A DNA stretch of 64,000 nt from Desulfovibrio gilichinskyi (GTDB taxonomy: Bacteria > Desulfobacterota > Desulfovibrionia > Desulfovibrionales > Desulfovibrionaceae), in assembly GCF_900177375.1 (NCBI RefSeq), contig NZ_FWZU01000002.1, positions 434,001-498,000 on the forward strand, in the 5' to 3' direction. The position numbers and the translations under genes were made by a program. A model generated the notes under the pieces. It worked only from the letters and a program-made list of their open reading frames with translations, made no database searches and was not told the origin of the DNA. The first letter of the stretch is position 1; each line of letters begins with the position of its first letter. Positions 1 to 64,000 of the stretch are shown here, in pieces.

Positions 1-216
1 GAATTGCCCATTGAGAAAGAGTTGATGGCTGCTCTTTGCGGAGAGTCAAGCGTAGCGTCGGTTTGGCTTGATCTTGTGGTAGCTTTTGAAAAAGCAAAAT
101 GGGAATCAGTCGGCTCAATCATTTTCTCGCAAAAATTATCTCCTGCATCCGTTGCTCGTAATCATTTGGCCGCTATGCAATGGGCAAATGAAATTACCTT
201 GCTAAGCAAGCACTAG
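1..216 (+). CDS. C-terminal end of a probable HDOD-domain (EAL-HDOD/YuxH-like) signalling protein, partial
   Basis: The reading frame is open from base 1 and ends at the TAG at 214-216, so only about 71 C-terminal residues are in the window. The tail has the pattern seen at the end of YuxH-like EAL-HDOD proteins: an 'IEKELMAALCGE' segment, a helix with 'VVAFEKAKWESV', and a final 'AAMQWANEI' helix. In such proteins the HDOD part is thought to be a protein-interaction or signalling module. The next gene is a chemotaxis methyltransferase, which fits a signalling neighbourhood. The family call rests on a short fragment and could be wrong. Confidence 0.5.
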   Translation, partial: ELPIEKELMAALCGESSVASVWLDLVVAFEKAKWESVGSIIFSQKLSPASVARNHLAAMQWANEITLLSKH

Positions 217-307
217 AGTTTTATCTGAAATGAACTTTTTAAACAGTAATATATTTAGAATACTGTTATTTTTAGCGGGTGGCTCAGTTTAATTTGCCGG
301 GGGTGGT

Positions 308-1153
308 ATGGAGCTCAGTAGTACTGAATTTGATCTTCTCCGCAAGCACATTTACAGCGTGTGCGGGTTGATAATAGGAGACGGCAAAGAATATCTTATT
401 GTGCATCGTCTACAGCATCTTCTTAACGAACACAGCTGTAAATCATGGACTGAGTTTTATAATCTTCTTTGTAAAAAAAAAGGGTTGTTACACGACGAAG
501 TTATAACCGCTATTAATACCCATGAAACTAGTTTTTTCAGAGATCTTCATCCGTTTAATTTAATACGTGATAACATATTACCTGACCTGATAAAAAATAA
601 AAAAAAGAACAAGAAGATTCGTATCTGGTGTGCAGCTGCGTCTACTGGGCAGGAACCTTACACACTCTCCATGGTTATTCATGATCTGCTCGAATCTACA
701 CCGTTTAATACCGTGAAGCATGATGATTTCTCAATATTAGCAACAGATATCTCTGAAAAAATAATTGAGAAAGCCAAGGAAGGTTTGTTCAGTAATCTTG
801 AGTTATCGCGAGGACTGCCTGCTAAGTATAAAAAGTATTTCAGTCAGGACAACAGTCAATGGAAGGTCAGCCCTTTGATCAGTTCAATAGTAACCTTCAA
901 AAGATTTAATTTACTTGAATCTTTTAGAATTCTTGGACAGTTCGATTTTGTTTTGTGCAGAAATGTTTTGATATATTTTGATGATAAAACAAAATTAGAT
1001 ATAGTTCACAAAATACATTCTGTACTGCCGGAAGATGGGTGTTTGATCCTAGGTGCAACGGAGTCATTAGCCGGTCAGACTGATAAATTCGCTTCTGAAC
1101 ATAAAGGGGTAGCTGTTCTTTATCGGCGGAAAAATAAATGTAACTTTCGCTAA
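308..1153 (+). CDS. cheR: CheR-family chemotaxis protein methyltransferase
   Basis: At 281 residues this has the normal length of CheR, the cytoplasmic enzyme that transfers methyl groups from S-adenosylmethionine to receptor glutamates. The N-terminal helical domain (about 1-75) is followed by 'HETSFFRD' (72-79), the glycine-rich SAM loop 'WCAAASTGQEPYTL' (107-120), an acidic 'LATDIS' strand end, and 'CRNVLIYF' near 216-223; all are CheR hallmarks. The ATG follows a G-rich 'gggggtgg' ribosome site. No cheA, cheW, cheB or receptor gene is adjacent, so it is an orphan cheR here. A single-domain response regulator converges on it with a 4-bp overlap at the stops. The nearest receptor gene in the window is at 14.4 kb. 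Confidence 0.93.
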   Translation: MELSSTEFDLLRKHIYSVCGLIIGDGKEYLIVHRLQHLLNEHSCKSWTEFYNLLCKKKGLLHDEVITAINTHETSFFRDLHPFNLIRDNILPDLIKNKKKNKKIRIWCAAASTGQEPYTLSMVIHDLLESTPFNTVKHDDFSILATDISEKIIEKAKEGLFSNLELSRGLPAKYKKYFSQDNSQWKVSPLISSIVTFKRFNLLESFRILGQFDFVLCRNVLIYFDDKTKLDIVHKIHSVLPEDGCLILGATESLAGQTDKFASEHKGVAVLYRRKNKCNFR

Positions 1154-1527
1154 ATATTATATTTATTTCCAAATAGTGATTTTATTTTTTGGATAAAAAT
1201 ATTCATATCCGCTACAGGTTTAAGCAATACATTATCAGATGAGATCCCAAGGTTTCGTACATCGGGCGGAACTGCGTAGTCTACTGAACCTGTATGGATA
1301 ATGAAATCCATTTCCGGACGTATTTTTTTAAGATTAATAATCAGATCGTTGCCGTGCATCACCGGCAGCCGCATGTCTACGATTGCAACTTCGGCATTTT
1401 CAGTTTCCATCAGCTTCAAAGCTTCTTCTGCGCTACCTACGGATATGACATCTATTCCTTCATCTTCGAGATAGTCTACCAGATTTTCCCTGACCATCTG
1501 CTCATCATCTACTACTAAAATGCGCAT
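1150..1527 (-). CDS. Single-domain response regulator (CheY-like receiver)
   Basis: This 125-residue protein is one receiver domain with no output domain. The acidic pocket is D7-D8, the phosphoacceptor is D51 ('IVDMRLP'), and T79 and K103 ('LLKPV') occupy the conserved switch positions. It would be phosphorylated by a histidine kinase and act by protein contact, as CheY or Spo0F do. The start ATG gives 'MRILVVDDE', a typical first strand. It converges on cheR, so the two are not co-transcribed. No kinase lies nearby, so the partner is unknown. Confidence 0.9.
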   Translation of the reverse strand: MRILVVDDEQMVRENLVDYLEDEGIDVISVGSAEEALKLMETENAEVAIVDMRLPVMHGNDLIINLKKIRPEMDFIIHTGSVDYAVPPDVRNLGISSDNVLLKPVADMNIFIQKIKSLFGNKYNI

Positions 1528-1708
1528 ATCTCACTCCGCTTTATATCAAAAGACGTTCTGACTTAAAAAGTATTCAGCCTGCTGCTGTTTAATTAATTCA
1601 AATAATTATTAAGAGCATAAGATATTGTATTTTTATACGCAATAAAAATGATTAGAAGATATAAACCTCCGCAATAAAATTAAAAAGAAGGCATAATATA
1701 ATGCAAAA

Positions 1709-3763
1709 TTATAAGCACTTGAATGTGCTGTATTCCTGCCTGTCGTTGTACTCGGCTTTTTTACCCGCATTCCAGCGGGCTACCGGTCTGTAATATCCGA
1801 CTATACGTGTATATACTTCTGACTCTTCACCGCATTCGGGACATTCATAATGTTCGCCGTGAATATATCCATGTTTTTTACAAATGGAAAATGTCGGAGT
1901 TATCGACAGATACGGTATCTTCGTTTGCTTAAAGGCTTTGATAATAAAGTTCTTAAGAGCATCAAGATCAGATACTGATTCACCTAGGAACGTATGGAAA
2001 ACGCTGCCTCCGGTATAAAGCGGTTGCAGTTTATTCTGATGAGTAAGTGCTAAGATAACATCATCGGAAATTCCGACAGGAAGTGTTGTGGAGTTGGTAT
2101 AGTAAGGGGTTTCGCTGCCTGAAGTTCTTATATCTGCGTACAGGCTTTTATCTATGCGGGCCAACCGATAACTGGTTCCTTCAGCCGGGGTGGCTTCGAG
2201 ATTATAGAGGTTTCCGGTTTCTTCCTGAAAACGTTTTGTAAGATCACGGAGATGGTTTAGAACTCTGGTCATAAGCCTGATGCCTGATGGCGTTTCTATG
2301 CCTTTATCAAGCAGATTCAGACATGCTTCATGTCCGCCGAGTAAACCTATTGTTGCAAAGTGACCCGTATATCCGTGCTTGAGATATCTGTGTGACCATG
2401 GAAACATACCATTGTCCAGATTTGTCTGGATGAGTTTGCGCTTGAATTCAAGGGAATTTTTAGCCTGCTCCGCATATTCTTCAATGAGATCAAGAAAGTC
2501 TTCTTCTCCCTGAGCCAGATAAGCCAGCTTAGGCAGATTCAGAGTTACAACCCCGATTGATCCGGTAAGATCTCCCGCCCCGAAAAGTCCGCCGACTTTG
2601 TTCCTGATTTCGCGTAAATCCATTTGCAGGCGGCAGCACATTGAGCGCACATCTTCAGGATTTAAGTCGGAACTTATAAAATTCTGGAAATAAGGCGCAC
2701 CGTATTTAGCGGTTAATTTAAGTAGCGCGCGTCCGATTTCGGAATCCCACGGAAAGTCTTCCGTCACGTTGTAGGTTGGGATCGGGAATGAAAAAATTCT
2801 ATTTTGGTAGTCACCGTGTAGCATTACTTCAATGAATGAACGATTTACCATTTCCATTTCGGCGGTGTACTCGCCGTAAGTGGAATCTTGAAGGGTTCCA
2901 CCTATGATAACTGCTTCTTTCGCAATATGTTTCGGCGGAACAAGATCAAAAGAAAGATTGGTGAAAGGGCTTTGTCCTCCCCATCTGGAAGTTGTGTTCA
3001 TGTTGAACACAAATTTTTGCATGGACTGCAATACGTCTTCGTAACTGAGATTATCATGCCTGATAAAGGGGGCCAGATAGGTATCAACATTGTTGAAAGC
3101 CTGCGCTCCGGCCCATTCGTTTTGCAATGTGCCGAGAAAATTAACCATCTGCCCTAAAGCCGCATCGAAGTGTTTTGCCGGACCGGAGCATGATCTGCCT
3201 TCAAGGTTGAACCCTTCAAGAAGAAGATCGCGCAGACTCCATCCGGCGCAGTATCCTGCAAGCCCGTATGAAAGGTCGTGAATATGAAAGTAGCCGTGTT
3301 CGTGGGCCTGTCTGATTTCTTCAGGATATTTTTCAAGAGCGTAACGGGCTTGTACTGTGCCGGAAAGGTGAAGCATCAATCCCTGATATGAATGGGCCAT
3401 GTTGGCATTTTCAGAGACACGCCAGTCGCTTTGGTCAAGGTAGTCGTCAATAGTTTCCTTGATGTCGAGATAAGCGTCTTTTTGGCTGCGCAGTCTGCGG
3501 CGGCTGTCACGGTAGAGGATATACTTTTTGGCTGCACTATGAAGCCGTGAATCCATAAGGACTTCTTCAACCATGTTCTGAACATGTTCCTGTTCAGGGA
3601 TAGAAACTCCTTCGAGTTTCTTTTCAACTTGTCTGGCCATGCGCTTGGCCATCAGGGGGTCTTTAATGCCGCTTGCGTTCAGTGCTTTAAATACAGCCTG
3701 TGCAACTCGCTCAGTCGACCATGTTTCCAACCGGCCGTCCCGCTTCATTATCTGCGTGGGCAT
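1709..3763 (-). CDS. nrdD: Anaerobic ribonucleoside-triphosphate reductase (class III)
   Basis: This glycyl-radical enzyme reduces NTPs to dNTPs without oxygen. The N-terminal ATP-cone (about 4-92, 'MKRDGRLETW') is the allosteric site. The C-terminus has a zinc site made of two Cys pairs ('SICKKHG' and 'CPECGE') and the glycyl-radical motif 'RIVGYYRPVARWNAGKK', with G656 as the expected radical residue. The length of 684 aa is normal. The start ATG has an 'aaggag' site four to six bases upstream, inside the 3' end of nrdG, so the two genes overlap by 53 bp and are likely translationally coupled. An oxygen-independent reductase agrees with an anaerobic host. Confidence 0.97.
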   Translation of the reverse strand: MPTQIMKRDGRLETWSTERVAQAVFKALNASGIKDPLMAKRMARQVEKKLEGVSIPEQEHVQNMVEEVLMDSRLHSAAKKYILYRDSRRRLRSQKDAYLDIKETIDDYLDQSDWRVSENANMAHSYQGLMLHLSGTVQARYALEKYPEEIRQAHEHGYFHIHDLSYGLAGYCAGWSLRDLLLEGFNLEGRSCSGPAKHFDAALGQMVNFLGTLQNEWAGAQAFNNVDTYLAPFIRHDNLSYEDVLQSMQKFVFNMNTTSRWGGQSPFTNLSFDLVPPKHIAKEAVIIGGTLQDSTYGEYTAEMEMVNRSFIEVMLHGDYQNRIFSFPIPTYNVTEDFPWDSEIGRALLKLTAKYGAPYFQNFISSDLNPEDVRSMCCRLQMDLREIRNKVGGLFGAGDLTGSIGVVTLNLPKLAYLAQGEEDFLDLIEEYAEQAKNSLEFKRKLIQTNLDNGMFPWSHRYLKHGYTGHFATIGLLGGHEACLNLLDKGIETPSGIRLMTRVLNHLRDLTKRFQEETGNLYNLEATPAEGTSYRLARIDKSLYADIRTSGSETPYYTNSTTLPVGISDDVILALTHQNKLQPLYTGGSVFHTFLGESVSDLDALKNFIIKAFKQTKIPYLSITPTFSICKKHGYIHGEHYECPECGEESEVYTRIVGYYRPVARWNAGKKAEYNDRQEYSTFKCL

Positions 3764-4391
3764 GCTCTCTCCTTGGAGGAATGTATTTCTGAATGGTTAG
3801 ATCAAATCCATCTGGAAGATATCCTCTGGCAGTTTCTACATCATCATCAGTAAGTATGGGTACTTTGGTGATACGAAAATAGAATGCACCAGGGTTTACC
3901 GTTGCGAGATCGAACACTCTTTCAAGATTCTTACGAGCCGTTTCAGCCGTAACAGCCTGTCCGGTAAGCGCAGGATATTTTACATATGGGCCTTTGACGT
4001 CAATGGCAAATTGCTCAACTAAACCTTGTTGAAGAAGGTCCTCAAGTGTTTCAGGAGTCATTCCGTTGCTGTCCATTTTTATGGGAAGTTTGGAAGCTTT
4101 TCTGATTTCAAAAAGGATTTCTCCGAGGTTAGGAACTAACGTAGGCTCGCCTCCAGTAATGGTGACCCCGTCAAGCCATTGCGCACGATTCCTAAGGAAA
4201 GATTTAATATCTTCTTTGGGTAGAACAGGAAGTTTTTCCATGTTCCAGGCCATATCAAAGTTATGGCAGGTTGGACAATTTAGGTTGCAGCCTCCCATAA
4301 AAAAAACGCAGGTTGCTTTTCCTGGCCAGTCACAAAGACTAAGTGGTTCAATCCCGCGAAGATGGTTCCATCCAATAGAGTCTATATTCAT
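3711..4391 (-). CDS. nrdG: Anaerobic ribonucleotide reductase activating protein (radical SAM)
   Basis: This 226-residue radical-SAM enzyme would generate the glycyl radical on NrdD using SAM and a 4Fe-4S cluster. The cluster motif is 'CNLNCPTCHNF' (CxxxCxxC, near residues 35-42), preceded by 'CDWPGKATCVFFMGGC'. 'GGEPTL' matches the SAM-binding GGE motif, and 'IDVKGPY' is typical of this activase group. It is upstream of nrdD in the same direction, and its last 17 codons overlap the start of nrdD. The start codon has no strong ribosome site, so an in-frame alternative is possible. Confidence 0.95.
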   Translation of the reverse strand: MNIDSIGWNHLRGIEPLSLCDWPGKATCVFFMGGCNLNCPTCHNFDMAWNMEKLPVLPKEDIKSFLRNRAQWLDGVTITGGEPTLVPNLGEILFEIRKASKLPIKMDSNGMTPETLEDLLQQGLVEQFAIDVKGPYVKYPALTGQAVTAETARKNLERVFDLATVNPGAFYFRITKVPILTDDDVETARGYLPDGFDLTIQKYIPPRREHAHADNEAGRPVGNMVD

Positions 4392-4507
4392 ATTATTAAT
4401 TTCAGTAAGTATTAAGGTTGAGATAAAAGATATTTTTGATCTTTGAAACTGTGCTTAAAACGCCGCTGACAACTCATTGCGTTTGCGACTAAGACAATAA
4501 CTTAGCT

Positions 4508-4532
4508 CATAAGTTTTGTACAGGGGGCCTTA
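4508..4532 (+). repeat. Direct repeat copy 1 (TGTACA-GGGG element)
   Basis: This 25-bp segment matches 4696-4720 at 20 of 25 positions. Both copies contain AAGTT, one variable base, TGTACA, one purine, GGGG, a pyrimidine and CTT. TGTACA is itself palindromic. It lies 117 bp upstream of the nrdG start. Confidence 0.6.
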
Positions 4533-4695
4533 TAACAAATTGATGTTACATCTCTGTAACTAGCCAAAATAAGCAATTATAGTTAATTTCAGTTAATTTT
4601 AAAAAGTTTTCCACAAGTCTTTAATAAAAAGACAGTCGAAAATACAGGGTTTTTTCTAAAGAAAGTTTAGAAAAAAAAGTTGTTTTAAGAGTCAT

Positions 4696-4720
4696 CAGAA
4701 GTTATGTACAAGGGGTCTTG
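4696..4720 (+). repeat. Direct repeat copy 2 (TGTACA-GGGG element)
   Basis: This is the second copy, in the same orientation and 188 bp from the first. Two copies in one intergenic space suggest a binding site for a regulator of nrdGD or of the divergent gene. No known motif was recognised. Confidence 0.6.
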
Positions 4721-5008
4721 AAGTGAAAAAGCGGGTAACATGTCGATGGATGGATCAGCCCTTTTAGCACAGCTTTTCATACCTTGAAAGAACCTTTGTG
4801 GAGCGTAATTTTTTGCTGTTGAAATTTCAAATACCAATTTTGTCCGATTGAATAATCAGCTTTTTTGAGAAAAGAAAATGAAATAATTTTAATCGCTCAT
4901 TGCCGGATTACTTAGACTTGCCTTGACCTTGCTCCATAGCGTATCTTGCTCTCTATTACTTATGCAAGTAACGATGGTGTCTGTCGAAGTTAACAAATGT
5001 GGGGATAT

Positions 5009-5530
5009 ATGAAAAATATTGTAAAATTGATTATACTGCTTTTTTTAATGTGTTCTTTTCCAGCTTCTGCTCATGCCAGAAGCATGGAGGAAGAACGTTC
5101 GATGTGTATTGCTTTAAATGCTCTTGCGAAATCACAGTGCAAAGAACCTGTTTCTTATAGCTATGTTGGAAAACAAGGTGATTCTGTTTATATTTATAAT
5201 ACTTTTTATGGTTCAAAAGATAAAGATTTTTTCTGCAAAGTAGGAGACGGTGAAGTAACCATTATTTCACGTGATAGATTGTTTCATCGAAGCGTCGTTT
5301 ACTCTATTGATGAAAATGATTGCGGCGTTATAGAGTATTCTGCTGCCTCGTGCACGGATAAGCGTGTTGTAAAGTGTTGTTTTGCAAAATCTGAAAAGGA
5401 GATCAAGGCAGATAAAGAGGTTGATTTCTGGCACAAACCTATTCCGGAGTTATTACAGGAAGATCAAAAAAAGGCTCTGGAAAATCTTCAGAACAGGACG
5501 GTTAAATCTTCCGAAACCAAGCCAGAATAG
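5009..5530 (+). CDS. Secreted hypothetical protein
   Basis: I do not recognise the family. The preferred start is the ATG at 5009 (MKNIVK), just after 'ggggatat'; an in-frame ATG four codons earlier lacks a better site. A signal peptide is clear: two lysines, then 'LIILLFLMCSF' and a likely cleavage after 'ASAHA'. The mature part (about 150 aa) has seven cysteines, including a CC pair late in the protein, which suggests disulfides in the periplasm, and a charged Lys/Glu-rich tail. It stands alone, with its 3' end overlapping the convergent zinc-ribbon gene by 29 bp. Confidence 0.7.
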   Translation: MKNIVKLIILLFLMCSFPASAHARSMEEERSMCIALNALAKSQCKEPVSYSYVGKQGDSVYIYNTFYGSKDKDFFCKVGDGEVTIISRDRLFHRSVVYSIDENDCGVIEYSAASCTDKRVVKCCFAKSEKEIKADKEVDFWHKPIPELLQEDQKKALENLQNRTVKSSETKPE

Positions 5531-5807
5531 CTACAAGCGGAGTTAAGATATATAACGGCCAATAGACCTGCTGATAGGTGAAGAAAACTACCGCAGCCAG
5601 GAGGAAAAGCGCATAGACCCATGCTTCACCGTGTTTTGCAAAGATATCCGCATGTTCAAAGGTGATATTAAATTGGTCACTATTTTTTTTAGAGGATAAA
5701 GGTGACCCGTTAAATCTTGCAAACCCGGATTGCAGTTTATGCCCGCATTTCTCACAGCTTTGTGAATTGTCACTATTTTTATTTCCGCATCTGGTACAGG
5801 TGATCAT
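5502..5807 (-). CDS. Small zinc-ribbon membrane protein
   Basis: This 101-residue protein starts with a zinc ribbon of two CxxC knuckles ('CTRCGN' at 4-9 and 'CEKCGH' near 18-23), followed by a polar linker. Two hydrophobic segments near the C-terminus ('WVYALFLLAAVVFF' and 'LYILTPLVAILAWF') probably form a membrane hairpin. Such zinc-ribbon plus transmembrane proteins are common and mostly uncharacterised, so no function is proposed. It converges on the secreted protein gene with a 29-bp tail overlap. Confidence 0.75.
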   Translation of the reverse strand: MITCTRCGNKNSDNSQSCEKCGHKLQSGFARFNGSPLSSKKNSDQFNITFEHADIFAKHGEAWVYALFLLAAVVFFTYQQVYWPLYILTPLVAILAWFRKI

Positions 5808-6166
5808 TCGGGGTTCCGTATAAAATATTTAGCGTTAAATTCAGTAGGTCAGTTTTAATAATATATGTCCGTAAATAATAAATGCAAGAACACGACCAGT
5901 GTTGAAAATTTGCATTGCGATAGCTTTTGATAATTGAATGAAATATGAAAAAATGCAATGTTTACTGTAAAGAAGAAATAAAAATGGCTGATAATGTATT
6001 TAATAGTTTGCGTGCCATTTTATACTGTTTAAACTCAAAATTAAGTTGTGCTAAAGTTTGATTGCGCTCAGCTCACATACTGAGTTATCAAAGAGAAGTT
6101 GTTTGACTAAGATACTGATTTTGAGACATTTTATGCAAGTAAGTTGGAATAAGTAATGGAGAATTC
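5808..6166. other. Intergenic region, no clear feature
   Basis: This AT-rich gap lies between the divergent zinc-ribbon gene and the 526-aa hypothetical gene. It should hold both promoters, but I see no repeat, hairpin terminator or RNA-like structure that I can support. A 'taatggag' ribosome site directly precedes the ATG at 6167. Confidence 0.4.
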
Positions 6167-7747
6167 ATGAGCGGTGCTAATCAGGATAACTCGCAGGTTC
6201 CAGATAAAGATAAACGGATTGATTTTTATCTGAAAATACTTGGAAAACTTAAAGAACGAAGCACATTACGGGAAGTTCTTGAAAGAGAAGTTTTTTTAGA
6301 GTTTATCAAGTTTAATAATAATCGGATTAATGAATATCCTCTTTTAGAAAAGCAGCAGAGTGGAATTATCACTTTGCTGTGTCATAGGTCGCTTGATCTG
6401 CCTTCACATGAGTTTGTTAAAAAGACTCTGAGTGAATTCATTCTTATGCTCGGCAGATACAGCAAATTGCTTGGCGGAAAGGATCAGAATTCTCTAGATA
6501 TGATCAAAGCAAAAATAATTAATGCTGAAACATTGCTTATAAAAACTGTGCAGGGAGTAGTTTATGCTTCCTGTCTGGTTTCTGATAATTTCGAGGAAGT
6601 AACTCTACGACACTTCGGCGAATCCGCTCTGAAGAAATATAATACACTGCTTGAACAATTCGAGATGAATTCTGAATTCTGGCAGGAAATGATAGCGCAA
6701 TTCATAACTCAAGAGGTTGAATCTTCTTTGACGGCTATGGTTGCGAATGACAAGTATTCGCTGACGCGTGACAAAAGTTATCTTATTCTGCGTTTCCTTT
6801 TTGATGATGTTACAGGCCGTTTTACGTCTAAACCTCCGGGAATCGATAAAACAAGAATTCAAACTGCGTTTGAAGAAGTCGGCGCAGAAGCAGAATCTAT
6901 TGAAGCGTTGAAGATGACATTCAGATCTCTTCTGGAAGGCGGAGTTTTTATCAAGAATGAGGATATGTCTCCTGAGAACATAGAACATATCGCCCGCATA
7001 GTCTGCATTGATCCAGCCACTATTCAATTCAGTAACGACGTTAAAGCGGCGATGCATGAAATGCATGAAGGAGTTGACGGTGATGCGGATAATGAAAGAG
7101 AGGAAGAACTAGCTCGCAAGGTTCAGTTTTCTCAAGATCAAATTAGCGCATGTGCTATCGGAGTCAGCATGACTCTTGATATTGTTGTCAGGGAGTTTAT
7201 GATTGCTTTGAAGAATTTTACATCTCAGGATGAGAAAATTCTTGAATCGTTTTTGCGTAAATTTGAAGTTGAGTCCTTGGACCGTCTTTTCTTCTATCTG
7301 ATTGAAATGAAATTTTCTGCGTTGCTTAAGAAAAAAATTGCAGGAGAAGAGAATAAACTCCTTTTCAGGGTTCTTAAGCGAAGACGGGCCTGTGCCAAAG
7401 ATATCGCCGACCTTGATGCCATCGGCATGACCAAAATCCGAAAATCAAGGCTTTGGCTAAGAGATTCAAGCAATGAGAACTGGCTTATATTTAAGCAGAA
7501 AAGTGCTAAAGAATTGCTTGCTGAAATGCAGTTGTTAGCTCTTGAAAGAAACTTGATTACAGCCATTCTTAAGTTATACGAAAAGGGTGATTTTAAAGTA
7601 GAGTTTCTGGTGCTCATCAGTCTTCAGGCTATAGCTAAAGTCACTAAAGATATACGCGGAAAGCTGAATGAACTTCTTATATTGTTCGGAATCGGTGCTC
7701 AGTCCGAAGAACAGATTCTTAATAAGTTAAAAAATACGGCAGAATAG
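6167..7747 (+). CDS. Large hypothetical cytoplasmic protein (526 aa)
   Basis: I do not recognise this protein. It has no signal peptide or transmembrane segment, is rich in charged residues and leucine, and reads as mostly alpha-helical from end to end. A highly acidic linker ('EGVDGDADNEREEE', near 300-313) separates two helical halves. The C-terminal half has a very basic stretch ('VLKRRRACAKD'). It is monocistronic: a good ribosome site precedes the ATG and a strong terminator follows the stop. Its length and intact frame make it a real gene, possibly restricted to this bacterial group. Confidence 0.75.
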   Translation: MSGANQDNSQVPDKDKRIDFYLKILGKLKERSTLREVLEREVFLEFIKFNNNRINEYPLLEKQQSGIITLLCHRSLDLPSHEFVKKTLSEFILMLGRYSKLLGGKDQNSLDMIKAKIINAETLLIKTVQGVVYASCLVSDNFEEVTLRHFGESALKKYNTLLEQFEMNSEFWQEMIAQFITQEVESSLTAMVANDKYSLTRDKSYLILRFLFDDVTGRFTSKPPGIDKTRIQTAFEEVGAEAESIEALKMTFRSLLEGGVFIKNEDMSPENIEHIARIVCIDPATIQFSNDVKAAMHEMHEGVDGDADNEREEELARKVQFSQDQISACAIGVSMTLDIVVREFMIALKNFTSQDEKILESFLRKFEVESLDRLFFYLIEMKFSALLKKKIAGEENKLLFRVLKRRRACAKDIADLDAIGMTKIRKSRLWLRDSSNENWLIFKQKSAKELLAEMQLLALERNLITAILKLYEKGDFKVEFLVLISLQAIAKVTKDIRGKLNELLILFGIGAQSEEQILNKLKNTAE

Positions 7748-7781
7748 TAAGTTAATATTCTGTAATTATACTAAATAAATG

Positions 7782-7824
7782 AAAAGGCTCTTTTTGCAGT
7801 TAAATTGCAGAAAGAGCCTTTTTT
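7782..7824. terminator. Bidirectional Rho-independent terminator
   Basis: A long stem, 'aaaggctcttt' pairing with 'aaagagccttt', has extra inner pairs (tgca/tgca) and a T-run on the plus side and an A-run on the other. It lies between the convergent ends of the 526-aa gene and purU and can serve both. Confidence 0.88.
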
Positions 7825-7883
7825 ATATCCGTGTCCCGTCCTAAAATAGGTTTACCCTCAAAGGGCAAAACTACTGAGCGCGA

Positions 7884-8753
7884 CTATACAAAAACAACTG
7901 TCTTATTTCCGTCGACAAGAACTCTTTGAGACAGATGCCATTTGACCGCGCGGCTCAGGACCTGACGTTCAATGTCGCGACCCAGAATTTTTAATTCCTC
8001 AATGTCATGTCTGTGCGAAACGCGGATAACATCCTGTTCAATTATGGGCCCTTGATCAAGTTCTTCTGTTACGTAATGAGCGGTAGCTCCGATCAGCTTT
8101 ACACCTCTTTCTCCTGCGCGGCGGTAAGGGTCCGCTCCGACAAAAGCAGGTAAGAAAGAATGGTGAATATTAATTATTTTATAAGGATAAGACTCAATAA
8201 GTTTAGAAGTTAGGATCTGCATATAGCGGGCAAGAATAATTAAATCCACTTTACCGTTGAGAAGTTCTAATATTTTATGTTCAGACTCTTCTTTTTTGTC
8301 TTTTTCAACTGGAATGTGGTGAAAAGTTACCCCGAATGATTCAACCGCTTCGCGCAGGTCCGGATGGTTGCTTATAACCATTGTTATATCGGTAAAGAGT
8401 TCTCCGCGCTTGGCCCGCCATAGAAGATCCATAAGTGCATGGTCAAATTTTGAAACAAGAATAGCTGTTTTTTTCTTAATCCATGCAGGTGTAAGGGTCC
8501 AGATCATTTCAAATTTAACGGCGACAGTCTCAGAGAATTCTTTTTTGAAATCTTCAAATTTGCTTTCAAGGTCTTTCATGTGGAATTCCATTCGCAGAAA
8601 GAAACGCCCGCCGACTGGATCGCTTGAGTGTTGATCTGAATGTATTATGTTGGCATTCTTAGAAAAAAGAAATCCGGAAACGGCCGCAACAATTCCCGGT
8701 TGGTCCTTACAGGCAACTGTAAGGTATGCTGTAGATGCATTTGATGAAGTCAT
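7884..8753 (-). CDS. purU: Formyltetrahydrofolate deformylase
   Basis: PurU hydrolyses 10-formyl-THF to THF and formate, balancing one-carbon pools and supplying formate to PurT where present. The N-terminus is an ACT domain ('LTVACKDQPGIVAAVSGFL') and the rest is a formyltransferase fold: 'KFDHALMDLLWR', 'IPVEKDKKEES', 'ILARYMQIL', 'IINIHHSFLPAF' with the conserved His pair, and 'ATAHYVTEELDQGPII'. I chose the ATG at 8753 (289 aa); a longer reading to 8789 begins with TTG and has no ribosome site. The gene stands between two terminators and seems monocistronic. Confidence 0.95.
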   Translation of the reverse strand: MTSSNASTAYLTVACKDQPGIVAAVSGFLFSKNANIIHSDQHSSDPVGGRFFLRMEFHMKDLESKFEDFKKEFSETVAVKFEMIWTLTPAWIKKKTAILVSKFDHALMDLLWRAKRGELFTDITMVISNHPDLREAVESFGVTFHHIPVEKDKKEESEHKILELLNGKVDLIILARYMQILTSKLIESYPYKIINIHHSFLPAFVGADPYRRAGERGVKLIGATAHYVTEELDQGPIIEQDVIRVSHRHDIEELKILGRDIERQVLSRAVKWHLSQRVLVDGNKTVVFV

Positions 8754-8869
8754 ATTTTGATCTCGCTGTATGATTATGTTACCCTTCAAAAGAGAGAACT
8801 GCTTTTTAGCAGTTGAAAGTCATGCAGGCAAGTGCGGGGTTTGAGGTTCAGTTAAGGCTATGCAAGCAA

Positions 8870-8898
8870 AACGGGCCGGAGATTCTCTCCGGCCCGTT
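8870..8898. terminator. Terminator downstream of livF
   Basis: A perfect 13-bp GC-rich stem (aacgggccggaga / tctccggcccgtt) has a 3-base loop. The minus strand continues into 'ttgcttgc' and the plus strand into a T-run. It closes the liv operon before purU. Confidence 0.85.
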
Positions 8899-8919
8899 TA
8901 TTTTTTATGGCTGCTAAAG

Positions 8920-9654
8920 TTAACCGCCAAGATAGGCTTTTTTAACTTCAGGATTTTCCATAAGTTCGGCAGAACTTCCCTGTGCAACTATTTCACCCGT
9001 ATCGAGAACATATCCTCTGTGCGCAAATTTAAGCGCAAGGTGTGCATTCTGTTCAATCAGCAGGATGGTAAGTCCCTCCTGATTGAGCTGCTTCAGGGTG
9101 CGGAACATGTCATACATAAGCAGCGGGGCAAGTCCCATTGAAGGTTCATCAAGCATGATGAACGTACACTTGGACATCAACGCCCGTCCTACAGCCAGCA
9201 TTTGCTGCTCGCCGCCGGAAAGTGATTCACTGCGCTGCTTTCTGCGTTCAGCAAGGCGTGGAAACAACGCGAATACTCTGTCGTAATCTCCACTGATTTC
9301 ATTTGCTGAATCTTTGCGTGCATATGTAGCGAGCTTAAGATTTTCTTCAACAGTCAGGTTCCCGAAAATATGCCTGCCTTCAGGAACAAGTGCCAAATGC
9401 AGATCGGAAATAATCGTATGGGGAGGAGTATCAAGAATGGATTCTCCTTTCCAAGTTATATCCCCACTGATTACTTTAGGTGCTTCCGGCGGTGGAAGGC
9501 GGCTTACTGATAGAAGCGTTGTGGTTTTACCGGCGCCGTTTGCACCGATAAGCGTGACAATTTCACCTTCATTAACATTAAAAGATATGCCGTGAAGTGC
9601 CTCAATGTTTCCGTATTTAACGCGGAGATCTTTGACTTCAAGTAGAGTATTCAA
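8920..9654 (-). CDS. livF: Branched-chain amino-acid ABC transporter, ATP-binding protein LivF
   Basis: This is one of the two cytoplasmic ATPases that drive uptake of leucine, isoleucine and valine. The Walker A is 'GANGAGKTT', the ABC signature 'LSGGEQQML', and the Walker B 'FIMLDEPSMGLAP'; the H-loop region is 'ILLIEQNAHLAL'. The length of 244 aa is typical. The start overlaps the livG stop by 4 bp. It is the last gene of livKHMGF and is followed by a strong terminator. Confidence 0.96.
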   Translation of the reverse strand: MNTLLEVKDLRVKYGNIEALHGISFNVNEGEIVTLIGANGAGKTTTLLSVSRLPPPEAPKVISGDITWKGESILDTPPHTIISDLHLALVPEGRHIFGNLTVEENLKLATYARKDSANEISGDYDRVFALFPRLAERRKQRSESLSGGEQQMLAVGRALMSKCTFIMLDEPSMGLAPLLMYDMFRTLKQLNQEGLTILLIEQNAHLALKFAHRGYVLDTGEIVAQGSSAELMENPEVKKAYLGG

Positions 9655-10418
9655 ATTGAATCATCTCCCAGGTATGCTTTAATAACAGTCGCACTGGACT
9701 GAATATGTTCAGGGGTTCCTTCGTCAATGGTGGTGCCGAAATCGATACATTTTATCCATGAACAAAGAGACATAACAACTTTCATCTGATGTTCAATCAT
9801 CAGAATAGTGATGTCGAACTCATCATGAATCCATTTAATGAGCGTTATCAGCCCTTCAACATCCGAAGAGTTGAGTCCCGCTGCCGGTTCATCCAGAAGG
9901 AGCAGTGACGGCTGAATTGACATGGCTCTGGCGATTTCTACTCTGCGCTGTAATCCGTAGGGCAGATTGGTAGGAAGTTCGTTCGCATACTGACGCAGGT
10001 CCATGAATTCAAGCAGTTCGGTTGAGATTCTCTCGATTTCTTTTTCTCTGAGAAGGTAGTTCTTGCTGCGTAAAATCGCATCAAAGAAACCGTATCCCAT
10101 GCGGTAATGCTGGGCGATGCGGATATTATCCAAAACGGTCATATCATTCCAGAGACGTATGTTCTGGAAGGTACGGGCTACTCCAAGAGTTGTAACCTGA
10201 TGCGGTTTCAAACCTTTGGTAGGTGTTCCGTTAAGAGTAATCTTTCCTTCTGTAGGCTGATAGAATCCGGAGATCAGGTTGAAGATAGTAGTCTTGCCGG
10301 CTCCGTTCGGTCCGATAAGGCTCGTCAGAGAACCTTCTTCAAGTTCAATATTAAAATCTGATACGGCTTGTAATCCACCGAATCTTTGAGTGAGTCCATT
10401 TATGCTTAAAAGCGACAT
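9651..10418 (-). CDS. livG: Branched-chain amino-acid ABC transporter, ATP-binding protein LivG
   Basis: This is the second ATPase subunit, 255 aa. The Walker A is 'GPNGAGKTT', and the signature loop is the variant 'LPYGLQRRVEIARAM', which is usual for LivG rather than LSGGQ. The Walker B is 'LLLLDEPAAGL' with the H-loop 'ILMIEHQM'. The region 'VARTFQNIRLW' with the Q-loop is a LivG hallmark. A clear 'aaggag' ribosome site precedes the ATG, and the stop overlaps livF. Confidence 0.96.
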   Translation of the reverse strand: MSLLSINGLTQRFGGLQAVSDFNIELEEGSLTSLIGPNGAGKTTIFNLISGFYQPTEGKITLNGTPTKGLKPHQVTTLGVARTFQNIRLWNDMTVLDNIRIAQHYRMGYGFFDAILRSKNYLLREKEIERISTELLEFMDLRQYANELPTNLPYGLQRRVEIARAMSIQPSLLLLDEPAAGLNSSDVEGLITLIKWIHDEFDITILMIEHQMKVVMSLCSWIKCIDFGTTIDEGTPEHIQSSATVIKAYLGDDSI

Positions 10419-10452
10419 ATATTCTCCTTTTCGCGGGGTGTAATGATATTAT

Positions 10453-11529
10453 CTACTTAAATTTGTAGAATTTTTTCAGCCCCGGGAATAGGTCTGGCAG
10501 TTCTTTGTTACCCATCAGTCCTTCCGGCCTGAACTGCATCAGCAGGATCAGAGTCAGCGGGATTAAAACCCACTTCCATACCTGACTTAAGTGGTATGTT
10601 GCCGGAAGAATATTAACTAAATGCAGGCCCGTATCTATAGCCGGAATGATGAATCTGAGAAGTTCAAGCATAACGGTAAATAGAATAGCGGAAAGAACAG
10701 ATCCGCCGAGGGACCCCATTCCGCCGAGATAGACCATGACCAGACATTCGGTTGATTTCATAATGTTGAAGGACTGGGGGTTAACATATCCAAGAACATG
10801 AGCAAACAGAGCTCCTGCAACACCGGCAAGACCTGATGAAAGCATAAAAGCCGCCATCTTCATCTTGTTAGTGTTAACACTCATAATCTCAGCTGCAACT
10901 TCATCCTGAGAAATGGCCATGATGCCTTTCCCGTAAGTTGAAGAAACAAATCTGCGAATCATCCAGATACTCATGAATGTTCCGAGGATAACCCAGATCA
11001 TCATCCATGGGATATTGACCACGTCAGTCATTGCGTTAACCACTCGTTTCATTCCCATAAAGCCGCGTGGTCCGCCGATTACGTCAATATTTTCAATTGC
11101 GGATATAACCATATAGTTAGCCGCAATTGTAATAATGGCGAGGTAGTCACCGCGTGTTTTAAATGAGGGAATTGCGACGATGAGTCCGGTTATGCCTGCT
11201 ACAACACCTGAGATGATAACTATGATGGGGAAACCCACAATAGCCAGATTTGGCGGGAGTAAAGGTGCTCCGAAAATGCTGTTCTGAGAAAAGAAAATTA
11301 CACTCAGAATAGATGAGACATATGCTCCGACACACATAAATCCGGCATGGCCGCAAGAGAACTCGCCCATGTATCCATTAACCACGTTTAAACTGGCTGA
11401 TAATATTATATTTATGCCGATGAACATGAGCACCGACTGAATATAAAAATCCAGTGCGCCTATCTGTGAAAGGACCACCAAAATAAGGGCCATTCCCCAT
11501 AATCCGATATTAAAGCTGTACTTTTGCAT
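10453..11529 (-). CDS. livM: Branched-chain amino-acid ABC transporter permease LivM
   Basis: This inner-membrane permease has about ten hydrophobic segments; the central 'GDYLAIITIAANYM' and 'SGLAGVAGALFAH' regions are typical of LivM. I chose the ATG at 11529 (MQKYSF, 358 aa). An in-frame GTG at 11574 would extend it 15 residues into livH, but no ribosome site supports it. The conserved loop 'GGMGSLGGSVLSA' is the cytoplasmic contact with the ATPases. It lies between livH and livG in one operon. Confidence 0.93.
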   Translation of the reverse strand: MQKYSFNIGLWGMALILVVLSQIGALDFYIQSVLMFIGINIILSASLNVVNGYMGEFSCGHAGFMCVGAYVSSILSVIFFSQNSIFGAPLLPPNLAIVGFPIIVIISGVVAGITGLIVAIPSFKTRGDYLAIITIAANYMVISAIENIDVIGGPRGFMGMKRVVNAMTDVVNIPWMMIWVILGTFMSIWMIRRFVSSTYGKGIMAISQDEVAAEIMSVNTNKMKMAAFMLSSGLAGVAGALFAHVLGYVNPQSFNIMKSTECLVMVYLGGMGSLGGSVLSAILFTVMLELLRFIIPAIDTGLHLVNILPATYHLSQVWKWVLIPLTLILLMQFRPEGLMGNKELPDLFPGLKKFYKFK

Positions 11530-11548
11530 TATTTCGATTCCGGTACTT

Positions 11549-12457
11549 CTAAATCTTGGTTGTCTTGGCAACACCGAAGATTCCTGTTGGTTTTATCCAA
11601 AGAATCATCAGCAAAATTGAGAATGCAAAAAGATCTCTGTATGTGGAGGGGAAAACAGCAACAACTCCTACCTCGATAAATCCAAGCAGGAACCCTCCCA
11701 GAAATGCTCCGCGAATATCTCCAATTCCTCCGACCACGGCGGCAATAAAGGCTTTCCAGCCGATGAGTGCACCCATATACGGTTCAAGGATAGGGTAAGA
11801 CATGGCAAACAAAAGTCCGGCAAGACCCGCCATGGCTGATCCGAGAACAAAGGTAAAGACAATTACACTGTCTATGGGAATGCCCATGAGCGGGATAGCG
11901 AATTTGTCGTATGAAATACCGCGCATTGCCATCCCGATTTTGGTGCGGGTGACAATAAATTCAAGAAGAAAGAAGACCGCGATTGCGGCAAAGATTACAA
12001 TAATTTTCAGGTTGGTGACCGAAATATTTCCATACGTGTAAACTACTTTATCCAGCAGCTCAGGAAATTTTTTACGGCTTGCTCCAAGCAGAGCCAGGTT
12101 ACCGTTTTCAAGTATCAGACCGCACATCAAAGCTGTAATAACAACATACAACCTGTGAGCTCCTTTTCTTCTGAGAGGACGGTAAGCAATCCTTTCCAGA
12201 GTAACTCCTACTGCTGCAGTCAGCAGCATGGTGAGCGGAACTGTAAGAGCTAATGTCATCCACGGGCTGAAGTCGACGATACCGAGAAAAAAAGTAGCTA
12301 CAAAAAATGCGATGTACGCTCCGACCATGAAAATATCGCCGTGAGCGAAGTTAATCAGGAGCAGAACACCGTAAACCAGTGTGTATCCGAGAGCAATCAG
12401 GGCGTAAAAGCTTCCCCATTGCAAGGCATTAAGCAGGTTCTGGATGAGGATATCCAC
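11549..12457 (-). CDS. livH: Branched-chain amino-acid ABC transporter permease LivH
   Basis: This second permease (302 aa) has the LivH N-terminus 'ALQWGSFYALIALGYTLVYG', the motif 'NFAHGDIFMVGAY', and the ATPase-contact loop 'GGIGDIRGAFLGG'. The start codon is GTG, with 'agagga' about ten bases upstream; an ATG in the spacer is out of frame. It begins 206 bp after livK, beyond a stem-loop that may reduce read-through, so livK would be made in excess over the membrane parts. Confidence 0.94.
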   Translation of the reverse strand: MDILIQNLLNALQWGSFYALIALGYTLVYGVLLLINFAHGDIFMVGAYIAFFVATFFLGIVDFSPWMTLALTVPLTMLLTAAVGVTLERIAYRPLRRKGAHRLYVVITALMCGLILENGNLALLGASRKKFPELLDKVVYTYGNISVTNLKIIVIFAAIAVFFLLEFIVTRTKIGMAMRGISYDKFAIPLMGIPIDSVIVFTFVLGSAMAGLAGLLFAMSYPILEPYMGALIGWKAFIAAVVGGIGDIRGAFLGGFLLGFIEVGVVAVFPSTYRDLFAFSILLMILWIKPTGIFGVAKTTKI

Positions 12458-12612
12458 AGTCGGTCATTCCTCTTCTTAGTTAAAAGTTCTGGCATTGAAC
12501 TTTTTGATTAATTTTCGTCGCAGCAGGCATGGGCCTTCAGCGGGTACTCTAGTTGAGAAGCTGTACTTATACGGAATCTGTTGATTGGTCGAGATAATAT
12601 TCTGTGTAAAGT

Positions 12613-12648
12613 CAAACGGCAGAAGAAAATTCTCTTCTGCCGTTTGAA
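12613..12648 (-). terminator. Intercistronic stem-loop between livK and livH
   Basis: A stem of about 13 bp (caaacggcagaag / cttctgccgtttg, one small interruption) with an A/T loop lies just after the livK stop. It lacks a long T-run. It is therefore more likely a partial terminator or an mRNA-stabilising hairpin than a full stop, which suits a gene for an abundant binding protein. Confidence 0.65.
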
Positions 12649-12663
12649 GGTTAATAATTACAT

Positions 12664-13845
12664 TTAGGGGCAAACTGATTCTGCGAATACAAACTGACCA
12701 TTTTCATCAATGCGAACAACAACTGCGCATTTGATAGGATCACCCTGTTCGTCAAATTTCATTGACCCTGTGATTCCTGCGAATTCTTTTACGCTGCTCA
12801 GAGCATCGCGAATAGCTTTGCGTTCTGCTTTAACGTCAGAGTTGTAAGAGCCTGCATCCTGAATTGCCTGAAGGACAAGACGGGTTGCGTCCCATGTGAG
12901 AGCTGCTACGTCGTCAGGAGTTTCACCGAATTTAGCACTGTAGCGGTCGATGAATTCTTTAGTGGCTCCCTTCGCTCCGGCAGCTGCGTAATGAGTAGAG
13001 AAAAACTGACCTATGCAGTCTTTACCGCAAAGAGTCATAAGCTCAGAAGAGCCCCAAGCATCAGAACCCATGAAAGGTCCGGTCCAGCCTAGGTCATGAG
13101 CCTGTTTAACAATCAGAGCAACCTGATTATAGTTGTCAGGGACAAAAATGAAATCAGGTTTGGAATTGATGATTTTTGTGAGCTGAGCTGAGAAGTCCTG
13201 ATCTTTTGTACCGTGAGATTCAAAAGCCACAACGGTTCCGGCTCCGTTTTTCTTTTCCCATACGTCTTTGAATATTTCAGCTAGACCTTTTGAATAGTCA
13301 TTTGAAATATCGAAGAGTACTGCAGCGGTTGTTGCTTTAAACTGCTTGGAAGCAAAGTTTACAGCAACAGGGCCCTGGAAAGGATCAAGGAAGGCAGCGC
13401 GGAAAACCCAAGGACGGTCTTTAGTGGTGTCAGGGTTGGTAGACCACGGAGAAACCATCGGCGTGTGGTTGTCGTTGCAAGTTCCACCTGCAGGAACAGC
13501 CTGCTTGGAGGAGTTAGGTCCTATGATTGCAACAACTCCATCCTGCTCAATAAGCTTAAGAGCAACGTTAACTGCTGATTCAGCTTTTGATTCGTTGTCT
13601 TCATAATAAAATTCGAGAGGGATCTTTTTGCCTGCGACTTCAAGGCCGCCCTGACTGTTGATTTCTTCCTTGAGCATTTCTGCCGCATTTTTGGAAGCTT
13701 CACCGACTTTAGGAATATCTCCTGTAAGGGGGATATTGAAGCCGATTTTGATCTTCTCTTCATCTTTAGAACAACCTGTCAGAATGATGAACGCTAAGGA
13801 CATCACCATGACAACTAAAACCGTTCTTAAAATCATTTTACTCAT
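12664..13845 (-). CDS. livK: Branched-chain amino-acid ABC transporter substrate-binding lipoprotein
   Basis: This is a 393-residue type-I periplasmic binding protein. The signal peptide ends in the lipobox 'IILTGC', so C25 should be lipidated and tether the protein. The start of the mature part, 'IKIGFNIPLTGDIPKVGEASKNA', and the later 'AIIGPNSSKQAVPAG' and 'GSDAWGSSELM' fit the Leu/Ile/Val-binding family. A strong 'aggagg' site precedes the ATG. It is the first gene of the liv operon. The exact ligand cannot be read from the sequence, since this family also binds other amides and amino acids. Confidence 0.92.
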   Translation of the reverse strand: MSKMILRTVLVVMVMSLAFIILTGCSKDEEKIKIGFNIPLTGDIPKVGEASKNAAEMLKEEINSQGGLEVAGKKIPLEFYYEDNESKAESAVNVALKLIEQDGVVAIIGPNSSKQAVPAGGTCNDNHTPMVSPWSTNPDTTKDRPWVFRAAFLDPFQGPVAVNFASKQFKATTAAVLFDISNDYSKGLAEIFKDVWEKKNGAGTVVAFESHGTKDQDFSAQLTKIINSKPDFIFVPDNYNQVALIVKQAHDLGWTGPFMGSDAWGSSELMTLCGKDCIGQFFSTHYAAAGAKGATKEFIDRYSAKFGETPDDVAALTWDATRLVLQAIQDAGSYNSDVKAERKAIRDALSSVKEFAGITGSMKFDEQGDPIKCAVVVRIDENGQFVFAESVCP

Positions 13846-13990
13846 TCTTTCCTCCTGAAATTTGTAGAAAAAACAAAATCATCACTTGATGATGAAAATT
13901 ATCGCAAATATATGTTTTTAAAAAGACATTTTTGAAAAAAAAGTTAAATTTTTTTCGTTGTTTAATTAAATCAATATGTTATGATATTTT

Positions 13991-14028
13991 AGTATTGATA
14001 ACGCCGTTATTTTGTCAATATCAATACT
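13991..14028. promoter_or_regulatory. Candidate operator: nested inverted repeat upstream of livK
   Basis: The arms AGTATTGATA and TATCAATACT are perfect reverse complements separated by 18 bp. Inside lies a second near-palindrome, TAACGcCGTTA (13999-14009). It sits 146 bp upstream of the livK start. Its function is inferred from symmetry and place only. Confidence 0.5.
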
Positions 14029-14332
14029 TTTTATACTAACTATCTTAATTTAAAAGATTAAATAAATTTATAGGTGATAAATAAGATTTTTTAAAGGATA
14101 AATGCTTTTGAATAGAGATTTTTTTTAAAGAGATATTAAGCAGAATAATTACACAATACTGAAAATGGCTGCTATATATTTCGATATTGTAAAAAATGTG
14201 TATAAAGAGAAATTATAAAAAATGAATAGTAAACAATTATTGTTTTAGTTATTTTTATTGAACTGTTTTAATCGGTATTAAATTCTAGATATGCTTTAAA
14301 TTGTAGGATTTTAAAGGGTTAAAAGACAAATA

Positions 14333-14364
14333 AAAATCCGGCAAGCTTTTACCTGCCGGATTTT
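14333..14364 (-). terminator. Terminator of the chemoreceptor gene
   Basis: The 11-bp stem aaaatccggca / tgccggatttt has an A/T tail on both sides. It lies 38 bp past the stop of the methyl-accepting protein. Confidence 0.85.
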
Positions 14365-14401
14365 ACAATTTTAGGAATTAGTCGATTGGACAATCAATTA
14401 T

Positions 14402-16468
14402 CTAAAGTTTAACACGATCCATCATTTCCTGAAGTGACTTTGCTTGCATATCTAAATCTCTCACAGCCATTTCAAGCTGTCTTGAACTTTCGAGATTTTG
14501 CTCTCCAGCCTGTTTGATACTGCCAAGAGCTACCGCCACTTGATCAAGTCCGGCTAACTGCTCCTGACTTGAAGCCGCAATCTGTGCAGAGGATTGAGCT
14601 GACTGATTGATAACTGCACTTAAACTAAGGATGGATTCTCCTGTCTGGGATGATAGGTTTGCGCCTACTTCAACAGCCTTTCCGCCTTCCTCGGTAATCA
14701 TAACGGCAGAGCTGGTAGCTTTTTGAATGTCTGCAAGTATGGATTGAATTTGAGCGACAGACTGTTTTGACTGGTCAGAAAGGTTCCTGATTTCGCGCGC
14801 GACAACCGTGAATCCTTTTCCTTCTTCCCCTGCCTTAGATGCCTCGATGGAAGCGTTTACAGCGAGAATGTTGGACTGGTCTGCAAGGTCATTAACTACA
14901 TAAATAATGTCACCTATGTGTTGAGACTGCTCGGCAAGCTTTACAATGCTTGTAGCAATTGTATCCATTTGAAGTTTAATGTTCATCATTCCTGATGCAG
15001 CGTCTTCAGAAGCTTTTTGTCCTTGCTGAGATGTTCTGACTGCTTTGCGGGCGACATCGGCTACTTGCCTTGATTTTTCATTTGAAAGGTGAGCTGTTTG
15101 TTTAACCTCTTCAACAGTAGCGTTTGTTTCAGCTACTGCGCTTGCTGTTTCGGCAGCACTTGCTGTCAGTTCTGCTGAAGCTGCTGAAATTTGGCTGAGC
15201 GATGAAGACAAAATGCTGACAGTATCATGAATTTTTCTATTATCGTCTTTGAGGTTCTCAACCATGCGGGCAAGAGCTTTTCCGATGGTGTCATGCTCTG
15301 ATCGCGGCGTTACTTCCAGGGTCAGATCAGAATCTGCAATTCTTTCCATGGCCTCAGTCATTATTTTCAGCGAAGCAGCCATTTTGTTAAAAGCTTTTGA
15401 CAGCAGACCGAGTTCATCAGTTCTGTCGGTATCATCAATTCCTTCCGGCATGTCCCCTTCAGCAATTTTATATGCGGCATTAACAACTTTCTTAAGCGGG
15501 ATAGTTATGTTTCGTCCTATTATTATAGCGGAAATGCCACCTAGTAAAATTGCACATAAGCCTGCAAGATAGACATTAGTCTTAGCACTGGTATTGCGAG
15601 CTTGCAGTTCAGGGCCAAGTTTGTCCTGATCCGCAATCACAGAGTCCTTGGCCTGCTTGATTGCTGCTTCCATTTTAGGTCCAAGTTTATCAAGCTCAGA
15701 ATCTATCAAATCGTTCCGCTTTTCTGTAAGAGTGGTAAACTGCAATAATATTTGGATATATGATTTGCTGGTATTAATTATCTCATCCAGTTTTTTGCGG
15801 TTACCTGCTTCTAAAATTTGTGACAGTTGGCTTGTAATGGTATCAAGCTCAGCCATTTCTTTAAGCGATTTTTTTATGTGGTCATTATCGCTGTCGCCTA
15901 GGAATTTAGCTGCGTAAAGTCGTCCAAGAACCAGATGTCTGATTCCCCTCGCACACCAGAAAAGGGCTTTAGAATTTTTTTCTGATTTGCCTAAGCTGTT
16001 AATTATCTGTCCGAAATAGTTTTCCATGAGATCGCCTTTCGGAATCAACTCGTTAGTTGCTAAAGTGGAACGGAGAGTTTGCGATCTTGCTACTTCTGTA
16101 AAACTTTCTTCATACACGTCAATCATCTGTTTAACGTCGAGTATTTTAGAAATTCTATCTTGAGTTGAAAAACTTTTTTCTGCGGAGTCAATCAGATGAA
16201 GTAATTTTTGTATGTTTGCAAAATGTTTTTCTTTATATTCATTCTTGTCAGTTATGATAAAATCTTTGACGCAGGTAGTGGCTTCAAGCAGGGTAACTTG
16301 AATTTCACTGATTAAATTTGATTCTCGCGCATAGTTCCGGTAAGTTGTGAAACCTTCAGATGAAGTGTTAAGAGCTTTTAGCGATTCAAAACTTACACCT
16401 CCGAACAAGATGGCTACAATAACAAAACTGGAGAATATTTTTTGGCCTACTGTTAACCGTTTAAGCAT
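14402..16468 (-). CDS. Methyl-accepting chemotaxis protein
   Basis: This is a 688-residue membrane receptor. Transmembrane helix 1 is at about 10-28, followed by a long helical periplasmic sensor (about 30-297) without cysteine or PAS signs, transmembrane helix 2 at about 299-318, a HAMP linker at about 319-371, and the coiled-coil signalling domain to the end. The hairpin tip reads 'DQSNILAVNASIEASKAGE', somewhat divergent from the usual QTNLLALNAAIEAARAGE but still suited to CheA/CheW binding. The ligand is unknown; the sensor is consistent with a helical-bundle fold. It lies 159 bp downstream of the lipoprotein and HPt-aminotransferase genes on the same strand and ends with its own terminator. 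Confidence 0.94.
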   Translation of the reverse strand: MLKRLTVGQKIFSSFVIVAILFGGVSFESLKALNTSSEGFTTYRNYARESNLISEIQVTLLEATTCVKDFIITDKNEYKEKHFANIQKLLHLIDSAEKSFSTQDRISKILDVKQMIDVYEESFTEVARSQTLRSTLATNELIPKGDLMENYFGQIINSLGKSEKNSKALFWCARGIRHLVLGRLYAAKFLGDSDNDHIKKSLKEMAELDTITSQLSQILEAGNRKKLDEIINTSKSYIQILLQFTTLTEKRNDLIDSELDKLGPKMEAAIKQAKDSVIADQDKLGPELQARNTSAKTNVYLAGLCAILLGGISAIIIGRNITIPLKKVVNAAYKIAEGDMPEGIDDTDRTDELGLLSKAFNKMAASLKIMTEAMERIADSDLTLEVTPRSEHDTIGKALARMVENLKDDNRKIHDTVSILSSSLSQISAASAELTASAAETASAVAETNATVEEVKQTAHLSNEKSRQVADVARKAVRTSQQGQKASEDAASGMMNIKLQMDTIATSIVKLAEQSQHIGDIIYVVNDLADQSNILAVNASIEASKAGEEGKGFTVVAREIRNLSDQSKQSVAQIQSILADIQKATSSAVMITEEGGKAVEVGANLSSQTGESILSLSAVINQSAQSSAQIAASSQEQLAGLDQVAVALGSIKQAGEQNLESSRQLEMAVRDLDMQAKSLQEMMDRVKL

Positions 16469-16627
16469 GGTACGACTGTTCCTTTGAGAGTGTTATTCTG
16501 TGCATGTAATAAGATTTGTATCTTTTTATCTGTTTATAATAAAAAGCTATTGCTGAAATCAGATTTTTATCTACGACAGCGTGTTGTCACTTGCAAGACG
16601 TTAAATTCAGTCTTTTTCTGTTACAGT

Positions 16628-16942
16628 TTATTCGTAATTACCGTCGCAGTATTCATTACATTTATCCCCGACAGCTTCGAAAATAGGAAGACAGTTTTGT
16701 AATCCCATCTGGTTGTCATATTGTTTCTGAACACTTTCACAGCCAGCTCTGCATTCTGCAGCGGAAGAGTAATCTTTCAAAAGCACGGCTGAGTATTGCT
16801 CGCAAAGATCTCCTTGCACATCACAGCTTGATTCCGTGGAAAAGGAACGGCAATAGGATTTTACTCCTTGCATGGTCGGAGCGTGAGTGGAGCATCCGGA
16901 CAATAAACCTAAAACACATAAGATCAGAATTATTCTGTTCAT
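16628..16942 (-). CDS. Small cysteine-rich lipoprotein
   Basis: This 104-residue protein has a lipobox 'LLSGC' (C17), so it should be lipid-anchored outside the inner membrane. The short mature part has eight further cysteines in a spaced pattern, probably four disulfides. No family is recognised. An 'aaggag' site immediately follows the stop of the upstream HPt-aminotransferase gene (12 bp between genes), so the two are translated from one mRNA. Its place between that gene and a chemoreceptor suggests, but does not show, a sensory role. Confidence 0.75.
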   Translation of the reverse strand: MNRIILILCVLGLLSGCSTHAPTMQGVKSYCRSFSTESSCDVQGDLCEQYSAVLLKDYSSAAECRAGCESVQKQYDNQMGLQNCLPIFEAVGDKCNEYCDGNYE

Positions 16943-16954
16943 CTGAACTCTCCT

Positions 16955-18538
16955 TTATTCAGCTAAAATATTGCGCATTGCTGCAAGAAACAGACGATTG
17001 CGGGAGTTGTTGCCGATTGAAACTGTGAGCAGGTCATTAAGTCCGAATTCGCTTAACAGCTTAACTTTGAATCCGTGATCCAGCATTTTGTCATGTAATG
17101 TTTTTGCCGGAATCGGCCCGCTGAACATTACAAAGTTGCTTTGACTCGGGTATACAGAGCATCCAAGCTCCTGAAGTCCTTTTTGTACGCGTTCTCTGCC
17201 TTTTATGATCAGAGCTATGGTTGAGTAATAAAATTCACTATGGTTGAGAGCGGCTATTCCTGCTCCGAGGTTTAAGGGACTGATCGGTTGTGGAAGTCTT
17301 GCGTCTTCGAGATGTTGAGCTCTTTCTGCACTCATCAGTGCGTACCCAAGTCTGACCCCTTGCATGCCGAACGACCATGAAAAGCTGCGTAGAATAACTA
17401 AATTGGGCATTTTATTTAAAAACGGCAGCATGGAGTAATCGTCTTCAGGCCATGCAAATTCTACGGATCTTTCATCGATTATCAGCAATGTTCGTTTAGG
17501 AAGAAGGGTTGCCATAGTTGCAAGCTCTTCCGCAGGCATTCCATATCCTGAAGGAATATCGGGGTTTGTTATGATAACTGCCGCAGTGTTTTTGTTTGAA
17601 GTATTAACAATCTGGTCAAGCGGCGGTGAAAAATTGCGTGACCGCGGCAGACGAAAAAGTTCAACCCCGCAAAGAGCTGCAACTCTGTTATATTCAGGAA
17701 GTCCGAATTCATAACTGAGCACATGGTCAATTCCCGGCGTTACTGTCAGGCGAAGAGCCAGATCGAGAATGTCGGCAGCTCCGTTTGCAATAATTACATT
17801 GTCTTCGGATATGTCATGCCGCTGTGCCAGACCGAATTTAAGGCTGTCATCCATATTATTTTCAAAGCCGCAACAATTGTTTGCCATATTTACAATTGTA
17901 TTTGAAACAGCTTTTGAAACTCCAAGCGGATTAGCATTAGTTGAAAGGTCTATCTCTTTTTTAATATTGAATTTCTTTTTGAAATCATGGGCTGAAATAT
18001 AAGAGGGTCTATTATGACTGGGCGGTGCAGCTTGTGTCGTTTCTGGCTTATTTACTTTAGTTTCTTTAGGCTCTGTATCAATCACAGGTTTTTCTTTTAC
18101 GGGAGCTGTATGTGGTTTTTGCGGAGCAGTTGTCTGGTTAGATGCGATTGCCTCTTTAACAGATTCCTCCAGAGGAATTGTTATAGACCGAATGTCATAG
18201 TCAGAGCTAAGTGTTGTGTTGCTTACAAGCTCAGTTAATTTGTCGTATATATCTATAATAATGTTCAAAAGGTCAGTTGTAAACGGAATTTCATTTTTAA
18301 AAATACGCTCAAGAACAGAGCCTATATTGCTGGCAATGAGACTTATATTTTTAAGGTCAAGTAACGCGGCACTTTCTTTTAAAGAAAGTGTAATTGCGTA
18401 GATTCTTGCAACAGAGGATCCTGCTGGAGAATGTATTTTTTCGAGTTTTATAAGTTCTGTTTCAATTTGTTCAAGTTTTTCGAGTGATTGTTCGACAAAA
18501 AGGTGTAAAGTAGGATCATTTTCAATCTCTTCAGTCAT
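16955..18538 (-). CDS. HPt-like domain fused to an aminotransferase-fold protein lacking the PLP lysine
   Basis: The ATG at 18538 with 'ggaggt' upstream gives 527 aa. Residues about 10-85 resemble a CheA-P1/HPt helical domain ('FVEQSLEKLEQIETELIKLE' and 'SLKESAALLDLKNI'), but the position of the phosphorylated His (HxxKG) is Leu51. A Pro/Thr/Lys-rich linker follows (about 125-180). Residues about 185-525 are a HisC/CobD-type fold-I aminotransferase: 'STNANPLG', 'NGAADILDLALR', 'LLIIDE' (D355) and 'GVRLGYA' (R396). The Schiff-base lysine of 'SFSK' is Trp388, the Asn of NNPTG is Ile328, and the C-terminal substrate Arg is Thr. Catalysis is therefore unlikely. The gene is coupled to a lipoprotein gene and followed by a chemoreceptor. 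A role as a ligand-binding or scaffold protein is inference. Confidence 0.8.
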   Translation of the reverse strand: MTEEIENDPTLHLFVEQSLEKLEQIETELIKLEKIHSPAGSSVARIYAITLSLKESAALLDLKNISLIASNIGSVLERIFKNEIPFTTDLLNIIIDIYDKLTELVSNTTLSSDYDIRSITIPLEESVKEAIASNQTTAPQKPHTAPVKEKPVIDTEPKETKVNKPETTQAAPPSHNRPSYISAHDFKKKFNIKKEIDLSTNANPLGVSKAVSNTIVNMANNCCGFENNMDDSLKFGLAQRHDISEDNVIIANGAADILDLALRLTVTPGIDHVLSYEFGLPEYNRVAALCGVELFRLPRSRNFSPPLDQIVNTSNKNTAAVIITNPDIPSGYGMPAEELATMATLLPKRTLLIIDERSVEFAWPEDDYSMLPFLNKMPNLVILRSFSWSFGMQGVRLGYALMSAERAQHLEDARLPQPISPLNLGAGIAALNHSEFYYSTIALIIKGRERVQKGLQELGCSVYPSQSNFVMFSGPIPAKTLHDKMLDHGFKVKLLSEFGLNDLLTVSIGNNSRNRLFLAAMRNILAE

Positions 18539-18997
18539 AGTAACCTCCACTTTGTGCAGTATATATTTAAAAGCTTGCGTTAATCAGCAGCTGTTTAGTC
18601 CCGTAATTAGAAAAAAATTATCAAAGGATATATGCATCAAGCTTAATATATTGGTACTTACACTATAAATAAATTATATCTTTTTTATAACTTGAATTTA
18701 GAAAAAGTAAACCCGATTCAGCTGTATTAATCTTAGAGCATGTCTGCTTAATATTCGCAATTAATCAATTCACAGTTTTAAAATTACAAATTCATAGATT
18801 GATAGTCTATATGTTATTTATTAAAGTTTATCTCAAGAGAAGGGCAATGCACAATATATTTTACTGTTTCAGGTTGCGCTTTTCGCAAGGGTGCTTCATA
18901 TTAATTTATCATATACATACGGTGTTGTAGTAGTGCTTATTAAACACGTGTCGAATATGGTATCCTCTAAATTAATTTAATTCCATAAGGAGTTGAA
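18539..18997. other. Intergenic region between divergent genes
   Basis: This 459-bp AT-rich gap should hold promoters for the minus-strand HPt-aminotransferase operon and the plus-strand rubrerythrin-like gene. I see no clear repeat or hairpin. The 'ataaggag' ribosome site of the latter lies at its right end. Confidence 0.4.
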
Positions 18998-19474
18998 ATG
19001 GTAGCGTTTTTTACAGCCAGTGAAGTTATTGAACTGGCAATGAGAATTGAACAGAAAGGGCAGGCATTCTATCTGCTTGCAGCTGATGAAGCTGAAGATC
19101 CCGGTGCAAAAGAATTCTTTGATTTTTTTGCTACTGAAGAATCAAAGCATGAAATGTTTTTCAGAGGAATGCGAGACAGAATCGGCCATCTTGAAATTCC
19201 TCCTGGAAGTGATTTTGAGGAATATACTCAATATGTTATGGCATTAATTGATTCACATGATGTTTTTAACTTTGATTATACTGCCGGATTTAAAGCAGGT
19301 GATTTCAGTTTTGAAGATGCGGTAAGAATTGCCATGAGATTTGAAAAGGATACAATTCTTTTGTTTAATGAACTTAAGAAAATGGTTCCTGAGTCCGAAC
19401 AGGATTTCGTAGAGGAATGTATTGATGAAGAAAGAGGCCATCTGCGGCTTTTATCATCAAAGCTAAAAGATTAA
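18998..19474 (+). CDS. Rubrerythrin-like ferritin-fold diiron protein
   Basis: This 158-residue protein has the four-helix pattern with two ExxH iron motifs: 'EESKHEMF' in helix 2 and 'DEERGHLRLL' in helix 4, with further Glu ligands in 'RIEQKGQAFY' (helix 1) and 'RFEKDTILLF' (helix 3). There is no C-terminal rubredoxin-like Cys4 domain, so it is the short ferritin-like form. In anaerobes such proteins are linked to peroxide reduction and oxidative-stress defence. It is monocistronic with a strong 'aaggag' site and a strong terminator. Confidence 0.88.
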   Translation: MVAFFTASEVIELAMRIEQKGQAFYLLAADEAEDPGAKEFFDFFATEESKHEMFFRGMRDRIGHLEIPPGSDFEEYTQYVMALIDSHDVFNFDYTAGFKAGDFSFEDAVRIAMRFEKDTILLFNELKKMVPESEQDFVEECIDEERGHLRLLSSKLKD

Positions 19475-19521
19475 GCTTTTACGGATTAATTGATATATTT
19501 GGTTTAGTTTTTCCCGTAAAT

Positions 19522-19559
19522 ATAAACCCCTGCAATTCAACCGAGTTGCAGGGGTTTAT
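19522..19559. terminator. Bidirectional terminator between rubrerythrin-like gene and flgE
   Basis: A perfect 14-bp stem (ataaacccctgcaa / ttgcaggggtttat) lies between two convergent genes. Confidence 0.9.
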
Positions 19560-19586
19560 ATGTTTGTTTTTAATCATATATTGCTA

Positions 19587-21185
19587 CTATTTTTTAACAC
19601 CAAGTGTGATGTTTATAAGCTGGTCTGATGTTGTGATCATTTTAGAGTTGGCCTGAAAACCTCTTTGCGTGAGAATCATTGTTGCAAATTCTTTTGCTAA
19701 ATCAACGTTTGAGGTTTCCAGATTATTTTCCATAATGGCACCCATGCCTTCCTTTTTGGCTATGCCTTCAATTGCTGCCCCGGATTCAGATGTTTCTCCA
19801 AAATAGTTGGAACCTTCACGGCGTAGCCCGAATTCACTGTTAAAATTGTACATGTTTATTTTATACAGATCCTGGCTAAGCCCGTTTGAATAAATGGCGG
19901 ATAAGACTCCATCACCATTCACGGCCACATTTTGAAGATATCCTTCCCCGAAACCGTCCTGCGACCGGCTTATTGTGGAGGAAGATCCTTTATAGTCTGT
20001 TGTGCTGAGGGCATCAATCTTGCCGTCATTCATCTTTGGAAGACCTGAGGCATTACTACCGACATCCGCAGCTGTTCCGCCTGTGGTATTCCAAGAACTC
20101 GAAGCTGATTTTACACCCAAATCTATTGAGATTTGCTGAGCATCCCCTTGACCTTTTTCCCCTGTAATCGTAGCGGAAAAAGTCGGCTTTCCTTCTGAGT
20201 CAAAGTTTGCAAGCGACCAGTTATTTAAGTCTTTTGCATTTCCTGATGAATTACTGCTAAGGCTGTATGCCGTTTGGTTAAGAAGATTTCCGTCACCGGA
20301 AAATGTAAGCGTTCCGGTCATCAGAAGTCCGGCCGCTGAAGTTGTAGCGGTTGAGGATCTACCGTCATTTTCAGGTGATACTGTTACAATATATTCCCAG
20401 TATTTTTTATCAGTCGGGCCGCTCTCTGAAGGTGTAACTTTATCATAGTATACAGTTAAATTTACTTTATTTCCATTTTTGTCATAGACTTGAAGGGAAG
20501 AATTATAAGCGTACTTATCGGCTGCAAGTGGCGGGTTTTTTGTTCCGTCCCACTGGCTGAGCAATGAGAAAAATGGTGATTTCGTGTCCTGACTGTTATC
20601 GACAGTACCGGAATCGAGGTTTGTTTTAAGAGTGACACTTGAAGTTGCTTTAGGATCAGATTTTACGACCATTATGGTCTCACCGGAAGCATTCTTTTCT
20701 TCTTTTAGTGGTAAGGCAATATTTGTAGATGTTGAACCTAACTTGCCATCGCTGTCATAAGCATAGCCTTGCAGTACGTTTTTATGTGCGTCAGTAAGGA
20801 GTCCATTTTTATCAAAACGAAAATTACCGGCACGAGTATAGTGACTGATTGGTGATGATTGCTCTGCGACTCTGAAGAATCCTTTTCCGGCTATTGCAAG
20901 GTCAGTGCTCGAGGAAGTAGGCTCATACGAACCCTCTTTAAAATCGATTCTGGTTGAGGAAAGCTTGACACCCATGCCGATCTGCCCGGCTGTATTTGAG
21001 CCGCCGCCGGATACAACTCCTGATATCGTACCGGTGGCATCCTGACTGTGAAGGTTTTCAAGAAAAGTTCTACCGCTTTTGTAAGCAGTTGTATTTACAT
21101 TGGCAATGTTGCTGCCGGTTTGCTGGAGCAGCAGACTGTGAGCCTTAATACCCGAAGCACCTGTATACATTGCACTGAAAGCCAT
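19587..21185 (-). CDS. flgE: Flagellar hook protein FlgE
   Basis: FlgE polymerises outside the cell to form the hook joining the flagellar filament to the rod. The N-terminal rod/hook motif 'YTGASGIKAHSLLLQQTGSNIANVNTTAYK' is written here only in part: 'GSNIANVNTTAYK' is the classic signature. The C-terminus 'NLETSNVDLAKEFATMI' plus 'QRGFQANSKMI' is the matching helical part. The ATG at 21185 has 'aaggag' upstream; a longer reading to 21230 has no support. The length of 532 aa is normal for deltaproteobacterial hooks. A sigma-54-type promoter lies about 100 bp upstream. No other flagellar gene is next to it here. Confidence 0.95.
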   Translation of the reverse strand: MAFSAMYTGASGIKAHSLLLQQTGSNIANVNTTAYKSGRTFLENLHSQDATGTISGVVSGGGSNTAGQIGMGVKLSSTRIDFKEGSYEPTSSSTDLAIAGKGFFRVAEQSSPISHYTRAGNFRFDKNGLLTDAHKNVLQGYAYDSDGKLGSTSTNIALPLKEEKNASGETIMVVKSDPKATSSVTLKTNLDSGTVDNSQDTKSPFFSLLSQWDGTKNPPLAADKYAYNSSLQVYDKNGNKVNLTVYYDKVTPSESGPTDKKYWEYIVTVSPENDGRSSTATTSAAGLLMTGTLTFSGDGNLLNQTAYSLSSNSSGNAKDLNNWSLANFDSEGKPTFSATITGEKGQGDAQQISIDLGVKSASSSWNTTGGTAADVGSNASGLPKMNDGKIDALSTTDYKGSSSTISRSQDGFGEGYLQNVAVNGDGVLSAIYSNGLSQDLYKINMYNFNSEFGLRREGSNYFGETSESGAAIEGIAKKEGMGAIMENNLETSNVDLAKEFATMILTQRGFQANSKMITTSDQLINITLGVKK

Positions 21186-21275
21186 GAGAAACTCCTTGCA
21201 AGGTGCGGCTATAATTGACGTCGCACGCACCCGTTTGCCTTATTGCCGGAAAATATCTCCGGTCAGTTCTTGTTT

Positions 21276-21291
21276 AGCAAGGTATGTGCCT
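21276..21291 (-). promoter_or_regulatory. Sigma-54 (-24/-12) promoter for flgE
   Basis: The minus strand reads AGGCAC-ATACC-TTGCT. GG and GC are separated by exactly ten bases, matching the consensus TGGCAC-N5-TTGCW at all but the first base. It is 91 bp upstream of the flgE start. Sigma-54 control of hook genes is known in many flagellated bacteria. Confidence 0.8.
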
Positions 21292-21418
21292 AAAGTGTAA
21301 AGTTAGTTAAATCAGATTGTTATGACATGTGGCGGTAGCGGATATGCGGAAAAAAAATCCATACGTATGGAAAAGGTAGAAGGCATTATGTCAAACTGAG
21401 GGGAAATTCGGTAAGCAG

Positions 21419-22183
21419 TTATTTTTTACTTAAGAAGGTTTTAAGTTTTTTACCTTCAATGAAGTCAGGATTTATAGTTAAACATTTATTAAGATATTCG
21501 CATGCATCATTTTTATTACCTAATTCGCTTAGTGAGCGGGCAATATTAAAAAAAAGATTTTCATCATCAGCATCATAACTGAAGTTTAAAGCTTTGGAGT
21601 AAAAGGCCACAGCTTCATTATACATTTTATTTTTTCTAAGAGATATACCGAATGTATTAAAAAGGTGTTTATGCTTTTTTTCAAAAGCAGCATCCAGAGA
21701 GATAAGTCGCTTAAAAATATCCGATGCTTTTGCTTCTTCATTACGCTCAAGGTAGCATAAGCCTATTCCGAAATTTGCCCTGATACTGTTTACGTCAAAA
21801 GTAAGGGCTTCATTGTAGTTCATTTCAGCGGTAAAAACATTACCAAGCTGCCGCTGTCTGTCTGCTTTGGCAAGACGTTTGCCAAGTTCTCTCATAGCTG
21901 GAAATACAGACTTCGTGTAAAGTTCCATTTCCGGTGTAAAAGATTCAAGAAGCTCATCTTTATTTATAATTTGTTCAGGCCCGGATGGAACGTGATTCTC
22001 GTTAAGCACACGAAGGATTATATCCCCTTTATCATTTTCTTCTGCATAGTAGAGGAATGTCTGCACAACTTTTCGTTTTGTGGTTCCTGTTCCTATTTCT
22101 TGTATAGATTTGGCAGAGAAAGCCCCGCGAATTTTTGTGGAGGTAAGCTGAGTAGCGTCAGTTGTGCTCATTTTATTCATCAT
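21419..22183 (-). CDS. TPR-repeat protein
   Basis: This 254-residue soluble protein has about four tetratricopeptide repeats in its C-terminal half: 'AEMNYNEALTFDVNSIRANFGIG', 'EAKASDIFKRLISLD', 'EAVAFYSKALNFS' and 'CEYLNKCLTINPDF' give the regular 34-residue spacing. The N-terminal 90 residues include a basic patch ('TGTTKRKVVQTFLYYAEE') that looks like a small separate domain. It follows flgE's upstream region on the same strand, but the sigma-54 promoter lies between them, so it is probably a separate unit. TPR proteins work by protein contacts; the partner is unknown. Confidence 0.8.
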   Translation of the reverse strand: MMNKMSTTDATQLTSTKIRGAFSAKSIQEIGTGTTKRKVVQTFLYYAEENDKGDIILRVLNENHVPSGPEQIINKDELLESFTPEMELYTKSVFPAMRELGKRLAKADRQRQLGNVFTAEMNYNEALTFDVNSIRANFGIGLCYLERNEEAKASDIFKRLISLDAAFEKKHKHLFNTFGISLRKNKMYNEAVAFYSKALNFSYDADDENLFFNIARSLSELGNKNDACEYLNKCLTINPDFIEGKKLKTFLSKK

Positions 22184-22294
22184 AATCCTGTATTTTGCTA
22201 TATAACGTCCTTACGGGAGTATACGTTTTGAAGCATAGCATTTTTGAAAAATAACATAGTTTCGTTTGTGTCACAAATTTAAAAAGTTAAATAA

Positions 22295-22326
22295 AAACCG
22301 GGCTCTTGTTTTTAAGAACCCGGTTT
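22295..22326 (-). terminator. Terminator of hslVU
   Basis: A 13-position stem with one mismatch (aaaccgggctctt / aagaacccggttt) has flanking A and T runs, 27 bp past the hslU stop. Confidence 0.85.
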
Positions 22327-22352
22327 AATTATGAATATTTTTTGAGAATTTG

Positions 22353-23735
22353 TTACAATATGTAACGTGATAAATCGCGGTCTTCCATTACATCACTTAG
22401 TTTATCTTTAACGTAATCTTTATCGATAAGTATGGTGTCACCTGATCTGTCAGGTGCTTCAAATGATAAGTCCGCGAGGATTTTTTCCATGATTGTGTAA
22501 AGTCTTCTTGCCCCGATATTTTCGGTTTCTTCATTGATTTTTTGAGCTGTTGCGGCAACTTCTTCAAGTGCTTCCTTGCTGTAGTCAATTGTGACATTTT
22601 CAGTTTCGAGTAAGGCTTTATATTGAACAGTCAGTGCATTTTGCGGTTCGGTAAGAATCCTATAAAATTCATCTTTTCCAAGTGCAGAAAGTTCAACACG
22701 CAGCGGGAAACGGCCTTGCAGTTCCGGAATCAGATCCGAAGGCTTGGAGAAATGGAATGCGCCGGCTGATATGAAAAGAATATGATCAGTCTTAACCATG
22801 CCGTATTTGGTGTTAACCACACACCCTTCAACGATAGGAAGCAGGTCACGCTGAACTCCTTCGCGGGAAATATCAGTGGAACCTCCATTTTGATGTCCGC
22901 CTGCAATTTTATCAATTTCATCAAGGAAAAGGATACCGGATTGCTCAACTCGTTCGCGGGCAATTTCAGTAACATTATCCATGTCGATCAGTTTGTCTGA
23001 TTCTTCCTGAATGAGAATTTCATATGCTTCGCGAATGTGAACTTTGCGGGTTTTCTTTTTGTTAGGGAACATCTTGCCGATCATATCGTTGACCTGCATT
23101 CCCATGTCTTCCATGCCTGGCATGGACATTATTTCAACGCCAGTTCCGCCCTGAACCGTTACTTCAATTTCAACTTCGCGATCATCAAGCTTGCCGTCGC
23201 GCCACATTTTGCGGAATTTATCCCGTGTGGAACTTTTATCTTCAGAAGAGTTTTCTTCTGGCAGCGGAATTGCTTCGCCAGTATTGTTAAAGAAACCCAT
23301 GCTTGGGGTTTTAGCTTTTGACGCAGGAAGAAGGATATCTAAAAGACGTTCTTCCGCATTTTTTTCAGCTTTAACTTTAACTTTTTCAAGCTCTTCCTTG
23401 CGGACAAGGTTGATGCCTATTTCCATGAGATCACGGACCATTGATTCAACATCACGTCCTACATAACCGACTTCAGTAAATTTGGTGGCTTCAACTTTAA
23501 AAAACGGACAGCCGGAAAGTTTAGCCAGTCGGCGTGCAATTTCGGTTTTACCTACTCCGGTAGGTCCCATCATAATAATATTTTTAGGGGAAACTTCATC
23601 GCGCAGCTCAGCCGGAAGTTGCTGCCTGCGCCAGCGGTTACGCATTGCAATGGCGACCATGCGCTTTGCATCTGATTGGCCGATTATATATTTATCAAGC
23701 TCAGAAACGATTTCTCTAGGTGTAAGATTGCTCAT
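22353..23735 (-). CDS. hslU: ATP-dependent protease ATPase subunit HslU
   Basis: HslU is the AAA+ hexameric unfoldase that feeds proteins to the HslV peptidase. The Walker A is 'GPTGVGKT' (57-64), the Walker B is '[10 protein letters not shown]', and the pore motif region 'GYVGRDVE' and the I-domain (about 110-240, charged) are present. The C-terminal 'DLSRYIL' matches the HslV-activating tail. At 460 aa it is normal. It begins 21 bp after hslV, so the two form one operon. Confidence 0.97.
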
Positions 23736-23756
23736 TTGAAGACCTTTTATATGAAA

Positions 23757-24296
23757 TTATTTTTCGATGGTTTTGATAACAAAGTGATCGTTAGTATAAA
23801 CGCAGATTTCGCTGGCAATTTTCATTGATTTTTCAGCAATATCGACGGCACTCATGTCAGTGTGGCGAGAAAGTGCACGTGCTGCGGAAAGGGCGTATAC
23901 GCCGCCTGAACCGATAGCGGCAAGACCATCGTCAGGTTCGATTACGTCTCCGTTACCGCTGATGATGAGAATGTGTTCGGCGTCAGCAACAAGAATCATT
24001 GCTTCAAGTTTGCGAAGATATTTATCTTTACGCCAGTCAGTTGCAAGCTCAACTGCGCTGCGGACAAGGTTTCCGCCATGAGCTTCGAGTTTTTCTTCAA
24101 ATCTTTCAAAAAGGGTGAAAGCATCAGCAGTTGCACCTGCAAAACCTGCAAGGACCTTTTCATGAAAAAGAGTTCTTACTTTGACTGCGGAATGCTTCAT
24201 TACGACGGCCTGACCTAAAGTTACCTGACCGTCACCGGCCATGGCTGAACCTTTATCATCTCTCACGGCCAGAATGGTCGTTCCTCTAAGTTCCAT
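23757..24296 (-). CDS. hslV: ATP-dependent protease peptidase subunit HslV
   Basis: HslV is the proteasome-like threonine peptidase of the HslVU complex. The sequence begins [11 protein letters not shown]; processing before the first Thr would expose the catalytic N-terminal residue. 'DGQVTLG' and '[19 protein letters not shown]' are family signatures. The upstream ATG at 24302 abuts its 'aggag' site, whereas the ATG at 24296 has a proper six-base spacing, so I chose the latter (179 aa). It is first in the hslVU operon. Confidence 0.96.
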
Positions 24297-24669
24297 GTTC
24301 ATCTCCTGATTATGCTGTGATTATTCGTTTTCAATATAACGATTGAATTTAAATATTTGCAGAACGTAAAATATTTATCCGACATCCACTGACCGTGGGG
24401 TCGGTTCTGGATTCTATTTGAATTACCAAATGATAAGACCGCTTGAAGGTATGGCAAGGGGGAGGGAGATGAAAAATGAGATTTGCCCCAACTCCAATTA
24501 TCAGCTATAAAAGCTTTGGTCGACAGTTCACCTAGGCGTTGCCGCCCCTTTGGGGAGCTAAACCTGTCACTCTTACCTTTTCCTCGACACCTTATTTTCG
24601 TGCCGAGTCGGAAGTCGGCAGCCACGACAGTCCAAATATTTTGGATAGGCGCGATAGTGAGGATAAGTC
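24297..24669. other. hslV upstream region with a possible structured RNA or control element
   Basis: This 373-bp gap lies between divergent genes. Part of it (24518-24591) is noticeably GC-richer than its surroundings and can fold: 'ggtcga' with 'tcgac', 'gacag' with 'ctgtc', and an inner 'cccc-ttt-gggg' hairpin. I could not match it to any known RNA family by eye. Minus-strand open frames through it look random. Confidence 0.4.
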
Positions 24670-25203
24670 ATGTCTAAAACTGTTTTGCCCTTTGTTGTAG
24701 AGGATATCTCTGCCTTTGCCCGTTCTCTTCGCCGTCAGCTTGATGGAGTTGAAACCATTCCCACCCATGTTGAAATGCTGAACCTGCTTGTTAAAGCCGG
24801 CGGGTTTCGTAATTTTCAGCATTTTCGCGCGCAGCACGAATCGTTTAAAATTCTTGAAACTCCTAAATCTCCTGCACCAGAGCTTAACCTCAAGCTGGTT
24901 AAACGGCTGACGCGTTTTTTTGATGAGGACGGGCAGCTCATTCGCTGGCCTAAAAAATTCAGTGAACGCATGATTTGTCTCTGGATTATGTGGTCGCGTA
25001 TTCCTGCTAAAGAGTCTTTTTCTGAAAAAGAAATAAGTGATCTGCTTGATAAAGAGCATCTTTTCGGAGATTACGCTTTATTAAGGAGGGAACTTGTGGA
25101 CAGAGGGATGATGGTTCGTAATGCGGAAGGGAGTCAGTATAAGCGGCTGGAAGTAAAGCCGCCTTTGGAAGCTTTAGAGCTGTTAAGGTATTTGCACCGT
25201 TAG
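24670..25203 (+). CDS. DUF2087-domain protein
   Basis: This is a 177-residue soluble protein. The C-terminal part ('LIRWPKKFSERMICLWIMW', 'FSEKEISDLL', 'DYALLRRELVDRGMMVRN', 'GSQYKRLE') matches the DUF2087 pattern, a winged-helix-like domain often found in proteins suspected to be transcription regulators. The N-terminal part has a short 'FRNFQHFRAQ' motif seen in other members. It is monocistronic and has its own terminator. The target is unknown. Confidence 0.8.
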   Translation: MSKTVLPFVVEDISAFARSLRRQLDGVETIPTHVEMLNLLVKAGGFRNFQHFRAQHESFKILETPKSPAPELNLKLVKRLTRFFDEDGQLIRWPKKFSERMICLWIMWSRIPAKESFSEKEISDLLDKEHLFGDYALLRRELVDRGMMVRNAEGSQYKRLEVKPPLEALELLRYLHR

Positions 25204-25207
25204 CAAA

Positions 25208-25242
25208 AAAGCCTCTTGAAGTGATAAACTTCAAGAGGCTTT
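25208..25242. terminator. Bidirectional terminator
   Basis: A perfect 15-bp stem (aaagcctcttgaagt / acttcaagaggcttt) lies between the convergent DUF2087 and clc genes. Confidence 0.9.
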
Positions 25243-25265
25243 CAAGTAATATTAAATGGTTCAGT

Positions 25266-27074
25266 CTAATCTTCTTGAAGCTCTTTGATTGCCTTCGCGT
25301 AAGCTCTAAATACGTTTTCACGATTAAGCAGACCTATTATGTTATTGTGGTCATCTTCAGATACAACTGGAATCTGCCCGTAGTCTGTGTCCACGAATTT
25401 AAGCAGCGCAGTGTACAGATCATCATCTTTCATCAAAGTGGCAGGCTTTGTTGCTAAATCCTTGGCAAGGATAAGGTCGAAAAGATCCTGATTGAAAAGA
25501 TGATTTCTGACGTTTTGAATTGTCAAAATACCTGTGATTGTGCCTTTTTCATTTTTAACAGGGAAGTACAGCTCATTAGTGTTGGCGATGATATCTCTCA
25601 AAGCGATAAGAGTTGTTCCTTCTTCAAGAGTAGTGACTCTGCCCGGTTTGAAATAGTTCTCAACCTGAAGCTGTTCAAGGATATTTATAGTTGAATCCTC
25701 AATGTGAGCAGGGGATTCAAATTTGTTATCAACCTGATGTTCGTACAGAGAAAAATTGCGTCCCAGTACAATGCAGAGGGCAGAAGCCAGCATCAGAGGG
25801 GCTAGCAGCCCGTAACCCTGTGTAAGCTCGCAAACCATGATTAGCGGTCCGATAGGAGCTTTTGCAACCCCGGCGAAAAACGCCGCCATGCCGACAAGTA
25901 CATATCCGCCGGGCTGCGTGGCAATATCAGGGTAAAATCTATTGGCAACCTGTCCGACGATACCGCCTGTCATACCGCCGACAAATAATGCCGGAGCAAA
26001 CATACCACCGCTCATACCTGAACCTATGGTCATGGATGTTGCGACTGTTTTTCCCATGATAATTGCAAGCATCATCAGAATCGGGATTTCGCCCATCATT
26101 GCCATTTCCAGCCAGCCGTAGCCGCCTGAGAGCACCTGAGGGAAAAGCATTCCCATAAGACCCATCATAAGGCCGCCGATTCCGGTTGCCCACATGAGAC
26201 CAAGACGATCTTTAATTTTAGAGAAAATTGAATATTTAATGAAACGGAATGTGCGTATGTACATCCACCCTGCAAAGGTGCAGGCAAAAGCCAGAATTAT
26301 ATAAAAGATCATTTCACGGGGATCATGAAAGACAAATCGCGGAATTCCGAAAATCGGTTCTGATCCGTAAAACATTGTGAAAATAGAGTAAGAGACAACA
26401 GAAGACAAAACAGAAGGCAGAATCGCTTCTGATTCGAAATCTTCGCGGTAGATAACTTCTACAGCGGTTAGTGCTCCTCCGAGCGGAGCTCGGAATATTG
26501 CTCCGAGTCCTCCGGCAGCTCCGGCAAGAAGCAATATTCTGCGTTCTTTGGCAGACAGATTTAATTTTATGGCAATCCATGACCCCATACCTGCACCCAT
26601 TTGAGTGATAGGGCCTTCGCGTCCGGCACTGCCGCCGGTTGCAATTGTGAAAATTGAAGTGATCCCCTTGATAATGGGAATGAGTGGGCGCATTTTTCCG
26701 CCGCCCTGATGGAAACACTTAATAGTTGCATCTGTTCCGTCTGTTCCACCGGAGACAGTTTCAGGTATGAATTTGTTGACCAGCCATCCGGTGATTAATC
26801 CGACTGTCATTGTGCATACCGGGATGACCCATGTACGTAACTGCCCGGCAGGGCCGTGAAAAATTTCTTCGCCTGCAGGAGCCGGTAAAGTTACACCTGC
26901 AAGTTTGTGTAAGAAGAAAAATTTTCCATATTCAACTGCTGCAAAAAAAGCGACAGCTAAAACTCCTGAAAATAAACCGACCAGAACACCAAGTAAAAGC
27001 CACCTGAACGAGCTGATATTTCTGTATGATCGTGCAATTTCCTTCCATATTCTAAAATTTAAAAGAGGGCTCAT
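25266..27074 (-). CDS. CLC-family chloride channel/antiporter with two CBS domains
   Basis: This 602-residue membrane protein has about ten to twelve hydrophobic helices, then a tail with two CBS domains (about 465-600). CLC signatures are 'GGSAGREGP' (containing the gating Glu) and 'SGGMFAPALF' (GxFxP). The first ion-selectivity motif, GSGxP in ClcA, is here 'VSGGTDGTD', a variant form. CBS domains usually sense adenine nucleotides and gate transport. The start ATG overlaps the ribF stop by one base (TAATG), so it is translated as part of a ribF-clc pair. Confidence 0.92.
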   Translation of the reverse strand: MSPLLNFRIWKEIARSYRNISSFRWLLLGVLVGLFSGVLAVAFFAAVEYGKFFFLHKLAGVTLPAPAGEEIFHGPAGQLRTWVIPVCTMTVGLITGWLVNKFIPETVSGGTDGTDATIKCFHQGGGKMRPLIPIIKGITSIFTIATGGSAGREGPITQMGAGMGSWIAIKLNLSAKERRILLLAGAAGGLGAIFRAPLGGALTAVEVIYREDFESEAILPSVLSSVVSYSIFTMFYGSEPIFGIPRFVFHDPREMIFYIILAFACTFAGWMYIRTFRFIKYSIFSKIKDRLGLMWATGIGGLMMGLMGMLFPQVLSGGYGWLEMAMMGEIPILMMLAIIMGKTVATSMTIGSGMSGGMFAPALFVGGMTGGIVGQVANRFYPDIATQPGGYVLVGMAAFFAGVAKAPIGPLIMVCELTQGYGLLAPLMLASALCIVLGRNFSLYEHQVDNKFESPAHIEDSTINILEQLQVENYFKPGRVTTLEEGTTLIALRDIIANTNELYFPVKNEKGTITGILTIQNVRNHLFNQDLFDLILAKDLATKPATLMKDDDLYTALLKFVDTDYGQIPVVSEDDHNNIIGLLNRENVFRAYAKAIKELQED

Positions 27075-28057
27075 TAACAGGCTCCAGTTCCTGACTCTGT
27101 CAGGTGCAGACCCGGTCTGACTTGTGATTCCGGATACGAGAGAATAGATTTAGCTAGTTCAATATCTTTGGTAATGCGTGTTTTCAATTCGTCCAAGCCG
27201 TCGAATTTGCGTTCCGCACGGATTCTCTGGATAAAGTGAACCCTGATATTTTTACCGTAGATGTCATCGGAAAAGTTGAAAATATGAGCTTCAACAGATA
27301 GAGCGTCATTACCGAAAGTCGGATTTTTACCGATATTGGCAACACCTGCTTTGACCATTCCATCCACTTCTACCCGGATGGCGTAAACTCCTGACTTCGG
27401 AAACAGCTCGTCTTCAAGCTTGATATTAGCTGTCGGGAATCCTAAAAGACGGCCTCCGCGGTTCATACCGTGTACAACTTCCCCGCGAACCTGGTAGAAC
27501 CTGCCCAGTAACGGACGAACATCCCAGACGTTTCCTTCGCTTACAAGGTCCCTGATGCGCGAAGAGCTGACGACCGCATCATTAATAATAATCGGATCAA
27601 GCCTTTCAATTCCGTAACCGTATTTGCGACCTAGAGCGACCAGCACTTCATAATTGCCGGAACGGCCTTTACCCAAGGCGTAGTCATACCCGACGACCAT
27701 TTCTTTCATGGAAAGAGTATCAATGAGATATTTTTTGATGAATTCTTCAGGAGATAGAGATGCCATCTCTTTAGTAAAATTCAGAGCCAGAAGAATGTCA
27801 GGCTCATGCAGAGCAAGAAGTTCCAGCTTTTGTTTGGTGAGAGTTATGAATGGCGGAGTTTTACTGTTGACCAGTACCCTGAGCGGATGCGGGTCAAAGG
27901 TTACAACAACGCTGACCAAACCGTTGGCTTTGGCCTTTCTGCATGTGCTGCAAATAAGTTTCTGGTGTCCTTTATGGACTCCGTCGAAGTTACCTATTGT
28001 TACACACGATCCGTTTTCAATTTTTTGAATTTCTTCGATTGATCTGGCGATTATCAT
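27074..28057 (-). CDS. ribF: Bifunctional riboflavin kinase / FAD synthetase
   Basis: RibF converts riboflavin to FMN and then to FAD. The N-terminal adenylyltransferase half has the nucleotide motif 'TIGNFDGVHKGHQKLI' (about 21-36) and 'VVVTFDPHP'. The C-terminal flavokinase half has 'GRLLGFPTANI' and 'GVYAIRVEVDG'. The length of 327 aa is slightly above the usual 310. No FMN riboswitch is visible upstream. It is followed by clc with a one-base overlap. Confidence 0.96.
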   Translation of the reverse strand: MIIARSIEEIQKIENGSCVTIGNFDGVHKGHQKLICSTCRKAKANGLVSVVVTFDPHPLRVLVNSKTPPFITLTKQKLELLALHEPDILLALNFTKEMASLSPEEFIKKYLIDTLSMKEMVVGYDYALGKGRSGNYEVLVALGRKYGYGIERLDPIIINDAVVSSSRIRDLVSEGNVWDVRPLLGRFYQVRGEVVHGMNRGGRLLGFPTANIKLEDELFPKSGVYAIRVEVDGMVKAGVANIGKNPTFGNDALSVEAHIFNFSDDIYGKNIRVHFIQRIRAERKFDGLDELKTRITKDIELAKSILSYPESQVRPGLHLTESGTGAC

Positions 28058-28236
28058 TTTCGCTTCACTTTTTGGCGATAGATTTTAGAAAGGGGATAAC
28101 TACATTAAAAAGAAGCAGACTTCAAGTTAACGATTATCTCAAAAAAAAAGGTTAAAAAATTATTAATTTATCGAAATAATCGAATAAAACATTGTAAACA
28201 TAAGTTGCGTTTTTTTAAGCAGTAGAAGGCCAAAAG

Positions 28237-29691
28237 CTATTTTTTACTGTCACTGTCTTTTTCAACAGGATTTATCGTTTCTTCAAGAGTTCTAAGCTGT
28301 TCTTTTTGTTCTTTAGTTTTAGCAAGACCTTCAGCTTTTTTGAGATGAAATAACGCTTGTTGTTTATCTCTTCCATAAAGTGCGGCGTAAGCAAGATGCT
28401 CGTGCGCTCCGAAGTAATCTCCGGATTCTCCGAGGATACGCCCAAGATGGTAAAGGATTTCCTGATCATGGGGAACCATTTCAGCAACTTTACGCATTGT
28501 GGGTATTGCCTGAGCATAATCTTTACGCTCAGCCTGAATTCTTGCGATGAAAAATAAGGTCATAGCATCCGTAGGTGATCTTAAATAAGCTTCACGCAGG
28601 AATGGGGATGCTTTGTCCATTTTACCTATGGTGAAATAAAAGCGTCCGGTTTCCCGAAGGATTAAAGGGTCATTCGGGCATTCATTGTTAGCTAGCTGGA
28701 ATGCTGCTTCCGCATCTTGGTCCTGCTTCATGCGGGAAAGAATTATGCCGAGCCCTAAATGATCAAGGCATGTCCTGCTGGCTTCAGGTATATTCTCATA
28801 GTGCGCCATAGCCACTTTAGGATCAGTTCTTCTAGCTCGTATCAGTGTTTGAATTTTATGGAATTGAGCATCGTCATCGACGCGATTAAATACATCTGGA
28901 GGCATTCTTACAAAGCGTTGTTTAAGGTAATCAATACGGTCATTTAGTCCGGGGTGAGTGGAAAGATATGAAGGAATATTATTGTTGCTTACATACCACT
29001 GACGCTGTTTCATTTCTTTAAAGCTGTCCACCATGCTTGTGGGGTTAAAGCCTGATGCAACCAGAAAATTCATGCCTAAATGGTCAGCTTCTCTTTCATT
29101 TTGTTGTGTGTAGGTTAGGTAAGCACTTTGAGCCCCTGCCATCGAGCCCATTGATATAGCCTGTCCAAGAGCCGCGGTATTACCCCCGCCGGACATGCCG
29201 AGCATCATCCCTGCGAGAGTTCCCAGCATGCTGGCTATATTAACCAGTTTCATCTTTTCCATACGTCTTGCAACATGTCTTAAAGCAACGTGCGCAAGCT
29301 CATGACCGATAACGGCAGCGAGTTCAGACTCGTGTTTGAGATTAAGGATCAAACCTGTAAAAATGTATATATAGCCGCCGGGAATGGCAAAGGCGTTCAT
29401 AGCATTATTGTCAATAACCGCAGAGGTTATAGGAAATGGCTGCGGCGGCATTGAATGCGCAACTCTGGCGACAAGATTTTTAATATAGTCGTCAATTTGA
29501 GGATCAAGAACAACAGACATTCTCTCGTGAATCATTTTGTTAAACTCGCCGCCGAGTTTAATTTCATCAGACACGGTAAATTCACCGAACATGGAAGCCT
29601 CGGTAGCTTGAGGAGTCAACCATATAAACGAAAATAAAAATATCAAAACTATAGATATTCGGCGATGGAAATTTGTTCTTTTTATACTCAT
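28237..29691 (-). CDS. Periplasmic M48 metalloprotease with TPR repeats (BepA/YfgC-like)
   Basis: The 484-residue protein has a signal peptide ('SIVLIFLFSFIWLTP', cleavage near 'TEA'). The protease domain carries HELAH at 130-134 and a downstream 'EREADHLG' third zinc ligand. The second half is TPR-rich ('DAEAAFQLANNECPNDPLIL', 'KASPFLREAYLRSP', 'HDQEILYHLGRILGESGDYFGA'). This matches BepA, which assists or degrades outer-membrane assembly intermediates at the BAM complex. It is probably monocistronic. Confidence 0.9.
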   Translation of the reverse strand: MSIKRTNFHRRISIVLIFLFSFIWLTPQATEASMFGEFTVSDEIKLGGEFNKMIHERMSVVLDPQIDDYIKNLVARVAHSMPPQPFPITSAVIDNNAMNAFAIPGGYIYIFTGLILNLKHESELAAVIGHELAHVALRHVARRMEKMKLVNIASMLGTLAGMMLGMSGGGNTAALGQAISMGSMAGAQSAYLTYTQQNEREADHLGMNFLVASGFNPTSMVDSFKEMKQRQWYVSNNNIPSYLSTHPGLNDRIDYLKQRFVRMPPDVFNRVDDDAQFHKIQTLIRARRTDPKVAMAHYENIPEASRTCLDHLGLGIILSRMKQDQDAEAAFQLANNECPNDPLILRETGRFYFTIGKMDKASPFLREAYLRSPTDAMTLFFIARIQAERKDYAQAIPTMRKVAEMVPHDQEILYHLGRILGESGDYFGAHEHLAYAALYGRDKQQALFHLKKAEGLAKTKEQKEQLRTLEETINPVEKDSDSKK

Positions 29692-29744
29692 TGCTTTTAA
29701 CAGTATGTATAGATTTATGACTTGTAAAGTTCTGAGAAAATAAA

Positions 29745-29774
29745 AAGCCTCATGAGAATTTTCTCATGAGGCTT
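29745..29774 (-). terminator. Terminator downstream of rho
   Basis: A perfect 14-bp stem (aagcctcatgagaa / ttctcatgaggctt) with a 2-base loop and flanking A/T runs lies 30 bp past the rho stop. Confidence 0.88.
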
Positions 29775-29803
29775 AAATTTTGATATTTGACGGAAATAGT
29801 AAA

Positions 29804-31078
29804 TTATTTGCCCATCATTTCAAAAAAGTCTTCATTCTTTTTGGTTCCCTTCATTTTATCGAGAAGGAATTCCATGGAATCAATGCTGTTCATCGGAGCA
29901 AGCAGCTTTCTGAGAATCCAGACCTTGTTAAGAACTTCAGGAGAAAGAAGAAGTTCTTCTTTACGTGTTCCTGAGCGGTTAATATCAATGGCAGGGAATA
30001 CTCTTTTTTCTGCAAGTTTGCGGTCAAGATAAAGATCCATGTTACCGGTTCCTTTGAACTCTTCAAAGATAACTTCATCCATTCTTGAGCCTGTATCAAT
30101 CAAAGCTGTTGCAATAATTGTCAGACTTCCGCCTTCTTCAATGTTACGGGCTGCTCCGAAAAATCTTTTAGGACGCTGCATTGCGTTAGCATCGAGACCA
30201 CCGGAGAGAACTCTGCCGGAAGAAGGTGTTACTGCGTTGTAAGCTCTGCCGAGGCGGGTGATTGAATCAAGAAGAATAACAACATCTCTTTTCCGTTCAA
30301 CCAGCCGTTTAGCTTTTTCGAGAACCATTTCAGTAACCTGAACATGACGCTGCGGAGGCTCGTCAAAAGTAGAGCTGACAACTTCAGCGTGTACTGTTCT
30401 GGCCATGTCTGTAACTTCTTCGGGACGTTCGTCTATGAGGAGGACTATGAGGTCTACATCCGGATGATTGGCATTGATGGAGTTGGCAATATTCTGAAGC
30501 ATCATTGTCTTCCCTGTGCGGGGAGGAGCAACAAGCAGGGCGCGCTGCCCGAGGCCTATCGGAGCCAGAATGTCGATAACTCTTGAAGTGAAATTCTTAG
30601 GACCGTTTTCCATGTTGAAACGGCTGTCTGGGTAAACAGGAGTAAGGTTGTCGAAAAGAACAAGGTTTCTGGAATGTTCTGGAGGCTCTAAACCTATTTC
30701 ATTGACCCTGAGTAAGGCAAAGTATCTTTCACCCTCTTTAGGAGGACGAATCTGCCCGGAAATAATGTCGCCCTTTCTTAAACCGAATCTCCTGATCTGA
30801 GATGGAGATACATAAATATCATCCGGTCCGGGCATGTAGCTGTAAGTAGGTGATCGCAGGAAACCGAATCCATCGGGAAGGACTTCAAGAACTCCTTCTC
30901 CGTAAATTTGTCCGTTTTGAGCTGCGCATCCTTGGAGCAGGCCGAATATTAATTCCTGCTTTCGCATACCGCTTGGGTTTTCAACTTTGAACTTGGTAGC
31001 CAGATCCATAAGATCCGCCATGTTCTTTAGTTTCAATTCAGTCAGATTCAGATTGTTTGTCTTTTGTTCTTGGCCCAT
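29804..31078 (-). CDS. rho: Transcription termination factor Rho
   Basis: Rho is the hexameric RNA helicase that ends transcription. At 424 aa it has the N-terminal helical domain ('[19 protein letters not shown]'), the RNA-binding cold-shock fold ('[16 protein letters not shown]'), Walker A 'APPRTGKT' (184-191), Walker B '[16 protein letters not shown]', and the Q/R-loop regions. The ATG has only a weak ribosome site. A 349-bp leader with a stable hairpin lies upstream and may serve autoregulation. Confidence 0.97.
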
Positions 31079-31427
31079 ATCTTGTGTTAACCGAGAGTTA
31101 GAAGTTAAAAAATAAAAAAACTTATTTAATAATTATTATCAACGAGTGCGATACAGTTTAAAGTGTATCACGCACTCGTTAAAAAATGCTTTTGATGATC
31201 GTAAGAACTGAGTGTATTGGGTGTCCTAAAGTGAGGGGCGGCTTATGTGCTAGTTTTTATAATTTGTTAAAATATAGTGAACTGGCGCACGGCCCGTGCT
31301 GTGGCAACTAATGGAAGATTTGCTTAAAAAAATAAGCGTGGTGTAAAAGACATCAATCTTGCAAGCTGCAACTCATTAGGGCATTAACTGAAAGAATCGA
31401 ATATGACAAGTCGTTTAGATTTATTTT
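31079..31427. other. rho leader / carD-rho intergenic region
   Basis: No gene is seen in these 349 bp. On the transcript strand, 31201-31250 is C-rich and G-poor (19 C to 6 G), as Rho-loading (rut) sites are. A strong hairpin follows at 31141-31180, 63 bp before the rho start. Confidence 0.5.
31141..31180 (-). promoter_or_regulatory. Stem-loop in the rho leader
   Basis: The arms AACGAGTGC-(GT)-GATACA and TGTATC-GCACTCGTT form 15 base pairs with a two-base bulge and an 8-base loop. No T-run follows in either direction, so it is not a standard intrinsic terminator. Confidence 0.6.
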
Positions 31428-31964
31428 TTAAGATTCTTCTTCTTCGCTTTCTTCAGTGCCGTCAGGTTTTTCCAAAACATCAATGAATAAAGCGTTGATT
31501 TCTTCTTTTACAGTGTCCTGATCAAGTTCCAGTGCAAATGATAATTCCATGGAAACAAGGCCCATAGCCTGTTCAAGAAGTCTGCGTTCTCCAAATGACA
31601 ATTCTTTGTCGCGGCCGATCAGGAACAGTTCCTTGAGAACATAAGCAACGTCCTGAAGATCTCCGCTTTTAAGTTTTTCAGAGTATTCTCTGTACCGCCT
31701 GTTCCAGTTCTGCCCTGTATACCCGGTGAAATCGGATCTGTCTTTAAGACATTCATATATTCCGAGGCCGTCTTGCTTACTGCAGACAGGTCTTAGCCCA
31801 ACATTATGAGCATTAAAAACCGGGACCATGAGGGTTACATTGTTGCTTAGAATGCGGACAATGTAAAATTCGGCAGTTGATCCACTGACTTCTTGACTTT
31901 CAATACGTTCTACTTTGCCTACTCCCTGTGAGGGGTAGACAACAAGCTGGTTTAACTCGAACAC
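31428..31964 (-). CDS. carD: CarD-family RNA polymerase-interacting regulator
   Basis: This 178-residue protein begins 'FELNQLVVYPSQGVGKVERIE', the Tudor-like RNA polymerase-binding fold of CarD/TRCF-RID proteins, and ends in helical segments ('YREYSEKLKSGDLQDVAYVLKEL', 'LSFGERRLLEQAMGLVSMEL') that bind DNA upstream of the -10 element. CarD stabilises open promoter complexes. The start is GTG, with 'aaggag' six bases before it; a nearby ATG is out of frame. It follows pth in the same direction. Confidence 0.93.
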   Translation of the reverse strand: MFELNQLVVYPSQGVGKVERIESQEVSGSTAEFYIVRILSNNVTLMVPVFNAHNVGLRPVCSKQDGLGIYECLKDRSDFTGYTGQNWNRRYREYSEKLKSGDLQDVAYVLKELFLIGRDKELSFGERRLLEQAMGLVSMELSFALELDQDTVKEEINALFIDVLEKPDGTEESEEEES

Positions 31965-32193
31965 ACATGGCTCCTTGGACTTACAAAAGAAATGGTTAGA
32001 AATGCTTATCGGGTCGTCGTTTACAGTAATTCGAGATTAAAATCGGCGCGTTCAATCATTTCAGTATTGACGAATAACAGGTTTGTCGGCGTCCTTTATA
32101 CATTTCTTTTGGATCCCAGATTTTGAGGTATGCCTGATCTGGGGAATGTTTTCGAAAGAATACTATAACCGAAATGCGTTAAAGAGTCTATTG

Positions 32194-32805
32194 TCAGATT
32201 AAGCTTTCATCTGGCTCAAAGGTGTTCATGAATTGTGTAGCCGGTCCTTGACCGCGTCTGAAAAACACGTCCAGACCTTTAATAACTGCTTCGGTCATCT
32301 GCTTAACTGTTTTAAGTTCTTTCGGACAGAATTCTTCCAGCACGTAATCTTTAACTTGTGATGAAAATTCCGGTCTTCCTATTCCTATCCGTATTCTCAG
32401 GAATTCCGGTGAGTTCATCACCTCCTGAATGGACTGAAGTCCTCTGTGTCCGTTATTTCCACCACCACGTTTAAACTTCATTTTCCCTTGCGGAAGATCA
32501 AGTTCATCGTGAATAACAATCACATCTTTTACAGATATTGAAAATTTACCGCAAACTGCGGCAACTGCATTCCCGCTGAGGTTCATATAAGTGAGCGGTT
32601 TGGTCACGAGAATGTTGCTGCCTGCGATGTTGATGCTGAAAAGTTCGTAGTTGCCGGAAGATCCGAGGTTTTTATATTTCATACTTTTTCTGGATGAAGC
32701 CAGCTCAGCCAGTGCGTCAGCGGTCATAAAGCCGACGTTGTGTCTGGTTGCGGCATACTCAGACCCTGGATTTCCAAGCCCTGCGATAAGTGCTTTGTAT
32801 TCCAT
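32194..32805 (-). CDS. pth: Peptidyl-tRNA hydrolase
   Basis: Pth frees tRNA from peptidyl-tRNA that drops off ribosomes. The 203-residue protein has 'AGLGNPGSEYAATRHNVGF' with the catalytic His, 'PLTYMNLSG', 'VIHDELDLPQGKMKFKRGGGNNGHRGLQSI' (given here only as family landmarks), and the conserved Asp of 'HDELD'. It lies downstream of rplY, a frequent pairing, with a terminator hairpin between them. Confidence 0.96.
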   Translation of the reverse strand: MEYKALIAGLGNPGSEYAATRHNVGFMTADALAELASSRKSMKYKNLGSSGNYELFSINIAGSNILVTKPLTYMNLSGNAVAAVCGKFSISVKDVIVIHDELDLPQGKMKFKRGGGNNGHRGLQSIQEVMNSPEFLRIRIGIGRPEFSSQVKDYVLEEFCPKELKTVKQMTEAVIKGLDVFFRRGQGPATQFMNTFEPDESLI

Positions 32806-32862
32806 TTGGTTTAATCCTTTAAAAAAGCAGTAACAAAAAACAGATCATTTGAAAAAAGAAAA

Positions 32863-32882
32863 GGCCCCGGAACTCCGGGGCC
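32863..32882 (-). terminator. Terminator after rplY
   Basis: An 8-bp GC stem (ggccccgg / ccggggcc) has a 4-base loop. The minus strand continues into 'ttttcttttttc'. It probably separates or attenuates between rplY and pth. Confidence 0.85.
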
Positions 32883-32907
32883 CTCAGAAATCGACAAATA
32901 TAAAAAA

Positions 32908-33522
32908 CTATTTTTTAGCTTTTGCTTTCTTACTGTCAGCTTCAGCAGCATCTGCTTCGTCGACAACTTTTCTGCCGGCTACGCAGCGAACAAGAGCGAA
33001 GTTGCTATTAAAGTTGATGGTTGCGTCACCTTCAAGTTTAACATCTTCAACAAAAACAGTCTGGTTAACTTTCATGCCGTTGATGTCTACGACGATGCGT
33101 GCAGGTAGACTTCCAGCTGTACATGAAACTTCAAGAACGTCACGATACTTAGTCATAACACCACCAAGTTTTACACCTGGTGCTTTTCCTTCCATATCAA
33201 CAGGAACTTTTACTTTCAAAGGTTTGTCTGCAGATACACCGAGAAAGTCAACGTGATTGATACGAGGACGAACTGGATCCATTTCTGCTTTCCAAATCAA
33301 AGAGTCGTAGGTTTTGCCGTCAACTTCGAGACTGAATATACGAGTTGTACCGATCTTGTGGTACATCTTTGTGAATTCAATTTCTTTAACAGCGAGAATC
33401 ATGTGTTCGCCTTCCTGTGAATAAAATACAGCAGGAATCATTCCGGTGTTACGGAGCTGGCGATTGGCACCTTTACCAGTTTTCTCGCGCTTTGAAGCTA
33501 CGAAAGTTACTTTATCAGACAT
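32908..33522 (-). CDS. rplY: 50S ribosomal protein L25 (general stress protein Ctc type)
   Basis: L25 binds 5S rRNA in the large subunit. At 204 aa it is the long Ctc form: an L25 domain ('VTFVASKREKTGKGANRQLRNTG', about 3-90) followed by the TL5/Ctc beta domain ('VPVDMEGKAPGVKLGGVM'). The tail is rich in Lys, Ala and Asp. A perfect 'aaggagatata' site precedes the ATG. It lies between prs and pth, a conserved order. Confidence 0.96.
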   Translation of the reverse strand: MSDKVTFVASKREKTGKGANRQLRNTGMIPAVFYSQEGEHMILAVKEIEFTKMYHKIGTTRIFSLEVDGKTYDSLIWKAEMDPVRPRINHVDFLGVSADKPLKVKVPVDMEGKAPGVKLGGVMTKYRDVLEVSCTAGSLPARIVVDINGMKVNQTVFVEDVKLEGDATINFNSNFALVRCVAGRKVVDEADAAEADSKKAKAKK

Positions 33523-33588
33523 TATATCTCCTTTAGGTTAACCTGCTGCCGCTCAGAAATAGACCGGCAGAGGGTGGGAATAGGCGTT

Positions 33589-34527
33589 TTAAACGAAGAG
33601 AACGCTGACCGAAGATTCGGTGTGAACGTTATGAATGCATTTGGCAAGCAGTCCTGCTACTGACAGTACTTTAATCTTACCGCATTTAAGTTTCTCTTCT
33701 GGGACAGGCAGTGTGTTTGTTACTATTACCTCGGAAAAAGGTGCAGCACAAAGTCTGTCAATTGCAGGTCCGGAAAGAACTGGATGTGTAGCGCAGGCGA
33801 TTACTTCCTTAGCTCCATGTTCCATCAGTACTTTGGCGGCCTGACATATGGTTCCTGCTGTGTCGATCATGTCATCCATAACAACGCAGGTCTTTCCTGA
33901 TACTTCTCCGATTACGTTCATTGCCTGTGCCTGATTTGGCGCATCGCGACGTTTGTCAACGATTGCAAGTCCTGCACCGAGGCGTTTTGCGTAAGCTCTG
34001 GCACGTTCGGTTCCGCCTGCATCAGGGGAAACCATAACCATGTCCTCTTTGCGATGGCGTAATTCTTCAAGAAGAATAGGGGCAGCATAAATATTATCAA
34101 CAGGAAGGTTGAAAAATCCCTGAATCTGACCTGCATGCAAATCGATTGTGATCATACGCTGCATACCGGCTACAGTCAAAAAGTCTGCAACAAGTTTTGC
34201 ACTGATAGGAGCACGGGGAGAAACTTTTCTATCCTGTCTTGCATAACCGTAGTAAGGAATAACGGCAGTAATTCTGCGTGCACTTGCGCGTTTTAACGCG
34301 TCAAGCATGAGGCATAATTCCATGAAATTAAAGTTGACAGGATTGCATGTGGGCTGAACAACGAAAACGTCACAACCACGTACATTGTCCTGAATTTCAA
34401 TGCGAATTTCGCCGTCGCTGAACATTTCACGCAGACATGGAGTAAGACGGCTGCCGAGATGGTCACAGATTGCTTCTGAAAGCGACGGATTTGCCGAGCC
34501 GCTGATAATTTTGAGTTCACCGTTCAT
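33589..34527 (-). CDS. prs: Ribose-phosphate pyrophosphokinase
   Basis: Prs makes PRPP from ribose-5-phosphate and ATP for nucleotide, His and Trp synthesis. The N-terminus '[21 protein letters not shown]', '[10 protein letters not shown]', '[10 protein letters not shown]', the PRPP loop '[12 protein letters not shown]' and 'ATHPVLSG' are all present. I start it at the ATG at 34527 (312 aa) with 'ggtggag' upstream; a longer open frame runs through the tRNA-Gln gene and cannot be real. It lies 40 bp downstream of that tRNA. Confidence 0.97.
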
Positions 34528-34567
34528 GGGGTTCTCCACCTTGGCCTCTCGGGGAAGGGAGTAAATT

Positions 34568-34643
34568 TGGCTGGGATGGCAGGACTTGAACCTGCGAATG
34601 ACGGAATCAAAATCCGTTGCCTTACCAACTTGGCGACACCCCA
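34568..34643 (-). tRNA. tRNA-Gln (anticodon TTG)
   Basis: This is a 76-base cloverleaf on the minus strand: acceptor stem TGGGGTG/CATCCCA, D arm with 'GCCAAGTTGGTAAGGC', anticodon loop reading TTTTGAT (anticodon TTG, decoding CAA), T arm with GTTCGAATC, discriminator G and encoded CCA. It lies between ispE and prs in the same direction, so the primary transcript may be mRNA-tRNA-mRNA. Confidence 0.97.
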
Positions 34644-34674
34644 GCACTGATTATGTAGAAATTCGGACTAGTGC

Positions 34675-35565
34675 TTAAGAAAAATAATGAATAACAGAAG
34701 GTACATTATCAGCTTTTAATTCGGAAGAAACTTTCTGAGCTAACGTTCTATCTTTAAAGAAGGATATGATGCTTGCTCCGCTTCCGCTCATGACTGCTCC
34801 GTTTGCTCCGTTTTTAAGCAAAAATTCCTTTGTTTGTCTTATCACAGAAAACTCAGGAAGAACAACTTGCTCAAAATCGTTAAACAAAGTTACCCTCGTT
34901 TTGGAGGACGCTTTATTATTACTACTGTCGAATGTTGTCAAGTAAAATGGATTTGTTTTTTGCAAATTTTCAGTGCGGACAACTCCGCTCCAAGCTTTGT
35001 ACGCCCATGCTGTATTTACATGTACATCCGGGCAGACAAGTAATGCTGTCAGGCCGGAAAGGTCAACTTCACAAGGGGTGAGAATTTCACCGATCCCTTT
35101 TGCCCATGCTGGGCCGTCCAGCAGGAAAAACGGAACGTCAGCACCAAGACCAGCGGCAAGAGCATTCAGAGCCTCATGCTCCATGCCGGGGCTGTGCGGA
35201 TGCGAGTTCAGAAAGCGCAGCATTGTTGCCGCGTCAGAACTGCCTCCTCCGAGCCCAGCGCCTGTGGGCGTTTTTTTAGTCAATTCTATATGCAGCCCCG
35301 GTCTGAAGCCGGTAGCCTGTGCATATTTATCCCATGCTTTATAAATGAGGTTGTCTTCCGCCGGAAGATCAAAATCCTCACAGTGAATTGAACAGCCTTC
35401 AGCCTTTTCAGTTATTGCAAGCGTGTCTGCAAGCGCAGGAAAAGGAAGAAAAAGAGTATCCAGCTCATGGTAGCCGTCTTCCCTTTTTCCGACAATTTTG
35501 AGGTAGAGGTTCACCTTTGCCGGAGCTGTAAGAATTGTTGCTGTATTGTTCATGATCAGCTTCAT
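34675..35565 (-). CDS. ispE: 4-diphosphocytidyl-2-C-methyl-D-erythritol kinase
   Basis: IspE phosphorylates CDP-methylerythritol in the MEP isoprenoid pathway. The GHMP-kinase signatures are 'TAPAKVNLYLKIVGKREDGYHEL' (start), the ATP loop 'PTGAGLGGGSSDAA', and the C-terminal 'GAVMSGSGASIISFF'. The length of 296 aa is normal. The ATG at 35565 and another four codons later are both possible starts. The stop is 31 bp from tRNA-Gln. Confidence 0.96.
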   Translation of the reverse strand: MKLIMNNTATILTAPAKVNLYLKIVGKREDGYHELDTLFLPFPALADTLAITEKAEGCSIHCEDFDLPAEDNLIYKAWDKYAQATGFRPGLHIELTKKTPTGAGLGGGSSDAATMLRFLNSHPHSPGMEHEALNALAAGLGADVPFFLLDGPAWAKGIGEILTPCEVDLSGLTALLVCPDVHVNTAWAYKAWSGVVRTENLQKTNPFYLTTFDSSNNKASSKTRVTLFNDFEQVVLPEFSVIRQTKEFLLKNGANGAVMSGSGASIISFFKDRTLAQKVSSELKADNVPSVIHYFS

Positions 35566-35660
35566 AACCTAAACTTTTTAAGGAAGGAAGTATCAAATAT
35601 ACCGATTTTTAAAAGAGTGAGTCCTATCGGATTAATCGTAGATTATAGTTAAATATAAGA

Positions 35661-35690
35661 AACGGGGCGCAGCTGATGCTGCGCCCCGTT
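35661..35690 (-). terminator. Terminator of the HtrA protease gene
   Basis: A perfect 13-bp stem (aacggggcgcagc / gctgcgccccgtt) is followed by a 'ttcttatatt' tail on the minus strand, between the protease gene and ispE. Confidence 0.9.
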
Positions 35691-35730
35691 TCGTCAGTAA
35701 CCAATAAATATTATTGATGTCGGTAATATT

Positions 35731-37185
35731 TTACTTCTGTTTATCAAGTTCAATGGTGCGGAATATATTGCCGCCTTGTCTCTTGATCAGCAGCATAACA
35801 AGTCCGCGCTCTTTACCTTCAGTGTCTATAATCTTACGCAGCTGGGCCAGTGTGTTTACCGGATGCTGGTTAGCTTCAAGTATAACGTCACCTACTGCAA
35901 TAGCCGCGTTTTCTGCGGGAGTTCCCTGTTTAACTTCGAGTACCAGCAAACCTTTAGGCTTATCTAAATCTAAAGTTTTTGCTTCTGCATCTCGATCAAT
36001 TACACGGACTACAATTCCAAGTTGATCAATTGTTTCGTCTTTAGTTTTCGGTGCAAACTTTTCAGCGGAAACAACGGTTTTCCCTGCTCTTTCACCAAGT
36101 GTGATAGTCAGGTTCTGTGTTGCACCTTTGCGCCAGACTTGGGCGACAATTGTTTTGCCCGGGAGAAGTGCGGCAACGGTGCGTAACAGGTCGTTTGTGT
36201 TATCTATTTTGGAACCGTCAATTTCAAGAATAACATCACCGACTTTCATTCCGCCTTTTGCAGCAGGATCTCCGGCAGTAACAGAGCTTACAAGCGCGCC
36301 GGTTTTGCCGGGAAGTCCAAGGGCTTTAGCTGTGTTTTCGTCGGCATCCTGTATAGATACGCCAAGCCAGCCCCTACTTACCTTATGGTCATTTTTGAGC
36401 TGGGTAATAACATTTTTAGCCATATTACTTGGAATGGCAAAGCCGATTCCCTGACCGCTGGCAACGATTGCGGTATTGATACCGACAACTTGTCCATTCA
36501 TATCAATAAGAGGTCCGCCGCTGTTACCGGGGTTGATGCTGGCATCTGTCTGAATGAAGTTGTCAAAAGGACCGGCTCCGATGATACGGCCTTTAGCACT
36601 TATGATCCCTTGAGTTATAGTATGCCCAAGTCCGAAGGGATTACCTATTGCAAGAACCCATTCTCCGACTTGTGACTTTTCGGAATCGGCAAATGTCAGG
36701 AAGGGCAATTTCTTGCCGGGTTCAATCTTAAGCAGAGCAAGATCGGTTTCTTTATCAAGACCGATCAGTTTTGCCGGGTAATCGCGGCCGTCATTGCGGA
36801 GCTTAACTTTGATTTCATCTGCTGAAGCAACAACATGGTTGTTTGTTACAATGTAACCGTCAGCGGATATAATAAAGCCGGAACCGAGTGACCCCTGTTT
36901 TTGCTTATGTTTAGGTCCGTTATTACCTTTGAATCTATCATCAAATTGTTTAAAGAATTCTTCAAAAGGGCTATTACCACCTCTGTTATCGCCATGAAAT
37001 TGAAACAGATCCTGCATGGGATTGCCGTTTACTTCAACTGTTTTAACAGTGTTGATGTTAACAACCGCAGGACCGCAATTTTTAGCTAGATCAACAAATG
37101 AAGGAAGCCCGTTCGCAATAGCTGACATGGGCAACATTAATACTGTGATAAGAGTGAAAATACCTAAAATACGTTTTGAATTCAT
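35731..37185 (-). CDS. degP: HtrA/DegP-family periplasmic serine protease
   Basis: This 484-residue protein has a signal peptide (cleavage after 'SAIANG'), a trypsin-like domain with the triad H117 ('TNNHVVA'), D148 and S222 ('PGNSGGPL'), and two PDZ domains (about 285-370 and 395-480). A Gly/Asn/Lys-rich linker precedes the protease domain. It degrades or refolds damaged periplasmic proteins. 'gaggagg' lies just before the ATG. It is probably monocistronic. The DegP, DegQ and DegS names overlap in this group, but the two PDZ domains exclude DegS. Confidence 0.95.
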   Translation of the reverse strand: MNSKRILGIFTLITVLMLPMSAIANGLPSFVDLAKNCGPAVVNINTVKTVEVNGNPMQDLFQFHGDNRGGNSPFEEFFKQFDDRFKGNNGPKHKQKQGSLGSGFIISADGYIVTNNHVVASADEIKVKLRNDGRDYPAKLIGLDKETDLALLKIEPGKKLPFLTFADSEKSQVGEWVLAIGNPFGLGHTITQGIISAKGRIIGAGPFDNFIQTDASINPGNSGGPLIDMNGQVVGINTAIVASGQGIGFAIPSNMAKNVITQLKNDHKVSRGWLGVSIQDADENTAKALGLPGKTGALVSSVTAGDPAAKGGMKVGDVILEIDGSKIDNTNDLLRTVAALLPGKTIVAQVWRKGATQNLTITLGERAGKTVVSAEKFAPKTKDETIDQLGIVVRVIDRDAEAKTLDLDKPKGLLVLEVKQGTPAENAAIAVGDVILEANQHPVNTLAQLRKIIDTEGKERGLVMLLIKRQGGNIFRTIELDKQK

Positions 37186-37338
37186 GTAACCTCCTCTGTA
37201 GCCGCCGGGAAAACGGGGAACGACGGCACTGGAAAAATTATAGGTCTATTTGAACAAAAGTAAATAGGTTAAAATGATTTGTCTTGCAGTTGTTTAAAAA
37301 TGTTTATCGCTGTATCGGGTAATAAATTAGGAGAGGAA

Positions 37339-38277
37339 ATGGATAACGAGTTGATTGATAAATTTTTGGGGAAATTGGAAAATGAAACAATTGAACAGTT
37401 TCAAGAGGTGGAAAATCTGTTTTGTTCAAGAGATTTTTCTCTAGAGCAAATAGGCGGTTGGTTCCTTATAAAATTTGCACCTAATTTAGGTTATATGCCC
37501 ATTTGGAAATATGAACCGATGACTCGCTATTCCTTTCAGCACAAAGCATGGGAATGTAAAATCGGTAAATATCGTTTTTTTACATCTGCCTGTCCTTTTT
37601 TTGAATTTGTATGTGAATTGCGTGGATATACGCTGCCAGGAACAGTCTGTCCTGATTCTGTGGTTGTCGACGCAGGGCCATGGAACGGAATTTCAGGAAT
37701 GTATTTTAGTGCTGCTGCGGATAAAGGAAAGATCATTTTTCTGGAACCGGATAAGCAAAGCGCAGATTTTATTGCTACTGATATTGATAAAAATAAGTTT
37801 ACAAATTGTGAGTTGGTCAGAAAGGCTCTGTATAGTAAAAGTGGTGAAGTAGGATTTAAGCACAAGTCCGGTGGTGAAAGCAGTATAAATGATTCTGGCG
37901 CAGCAACCGTACAAGCGATTACTTTAAACGATTTAGTAGCGGCCTATGCTCCAAACGGAGTCGATTTTTTTAAAATTGATATCGAAGGCGCTGAAATCGA
38001 AATAGCTGATGATATTGCTGCATATATAAGTGAGAATCCAAAGTCATGGGCGGCGATTGCATCATATCACCAAGTCGGAGACGTAAGATCATCCAGTATT
38101 TTGGAAGCGCGCTTTGCTAAATATCCTGATTTGGTATTTAAGACAGCGTATCCGTATCATGAGACTACATTTGCGGCGAATGTGAAGAATGAAATTGTTG
38201 CAGGAAATATTAAGAAAATGACAAGCTTTGCTGTAGGCTGGAAGGCTATTGATAAGGATATGGAGCGGCGTAGTTAA
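37339..38277 (+). CDS. FkbM-family methyltransferase
   Basis: This protein is 312 aa from the ATG at 37339, which has 'aggagagg' before it; a longer frame starts with TTG. The FkbM fold is shown by 'VVDAGPWNGISGMYFSAAADKGKIIFLEPD' landmarks (SAM loop D-x-G-x-x-x-G), 'DFFKIDIEGAEIEI' and 'WAAIASYHQ'. FkbM enzymes O-methylate sugars or polyketides. The loop 'DAGPWNG' differs from the usual DvGAnxG. No glycan genes are adjacent, so the substrate is unknown. Confidence 0.88.
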   Translation: MDNELIDKFLGKLENETIEQFQEVENLFCSRDFSLEQIGGWFLIKFAPNLGYMPIWKYEPMTRYSFQHKAWECKIGKYRFFTSACPFFEFVCELRGYTLPGTVCPDSVVVDAGPWNGISGMYFSAAADKGKIIFLEPDKQSADFIATDIDKNKFTNCELVRKALYSKSGEVGFKHKSGGESSINDSGAATVQAITLNDLVAAYAPNGVDFFKIDIEGAEIEIADDIAAYISENPKSWAAIASYHQVGDVRSSSILEARFAKYPDLVFKTAYPYHETTFAANVKNEIVAGNIKKMTSFAVGWKAIDKDMERRS

Positions 38278-38326
38278 TTCACCGCTCCGTTAAAAATGTT
38301 TGCAACAAATATGAATAACGCTAATG

Positions 38327-39226
38327 CTATTTCCGCAAAGAATTACGGACAAGGAATATCCCGCCAAGAACCAGCATGCATCCTGCCATCTGCTCGATTC
38401 CTATAGATTCGCCAAGAAAAATTATTCCAAGGCATAACGCTACAACCGGCGGAAGATACGAAACTGAAGAAGTTGCCACCGCGCCGATGGATTGAATAAG
38501 TCCATAGTAGATTACATAGGCAAAGCCCGACCCAAGTACGCCAAGACCGATCGCTACACTCGCAGCAATAGTCCATGAATCAGTGATAGCTCCCATTCCT
38601 GCCCAGTGGGTAAGCGGGGTGTAAAATATAGTCGCCAAGAGCATTTGCAGTGCGGCAAGGCTGAGGGATGGAACTCCTGAATTAACAAGGTTTTTTCTAG
38701 CATATACAAATGCCACTGCGTAACCTATTCCTCCGAGAAGCATATAACCCACGCCGCTCATGGTTGAAGAACTAAGTCCATTCCATGGATTTACTATAAA
38801 AATTATCCCGATGAAGCTGGTTAATATTCCGGCTGTTTTCTGACGGGAAAGTTTTTCTTCTGGTAGGACCAGTGCTGCTAGAATTGTAGTCAAAAGCGGA
38901 ACTGTTCCACTGAGGACTCCGGCCGCTCCTGAATCAAGACGCTTTGTTCCTTCCATAAAACAATGGAAGGTCAGGACATTTGCGGAAAGGGCCATAACAG
39001 AAACATGAAAAAGAAGTTTTCTGTTTGTTCCAATAACTCTGATTACGATTGGAAGAAACGGTGATAGAACAAAAGCTCCGAAAGCAAGTCTCAGCCATAC
39101 AATCTGTGATGAACTGAGTACAGCCGCACCTATCTTCATAAATATGAAGTTTGCTCCCCATAAAAGACCGAGCAGAGCAAGCCATAAAAAAGGTGTTTTT
39201 TTAAATGAATTTTCAAGTATAAACAT
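38327..39226 (-). CDS. DMT-superfamily (EamA) transporter
   Basis: This inner-membrane protein of 299 aa has ten hydrophobic helices arranged as two EamA repeats: 'LLWGANFIFMKIGA' begins the first and 'GGIGYAVAFVYARKNL' the second. Such proteins usually export amino acids or other metabolites. It lies 35 bp downstream of an AraC-type regulator on the same strand, so both are likely one operon and the regulator may respond to the exported compound. Confidence 0.9.
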   Translation of the reverse strand: MFILENSFKKTPFLWLALLGLLWGANFIFMKIGAAVLSSSQIVWLRLAFGAFVLSPFLPIVIRVIGTNRKLLFHVSVMALSANVLTFHCFMEGTKRLDSGAAGVLSGTVPLLTTILAALVLPEEKLSRQKTAGILTSFIGIIFIVNPWNGLSSSTMSGVGYMLLGGIGYAVAFVYARKNLVNSGVPSLSLAALQMLLATIFYTPLTHWAGMGAITDSWTIAASVAIGLGVLGSGFAYVIYYGLIQSIGAVATSSVSYLPPVVALCLGIIFLGESIGIEQMAGCMLVLGGIFLVRNSLRK

Positions 39227-39261
39227 ATAATTCTCCTGTAATTTTAGAAAAATTATATTCT

Positions 39262-40107
39262 TTAATATTGGGGAAAATATTGCAGATTCTTGCTCAGTTT
39301 ACGGAACATGCCCGGAGTAACCCCGACCACAGCTTTAAATCTGTTGGTAAGATGGCTCTGGTCAACAAAACCTGTTTCCGCAGCTATTTCTGCAAGCGGC
39401 ATCCCCGAACATAAAAGTTTCTTAGCCGATTTTATGCGGCAACAAAGCTGGTAAACGTGTGGAGGTATACCTGTTTGTGTGCTGAAGGATCGCACAAAAT
39501 GGAACTGACTCATGCAGGCTATATCTGCAAGTTCATCAAGTTTGATTGGATTGCTATAATAAGCGTCAAGGTATTCACGTGCATTGGATATGCCTGATTT
39601 ATTTTTTTTATTACGTGATAATGAAGGTCTTTTTGCGCCATATCTAAGAATGAAATGTGCTAACGCATTGTTCAGCAGACTTTGTTTGGCAAGAGGAGTG
39701 GCAAGTTTAGAATTGAGAGCTTCGTGAAGATTTAAAAAAAGACCGGTTACAAATTCGTCTTGATATACGACCCGTTCGAAGTAGGGCATGTCCATTGAAT
39801 GTCCGCATATTTGTTCAGCCACTTCACTCAATACAGCAGGGCTGGGGTATATCACTCTGTAGCTCCATCCCGCTTCTGTTGCAGCGTGACCTGTATGAAG
39901 TTCTTCAGGATTAATCACGCAGGTAGTGTTTTCCGGCATTATCTCATGCCCGCCGCGAAAGCGTACACGCTGCGCTCCTGATTGGATAACCCCGATGACA
40001 AATTCTTCGTGAGCATGGGGGGCGAATCTGTGAGAATAATATGTTGCGGTCAAACATTCCAGACCGTCAAGATCGTTATCGATCCAGTAATTGGCTACGT
40101 CTTTCAT
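39262..40107 (-). CDS. AraC-family transcriptional regulator
   Basis: This 281-residue protein has an N-terminal cupin-type ligand domain ('HRFAPHAHEEFVIGVIQSGAQRVRFRG', about 25-90, of the 'AraC binding' kind) and a C-terminal pair of helix-turn-helix motifs ('LDELADIACMSQFHFVRSF' and 'PLAEIAAETGFVDQSHLTNRF', then 'GVTPGMFRK'). It should bind near its own operon. The downstream gene is a DMT exporter, the usual partner for this subfamily. Confidence 0.92.
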   Translation of the reverse strand: MKDVANYWIDNDLDGLECLTATYYSHRFAPHAHEEFVIGVIQSGAQRVRFRGGHEIMPENTTCVINPEELHTGHAATEAGWSYRVIYPSPAVLSEVAEQICGHSMDMPYFERVVYQDEFVTGLFLNLHEALNSKLATPLAKQSLLNNALAHFILRYGAKRPSLSRNKKNKSGISNAREYLDAYYSNPIKLDELADIACMSQFHFVRSFSTQTGIPPHVYQLCCRIKSAKKLLCSGMPLAEIAAETGFVDQSHLTNRFKAVVGVTPGMFRKLSKNLQYFPQY

Positions 40108-40219
40108 ATTATTATAAATTAGATATTTTGCAGATTCAAAAAAAGTTTTTAAAAAAGTATTTTTGTTAGATTAGCTGAACCATGACAGGAGCACAATCGT
40201 TAGCTGTGAAATTAAAAAA

Positions 40220-40245
40220 GGCTGATTATCTTAAGATAATCAGCC
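40220..40245 (-). terminator. Terminator of the anchored surface-protein gene
   Basis: A perfect 26-base palindrome (ggctgattatctt and its reverse complement, no loop bases) is flanked by A and T runs, 43 bp past the stop of the surface protein. Confidence 0.85.
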
Positions 40246-40287
40246 CTTAAAGTGCATACGTATACTGCAACCAAAGTCGTGATGAAT

Positions 40288-42375
40288 TTATTTGAACTTT
40301 CTCTTTGCAACTTTTCTTCGGAAGACCATAAAAATTAAAGCCGCAATGAACATTCCTGCGAGTTCATACCTGACATCGGAATCAGGATTCAGCACGCAAC
40401 CTGAACTGGACGAAGTGCTTGCCCCCAGCGCAACCGGGTCTGTTATTTGACCGAGTGCAGAATTTTCGTCATACTTTCCATTATCTTGCACAACAAAATG
40501 TACGTAATAAGTATTACCGGTGACAAGTTGATCACTAGGCAAAATATGAGTTCCGGCAAGGTCCGTCAGCCACCATGTTCCGTCGGAGTAAATCGGTCCT
40601 GTTGCAGCGTAATTCCCGAAGAAAGCAGAGGTCCCGTTTGAATATAGTTTAAGCAATCGGAGCGAAGTAGGTGACCCTGACGGCAGAGTGTTAGAATTCA
40701 TCATGAAAACACCATACCCGCCGCTTACATTTATGGAGGCATTGAAGGAGCAGATTGTCGAGTAGGTGGTAAAATTCTCTACAGCGTATGTTGTTTTTAG
40801 GTCATTTGCGGTCAAATCTTTGGAAGAAAACTCATTTACATTAACCACTACTCCTGGCTGTTGAGAGGGGCTGGGTCCGACTGTGGAATGATTTTCAGTG
40901 TCTACACCGATTTCAAGATATCCGTTTGGATGGTCTATTCTGTTAAAAGTGATAAGTGTTGCTCCGCCACGATCTTGTAACCCGAATCCGTAAGCTCCGG
41001 TGATTCCTTTTAATCCTGCGGCGTAAGTGTGGTAGTTAGTCGGGTTTCCCGGTTGAGCTTTACTGTAAATATATCCTTTGCCCACAGGGGAATTAGGTAC
41101 ACTGTATGCTCCGCCAGAGGCTTTCAGCCCCCCGAACCATTCCGCGCTTGTTAAATCTCCGATTTGAACATTCAGTGCTGAAGTCGCATTGAACTTTACG
41201 GTACTCCCCGGTAGACCCCAGCTCAGCCCTGCAAGCAGGTCGCCTACTACCCAGCCGTAAAAATCATTTTCAACTCCGGTGGTGGTTGTAGACCCATATG
41301 TATATGCAGGATTGTTGCCGTAAATTCCTGTAGATGCATTCAGAGCTGCAAAAGTTATAGTGATATTAACATTAGCTGTATTGTCACCAACTCCAACACC
41401 AATATTTGTTCCTACTCCTGCTACAGCTCCGTTCCCGGAACCGGTCTGCGCAGTCATTGTTGCATCGCCGTTAGCAGCAAATGTTACTTCATAATCATAA
41501 CTTTGAGTTTGATTTCTTGCCGTTCTGTCCGCCGCGGTTAGCGGGGCAGCATTCGCAGGCTGACCGCCTACTCCTCCAAAAAGCCCTTTAATTTTTATCG
41601 GCTTACTATTTACTGTTGTTGATTGGTAGAGGGTTGTTTTGAGGTAGTTGGTCCAGTCATTATATTTTCTGCACATATCTGCGGAGGTAGGGGAAAGTAC
41701 CCGGGTAAAATTAGTGCTCGGGAGTGCGTCTGAAGCGGAAGGTCGTACAGTTGCATCCTGAACTATAGTTGTCTTACCGAGAGTTTTTGTAAGCACTTCA
41801 CTTGTAACAGACGTCTTTAACGGGTTGTTGTTAACTGCCGTGGCATTTTGGATTGTAAGGGATAAAGCTATTGCCGCATAATCAATATATGTCAGGTTTG
41901 TGTTGAGTATAGGAGTCGTTACGGTACTAACTGTGCCGCTTTCAATATCAAGTTCCATAGGTTGAAAGCGAATCCCTAAACTGGGATCATTTGATGTCGG
42001 CTCTGTTGATGGTTGCGTGCAACCGAATGTGCCCATAGGGCTGTCATAAGAAATATATATTCTTCCTGAATTGAAGTCGCTTACAAGTACCGCAGGGACT
42101 CCTGCCGGAACTCCTGTGGCAATAGAACTGGGGGATGTTAACTCGGACATTTTATATGAGCGCGTTGTGCTTAAGGCTTGCCCCGAAGATGTAGGACCGT
42201 TATAAGTGCCTGTTATACTCGGGGATGGACCTGCTCCGACACAATTATAAAAAGTTGCGTATACTTTTTCAGGATCATGTTTAGCGTTGAGTTTGAAGAC
42301 TATAGGTATATCAGCGGCAAGTATTGAAGCTGGTAGTAATAAACATAACATCAAGGCTAAACATAATGTTTTCAT
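40288..42375 (-). CDS. Secreted surface protein with choice-of-anchor-U-like C-terminus
   Basis: This 695-residue protein has a signal peptide ('LCLALMLCLLLPASILA') and a long Thr/Ser/Gly/Asn-rich, beta-type body. Near the C-terminus is a domain with 'SDGTWWLTDLAG' and 'VQDNGKYDENSALGQITDP', followed by Ser-rich 'STSSSSGCVLNPDSD', one transmembrane helix and a basic 'RRKVAKRKFK' tail. That tripartite tail (SGC, membrane helix, basic cluster) resembles Cys-type sorting signals of Gram-negative surface proteins. The same tail ends the 498-aa-frame protein near 53 kb. Its surface role is inferred. It is monocistronic with a perfect terminator. Confidence 0.8.
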   Translation of the reverse strand: MKTLCLALMLCLLLPASILAADIPIVFKLNAKHDPEKVYATFYNCVGAGPSPSITGTYNGPTSSGQALSTTRSYKMSELTSPSSIATGVPAGVPAVLVSDFNSGRIYISYDSPMGTFGCTQPSTEPTSNDPSLGIRFQPMELDIESGTVSTVTTPILNTNLTYIDYAAIALSLTIQNATAVNNNPLKTSVTSEVLTKTLGKTTIVQDATVRPSASDALPSTNFTRVLSPTSADMCRKYNDWTNYLKTTLYQSTTVNSKPIKIKGLFGGVGGQPANAAPLTAADRTARNQTQSYDYEVTFAANGDATMTAQTGSGNGAVAGVGTNIGVGVGDNTANVNITITFAALNASTGIYGNNPAYTYGSTTTTGVENDFYGWVVGDLLAGLSWGLPGSTVKFNATSALNVQIGDLTSAEWFGGLKASGGAYSVPNSPVGKGYIYSKAQPGNPTNYHTYAAGLKGITGAYGFGLQDRGGATLITFNRIDHPNGYLEIGVDTENHSTVGPSPSQQPGVVVNVNEFSSKDLTANDLKTTYAVENFTTYSTICSFNASINVSGGYGVFMMNSNTLPSGSPTSLRLLKLYSNGTSAFFGNYAATGPIYSDGTWWLTDLAGTHILPSDQLVTGNTYYVHFVVQDNGKYDENSALGQITDPVALGASTSSSSGCVLNPDSDVRYELAGMFIAALIFMVFRRKVAKRKFK

Positions 42376-42578
42376 AAAATGTCCTCAATTAAAGAATATT
42401 AAAAATGCGAGTAGTTACTTTTACCATATAATCCTTTATTGTTCAATGTTATTTTTTTTTTTGTGGTTGTCATTATTGATTATATTCAAATGGTTATAAT
42501 ATTTACTTTGCTGTACGGCTCATTTTTACTTAAACTACCGTAATAACGGCTACCTTCATATTAATAATTAGGACACCA

Positions 42579-43271
42579 ATGAAAGACGAAGATCTCCAGC
42601 ACATGATTGAAGCATTGCAAGCAGATGAGAATTTGAATCGCGCAGTTCCGTCAGAGATTGCAGCCTTGGCGAAAAAAGCACGTCGGCTTTATTTTGAGAA
42701 AGGTGAGTATATATTTAAAACAGGCGATGATTCCAGCGATTTTTTACTTGTTGAAAGCGGCAGAGTTGTCCTGTCGAAGGAAGCTTCATCTGGAAAAGCT
42801 TTTACTTATTTGATTGCAATGCGTGGAATGCCGCTCAATGCCATAACTTGTTTCAGATCACGACTGCGTTTTTTCACCGCCAGAGTTGCTGAAAAATCAG
42901 TAATAATTTCTATTCCCTGTCAGGATTTTAAGCAGTGGGTGCTAAGTAATGCTGAGGTTGCCGCAGGGATCTTGAATTCCATGGGTGACAGAATTGACGG
43001 AGCTTATACACGCATATTGGACCTGATTGATGAAAGTGCTGAAAAACGGATATTAAATGTTTTAAGTATGCTTTCCACCCGAATAGGACTGGATCTGCCT
43101 CTTACTAACGTCGATGTTTCTGAAATGGTTGGTTCTTCACGGGAAACTGCCGCCCGTGTTATTTCCCGGCTACAGGATATCGGATTGGTGTCCAAGGCGC
43201 GAGGCACCTTAACCATCCTCAACAAAGCAGAGCTTGATGAATTGTCTTCCAGTCCTTTTTTCATTCTTTAG
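42579..43271 (+). CDS. Crp/Fnr-family transcriptional regulator
   Basis: This 230-residue protein has a cyclic-nucleotide-binding beta-roll ('RLYFEKGEYIFKTGDDSSDFLLVESGRVVLSK', about 32-120), a long dimer helix, and a winged HTH ('LTNVDVSEMVGSSRETAARVISRLQDIGLV'; the R of SSRET is typical). No Fnr-type N-terminal cysteines exist, so it is not an Fe-S sensor. The effector is unknown. It is divergent from the surface-protein gene (203 bp gap), so it may control that gene or its own neighbours. Confidence 0.9.
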   Translation: MKDEDLQHMIEALQADENLNRAVPSEIAALAKKARRLYFEKGEYIFKTGDDSSDFLLVESGRVVLSKEASSGKAFTYLIAMRGMPLNAITCFRSRLRFFTARVAEKSVIISIPCQDFKQWVLSNAEVAAGILNSMGDRIDGAYTRILDLIDESAEKRILNVLSMLSTRIGLDLPLTNVDVSEMVGSSRETAARVISRLQDIGLVSKARGTLTILNKAELDELSSSPFFIL

Positions 43272-43429
43272 CACTCTGTGCTCTCTTTAGTGACGCAGGT
43301 CATTGTTTAACCTTCTCTCCAAGTATACTTATATTTCGCTGATGTGTTAATTCGCTAAATTTATTGGCCCATAATTTTCTATATAAAATATCTCAGGCAA
43401 AATAAGTTAAAACCTCATAGGAAGGACAT

Positions 43430-43747
43430 ATGAAAGGATATTTCGTTACTTTTTTTACTCAGCAGAATCGTGAACACGAGGGTATTCCGCTGGCGACTTG
43501 GATTATTGAAAAAGCGCAAAAGCTTGGTGTAGGCGGGGCCACTCTTTTTTCAGGGAAAGAGGGATTCGGGCATGACGGGCGCTTTCATTCTGAAAATCTT
43601 TTTGATCTTGAAGACACCCCCTTACAGGTTGCTATAGCTCTTTCAGCTGAGGAATGTGACAGGTTGCTGGATTGTATTAATAAAAATAACCTGCGTGTTT
43701 TTTACACCAAGTCTGAGATTGAGTTCGGTTTTACCTCTGAAAGCTAA
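43430..43747 (+). CDS. DUF190-family protein
   Basis: This is a small 105-residue protein. The pattern 'YFVTFFTQQNREHEGIPLATWIIEKAQKLGVGGATLF' and 'GKEGFGHDGRFH' matches DUF190, a PII-like ferredoxin-fold family. DUF190 genes often lie next to CrcB fluoride exporters. Here the following gene is a DUF554 membrane protein instead. 'aggaaggac' precedes the ATG. Its role is probably regulatory but not established. Confidence 0.85.
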   Translation: MKGYFVTFFTQQNREHEGIPLATWIIEKAQKLGVGGATLFSGKEGFGHDGRFHSENLFDLEDTPLQVAIALSAEECDRLLDCINKNNLRVFYTKSEIEFGFTSES

Positions 43748-43887
43748 AAACTAGCGTTTCCCCCGTAAAATTTCGTTTCGCGGTACTGTGCCCTGCCTAT
43801 TTAGCAGAGGCCATCCTACCGTATTGTCTATGCTTTAGAATTATTAAAAAAAGAGCGCGATACATTCGTGCTGCAAAAGGAACTGAT

Positions 43888-44601
43888 ATGATAGGCCCTT
43901 ATGTTAACGGCGCTGCGTTGTTCACAGGAAGTATGGTCGGAGCTTTAATCGGCCCGAAGCTTAATTCGAACATCCGCCAGCGGATGCCGATGGTGTTCGG
44001 ATGTGCTTCCATGGGACTTGGCGTGGCTATGATTGTTAAGGTTAAATTTCTTGCCCCTGTGACTCTTGCTCTGGTTGTCGGGTCTCTCCTCGGAGAAATA
44101 CTCCAGCTTGAAACTCTAATTCAAAAGGGTGCGAGTAAAGCCAGAAAATGGATTGAACTTATTACCCGTCCTTCAGGCGGGCTGAGCCAAGAAGAATTTC
44201 TGGATAAATTCGTCGCAATTCTGGTGCTTTTCTGTGTGAGCGGAACGGGTATTTACGGCTCCATGACCGAAGGGATGACCGGAGATTATACTCTGCTTAT
44301 TGTTAAATCCATTCTGGATATTTTTACCGCTGCAATTTTTGCTTCGAGCATGGGGTACACTGTCGGAATACTGGTGATTCCGCAGTTCACAGTTCAGGCT
44401 TTGCTTTATTTTGGCGCATCATTAATCATGCCTCTGACAACTCCAGACATGCTGGCTGATTTTTCCGCATGCGGTGGGCTTATTATGCTGGCTACAGGAT
44501 TTCGCATCTGCTCCATAAAACCGTTTCCAGTCGCAAACATGATTCCTGCGCTTATTATCGTAATGCCGCTGTCGTGGTTATGGTCAGTTTACGTAGGCTA
44601 A
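43888..44601 (+). CDS. DUF554-family membrane protein
   Basis: This 237-residue protein has about six hydrophobic segments and is typical of the DUF554/YdfK family ('GPYVNGAALFTGSMVGALIG' at the start, 'FCVSGTGIYGSMTEG', 'DIFTAAIFASSMGYTVG'). Its function is not known; a transport role is only suspected. 'aaaaggaact' precedes the ATG. It follows the DUF190 gene by 140 bp on the same strand and ends with a strong terminator. Confidence 0.88.
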   Translation: MIGPYVNGAALFTGSMVGALIGPKLNSNIRQRMPMVFGCASMGLGVAMIVKVKFLAPVTLALVVGSLLGEILQLETLIQKGASKARKWIELITRPSGGLSQEEFLDKFVAILVLFCVSGTGIYGSMTEGMTGDYTLLIVKSILDIFTAAIFASSMGYTVGILVIPQFTVQALLYFGASLIMPLTTPDMLADFSACGGLIMLATGFRICSIKPFPVANMIPALIIVMPLSWLWSVYVG

Positions 44602-44625
44602 AACAGAAAATCTATTTCAAATAAA

Positions 44626-44662
44626 AAAGGCCGGTTAACTTTCAAAGTTAACCGGCTTTTTT
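44626..44662. terminator. Bidirectional terminator
   Basis: A 12-bp stem (gccggttaactt / aagttaaccggc) with A and T runs at its feet lies between the convergent DUF554 and ogt genes. Confidence 0.9.
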
Positions 44663-44664
44663 TA

Positions 44665-45144
44665 TTATGTATCTTTTTCGAGATTAAGAAGTTTTTCCTT
44701 GGCATTTAATCCACTGGCAAAGCCCGTTAGTTTACCGGAACTGCCGATAACTCTGTGGCATGGCACTATGATAGGAATGGGGTTTAGTGAATTAGCCATT
44801 CCAACGGCTCTACAAGCTTTCGGGTTACCTATAGTCGTTGCGATATCTTTATAAGTGCGCACTTCACCGAAAGGGATAGCGTAGAGGGCTTGCCAGACTT
44901 TTTTTTGAAAATCTGTGCCCTGCGGATTCAAAAGTATATCGAATTCTTTTCGCTTACGGTTGAAGTATTCCATTACCTGTGTCTTGATATCTTCGAAAAA
45001 AATATCATCGCATTGCCATTCATCGTTGATTATGAATTTGCGCTTTCCTTTACCTGTTTCCATGTGCAGGTTCGTGAGTCCATCTTCATTGCCGACCATA
45101 GTTATTTCCCAGAAGGGGGAATTAAATGTTGTATAGTAGAGCAT
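44665..45144 (-). CDS. ogt: Methylated-DNA-protein-cysteine methyltransferase
   Basis: This is a suicide repair enzyme that moves alkyl groups from O6-methylguanine to its own cysteine. The active site is 'IVPCHRVIG' with C129; 'FQKKVWQALYAIPFGEVRTYKDIA' and 'AVGMANSLNPIPI' frame the DNA-binding HTH and the Asn hinge. At 159 aa it is the short form. Its ribosome site 'aaaggag' lies inside the last codons of the decayed alkA remnant just upstream, so this was an alkA-ogt repair operon. Confidence 0.95.
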   Translation of the reverse strand: MLYYTTFNSPFWEITMVGNEDGLTNLHMETGKGKRKFIINDEWQCDDIFFEDIKTQVMEYFNRKRKEFDILLNPQGTDFQKKVWQALYAIPFGEVRTYKDIATTIGNPKACRAVGMANSLNPIPIIVPCHRVIGSSGKLTGFASGLNAKEKLLNLEKDT

Positions 45145-45145
45145 G

Positions 45146-45355
45146 CTAATTCTCCTTTAAAGCGTTCCATAAACAGAGTGCTGCGTAGGCTCTGTAAGGA
45201 CGCCATTTTTCACTTCGTTGTATAATTTTTTTGAGAGTCGGTTTTTTATCATCTTTCACCATGGCTTTTATAATGCCTAGATCGCTGGCGGGGAAGGTGT
45301 CAATCATACCAAGCCCGGGGATTTTATAAATACTTAAGAAATTGGGGTATCCTTT
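45146..45355 (-). pseudogene. alkA: Remnant of 3-methyladenine DNA glycosylase II (AlkA), C-terminal end only
   Basis: The minus-strand frame ending at the TAG at 45146-45148 encodes 'DTFPASDLGIIKAM' and 'SEKWRPYRAYAALCLWNAL', the C-terminal hallmarks of AlkA (the catalytic Asp region and the WRPxRxYA motif). Before it, 'KIPGLG' joins directly to 'MIDTFPAS': about fourteen residues of the normal helix after PGIG are missing, and the frame is closed upstream by a TGA at 45356-45358. No N-terminal half is present. This is an internally deleted, truncated gene. Confidence 0.75.
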
Positions 45356-45618
45356 TCATGGTAATTATCTGGAAATCATTCTGCGATTTTTTAAAAAAAT
45401 AACATAAGTCCTTCGGATATCATTTATTTGTATTTTTTGTGTAAAATATAGTATGGTTTTTTATCGTGAAAACTATGCATCCCAAGGTGACTGTTTAAAT
45501 CTGTTTACTGATGAGCAATGACTTTCTTTTAATTAGCGATAAAGCACGAATACACAAGAGGTTGTAGTTAATTGTGAATCTCTTATTTAAATCCATAAAA
45601 GGAGATTTTTAAACTGTC
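45356..45618. other. Intergenic region upstream of the SLC13-type transporter
   Basis: This AT-rich gap lies between the alkA remnant and the divergent transporter gene. I see no hairpin or repeat. A 23-codon frame at 45453-45521 has no ribosome site. An 'aaaggag' sequence lies 14 bases before the transporter ATG. Confidence 0.4.
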
Positions 45619-47427
45619 ATGACAATCACTCCTGATATCATACTTGTGCTTGGTGTATTGTTTTTTGTAATTTTGCTGTTTGTTTTTGAATGGGTTCGTG
45701 TCGATGTTGTCGGGATTATCGTTATGGTAGGACTGCCTATTTTAGGTCTTGTCACTCCGCAGCAGGCGTTCAGCGGGCTTAGCAGTAATGCAGTTGTGGC
45801 GATAATCGCCGTCATTATTATGGGAGCAGGTCTGGATAAGACCGGAGTGATGAATCGGCTGTCCCGAGTTATTATACAATTAGCAGGCAAGCGTGAGAGC
45901 AGCGTCAGCATTATGATTTCCGGAACTGTGGCGATGATTTCAGGATTCATGCAGAATATCGGAGCGGCGGCCCTATTTATGCCTGCGGCAAGCCGGATTG
46001 CGATGCAGACAGGCATTCCCGTTGCGCATATTCTCTTGCCCATGGCGTATTGTGCGATAATCGGCGGCACGTTGACACTTGTCGGCTCCAGTCCGCTTAT
46101 TTTGCTTAACGATCTGCTGATAGTGGTCGGTGGTAATAAATATGAGCCTTTCGGGATGTTCAGCATGACTCCCATAGGAGTCATACTGGTCATTACGGCC
46201 CTGCTTTATTTTTTAATTTTGGGTAAAAAGATTCTTCCGGCCAGTAAGAGAAGGGATGTCAGAGGACCGCTTTCACCTCTGCTTGATAAAACTTACCACG
46301 ATATCGGAAATGTTTATGAAATGGTTATCCCCGAAGAGGGGGTTGAAGAAAAGTCTCTGATCGATTTGCAGATACGGGCTAAGTATGCCTGTACCGTGGT
46401 AGCCTCTTACAATCATATCACTCATAAACGGAATATCGCCCCTTTGCCCGAGGATTTGCTCTGTCCGGGAGACAGTCTGGCCGTAGTCGGGAAGGATATA
46501 TATATTAAAAAATTGTCTGCTGATTTAGGGTGGATTTACAAAGATGAACTTAAGGTTTTTGCCGATGAACTTTCCCCTAATAATGCCGGTATCATGGAAG
46601 GTCTTGTCACTCCTCGTTCTCAGCTTGTGGGAAAAACAGTGGGAGAATTTCAGTTCCGCCATAAATACGGCGTGACTCCGCTGGCATTGTTTGTCGGGCA
46701 CGAAATGATAGTCAGCGATTTATCTAATCAGGTTGTCGAGGAGGGAAATGCTCTGCTTTTGCACGGGAAATGGAGTGCTTTCCATCTTCTGAAAGATAGG
46801 AACGATCTTGTTTTTACCGAAACAATTCAAGGCGGAGTTGTGAGGGAAGACAAAGCGTTGTGGGCTCTTGGATGTCTTACAGTCTCTTTGTTTATGATTT
46901 TGGTCTTGAATGTCACGCTCTCACTGTCCCTTTTTGTGGGTGCTTTAGGAATGGTACTCGGTAAGGTTCTAACAATAGATGAAGCTTATCAGTCTGTGGA
47001 TTGGATGACGGTGTTTCTGCTTGCCGGACTGATACCTCTCGGTATCGCGTTTGAGAATACCGGGGCTGCAGGTTTGATTGCCGAAACCTTGATGGGCATA
47101 CTCGGAGTGCCTTCTCTTACGGTGCTTCTGTTCAGCCTTGCTGTGCTGACTTCTTTTTTTACTCTTTTCACCTCAAATGTAGGGGCTACTGTTCTACTGG
47201 TCCCGCTGGGGATGAACATCGCCTTGGCGTGCGGCTATGATCCCAGAGTCGCGGCCATGACCGTTGCGCTCGCGGCTTCAAATACTTTTGTGCTGCCGAC
47301 CCATCAGGTCAATGCTCTGGTTATGCGTCCGGCAGGACTTAAGCCAATTGACTATCTTCGTGCCGGAACAGGAATGACTTTGCTTTATTTGGTAGTGTTG
47401 GTGGCTGGCATGAGATTCCTTTTTTGA
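45619..47427 (+). CDS. SLC13/ArsB-type transporter with internal TrkA-C domains
   Basis: This 602-residue membrane protein has about eleven hydrophobic helices in two blocks separated by a soluble part (about 215-410) containing two RCK/TrkA-C-like domains ('PGDSLAVVGKDIYIKKL', 'EGNALLLHGKWSAFHLL'). The 'GGTLTLVGSSP' and 'SNVGATVLLVP' reentrant motifs and 'AASNTFVLPTHQVNALV' fit the sodium:anion symporter group (sulfate, dicarboxylates or similar). Sulfate uptake would suit a sulfate reducer, but the substrate cannot be read from the sequence. Confidence 0.88.
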   Translation: MTITPDIILVLGVLFFVILLFVFEWVRVDVVGIIVMVGLPILGLVTPQQAFSGLSSNAVVAIIAVIIMGAGLDKTGVMNRLSRVIIQLAGKRESSVSIMISGTVAMISGFMQNIGAAALFMPAASRIAMQTGIPVAHILLPMAYCAIIGGTLTLVGSSPLILLNDLLIVVGGNKYEPFGMFSMTPIGVILVITALLYFLILGKKILPASKRRDVRGPLSPLLDKTYHDIGNVYEMVIPEEGVEEKSLIDLQIRAKYACTVVASYNHITHKRNIAPLPEDLLCPGDSLAVVGKDIYIKKLSADLGWIYKDELKVFADELSPNNAGIMEGLVTPRSQLVGKTVGEFQFRHKYGVTPLALFVGHEMIVSDLSNQVVEEGNALLLHGKWSAFHLLKDRNDLVFTETIQGGVVREDKALWALGCLTVSLFMILVLNVTLSLSLFVGALGMVLGKVLTIDEAYQSVDWMTVFLLAGLIPLGIAFENTGAAGLIAETLMGILGVPSLTVLLFSLAVLTSFFTLFTSNVGATVLLVPLGMNIALACGYDPRVAAMTVALAASNTFVLPTHQVNALVMRPAGLKPIDYLRAGTGMTLLYLVVLVAGMRFLF

Positions 47428-47563
47428 TGAAATTTTAACTGCTGCCTCCTTGAATGGCTCGGTTAAGAAAGCTTTACAGGTGTTGAAATAATAGATTAAT
47501 CGTTTGAGCGAAAATGAGTTCTCACATTTAAAAATTATTTCAAACACAAAGGTATAATAAATA

Positions 47564-47986
47564 ATGTCTGTAAACAGTTCTGAGCAAAATGATCAGTGTG
47601 ATGATATAATTAAGAAGCATGAAGAGCGTTTAGCGGAATGTAAAAAAAATGGTGATTCCAAAGGTCGCGCCCAAACTCTTTTTGAGATGGCACAAATTGA
47701 GATATCAGAAAATAATCAGGAAGAAGCTTTGCTCTTAATGGTTGAGTCATATTCTGTAGCTAAGGATTTAGGGGATTTATCCTGTCTTTGTCCTATAGGT
47801 GAGCTTCTTGGGCAGCTTCTTTATGTCGCAGGCAGTCGCGAGGAAGGGCTTAGTATGGTGCGTGAATCATATGCCGGATATAAAGAGATCGGGGCTGACG
47901 ATGAGGCTGCTAATACTGAATATCTGTTAGATGCAATGGACGCACATGCCCTTGCTAATCCTTTACCTGTAACGGATACGGAGTAG
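47564..47986 (+). CDS. Small TPR-like protein
   Basis: This is a 140-residue soluble acidic protein. About three helix pairs with TPR-like spacing are seen ('GRAQTLFEMAQIEISENNQEEALLLMVESY', 'SCLCPIGELLGQLLYVAGSREEGLSMVRESY', 'ADDEAANTEYLL'). It stands alone between the transporter and the convergent glycan cassette. The function is unknown; a protein-contact role is likely from the fold. Confidence 0.7.
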   Translation: MSVNSSEQNDQCDDIIKKHEERLAECKKNGDSKGRAQTLFEMAQIEISENNQEEALLLMVESYSVAKDLGDLSCLCPIGELLGQLLYVAGSREEGLSMVRESYAGYKEIGADDEAANTEYLLDAMDAHALANPLPVTDTE

Positions 47987-48048
47987 GGGCGTCCGGCAAG
48001 ATAATGTAAGGTCTGTAGTCTGTTAGCTTACGACTTCATTTTCTTAAT

Positions 48049-49992
48049 TTATAAATTTGATGAAACATAATGTAAAAGATTGCTGGCTGTTTCAAATCGG
48101 CCTTTGCTTTTGCAGATGGATATAAGTTTTAAGGTTATTTCTCTGGCCTCGTCTTTATTTTGATCCGTCCAAAATTGTATTAAGGGCAAAACATCTGATA
48201 TGTTGTTATGCGAGTTTGTTGAGTAATTCTGCAAATATTTAGTAATATCTGAAAGTTCAATGTTATTGTATGTGGTATGGCTATTTATTCTATGCTGGTT
48301 TGTAATGTTAATTTGCTTATCTTCAGTATGAATAAAAGCATTAAGTTGTTTTTTTAAATCTGAATTTTGCGTTTCTGCTGCGGCCGTTTCAAGCAGTAAA
48401 GACAGTCTTGCATTATTACCTGACAGCTCGTTTTTTAAATCTGCAACAATTGCCTTTAGATCTAAAAGATCGTCTTCTGAAATTTCCAGTCGTTTAGATA
48501 TATCCTGCACAACTCCGGGAAAGATTTCTTCAGCTTTAAATTCTTCCGGCAATTTCAGTGGTGCCGGCGGCATAGATTTGAACACGAGATTGTAGCCGGA
48601 AAGCCACATGTGATCAAAAATTGTTGTATGCGGGTGGAGTTTGCGTCTGAATCCCGGGATTTTTACCTGCCCTACCCCTTTTGAGATTATTGACCAGATT
48701 TGTGCATAGTGGTCCATGGTTTCGGAGCAGCCAATTCCCAGCGCATCCGCCATGCGGCCTACATTCAGGTAATTTACGTAAAAATTTTCAGGACTTATCG
48801 GGTAAGATTCAGGGTCAAATTTACCGCTAAAGATAGAATCTGGTCTCATTCTGACCACTAGATCATATTTAAATCCGTGTTTTTTCTCATACCTCCTTTT
48901 AAGATCATTACAGGTTTTGATGTTGAAGAACATTTTGTACTGATTGAGTTCATCTACACTTGCTGGATTATGGCGAGCAATAATTGAATTTGTGAACCTC
49001 TCTTCATTAGATATAGTAACCCCTTGCGGGTTTAGTTCTTCCCTGATTTCATCAATGGAGATTTCTTCCGGTTCTGTATAATTTTGGGCGAATTGTATCA
49101 GTGAAGGAAATTTTTTGAAAAAATATTTTGAGCTTAAAGTCAGCACGCGCCCAGAAAAAATATTTGGTAAACTGCGTGCAAAGACTTTTGGACGCCAGGT
49201 AGGGGAAAAAATGTCAGAGGGGATGATGTCATGAGATTTGCCCCAACTGGCAATAAAAATATCGCAATCGCAGGACTCTGTGAAATATCCAATATTTTGT
49301 TTTAATTCGTCAAGACCGACTCTGAACTGCCCTGAAATGCATAAGGCCACGCGTGGTCTTTTTTTTATTAAAGGTTGTGTATTTTCGTCTGAGAGTGAAG
49401 AAGATATTTTTTGTAGTACTGCTTTATGGCGGCTGCGAATGGCCTGACTCACTTCATGGTTAACACTAGTTTTGTTAAAGAAAGCAACCAATCCTTCGAG
49501 TAAGGCAAGTTCCTTTTCACGATTTTCTAAGTGCCCGTAAAGTTGGAGCATGGCGAAGTAATAATCAAGTATATTTAAGGCCGGAATTATTTCCAGAATT
49601 TCTTTAACATCCGGAAAACATTTTTCCATGATAGACTTTATTTTTGAAAAAATGACCTCATGTACAACCTCTCCTGCTTTTATAGAAGATGAAATGTACT
49701 CATAGGCAGATTTTTTAGAAATAGAGAGGGCCTTGTCATACTCAATTGAGAATAACTCATTTTTGTCATTGAATAGTGTAGCCGCTTCCGCGGTAGCCTG
49801 CTTTTGGATATATGAATAATTATAACTACCGGCTACAGCCGACTTGTATGCCCAAAGCTCTTTAGATTCGGGAAAATGCTGTAATCCTTTTTCGAGAACT
49901 AAAAGAGCTAATTCCGCTTCACCGTTCTCGTTTAGCTTCAAGGACCAAAAAAGGTATTCATCAATTTGCATTAATTTAAAATCCATTTTCAA
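48049..49992 (-). CDS. TPR protein with glycosyltransferase-like domain, glycan cassette
   Basis: This is a 647-residue cytoplasmic protein. The first ~190 residues are TPR-like helices ('ALLVLEKGLQHFPESKELWAYKS'). From about 210 comes a segment typical of a poorly described glycosyltransferase-like group: 'RVALCISGQFRVGLDEL', 'CDIFIASWGKSHD', 'YKMFFNIKTCNDL', then 'YDLVVRMRPDSIFSG'. The last 140 residues are helical. It starts four bases after the kinase-fusion gene and is the last gene of the cassette, so it probably transfers the activated group made by the other three proteins. That role is inferred. Confidence 0.7.
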   Translation of the reverse strand: MKMDFKLMQIDEYLFWSLKLNENGEAELALLVLEKGLQHFPESKELWAYKSAVAGSYNYSYIQKQATAEAATLFNDKNELFSIEYDKALSISKKSAYEYISSSIKAGEVVHEVIFSKIKSIMEKCFPDVKEILEIIPALNILDYYFAMLQLYGHLENREKELALLEGLVAFFNKTSVNHEVSQAIRSRHKAVLQKISSSLSDENTQPLIKKRPRVALCISGQFRVGLDELKQNIGYFTESCDCDIFIASWGKSHDIIPSDIFSPTWRPKVFARSLPNIFSGRVLTLSSKYFFKKFPSLIQFAQNYTEPEEISIDEIREELNPQGVTISNEERFTNSIIARHNPASVDELNQYKMFFNIKTCNDLKRRYEKKHGFKYDLVVRMRPDSIFSGKFDPESYPISPENFYVNYLNVGRMADALGIGCSETMDHYAQIWSIISKGVGQVKIPGFRRKLHPHTTIFDHMWLSGYNLVFKSMPPAPLKLPEEFKAEEIFPGVVQDISKRLEISEDDLLDLKAIVADLKNELSGNNARLSLLLETAAAETQNSDLKKQLNAFIHTEDKQINITNQHRINSHTTYNNIELSDITKYLQNYSTNSHNNISDVLPLIQFWTDQNKDEAREITLKLISICKSKGRFETASNLLHYVSSNL

Positions 49993-49996
49993 AAAA

Positions 49997-51658
49997 TTAA
50001 AGCTTTGAAGTCATTGCTGTTGTCGCTATGTCCTGCCGCTCCGCTGTAATAAATTTTGGTAAAGAAGGTTTGTGAGTTCTATCAAATTCACTAAACAGTC
50101 TTAATCCATTAGCCAGGAGGGCATTCTGATGTTCCGGCTTGTCTCCGTGCAATGGGAGCATGGATAAGAACAGTAAGATACTGATAGGAGCTGCTTCTGC
50201 TGATTCACAGGTTTTTCCGCCTATGACAGACGAAATAAAAACATTTTGAGCCGCTTTCGAGAATTTGTCGTCGGGAAGTTCAAGCTGATATGAATAATTG
50301 TTCCCTTTCAAGGAAAACATATCCGCCTTGATAAAGTCATATCTACCTACCACAGAATGATATAATTTGGCAAAATCATAACGTAAATCGCCAAAAATAC
50401 AGTGCTGTCCTTCAGAATTGAGACCTCTGGGGTCTATAACTTTAATAGTGCCATGCCTGAAATCATATAAGATATTGCTGAAGCAGAAATCTCCGTGCAT
50501 CACACCTATGTCTGATGCGGATACTTTTGATATTTCAGCCGCCATCATGTGGGCAATGCGGTTAAGGCTTGGTACATTCTTACCGTTAATTTTCCAATCC
50601 TTATCAAGTTGAATGTTTCGTTCGTGCGCAAATCTATCCAATCTTGTTAACGTTTTGTCCAGGTAAAGACCGTTTGTAGCTGTAATCTCCTCGGAAGTCG
50701 GTTTATATTGGCGGCAAGCTGTTAAGAATTCATTACATGCTTCGAAAATATTTTCCCACAAAAACACAGGTAATCTGCCGAATACAAAAAGCTCCGATAA
50801 AGTCGATAAGTACAAATATTCAATCTTATACTCGTTAAAACCATTCTTTTCTCCGGTGCCTAGCAAAGCAGGAGTATAGCGGGTCAGAGAAGGCGGTATA
50901 TTTTTGAACCATTGTGCCTCAGCGTGAATTTTCTGGGCTTTCTGTCCAGATTTTATAACTTCATGTTGTGTGATTTTCAGTGAGTTGAAGTTGCGTTCTG
51001 TCGTCATTAATGCTTTTGATCTGTAATATGTCTGCAAATGACCGAAATCCAGCCAGCGTCCGGTTTCTGTGGGAGCCAGAGCGCACTTTTCATTGTAGCG
51101 GTTTAAACATTCGCTGAATTTATTATTACACTGGCTCAAAGATTGAAGTAAAAAATAAGGATTGGAAAAACAAAAATAACCACTGAGAACTTCACGGGCA
51201 AAACCGCCGTTGGGCAGCCCTTCAATAAATTTAATACAATTGTTTTCGTTTTTTCTGTATTCAGCCCATGAGTAAAATGAGCCTGTTTTCCCGACAGAAA
51301 AAACATCGCTTTTATGTTGTGGTATCTCCCAGATAAGAGTGTCGCCATGTAAAATTCTTAAAGGCTCATCAAACGGGAGCATCAATGATAGACAGACTCG
51401 GAGAGCCTCGGTCAGTGTTGCAGAAGGTGCGGTCTCAATGACTTTAATGTTATTGTTTTTAAGATATTTTTTATCATCATCCATTATTTCAAAGTCATTA
51501 GGAAGCGATAGATATATTTGTTCATTATATTTTTTCAGAAGCTCAGCCTGATGCCGATAAAGTCTTTTATTTCCTGATACCAAAAAAGCGGCCGGTATTA
51601 ATCCAATTTCAGATGCCAGTTCATGCCCTACGTATGCTCCGGATGTGATAAGAATCAT
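49997..51658 (-). CDS. Nucleotidyltransferase-like / APH-type kinase fusion
   Basis: In this 553-residue protein, the N-terminal 220 residues resemble a sugar-nucleotide transferase fold ('GLIPAAFLVSGNKRLYRHQAELL', 'PLRILHGDTLIWE') but lack the clear GxGxR loop, so this half may be inactive or variant. The C-terminal half is an aminoglycoside-phosphotransferase-like kinase with the Brenner motif 'HGDFCFSNIL' and metal site 'IKVIDPRG'. It overlaps its neighbour by four bases (ATGA). Similar kinase plus nucleotidyltransferase pairs activate unusual alcohols or amidates for capsules; the substrate here is unknown. Confidence 0.75.
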   Translation of the reverse strand: MILITSGAYVGHELASEIGLIPAAFLVSGNKRLYRHQAELLKKYNEQIYLSLPNDFEIMDDDKKYLKNNNIKVIETAPSATLTEALRVCLSLMLPFDEPLRILHGDTLIWEIPQHKSDVFSVGKTGSFYSWAEYRKNENNCIKFIEGLPNGGFAREVLSGYFCFSNPYFLLQSLSQCNNKFSECLNRYNEKCALAPTETGRWLDFGHLQTYYRSKALMTTERNFNSLKITQHEVIKSGQKAQKIHAEAQWFKNIPPSLTRYTPALLGTGEKNGFNEYKIEYLYLSTLSELFVFGRLPVFLWENIFEACNEFLTACRQYKPTSEEITATNGLYLDKTLTRLDRFAHERNIQLDKDWKINGKNVPSLNRIAHMMAAEISKVSASDIGVMHGDFCFSNILYDFRHGTIKVIDPRGLNSEGQHCIFGDLRYDFAKLYHSVVGRYDFIKADMFSLKGNNYSYQLELPDDKFSKAAQNVFISSVIGGKTCESAEAAPISILLFLSMLPLHGDKPEHQNALLANGLRLFSEFDRTHKPSLPKFITAERQDIATTAMTSKL

Positions 51659-52422
51659 AGCTCAGCTCCACTGGATTGCTGTGTGTATTGCTCAATAGAG
51701 TTTTGAATGAAAAAATCATATTCATCAGGAGTTCCGCAGAAAAACATTTTATCTTTTGGAATAATGTTGTAGCGAATTTTGCGCCCTGAACTGATTAAAT
51801 AATTGTAAAGGGGTGCGACATACATTTCCCCGCCTTGCAGGTCTTTATTTTCGGTAGAAGACTGATGAGTTGCCGCTTCAAGAAAGTCACTGCATCTTGA
51901 AAAATGGTAGAGACCGTTCGAGCAAAGGTCTGAGATTCGCTGCTTTTCTGCGGTGTAAGCCACAAAATCAGCGTTGCGACTGTCCGGTTTTATGAACGAC
52001 CAATGCTCTCCGTCATCATGAAAAACCTCAAGATATCCATCACAATTATCAAGCCACTCAGGGTAGCTGAATCCGGGAATAAATGAGTCAATATTGAAAA
52101 TGGTTAATGGTTCATCACTTACTATGCCATTTGTTTCTAGTCCAATTCGTACGGTGTCGGCTTGTCCTCTTGTTGGAGAAGCGAGCACATGGAATATAGT
52201 TTTTTTAATCCCTAAGGTTTTGCACTGCTGTTTGACAAAATCAAAAGTATTACACTCGTCACGCATGATGAACATAAATGGGATTTCATCGAAATATTTA
52301 TTAAAACTTTGCACAGATAACTCAAAAAGAGTTTTGCCGCCCGCTTCAAGCATATATTTAGGTTTAGTGTATCCTGCTTTTTTAAAGCGACTTGAAAGTC
52401 CTGCCATGGGGATTGTAATCAT
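51655..52422 (-). CDS. NTP-transferase (sugar/alditol nucleotidyltransferase)
   Basis: This 255-residue protein starts 'ITIPMAGLSSRFKKAGYTKPKYML', the NTP-binding loop and Lys of nucleotidyltransferases, and has 'TIFNIDSFIPGF' with the metal Asp. It would join a phosphorylated substrate to a nucleotide. It resembles capsule nucleotidyltransferases of the Campylobacter Cj1416 kind in its first motif, by recollection rather than by search. Both ends overlap neighbours by four bases (ATGA). Confidence 0.82.
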   Translation of the reverse strand: MITIPMAGLSSRFKKAGYTKPKYMLEAGGKTLFELSVQSFNKYFDEIPFMFIMRDECNTFDFVKQQCKTLGIKKTIFHVLASPTRGQADTVRIGLETNGIVSDEPLTIFNIDSFIPGFSYPEWLDNCDGYLEVFHDDGEHWSFIKPDSRNADFVAYTAEKQRISDLCSNGLYHFSRCSDFLEAATHQSSTENKDLQGGEMYVAPLYNYLISSGRKIRYNIIPKDKMFFCGTPDEYDFFIQNSIEQYTQQSSGAEL

Positions 52423-52811
52423 AGACCCGCCAACGCATGCTTATGCTCATTTTCAAGAGTGGTAATGATTTCTTCATACGACATAGATAAGAATTCAGAT
52501 GGGCGGATAGCTTTATCATCAATGTAGTAACCTTCAGTTCCGCACCAAGGTTTGCCGACATGAATTTCATCAAACGGAATTTCATGCCGCTTAAGCCAGT
52601 CTAAAATTATAGGCAAAGTTTTTGCGGTAATTTTACCTACACTTTCGCTATGTGTACGCATATTGCGGCTGGTAAAAAGTATTATTTCAAACCCGTTTTT
52701 TTTATATTCTTTAAGCTGCTTAATAACGTCTTTGCGCGGGACAGCCTCTTCATAAGAAGCTTGCCCACTGACAGTGAGTGTTCCATCTATATCGAAGACC
52801 AAGCGTTTCAT
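52419..52811 (-). CDS. HAD-superfamily phosphatase, capsule-type
   Basis: This protein is 130 aa from the ATG at 52811; an upstream TTG is not supported. HAD motif I is 'FDIDGTLT', motif II 'ILFTSRN', motif III Lys in 'HVGKPW' and motif IV 'YYIDDKA'. The family includes small phosphatases found with capsule nucleotidyltransferases. It is the first gene of the four-gene cassette. Confidence 0.85.
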   Translation of the reverse strand: MKRLVFDIDGTLTVSGQASYEEAVPRKDVIKQLKEYKKNGFEIILFTSRNMRTHSESVGKITAKTLPIILDWLKRHEIPFDEIHVGKPWCGTEGYYIDDKAIRPSEFLSMSYEEIITTLENEHKHALAGL

Positions 52812-52982
52812 TGTACAATCTCGTGTCAAAATATTAATAAATATCTATACACATGCACAATCTGTACCGGGGGAAAATTTTGAATGGGCAGCTTGATAGA
52901 GCAGGGTTTGCCATAATCTCATAAACACACAGTTAAGCCGCTATTCTGATATAAGCAGGAGAAGCAAATGGTTTTACTTCAA

Positions 52983-54431
52983 TTAGGATTTGAATGGGGT
53001 GTTGCTACTTTGTTTGGTGTATGGCTTTGATCTGCGTTGTATCCAAATCCGCAATATTGACAGGGTTATAGCTGTTACGATCAACATCATATCCAGTGCT
53101 ATTGTCTGGTCGGGGTTTTGTACGCAGCCGGAATTTCCACCATTGGTAACTCCCAGCACCTGCGGGTCGGCTATGATACCTATTTGGGTGTTAGTGTCAT
53201 ATTTACCATTATCGAGGATGCTGAAATTAACCGTGTAGATTTGTCTGCTTGAAATTAAATCCGTGGAGGAAAGCACGTTTCCCGCTAAATCGCTCAAATA
53301 CCATGTGCCGTCCGAATTTTCACCCTGATCCGAGTACGTGAACGTGATGTTTGTGGAATCCGTCAATTTTAACAGGGTGAGTCTTGAGACCGGTTTGGAT
53401 ATGGAATCACTAATGTCGACGGTATATGAAAATGAAACAGTCGCATCCGAACCGTAACGAACAGCGGTAAATGATTTGACCGGACATACCGATGATAGTT
53501 GTTCCTTTATTTGAAAACTGGTGCGGAGTTCGGATATGTCTAATATCGAGCTTGAACTTGAACTTATGACTACATCCGGGCTTTTGGAATAAATTTGTCC
53601 TATGGATTCAGATGGTTTGGTTAGATATGTGTCAAGATCCTCAGTCTTAATAATTTTTTCGATTACAATTGAACTATGTGCGCCTGCACTCCAACCGGAG
53701 AGAATGAATTCAGAAAGCCCATGGTGTGCATGGTTAAACCTGTCATCGGCCCAATCATAGGTATATCCCAGTCTGGTCCATGGGTACGTAGTGGTGGAGT
53801 TATTGTTTTCAAACCAGCCTTGGTAGGTCAGCTGTCCGCTGTCCCCGTCTTCTACTTTTTGGTTGCTGTCGAGGGTCAACATCCGGGATTTTTTCCAGGG
53901 ATATTCGAGCTGGGCCTCGTGGTCTGAAGGATTTGGATCTGCGGAAGGGCGGAGTAAGTCCTCGGGTTTAACCCAGAATTCTACCAAAACAGTTTCGCCG
54001 GAATTGGGTTTTAAACCTAGTAATTGCTCCAGTCGTAAAACTCTTTCACTGTGCGTTTCAGGCCAGAATCCGTTGTCATGGAAAAAGTTTTTAAGCTGTG
54101 GAACGGCGGTAACCCATATAAAAGTGGTGTTGACTAGTTCATAGCTCATGCCTTCTGTCCAGTGCAATGTGTCGATAACAGTATTTCCAGTCCATGTGCA
54201 GACCAGAACATACGGTTGGCCGTTGATCTCTTTCCAGCTCAGTATCGCAGGGGTGTTCTTGGCATTAGGAGACGAAATACCTATTAGATTGCGCGATATT
54301 TTTTCATAATTGATCACTTTTGAGTCTGCAACAGCCTGATCAAAAAGTTCGTCAACGGACGCACACATGCCGGATATAGCCGTAAGCAGTATAAACAAAA
54401 AACCGAGAATTAAAGAACCGGTAACTTTCAT
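52983..54431 (-). CDS. Secreted protein with choice-of-anchor-U-like C-terminus (tandem copy A)
   Basis: This protein is 482 aa from the ATG at 54431, which begins a good signal peptide ('SLILGFLFILLTAISGMCA'). The first ~270 residues are closely related to the next gene upstream ('ISSPNAKNTPAILSWK', 'FWVKPEDLLRPSADP', 'SDHEAQLEYPWKKSRM', 'GYTYDWADD'). The rest is a separate domain with 'SDGTWYLSDLAG' and 'ILDNGKYDTNTQIG', then 'NSGCVQNPDQT', one membrane helix and 'RRSKPYTK'. The tail is the same as in the 40-42 kb protein. It probably faces the cell surface. Confidence 0.78.
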   Translation of the reverse strand: MKVTGSLILGFLFILLTAISGMCASVDELFDQAVADSKVINYEKISRNLIGISSPNAKNTPAILSWKEINGQPYVLVCTWTGNTVIDTLHWTEGMSYELVNTTFIWVTAVPQLKNFFHDNGFWPETHSERVLRLEQLLGLKPNSGETVLVEFWVKPEDLLRPSADPNPSDHEAQLEYPWKKSRMLTLDSNQKVEDGDSGQLTYQGWFENNNSTTTYPWTRLGYTYDWADDRFNHAHHGLSEFILSGWSAGAHSSIVIEKIIKTEDLDTYLTKPSESIGQIYSKSPDVVISSSSSSILDISELRTSFQIKEQLSSVCPVKSFTAVRYGSDATVSFSYTVDISDSISKPVSRLTLLKLTDSTNITFTYSDQGENSDGTWYLSDLAGNVLSSTDLISSRQIYTVNFSILDNGKYDTNTQIGIIADPQVLGVTNGGNSGCVQNPDQTIALDMMLIVTAITLSILRIWIQRRSKPYTKQSSNTPFKS

Positions 54432-54465
54432 TGTGGACAGTACCTCATTCACAATTCGCCGACGA

Positions 54466-55308
54466 TTATGGCTGAACAAAGTAATTTTCTAAATTATCAG
54501 TGTCCACAGTCTGTTCAATCACTATGGTCGATCCGCCGAGTACTAGGAATTCAGACAACCCCACATGCCCGTTGTTGTGAAGATCATCAGCCCAGTCATA
54601 GGTGTAGCCAAGTTTAGTCCAAGGGTAGGGAGCTGATCCGCTGTAGCTGGTGGCATTCAGGTTTTCAAACCACTCTTTAAATGTATATTCGTGGTTTGGA
54701 TCTCCCGCGCTGACATATTCATGAATTTTCTGGGAGATTTCTTGAACTTGGAATCGGCTTTTCTTCCAGGGATATTCAAGCTGTGCTTCATGATCGCTTG
54801 GTTCAGGATCAGCACTGGGCCTGAATAGATCAGATGGTTTAACCCAGAACTCTATGAATCGTACTTTGCCGTTGTCTTTGGGCAGTCCAAGTAATTGTTC
54901 AATTCTTAGAACTCGTTCTGCGTGTGAATCCGGCCAAAATCCATTGCTGCTGAAGAACATCTTTAACTGCGGACTTGCCGTAACCCATAAATTGTCTGTG
55001 CTTCCAAGAGCATATGTTTGGCCTGTTACCCACCCCTTACTTGAAATATAGGTTCCGGCCCAAGTGCATACTAATATATAGTTTTCTCCGGAAATTGATT
55101 TCCATTGCAGGACTGCGGGTATGTTTTTATTGTCTGGTGAAGATATTCCAACCAACGAGCGAGATATTTCCTCCGGTTTTGCGATTCTGGCATCTGAAAT
55201 TGCAGCAGCGTACAAATTGTCTATTGAATCAGCGTGTACTGCTGATGGGGAAGCTGAAACAAATAAAAGAAACATAACCAGAAAACGATAATATATCACT
55301 CTTTGCAT
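54466..55308 (-). CDS. Secreted protein, tandem copy B without anchor
   Basis: This protein is 280 aa from the ATG at 55308 with a 'gaagga' site. It has a signal peptide ('FLVMFLLFVSASPSAVHA'). The mature part is a paralogue of the first ~270 residues of copy A, with the same landmarks: 'GISSPDNKNIPAVLQWK', 'FWVKPSDLFRPSADP', 'SDHEAQLEYPWKKSRF', 'GYTYDWADD', 'GLSEFL'. It ends before the anchor domain, so it should be soluble outside the membrane. The family is not recognised. It lies 34 bp upstream of copy A and is co-directional. Confidence 0.75.
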   Translation of the reverse strand: MQRVIYYRFLVMFLLFVSASPSAVHADSIDNLYAAAISDARIAKPEEISRSLVGISSPDNKNIPAVLQWKSISGENYILVCTWAGTYISSKGWVTGQTYALGSTDNLWVTASPQLKMFFSSNGFWPDSHAERVLRIEQLLGLPKDNGKVRFIEFWVKPSDLFRPSADPEPSDHEAQLEYPWKKSRFQVQEISQKIHEYVSAGDPNHEYTFKEWFENLNATSYSGSAPYPWTKLGYTYDWADDLHNNGHVGLSEFLVLGGSTIVIEQTVDTDNLENYFVQP

Positions 55309-55609
55309 GATTTTTTGCTTCCTTCGAGTCATTCTGTAGTAGGATCAAGTCTTGTTAGTGCAGAAAAGGGTTATCAAATTAGACTTTTTTTAGCTACTGT
55401 TTTGCTTAGCGAAGGGGAGGGTACAAAAAAAGCTGGCTATCTTTCGATAACCAGCTTTGTTCTACCTAATGGTAGGCACGAGCAGCTTTGAACTGCTGAC
55501 CCCTTGCATGTCAAGCACGGAAATTGTCTTGTAGTTGTTTATATTTATTCAGTTTTTGTTGTTAGACGTCAACATTTTTCGGTGGTGTTATAGGGGTGTT
55601 AACCCCATT
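55309..55609. other. Region between copy B and the element's left-end repeats
   Basis: This region holds the likely upstream region of the tandem secreted-protein genes and the left 93-bp tRNA-derived repeat (listed separately). No gene is seen. Confidence 0.45.
55425..55517 (+). repeat. 93-bp direct repeat, left copy (tRNA-Val 3' end plus terminator): candidate attachment site
   Basis: It is identical over 93 bp to 58451-58543. It includes the terminator hairpin (55429-55458) and 48 bases of the tRNA-Val 3' part (55470-55517: CCA end, T arm, anticodon arm). It then breaks off at 'cgg' where the true tRNA continues to its 5' half. This is the signature of an integrated element's distal att site. 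Confidence 0.9.
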
Positions 55610-55643
55610 GGTTGACCGTGTGGTTGACCATCCTTTTGACTGG
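55610..55643 (+). repeat. Left-end short direct repeats, 12-bp register
   Basis: GGTTGACCGT at 55610 and GGTTGACCAT at 55622 are 12 bp apart, with a degenerate third unit TTTTGAC at 55634 in the same register. They resemble arm-type recombinase sites. Confidence 0.6.
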
Positions 55644-56102
55644 AATATTTAAAAAATCATATTAATCTGTAAATTGTTTCTTACCTGTTGAAAGTCTCCT
55701 GACAGTTCTGTTTAGTGATACAGTAAAGGGTTCCTAATCTTGGTGCCGTAGGTTCGATTCTTGTCTTGCTCACCACTTCATCCAATAATACAATCCTGTG
55801 CTGATTATTTTGCTGCTTCGCATGGTAGTTCGATTTTTATAGCTGAAGCGTATATATCCTGAATGTCGCTAATTATGTTGTTGACAGTTTCTGTGAGTGT
55901 AGATTTATTCTTTAGTTTGAATGCGATGCCATTGAAGTGTTCACCTCGTTATTTATTCATATTTACAGCGCGATAAATAACAGCTCAAAATCAAAATATC
56001 TCTTTGAAAATGTTTGCTGAATATTGTTTTATTGCACCCATTCAATATTGACTTTAGGGAACTTGTGAGTATTTAGATTTTTATAAGTAGAATGGAGTAC
56101 AA
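55644..56102. other. Element interior left of the SMR gene, with decayed fragments
   Basis: No intact gene is seen in these 459 bp. At 55731-55775 the sequence resembles the 3' half of a tRNA (CCT-like anticodon loop, 'GGTTCGATTC' T loop, CCA end) with poor stems, probably decayed. On the minus strand 55805-55948 is an open fragment of 47 codons ending in TAA that reads like the tail of a lost protein; its family is not recognised. Confidence 0.4.
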
Positions 56103-56432
56103 ATGTTAGAAAGCTGGATGATTCTTATTGCTTCAATTATTTGTGAGGTTAGTGGCACATCGTGCCTTAAACTTTCTGACGGATTCTCCAAAATTATTCC
56201 CACTGTTTCAGTATTTGTCTTTTATGGTCTATCCATGTGGGGGCTTTCTGTAGTTCTTAAAAAAATGGACGTCGGTGTTGCCTATGCGGTGTGGTCTGGA
56301 CTTGGAACAGCAATAGTAGTGCTGATCGGTATTTTTTTCTTCGGTGAAAGGATTACTCCGGTAAGATTTTGCTCTTTATTGTTTATTGTCATAGGGGTGA
56401 TAGGTCTTAATTACTCTCCAGGAGCACAGTAA
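56103..56432 (+). CDS. SMR-family multidrug efflux protein
   Basis: This 109-residue inner-membrane protein has four helices. E15 in helix 1 is the coupling Glu of EmrE/QacE/SugE proteins; 'GVAYAVWSGLGTAIVVLIG' is the family signature around helix 3, and 'FFGERITPVR' the loop before helix 4. It would work as a dimer exporting cations or guanidinium-like compounds. It is the first complete gene in the tRNA-Val element and is convergent with the RsbW-GNAT gene (22 bp overlap at the stops). Confidence 0.92.
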   Translation: MLESWMILIASIICEVSGTSCLKLSDGFSKIIPTVSVFVFYGLSMWGLSVVLKKMDVGVAYAVWSGLGTAIVVLIGIFFFGERITPVRFCSLLFIVIGVIGLNYSPGAQ

Positions 56433-57895
56433 TCCACCGGTACTTTTTCCCAGCATTTATAAACATACTCCTTTAATGTTTTGCCGAAATCAGAGAGGAC
56501 CTGAACGGATTCAAAATCAGGTTTTACTCCGTTTAAATATTGCAGTACCAAATTTTCGCTACAGTTATATCCGGGACTGATTCCTGCGAAAAATAATCCA
56601 ATCTGTTCAAATTTTTTGCACATTTCCGGTGTTGCAGAGTTGGCAAGAGGGAGCATTATCTGAATTGACGGAACACCATCAGCACGAGCCTTATAGAATT
56701 CACTTCTTACGTGTGAGAAAGTATCTCTCCCGTACGCTTGTACGACAATTGAAATCCAGCCTTCTTGTAATTCAGACTCAGTTATGATTCGTGGAGAGCC
56801 ACTTTCTGTACCAGCAAAACTATTGTCTTCTGAAACTGATGGTTCAATTCCAGCGTGGGCATAAATGCTCATAATCATGTTGCGGTGATGTGGCGGCAGA
56901 AACACAGGGGCTTGATTTCGTGTTCCAAAATACTTGGTATAGCCCAAATTACCAATTCTCTCGATTTCGTTTTCTTTTTTATCCTTATGTTTTGAAGCTG
57001 CATTTAAAGCAAGAAATAAGCAATTTTCTGTAAATTCATCTCTTTGAAGCCCTCGCTGAGAATGAACATGATTAGTAACAGCATAGGCCGTAACAGCATA
57101 AACTCCTCTAGATTTAGCATTTTCCATAAGCAGTTCTGGCACTTTTGAAGCCCCAGGACTTCTGTAATGACCATCAATAACCACATAAGTGAGTTCCTCC
57201 ACGGATGGCCCAAAAGCTTCTTTAATGAGAGCAAAATGCCCTATAAGCTCGCCATCTTCAGCCTCATAAACAACAGAAAACATATCCTTAGTTTCTATCA
57301 TTTCACGAACAAGGTCAGGATAATAGATAGACTCACCAAACAAAACTTCACCATGCGCACGTAGAACAAGACGAGAAATATTTTCAGCATCGTCAGGAAT
57401 AGCAAATCTTGTTGTATGAGTTGTACTGATTCGTTCCGTCCGTTTGCGTTTAGTATCCTCCTGAACTCTTTTCTCGAGAATATATTTTTCAAACGAAAGT
57501 TCACGCTCTCCGTTTTGACCTATAAAAACATGCAGATTATCCACCATCTGTTTCACCAAATGAAAGCTTAACCCTGTAGTGTCATTATGCTCGGACATCC
57601 TACGCACACAGTACTGCGGGAGTTTTTCCGGCTCTAATGGCAAACATAAACTTTTTATTTTAACTCCAAGCCCAGACGGTGTCCTCAAAAACAAAATATC
57701 TATCTCCTCGGCACTCCCACCAAAACCCATTTCAATTGAGTTAATGAGAGACTCCTCCACAGCAAGGCTGAGAGCTTGTACATCTTCAGGGCTAAAACCT
57801 CTTATTTTAGCACATTCACGAGCAGCAATAACAACGATTGAAATGGATGCTAATTGCGCAGGAATCTGGATTCCGAAAATTTTATTAGATATCAT
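56411..57895 (-). CDS. RsbW-like ATPase / GNAT acetyltransferase fusion
   Basis: This protein is 494 aa from the ATG at 57895 with 'cagga' upstream; the first ATG of the longer frame has no site. Residues about 1-130 are an anti-sigma-factor (RsbW) type GHKL ATPase ('ALSLAVEESLINSIEMGFG', then 'DTTGLSFHLVKQMVDNL'). Residues about 155-350 are GNAT-like ('ISRLVLRAHGEVLFG', 'GELIGHFALIKEAFG', 'VEELTYVVIDGHYRSPGAS'). The C-terminal ~140 residues form a third, unassigned domain. A combined partner-switch and acetyltransferase protein is unusual; the target is unknown. It is cargo of the tRNA-Val element. Confidence 0.75.
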   Translation of the reverse strand: MISNKIFGIQIPAQLASISIVVIAARECAKIRGFSPEDVQALSLAVEESLINSIEMGFGGSAEEIDILFLRTPSGLGVKIKSLCLPLEPEKLPQYCVRRMSEHNDTTGLSFHLVKQMVDNLHVFIGQNGERELSFEKYILEKRVQEDTKRKRTERISTTHTTRFAIPDDAENISRLVLRAHGEVLFGESIYYPDLVREMIETKDMFSVVYEAEDGELIGHFALIKEAFGPSVEELTYVVIDGHYRSPGASKVPELLMENAKSRGVYAVTAYAVTNHVHSQRGLQRDEFTENCLFLALNAASKHKDKKENEIERIGNLGYTKYFGTRNQAPVFLPPHHRNMIMSIYAHAGIEPSVSEDNSFAGTESGSPRIITESELQEGWISIVVQAYGRDTFSHVRSEFYKARADGVPSIQIMLPLANSATPEMCKKFEQIGLFFAGISPGYNCSENLVLQYLNGVKPDFESVQVLSDFGKTLKEYVYKCWEKVPVDYCAPGE

Positions 57896-58423
57896 TATAT
57901 AATCCTGTTTTAAAATTAGAACCATAGCCACTTAAAACATTGAGCGTGAGAAATAAAGTTATTTTATTTTTCTAGATGAATGTTTTTAAAGAGATCTCCT
58001 GCTGGCGACTTCAAAGTAAATTAATATTATTGAAATAAAGTTCGCTCGCGCATTACACATGCGTTGATCTAATCAGAAACAAAGCTCAAAATAATTCGAG
58101 TTGCAAAAAATATGTTTTTTAACTGCTTGAAAAAATCAATCAATTCAAGCGAAGTCCATTTGCTCTGCTTCGAACGTTAGGGAGAACCTTAAACAGCTGG
58201 CAAGAAGAAGTGGCCAGGATGTTTCGCTACACAAAAAGTAACGGAATAACAGAAGGCTTCCATCGCAATATGAAACTCATCCAAAGACGGGCATACGGCT
58301 TTAGAAACTTTGAAAACTATCGGTTGCGTGTGCGGGGTTTGTGCGGGTAGCCAAGCTAAAAATTAACGATTGGAAATTTGATCGATCGGGCATGCGCCTC
58401 TTTCTTTGGTGTAGACCCACAAA
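57896..58423. other. Element interior right of the fusion gene, with an ISL3-type transposase remnant
   Basis: These 528 bp hold the likely promoter of the fusion gene and, at 58123-58350, the tail of an IS transposase. No intact gene is present. No terminal inverted repeats of the insertion sequence were found on either side of the remnant. Confidence 0.5.
58123..58350 (+). pseudogene. ISL3-family transposase, C-terminal fragment
   Basis: The plus-strand frame after a TAA reads 'SPFALLRTLGRTLNSWQEEV', then 'ITEGFHRNMKLIQRRAYGFRNFENY' (landmark words 'TEGFH', 'KLIQRRAYGF', 'NFENYRLRV') to the TAG at 58348. These are the last ~75 residues of the DDE transposases of the ISL3 (IS204/IS1001/IS1165) group, including the third acidic residue (E of TEGF). 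The N-terminal four fifths are gone, so it cannot transpose. Confidence 0.85.
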
Positions 58424-58445
58424 GGTTGACCGTCCGGTTGACCGT
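58424..58445 (+). repeat. Right-end short direct repeats, 12-bp register
   Basis: GGTTGACCGT occurs at 58424 and 58436, exactly 12 bp apart, a few bases from the right 93-bp repeat. It is the same unit and spacing as at the left end, in the same orientation. Confidence 0.65.
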
Positions 58446-58450
58446 CCACA

Positions 58451-58543
58451 AAAAAAAGCTGGCTATCTTTCGATAACCAGCTTTGTTCTACCTAATGGTA
58501 GGCACGAGCAGCTTTGAACTGCTGACCCCTTGCATGTCAAGCA
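58451..58543 (+). repeat. 93-bp direct repeat, right copy (inside intact tRNA-Val): candidate attachment site
   Basis: It is identical to the left copy. It contains the tRNA-Val terminator (58455-58484) and its 3' 48 bases. Here the tRNA continues intact to its 5' end. Confidence 0.9.
58455..58484 (-). terminator. tRNA-Val terminator
   Basis: The stem aaagctggctatc / gataaccagcttt has one G.U-type mismatch and is followed by a run of eight T on the minus strand. Confidence 0.85.
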
Positions 58544-58570
58544 AGTGCTCTACCCCTGAGCTACGCGCCT
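58496..58570 (-). tRNA. tRNA-Val (anticodon GAC)
   Basis: This is a 75-base minus-strand cloverleaf: acceptor stem AGGCGCG/CGTGCCT, D arm with 'GCTCAGGGGTAGAGC', anticodon loop TTGACAT (anticodon GAC, decoding GTC), T arm with GGGTCAGCAGTTCAAAGCTGC landmarks, discriminator A and encoded CCA. Its 3' 48 bases plus the terminator are duplicated 3 kb away, marking it as an integration site. Confidence 0.96.
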
Positions 58571-58798
58571 ATGTTCGTCTCAACGGAGTGGATTACTACT
58601 TGAGGGACTTATTTCTGTCAAGCATGAAATTTGTTTTTTTTAAAATCGTAGGCCGCTTAGAAAATAAACATTTCTTTTTGTACGGTTAGGGTGCTAAACA
58701 TCAGCTTAGCTGGTTATATGTAAATAAAATCATATTTTACGAAGTTAATTGCTTATTTAGTCTTTTCTAAGAGATATCTCTTTGATAGTAAGGTCCTT

Positions 58799-59212
58799 AT
58801 GAGTCTGCAGAATGAATCAAAAATATACAAGATAGGTCAGGCGGCAAAACTTGTCGGCTTGAAGTCTTACGTGTTGCGCTTCTGGGAAGGGGAGTTCGAA
58901 CAGCTTGAGCCTATTCGCACGCCTTCAGGTCAGCGTTTGTATAATGAAGAGCACGTTAAACTTATCGCCCGCATTAAGGAACTATTGCATGATGAGGGGC
59001 TTACAATTGAAGGAGCGCGAAAGCGTCTGGATTCATTTGATCCGCAAAGTGAAGGTGAAAATGATGTAGCGGTTGAACAGGTTGAAAATGATCCTGTCGA
59101 AAATTTACCTTTATTTGATATTGATAATAATTCAAATAGATCCTGCAAATCTGAAATTCTTAAAGAAATTCATGCAGAGCTACTTGCTGTTAGAAAATTG
59201 CTTGATTATTAA
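58799..59212 (+). CDS. MerR-family transcriptional regulator
   Basis: This 137-residue protein has an N-terminal MerR winged HTH: 'YKIGQAAKLVGLKSYVLRFWEGEF' then 'PSGQRLYNEEHVKLIARIKELL' and the wing/hinge 'LTIEGARKRL'. It lacks the C-terminal Cys or ligand domain of metal or drug sensors; the last 50 residues are acidic then helical. This form is common near translation genes in deltaproteobacteria. It lies just outside the tRNA-Val element. Confidence 0.9.
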   Translation: MSLQNESKIYKIGQAAKLVGLKSYVLRFWEGEFEQLEPIRTPSGQRLYNEEHVKLIARIKELLHDEGLTIEGARKRLDSFDPQSEGENDVAVEQVENDPVENLPLFDIDNNSNRSCKSEILKEIHAELLAVRKLLDY

Positions 59213-59316
59213 ATCCCGCCCTGACTATTTAATTCTTTACAAATCCAGATTCTTATCTAAACGAATTACCTACTTTACTGTGAATCAGGTGTGCTACTCG
59301 CCGCCCGGCCGCCAGC

Positions 59317-60105
59317 TTACGAACAGCGCGGGAACGTTCTGGTATCTCTGGAATGGAGATATAAACAGAATGCTATAAATGCAGCCAGAAAACCCGGCAG
59401 GATCGGCTCCCATGGTATTTTATAGAAGACAGGGATAACCATTGCAGCTCCATATAGGGTTGCAAAACAGGCGATGAACGACAGATAGAAAGATCTGGAC
59501 AGTGCGCCAGCCGCAGCTATTACCATACCAGTCCAGAATATTTTTTCCGGTAAAATATGACCATAGTGTGTGTATACCTGCCATGAAATCAGCATGGTTC
59601 CAGTTGCCGCAATGGTTTCTAATATCGGCGAAAATTTGTTGCCGTTCATAAGCTGCATAACAGCGCGCGGAATTAAAAAACACGAATAGACGCAAAGGCT
59701 GAGTGAAAATGGGAATATGTAGAAGAAAGCTTCAGTCATGTATGGATAATCAGGGTTCGGGTGCAACATATTAGCAAGGAATCCCTGAAAATAAGCATAA
59801 AATAAAAAAGCTCCAATCAAAGTTGCTATGCTTGTCCATAAAATGGCCGATGGAACTTTTCGGTGCGGTTTGAGTGCAAATTTTTTAGCTACATAAAGCG
59901 GTAAGGCTACTCCGAATATGGCTAAGTGACCCAGGCAGAAGTATAATAGTGTTGGATCTTTTAATCTGGTTGCAAATCTATATCCTATCATTTCAGGCCA
60001 GTTACCTAAAAAGTGATCTAAAAATGACGGTAATTCAATCATAGTAAAAAGGTAGGCCGCATACATAATAATGGTTGTAAGGGCTAAAGCGCATTTTTTT
60101 TTCAT
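59317..60105 (-). CDS. Multispanning membrane protein of unknown function
   Basis: From the ATG at 60105 ('MKKKCALALTTIIMYAAYLF') this 262-residue protein has about eight hydrophobic helices and few charged residues outside loops. A longer frame to 60165 adds a non-signal-like N-terminus. No transporter signature is recognised. It stands alone, divergent from the asmA-like gene. Confidence 0.7.
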   Translation of the reverse strand: MKKKCALALTTIIMYAAYLFTMIELPSFLDHFLGNWPEMIGYRFATRLKDPTLLYFCLGHLAIFGVALPLYVAKKFALKPHRKVPSAILWTSIATLIGAFLFYAYFQGFLANMLHPNPDYPYMTEAFFYIFPFSLSLCVYSCFLIPRAVMQLMNGNKFSPILETIAATGTMLISWQVYTHYGHILPEKIFWTGMVIAAAGALSRSFYLSFIACFATLYGAAMVIPVFYKIPWEPILPGFLAAFIAFCLYLHSRDTRTFPRCS

Positions 60106-60344
60106 GGGGATTAACTGCCTTATTTGAGAAATATTGGCAATAAAAATGATAAAATTGCTATTCATTCCTAGCTATGGAGAGGCAGTTCTTTATAAATTGT
60201 TATATTTATAGTTTGATTTTTTCCACTGACAGGATATCTTCAAAAGTATGACACCTTATTACAGAAAATAAGCAAGCAATTGTTGTTAAGTTATAATTTA
60301 TAAACTGAAATTTATTAAAATAATTTTAAATGGAGGGTGCTCCT

Positions 60345-62528
60345 GTGAGTAAGCCGGTAAAAATAATCGGGATTGTTGCAGCAAGTTTAGTTGTTGTGAT
60401 TGTCGCAGCTATGGTTCTTGCTACAATTTTAATTGATCCAAATGACTATAAAGATGAAATTTCTAAAGCTGTGCTCGACAAAACAGGTCGGCAGCTAACT
60501 TTTGATGGAGATATTAAACTTTCTGTTTTTCCCTGGGTCGGAGTCACTACGGCCGGAGTTAGTCTGTCTAATGCGCCGGGGTTTTCTGAAAAAAACATGC
60601 TCAGTCTTAAATCTGCGGATGTAAGTGTTAAGTTGCTTCCTCTTCTTTCGGGGGAGGTGCAGTTGCGATCTGTTGATATTGAAGATCTTGTTTTGAATCT
60701 TATGCGTAATAAAGCCGGAGTGACTAACTGGGCTGACCTGACAGGCAAAGAGACTGTAAAGAACAGCGGCGAAAAAGTAGCTGAATCATCAGCAGATGGC
60801 GCGAAAAGTGATTTGAATATTACTTTGGGCGGGCTTAAAGTTGAAAATGCTAAAATCGTGTGGGACGACCGCAAAGAGAATGTCAGGCAAGCCGTTGACG
60901 ATTGTGATATCAGTATAGACGGATTTGTCCCCGGTAAACCGTTTAATTTTAAAGTACACGTTCTTCTTTCTTCCACAAAGCCTGAGATTGTGGCGGATAC
61001 CAACACGTCAGGAACAGCAACGCTGTCTTCTGACTTTAAAGCTTTAGCTATTAAAGATCTTAAAGTTCTTGTGGATGCCAAAGGCGCAGCTGTTCCGGGT
61101 GGAAAAGGTCAGGTGTCGCTTTCAGGTGGTGCCGCTCTCAACCTTGTTGCAGGAACTGCGGATATTTCGAACCTTGTTCTTGAAACTTACGGCATGAAAG
61201 CCGAAGGAACCTTTAAAGGATCCGGCATCGGCAGCGACAAGCTCAAGTTTACCGGAGATCTTAATATCCCGGGATTCAACCTGAAGAGTACTCTTGAGCA
61301 GATGGCTATGGGAGTTAAAACTTCCAGTGATTCAGCTTTAACGGCCGTGGGCCTTAATCTGTCTCTGGATGGAACGGCAAAGTCCGTTGCTATTTCAAAT
61401 TTATTGGTCAATCTGGATGAAACAACTCTTAAGGGAGCAGCCTCATTTGCCAACCCAGACCGTCCTGATATCACGTTAGCCTTAGATGTAGATAAGCTTA
61501 ATATTGATAGCTATCTGCCACCATCCGAATCCGGTAAATCTGCCAAAGTAGAAACGAAAGAGACGAGTGGAGTGAAATCTGAAGGAAAAGAGGAATTATT
61601 TCCTGTTGAATTTTTACGTAAGCTGACTTTGAAAGCTGATCTCAGTGTTAAGCAGCTGATTGCCGGAAAGGCTAATTTAACAGATGTTATTATTGTTGCC
61701 AGAGCTAAAGATGGAATCCTGAATATTAAACCATTGTCACTTAATGCAGCAAAAGGTGCTTTTACCTCTGCAGCAGTTTTAAATGTCGCAGGCAATGTTC
61801 CGACAATGACATTTGCCGGGGCTCTTACCGGACTTGATGGAGAGGCTTTATCTCAAGAAATGACAGGTAAAGACAGCTTTTCCGGTAAGATGGGTTTTAA
61901 TACCAACCTTGCAAGCAAAGGGAACGATATTAAAACGATTATTGCTAATCTCGATGGAAATCTAGGGTTCAAAGTTATGGACGGGTATGTATCCGGATTT
62001 GATATTCTGTTTTTAGCAGGAGATGCATTCTCAATTCTCACAGGTGGAGTAATTGGAAGTAGAAATAATAACAGAACAGAATTTGGAGAAGTTTCGGCAA
62101 CTGCAAAGATCAATAACGGTGTTGCTGTTAATGATGATTTGGTTCTTAAGTCGCCTTTACTACGCGGAGACGGGGCAGGTAAAATGGATCTGAATAAGAT
62201 GATCTTAGATTATGCGCTTGATACGAAAATTGTAGGATCTTTTGAGGGTCAAGGTGGTAAAAGCAGTAAAGATCTTGTCGGTCTGACTGTTCCGATTAAT
62301 ATTACCGGCCCTGTTGCAGATCCTTCTATTATGGTTGACTTGCCAAAGTTTGCAATTGTTCTTGCAAAGTCCGGTTTCAGTATTGTTGGAAATGTTCTTA
62401 AAGGAGTCGGCGGAGCGCTTGAAGGTTTTGAGAAGACTCTTACCGGTAAGGGCGCTCAAAAAGGTACAGCTGATCCTGACAAAAATCCTGTAAAAGAAAT
62501 CGGCAATGCCATAAAAGGTTTATTTTAA
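60345..62528 (+). CDS. AsmA-family protein
   Basis: This protein is 727 aa from the GTG at 60345, which has a perfect 'ggagg' site; an ATG at 60330 is part of that site. One N-terminal membrane helix ('IIGIVAASLVVVIVAAMVLA') is followed by the AsmA domain start 'IDPNDYKDEISKAVLDKTGRQLTFDGDIKLS', and by many beta-strand repeats; the end carries the 'AsmA_2'-type region 'GDGAGKMDLNKMILDYAL'. AsmA-like proteins bridge inner and outer membranes and move or limit phospholipid. Localisation is the periplasm, inner-membrane anchored. Confidence 0.92.
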   Translation: MSKPVKIIGIVAASLVVVIVAAMVLATILIDPNDYKDEISKAVLDKTGRQLTFDGDIKLSVFPWVGVTTAGVSLSNAPGFSEKNMLSLKSADVSVKLLPLLSGEVQLRSVDIEDLVLNLMRNKAGVTNWADLTGKETVKNSGEKVAESSADGAKSDLNITLGGLKVENAKIVWDDRKENVRQAVDDCDISIDGFVPGKPFNFKVHVLLSSTKPEIVADTNTSGTATLSSDFKALAIKDLKVLVDAKGAAVPGGKGQVSLSGGAALNLVAGTADISNLVLETYGMKAEGTFKGSGIGSDKLKFTGDLNIPGFNLKSTLEQMAMGVKTSSDSALTAVGLNLSLDGTAKSVAISNLLVNLDETTLKGAASFANPDRPDITLALDVDKLNIDSYLPPSESGKSAKVETKETSGVKSEGKEELFPVEFLRKLTLKADLSVKQLIAGKANLTDVIIVARAKDGILNIKPLSLNAAKGAFTSAAVLNVAGNVPTMTFAGALTGLDGEALSQEMTGKDSFSGKMGFNTNLASKGNDIKTIIANLDGNLGFKVMDGYVSGFDILFLAGDAFSILTGGVIGSRNNNRTEFGEVSATAKINNGVAVNDDLVLKSPLLRGDGAGKMDLNKMILDYALDTKIVGSFEGQGGKSSKDLVGLTVPINITGPVADPSIMVDLPKFAIVLAKSGFSIVGNVLKGVGGALEGFEKTLTGKGAQKGTADPDKNPVKEIGNAIKGLF

Positions 62529-62613
62529 TTAGTATGTTGTACTTAATTTATTAAAATCATGTTAAGTAATCTTCTTTTATGTTTATGATTTTTAATGTTT
62601 TTAAATAATTAAA

Positions 62614-62650
62614 TTAATGGGTTGTCTTTATTATAAGGACAACCCATTAA
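62614..62650 (+). terminator. Terminator of the asmA-like gene
   Basis: A perfect 13-bp stem (ttaatgggttgtc / gacaacccattaa) with an A/T loop is followed by 'ttttctaatt'. Confidence 0.85.
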
Positions 62651-62740
62651 TTTTCTAATTACCTCCGACAGTGTCTGGCAGTTGCTGACGGTGTGAAATT
62701 ATAACTTCACCGCTAAGCATATAAAAATCGGAGAGATGGA

Positions 62741-63010
62741 ATGAAAGAAAATTTGTTATATGAGGCTATGGTCCGCGAGATGAATAGTGTTCAGCTTGGA
62801 AATAAAACACCGGAGAAGGCTGCATTAAGTGTTCTCAGAGAGTTTGCAAACGATAGAGTGTATATTTCGACTCGTTTTGTTGAGTATGCCAAGCTGACCG
62901 AAAAAATTGTCCGCCTTAAAGATTATGGTGTGGAAAACGCCGATATTGCGGATAGACTGGGGATTTCGCAAAGACACGTAAGGAGGATATATTCAAGCAT
63001 GGCTAATTAA
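62741..63010 (+). CDS. Small HTH protein
   Basis: This 89-residue protein's C-terminal half 'YGVENADIADRLGISQRHVRRIYSSM' is a helix-turn-helix of the resolvase/sigma-region-4 kind. The N-terminal half is helical and charged and may serve dimerisation. 'ggagagatgga' precedes the ATG, and a strong terminator follows. It is probably a small DNA-binding regulator. Confidence 0.7.
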   Translation: MKENLLYEAMVREMNSVQLGNKTPEKAALSVLREFANDRVYISTRFVEYAKLTEKIVRLKDYGVENADIADRLGISQRHVRRIYSSMAN

Positions 63011-63066
63011 TTCTTGTTGGTTTAGATGATCTTTTAACTATTATTAAAATTTTTATTTCTAAAAGT

Positions 63067-63102
63067 AAAAACCGCCCTCTGGATAATCCAGAGGGCGGTT
63101 TT
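63067..63102. terminator. Bidirectional terminator
   Basis: A perfect 16-bp stem (aaaaccgccctctgga / tccagagggcggtttt) with a 4-base loop lies between the HTH gene and tdh, which converge. Confidence 0.92.
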
Positions 63103-63134
63103 TACGTGGAATATATATAAAAAGACAGGGGTGA

Positions 63135-64000
63135 TTAATTCCAATCAAGAATAACTTTACCGGACTGTCCTGTACGCATTATGTCAAAACCTTTTTGGAA
63201 GTCGTCAATTTTGAAACGATGAGTGATTACTGGAGTGACATCGAGATTTGATTGAAGCATGGATGACATTTTGTACCATGTTTCAAACATTTCGCGGCCG
63301 TAAATACCTTTAAGCTTAAGGCCCTTGAAAACAATTTTGTTCCAGTCGATTTGTGTTTCTTCAGGAAGAATAGCCAGAAGTGCAACGTGGCCGCCATTGT
63401 TCATTTTATCCAGCATTTCTGTGAAAGCAGCAGGACTGCCGGACATTTCTAAACCCACGTCAAAACCTTCGACCATTTTAAGATCAGTCATCACGTCTTT
63501 CAGCTTTTCTCTTGTGACATTCACGGTGCGGGTAGCTCCGAGTTTGCTTGCAAGGTCGAGGCGGTAGTCGTTGAGGTCCGTAATAACGATGTGGCGGGCT
63601 CCGGCATGGCGGGCAATTGCTGTTGCCATAATACCGATAGGTCCGGCTCCGGTGATAAGAACATCTTCGCCTACAAGATTGAATGAAAGTGCTGTGTGCG
63701 CTGCGTTTCCAAGAGGATCGAGGATAGATCCCACTTCATCAGAGATTGCATCGGTAAGTTTAAATACGTTAGAAGCCGGAACTGATACGTATTCTGCAAA
63801 ACATCCGGGACGATTAACGCCGATTCCTACAGTGTTTCTACAAAGATGTCTTTTTCCTGCTCTGCAGTTACGGCAGTGTCCGCAAGTGACATGTCCTTCA
63901 GCGGAAACTCTGTCGCCTACAGCAAGTCCTTTTACTTCACTGCCTAGGCTTTCGATTACGCCGGCAAATTCGTGCCCGACTACCATAGGAACAGGGATTG
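63135..64000 (-). CDS. tdh: L-threonine 3-dehydrogenase, partial (start lies beyond the window)
   Basis: Tdh oxidises threonine to 2-amino-3-ketobutyrate with NAD. The frame is open to the window edge ('IPVP' before 'MVVGHEFAG'), so the first ~50 residues are missing. Present are the zinc ligand '[15 protein letters not shown]', the structural zinc cysteines '[18 protein letters not shown]', the catalytic region '[12 protein letters not shown]', the Rossmann loop '[10 protein letters not shown]' and '[12 protein letters not shown]'. The pattern '[14 protein letters not shown]' favours tdh over other zinc dehydrogenases. Confidence 0.9.

Follow-up and report, generated by a model that had tools for sequence, protein, structure and literature searches.

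Single domains that have lost their catalytic residues are already known, and HisC, a member of the fold-type I PLP enzymes, forms dimers. HPt domains without the phospho-acceptor His occur in the chemosensory proteins ChpA and CheA3, and the function of those in ChpA is described as yet to be established (PMC10782961). The plant pseudo-HPt AHP6, in which the His is replaced, is said possibly to compete with working HPts (PMC7402358). The gene described here, found in the window (the whole stretch of 64,000 nucleotides that was analysed), shares with HisC (TIGR01141) the fold and a sequence alignable over the whole domain (199.6 bits), with CheA P1 (HPt, PF01627) a helical bundle (family profile E 9e-10), and with ChpA, CheA3 and AHP6 an HPt domain without His.

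Gene, domain layout and neighbourhood

The first-pass annotation had described a fusion of an HPt-like domain with an aminotransferase in an intact frame of 527 aa. The frame, the profiles and the orthologues bear this out, the frame being located on the minus strand, which that annotation had left unstated, and comprising 527 aa plus stop with no internal stop codon. Leu51, Ile328, Asp355, Trp388 (TGG), Arg396 and Thr505 were all found in the sequence and the alignments at the positions named earlier. The features of the gene and of its downstream neighbours are:

16955..18538, minus strand: HPt-aminotransferase fusion gene, 527 aa (frame and genus orthologues)
18164..18514, minus strand: pseudo-HPt domain of CheA P1 type, residues 9-125, His lost (profile and predicted model)
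18386..18388, minus strand: codon CTT of Leu51, at the position of the HPt phospho-acceptor His (alignments)
17996..18163, minus strand: variable linker, residues 126-181, with 0 of 56 columns invariant and pLDDT below 50 over residues 136-176
16964..17995, minus strand: pseudo-aminotransferase domain of HisC fold, residues 182-525 (profiles, model and Foldseek)
17375..17377, minus strand: codon TGG of Trp388, at the position of the PLP Schiff-base Lys (alignments)
16628..16942, minus strand: Cys-rich small protein of 104 aa, encoded 12 nt downstream of the fusion gene, with a start that by eye resembles a lipobox
16571..16596, minus strand: element TTGCAA-N12-TGTCGTAG in the gap that separates the MCP gene from the small gene
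14402..16468, minus strand: MCP with HAMP and MCP signal domains, 688 aa (Pfam and genus synteny)

A first AlphaFold model, based on 3 rows only, had a mean pLDDT of 37. The second model, computed with 18 alignment rows, reached a mean pLDDT of 81.5 and a pTM of 0.68 and consists of five predicted helices (residues 9-34, 40-59, 63-80, 88-106 and 117-135) followed by the HisC fold. The dimerisation, kinase and CheW domains of CheA are absent, and Aminotran_1_2 is the sole Pfam family above its cut-off in the window protein (residues 194-508, E 2e-35).

The order of fusion gene, small lipoprotein-like gene and MCP gene was found in 17/17 genomes of the genus, with a gap of -17 to +16 nt followed by one of 71-163 nt, and the trio is intact in G014, where the flgE-hslUV side is replaced, and in G001, which has no Liv-type transporter next to it. 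Since the wider neighbourhood is largely syntenic across the genus too, the adjacency to the MCP gene is modest evidence. The link to chemotaxis proposed by the first-pass annotation is supported, more weakly than its pseudoenzyme reading, by the CheA-P1-type HPt and by an MCP gene two genes downstream in 17/17 genomes within a neighbourhood that is largely conserved anyway. Conservation is lower in the sensor half of the MCP, at 34-54% in the six further genus genomes searched, and of 112 genomes searched outside the genus, 23 have weaker relatives of it (at most 31%).

In 16/17 genus genomes, G001 being the exception, the stretch that separates the small gene from the MCP gene contains the pattern TTGMAA-N12-TGNCGTA; its stricter form was present in 12/17 and occurs once in the window's own genome. 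The element TTGCAA-N12-TGTCGTAG is a possible promoter or operator. Upstream of the fusion gene (about 18700-18800; L008-L017), blocks such as TAATATTAA and CAAAAGCGCAAC recur in many of the genomes and may belong to the divergent rubrerythrin-like gene. FliA and sigma-54 motifs upstream of the fusion gene amounted to one isolated match (L003), and a promoter scan found 23 candidates compared with a mean of 15.2 (sd 4.7) in shuffled sequences.

Residues lost and kept in the two halves

With the window sequence alone, the N-terminal 130 residues scored 13.8 bits against Pfam Hpt (cut-off 24.6, E 0.072), and at E up to 0.1 the Pfam model recognised 15 of the 18 members of the domain alignment, the best of them at 2e-5. 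The 18-row family profile found CheA P1 (2ld6, E 9e-10; 1tqg, E 2e-9), ranking a chain named BRIC1 (6ff6, E 5e-13) ahead of it, and profile and predicted helices together indicate a helical bundle related to CheA P1. With HPt columns read as in the alignment to solved CheA P1 chains, the phospho-acceptor position is occupied by L, V, I, T or F in 17/17 orthologues and by His in none. Of the suggested conservation of Leu51, the lack of His therefore holds throughout, while Leu itself is not fixed. Gly at H+4 is replaced by Glu (Glu55) and Lys54 is kept, both in 17/17, and the position of CheA Glu67 carries Gly in 16 and Ala in one of the 17 sequences. That of CheA His64 is S, D or G. We assume here the Thermotoga maritima CheA numbering of Glu67 and His64 and the roles of the H+4 Gly and of P1 Glu67.

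Among the matches listed, the closest His-bearing HPts either stand alone or, as read from sequence, carry a STAS-like tail, and a CheA-like second frame was recognised by eye beside the His-bearing HPt gene in 7 of 15 selected loci, two of the seven being cut by a contig end. A viral scan with the HPt half gave no confirmed match. In the window's own genome, CheA (L088 5520-8510, 996 aa) has three HPt-like stretches, the third with Val at the His place (by eye). In G000, G002 and G001, a stand-alone HPt with His (L087 4193-4600, L090, L092) is followed directly by a gene resembling DAHP synthase/chorismate mutase and by aroB; neither of these two genes had a match in the 8-kb loci L102 and L103. 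In other genera of the family (L095-L101, L104-L109), HPt proteins have a long C-terminal part that appears STAS-like by eye.

For the C-terminal half, TIGR01141 hisC matched residues 187-524 with 199.6 bits, under its curated cut-off of 276.55. The best Foldseek match of the predicted model was the HisC chain 3ffh (E 2e-25, TMt 0.84) with HisC chains ranking top, which assigns the model to the fold-type I aminotransferases, and the nearest solved chains by sequence are HisC proteins. Trp388 aligns gap-free with the Lys of the 'FSK' motif in HMMER alignments to the solved HisC proteins 4wbt, 3ffh and 3get, and a misalignment hiding a PLP Lys was ruled out by the agreement of these three sequences. 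The Schiff-base position is Trp in 17/17 genus orthologues and Arg in G038, the one more distant fusion described below. The conservation of Trp388, which the first-pass annotation had named as a check, is thus complete within the genus and, given orthologues down to 58% identity, more than chance. Asp355 is invariant and Ser387 is kept in 16/17; Arg396, which had been described as persisting, does so in the window protein and in 15/17 orthologues, the other two having Ser and Gly.

Variation within the pseudo clade was found at positions 225, 254, 255, 280, 328, 358, 493 and 505, which we take to be PLP or substrate contacts in HisC, with I/M/V/E at 328, S/A/C/Y at 358 and T/K at 505. The Tyr-Pro segment (225/226), which in HisC presumably reaches the active site of the partner subunit, is degraded to F/L/S/M and D/E/K. 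Of 162 columns fixed in 13 true HisC proteins of the same genus (L019-L031), 53 are still fixed with the same residue in the pseudo clade. Among 12 fixed PLP/substrate positions, which we adopted from E. coli HisC, one (Asp355) is still fixed compared with 52 of the 150 other columns (one-sided Fisher p 0.052, weak), and by majority residue 4/12 are kept compared with 80/150 (p 0.15, weak). This suggests a pocket that is at least without preferential retention, with weak statistical support. Conversely, 66 columns that vary among the 13 genus HisC are invariant in the pseudo clade of 17 sequences (e.g. 363, 366, 438, 450); since Trp363 is found in HisC of other genera too, part of these columns is not new.

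Conservation, distribution and origin

Full-length orthologues were found in 17/17 genomes of this genus of sulfate-reducing bacteria, the window's own included, the other 16 being 58-89% identical. All 17 frames are intact, and the single TAA seen in three orthologues is the gene's own stop. Nei-Gojobori estimates of dN/dS, which are rough because several dS values exceed 1, were 0.033-0.113 for the aminotransferase half and 0.019-0.142 for the HPt half (six pairs), the former similar to true HisC (0.057-0.099, five pairs). The linker ranged from 0.17 to 1.53 in the four pairs where the ratio was defined, the value of 1.53 coming from one pair. With an enzyme fold, lost catalytic residues and a frame under purifying selection, the fusion is a pseudoenzyme as far as inactivity can be read from sequence. 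The proposal of a conserved pseudoenzyme under purifying selection is thus supported by the orthologues, Trp388 and dN/dS, and recent decay was ruled out on the same grounds. A HisC-like paralogue (33-36% identity, one match partial) exists elsewhere in each of the 17 genomes, and the Lys is retained in 13/13 paralogues fetched.

Beyond the genus, at least one further full-length fusion, a protein of 515 aa in G038, was found among the matches listed for 314 other genomes (G017-G330), each of which was covered by at least one search, the class-level search listing genomes from within the same order alone. We rejected a broader distribution of the fusion on this count, one genome of 314 among the matches listed. 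A scan of named genomes yielded two loci, both of this genus and from metagenome-assembled Desulfovibrio sp. (JAQYWK010000005.1, DDLU01000190.1). Elsewhere, 37 aminotransferase rows, which include two genes counted double and 16 loci selected chiefly for their long frames, all keep the Lys and have no HPt.

The His position of the G038 protein is Asp in two alignments and Leu in a third, which has a one-residue gap there, and His in none. Its N-terminus matched Pfam Hpt under the cut-off (E 9e-4) and scored 31.6 bits with a profile built from the 17 HPts of the genus, with which many His-bearing HPts score higher (up to 75 bits). The Lys (by Arg), Asn328, Tyr358 and others are replaced with letters different from those of the window protein, and Tyr225, Arg396, Arg493 and Arg505 are kept. 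Neither an MCP gene nor the small gene is present at the locus, the MCP sensor half had no match in the whole G038 genome, and the downstream neighbour encodes a hybrid GAF-PAS histidine kinase with a receiver domain. The aminotransferase half shares 46% identity with the HisC of G038 itself, compared with 33% with the window protein, an argument for a separate duplication. In trees of both halves, G038 grouped next to the genus clade (supports 87/80 and 91/83, with a long-branch warning from the program). Genes fetched more than once (L001, L046-L058, L070-L086, L093) and identical stretches were dropped before counts and trees were made, as were aminotransferase matches below 60 bits and HPt matches covering fewer than 70 model positions. 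On these sequences, a single origin of the genus and G038 fusions is likely.

Possible function and comparison with known systems

We tentatively regard the fusion, with slightly less than even confidence, as a non-catalytic signalling adaptor of two dead domains that acts by binding and not by chemistry. The HisC-fold half would provide a stable scaffold, presumably dimeric as in HisC, and the CheA-P1-type half, which should carry no phosphate, would offer a docking site or a decoy to a partner that is probably chemosensory. Candidates for this partner include CheA, a receiver and the complex to which the nearby MCP belongs; by binding it, the fusion might tune the pathway of the nearby receptor. 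Counting for an adaptor are the 17/17 orthologues with low dN/dS, the invariant Trp388, Glu55 and Lys54, the missing His, the 66 clade-fixed columns, the CheA P1 profile match, the CheA-like frames in 7/15 loci, the fixed gene trio, the hybrid kinase neighbour in G038 and the HisC fold seen with AlphaFold and Foldseek. On the other side, the MCP link could equal mere synteny, G038 has neither the two neighbouring genes nor a match to the MCP sensor, and the invariant H+4 Glu could prevent any docking of a receiver, so that no more than an oligomerisation bundle would be left. The fast-evolving linker lends no support to communication between the halves. It is also conceivable, if rather doubtful, that the fusion represents a new class of chemosensory modulator, in which a dead HisC-fold dimer presents a pair of non-phosphorylatable P1 domains and thereby competes with CheA P1, or caps it, within the array of a single receptor. 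Biosynthetic enzyme and phosphorelay domain would then have been co-recruited to inhibit by structure alone.

A ligand sensor, in which the emptied aminotransferase site binds a small metabolite other than PLP and the HPt half reports to a signalling partner, would be in line with the retention of Asp355, Ser387 and Arg396 and with an amino-acid-type ABC transporter, at least its binding-protein gene, near the fusion in 16/17 genomes. We consider it unlikely, given that Trp388 should fill the pocket, that Arg396 is lost in two species, that the transporter genes lie away from the fusion gene in G001 and that only one of 12 pocket positions is still fixed, a weak difference. The first-pass annotation had proposed binding of an amino acid or phospho-amino-acid. 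This proposal fared poorly, the contact positions varying within the clade and a fixed bulky Trp occupying the Lys site, although with p values of 0.052 and 0.15 the statistics are weak and compatible with a re-use of the pocket, to which we assign a low probability. A pocket that is not kept argues against binding of PLP or phospho-amino-acids and for a protein-binding scaffold.

The HisC fold and the paralogues with Lys would also allow mixed dimers, in which the fusion as a regulatory pseudo-subunit of true HisC couples histidine synthesis to signalling; with the Tyr-Pro segment degraded and the fusion and HisC genes unlinked, this is improbable. Still less probable is an enzyme that works with a relocated Lys or a PLP-free reaction, since catalytic residues and most of those for binding have gone together, and the binding residues differ between orthologues, even though fold and Asp355 are intact and G038 combines Arg at the Lys position with the substrate Args. 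A decaying duplicate retained by chance might explain the variable cofactor positions and the single high linker ratio, but is scarcely credible in view of 17/17 intact frames, dN/dS of 0.02-0.14 in both domains and invariant Trp388 and Glu55.

The adaptor that we favour differs from HisC by its score below the cut-off, the missing PLP Lys, the replaced or variable Asn, Tyr and substrate Arg, and the attached HPt. Unlike CheA P1 and other HPts, it has no His, Glu instead of the H+4 Gly, Gly or Ala instead of Glu67, and no kinase domains. The His-less HPts of ChpA and CheA3 are part of a CheA in which another HPt bears the His, whereas that of the fusion is joined to a dead aminotransferase. 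AHP6, which has Asn at the His site and no aminotransferase, belongs to the plant cytokinin pathway; it is the precedent for a His-less HPt that may compete in a phosphorelay. No paper recognised in our literature search describes an HPt-aminotransferase architecture with both domains dead. The known cases are single dead domains, whereas two unrelated inactivated catalytic domains are joined here and conserved genus-wide near a receptor gene. If the fusion modulates chemotaxis by binding alone, it would be a clear natural example of enzyme folds put to new use as signalling scaffolds and would offer a testable role for His-less HPt domains.
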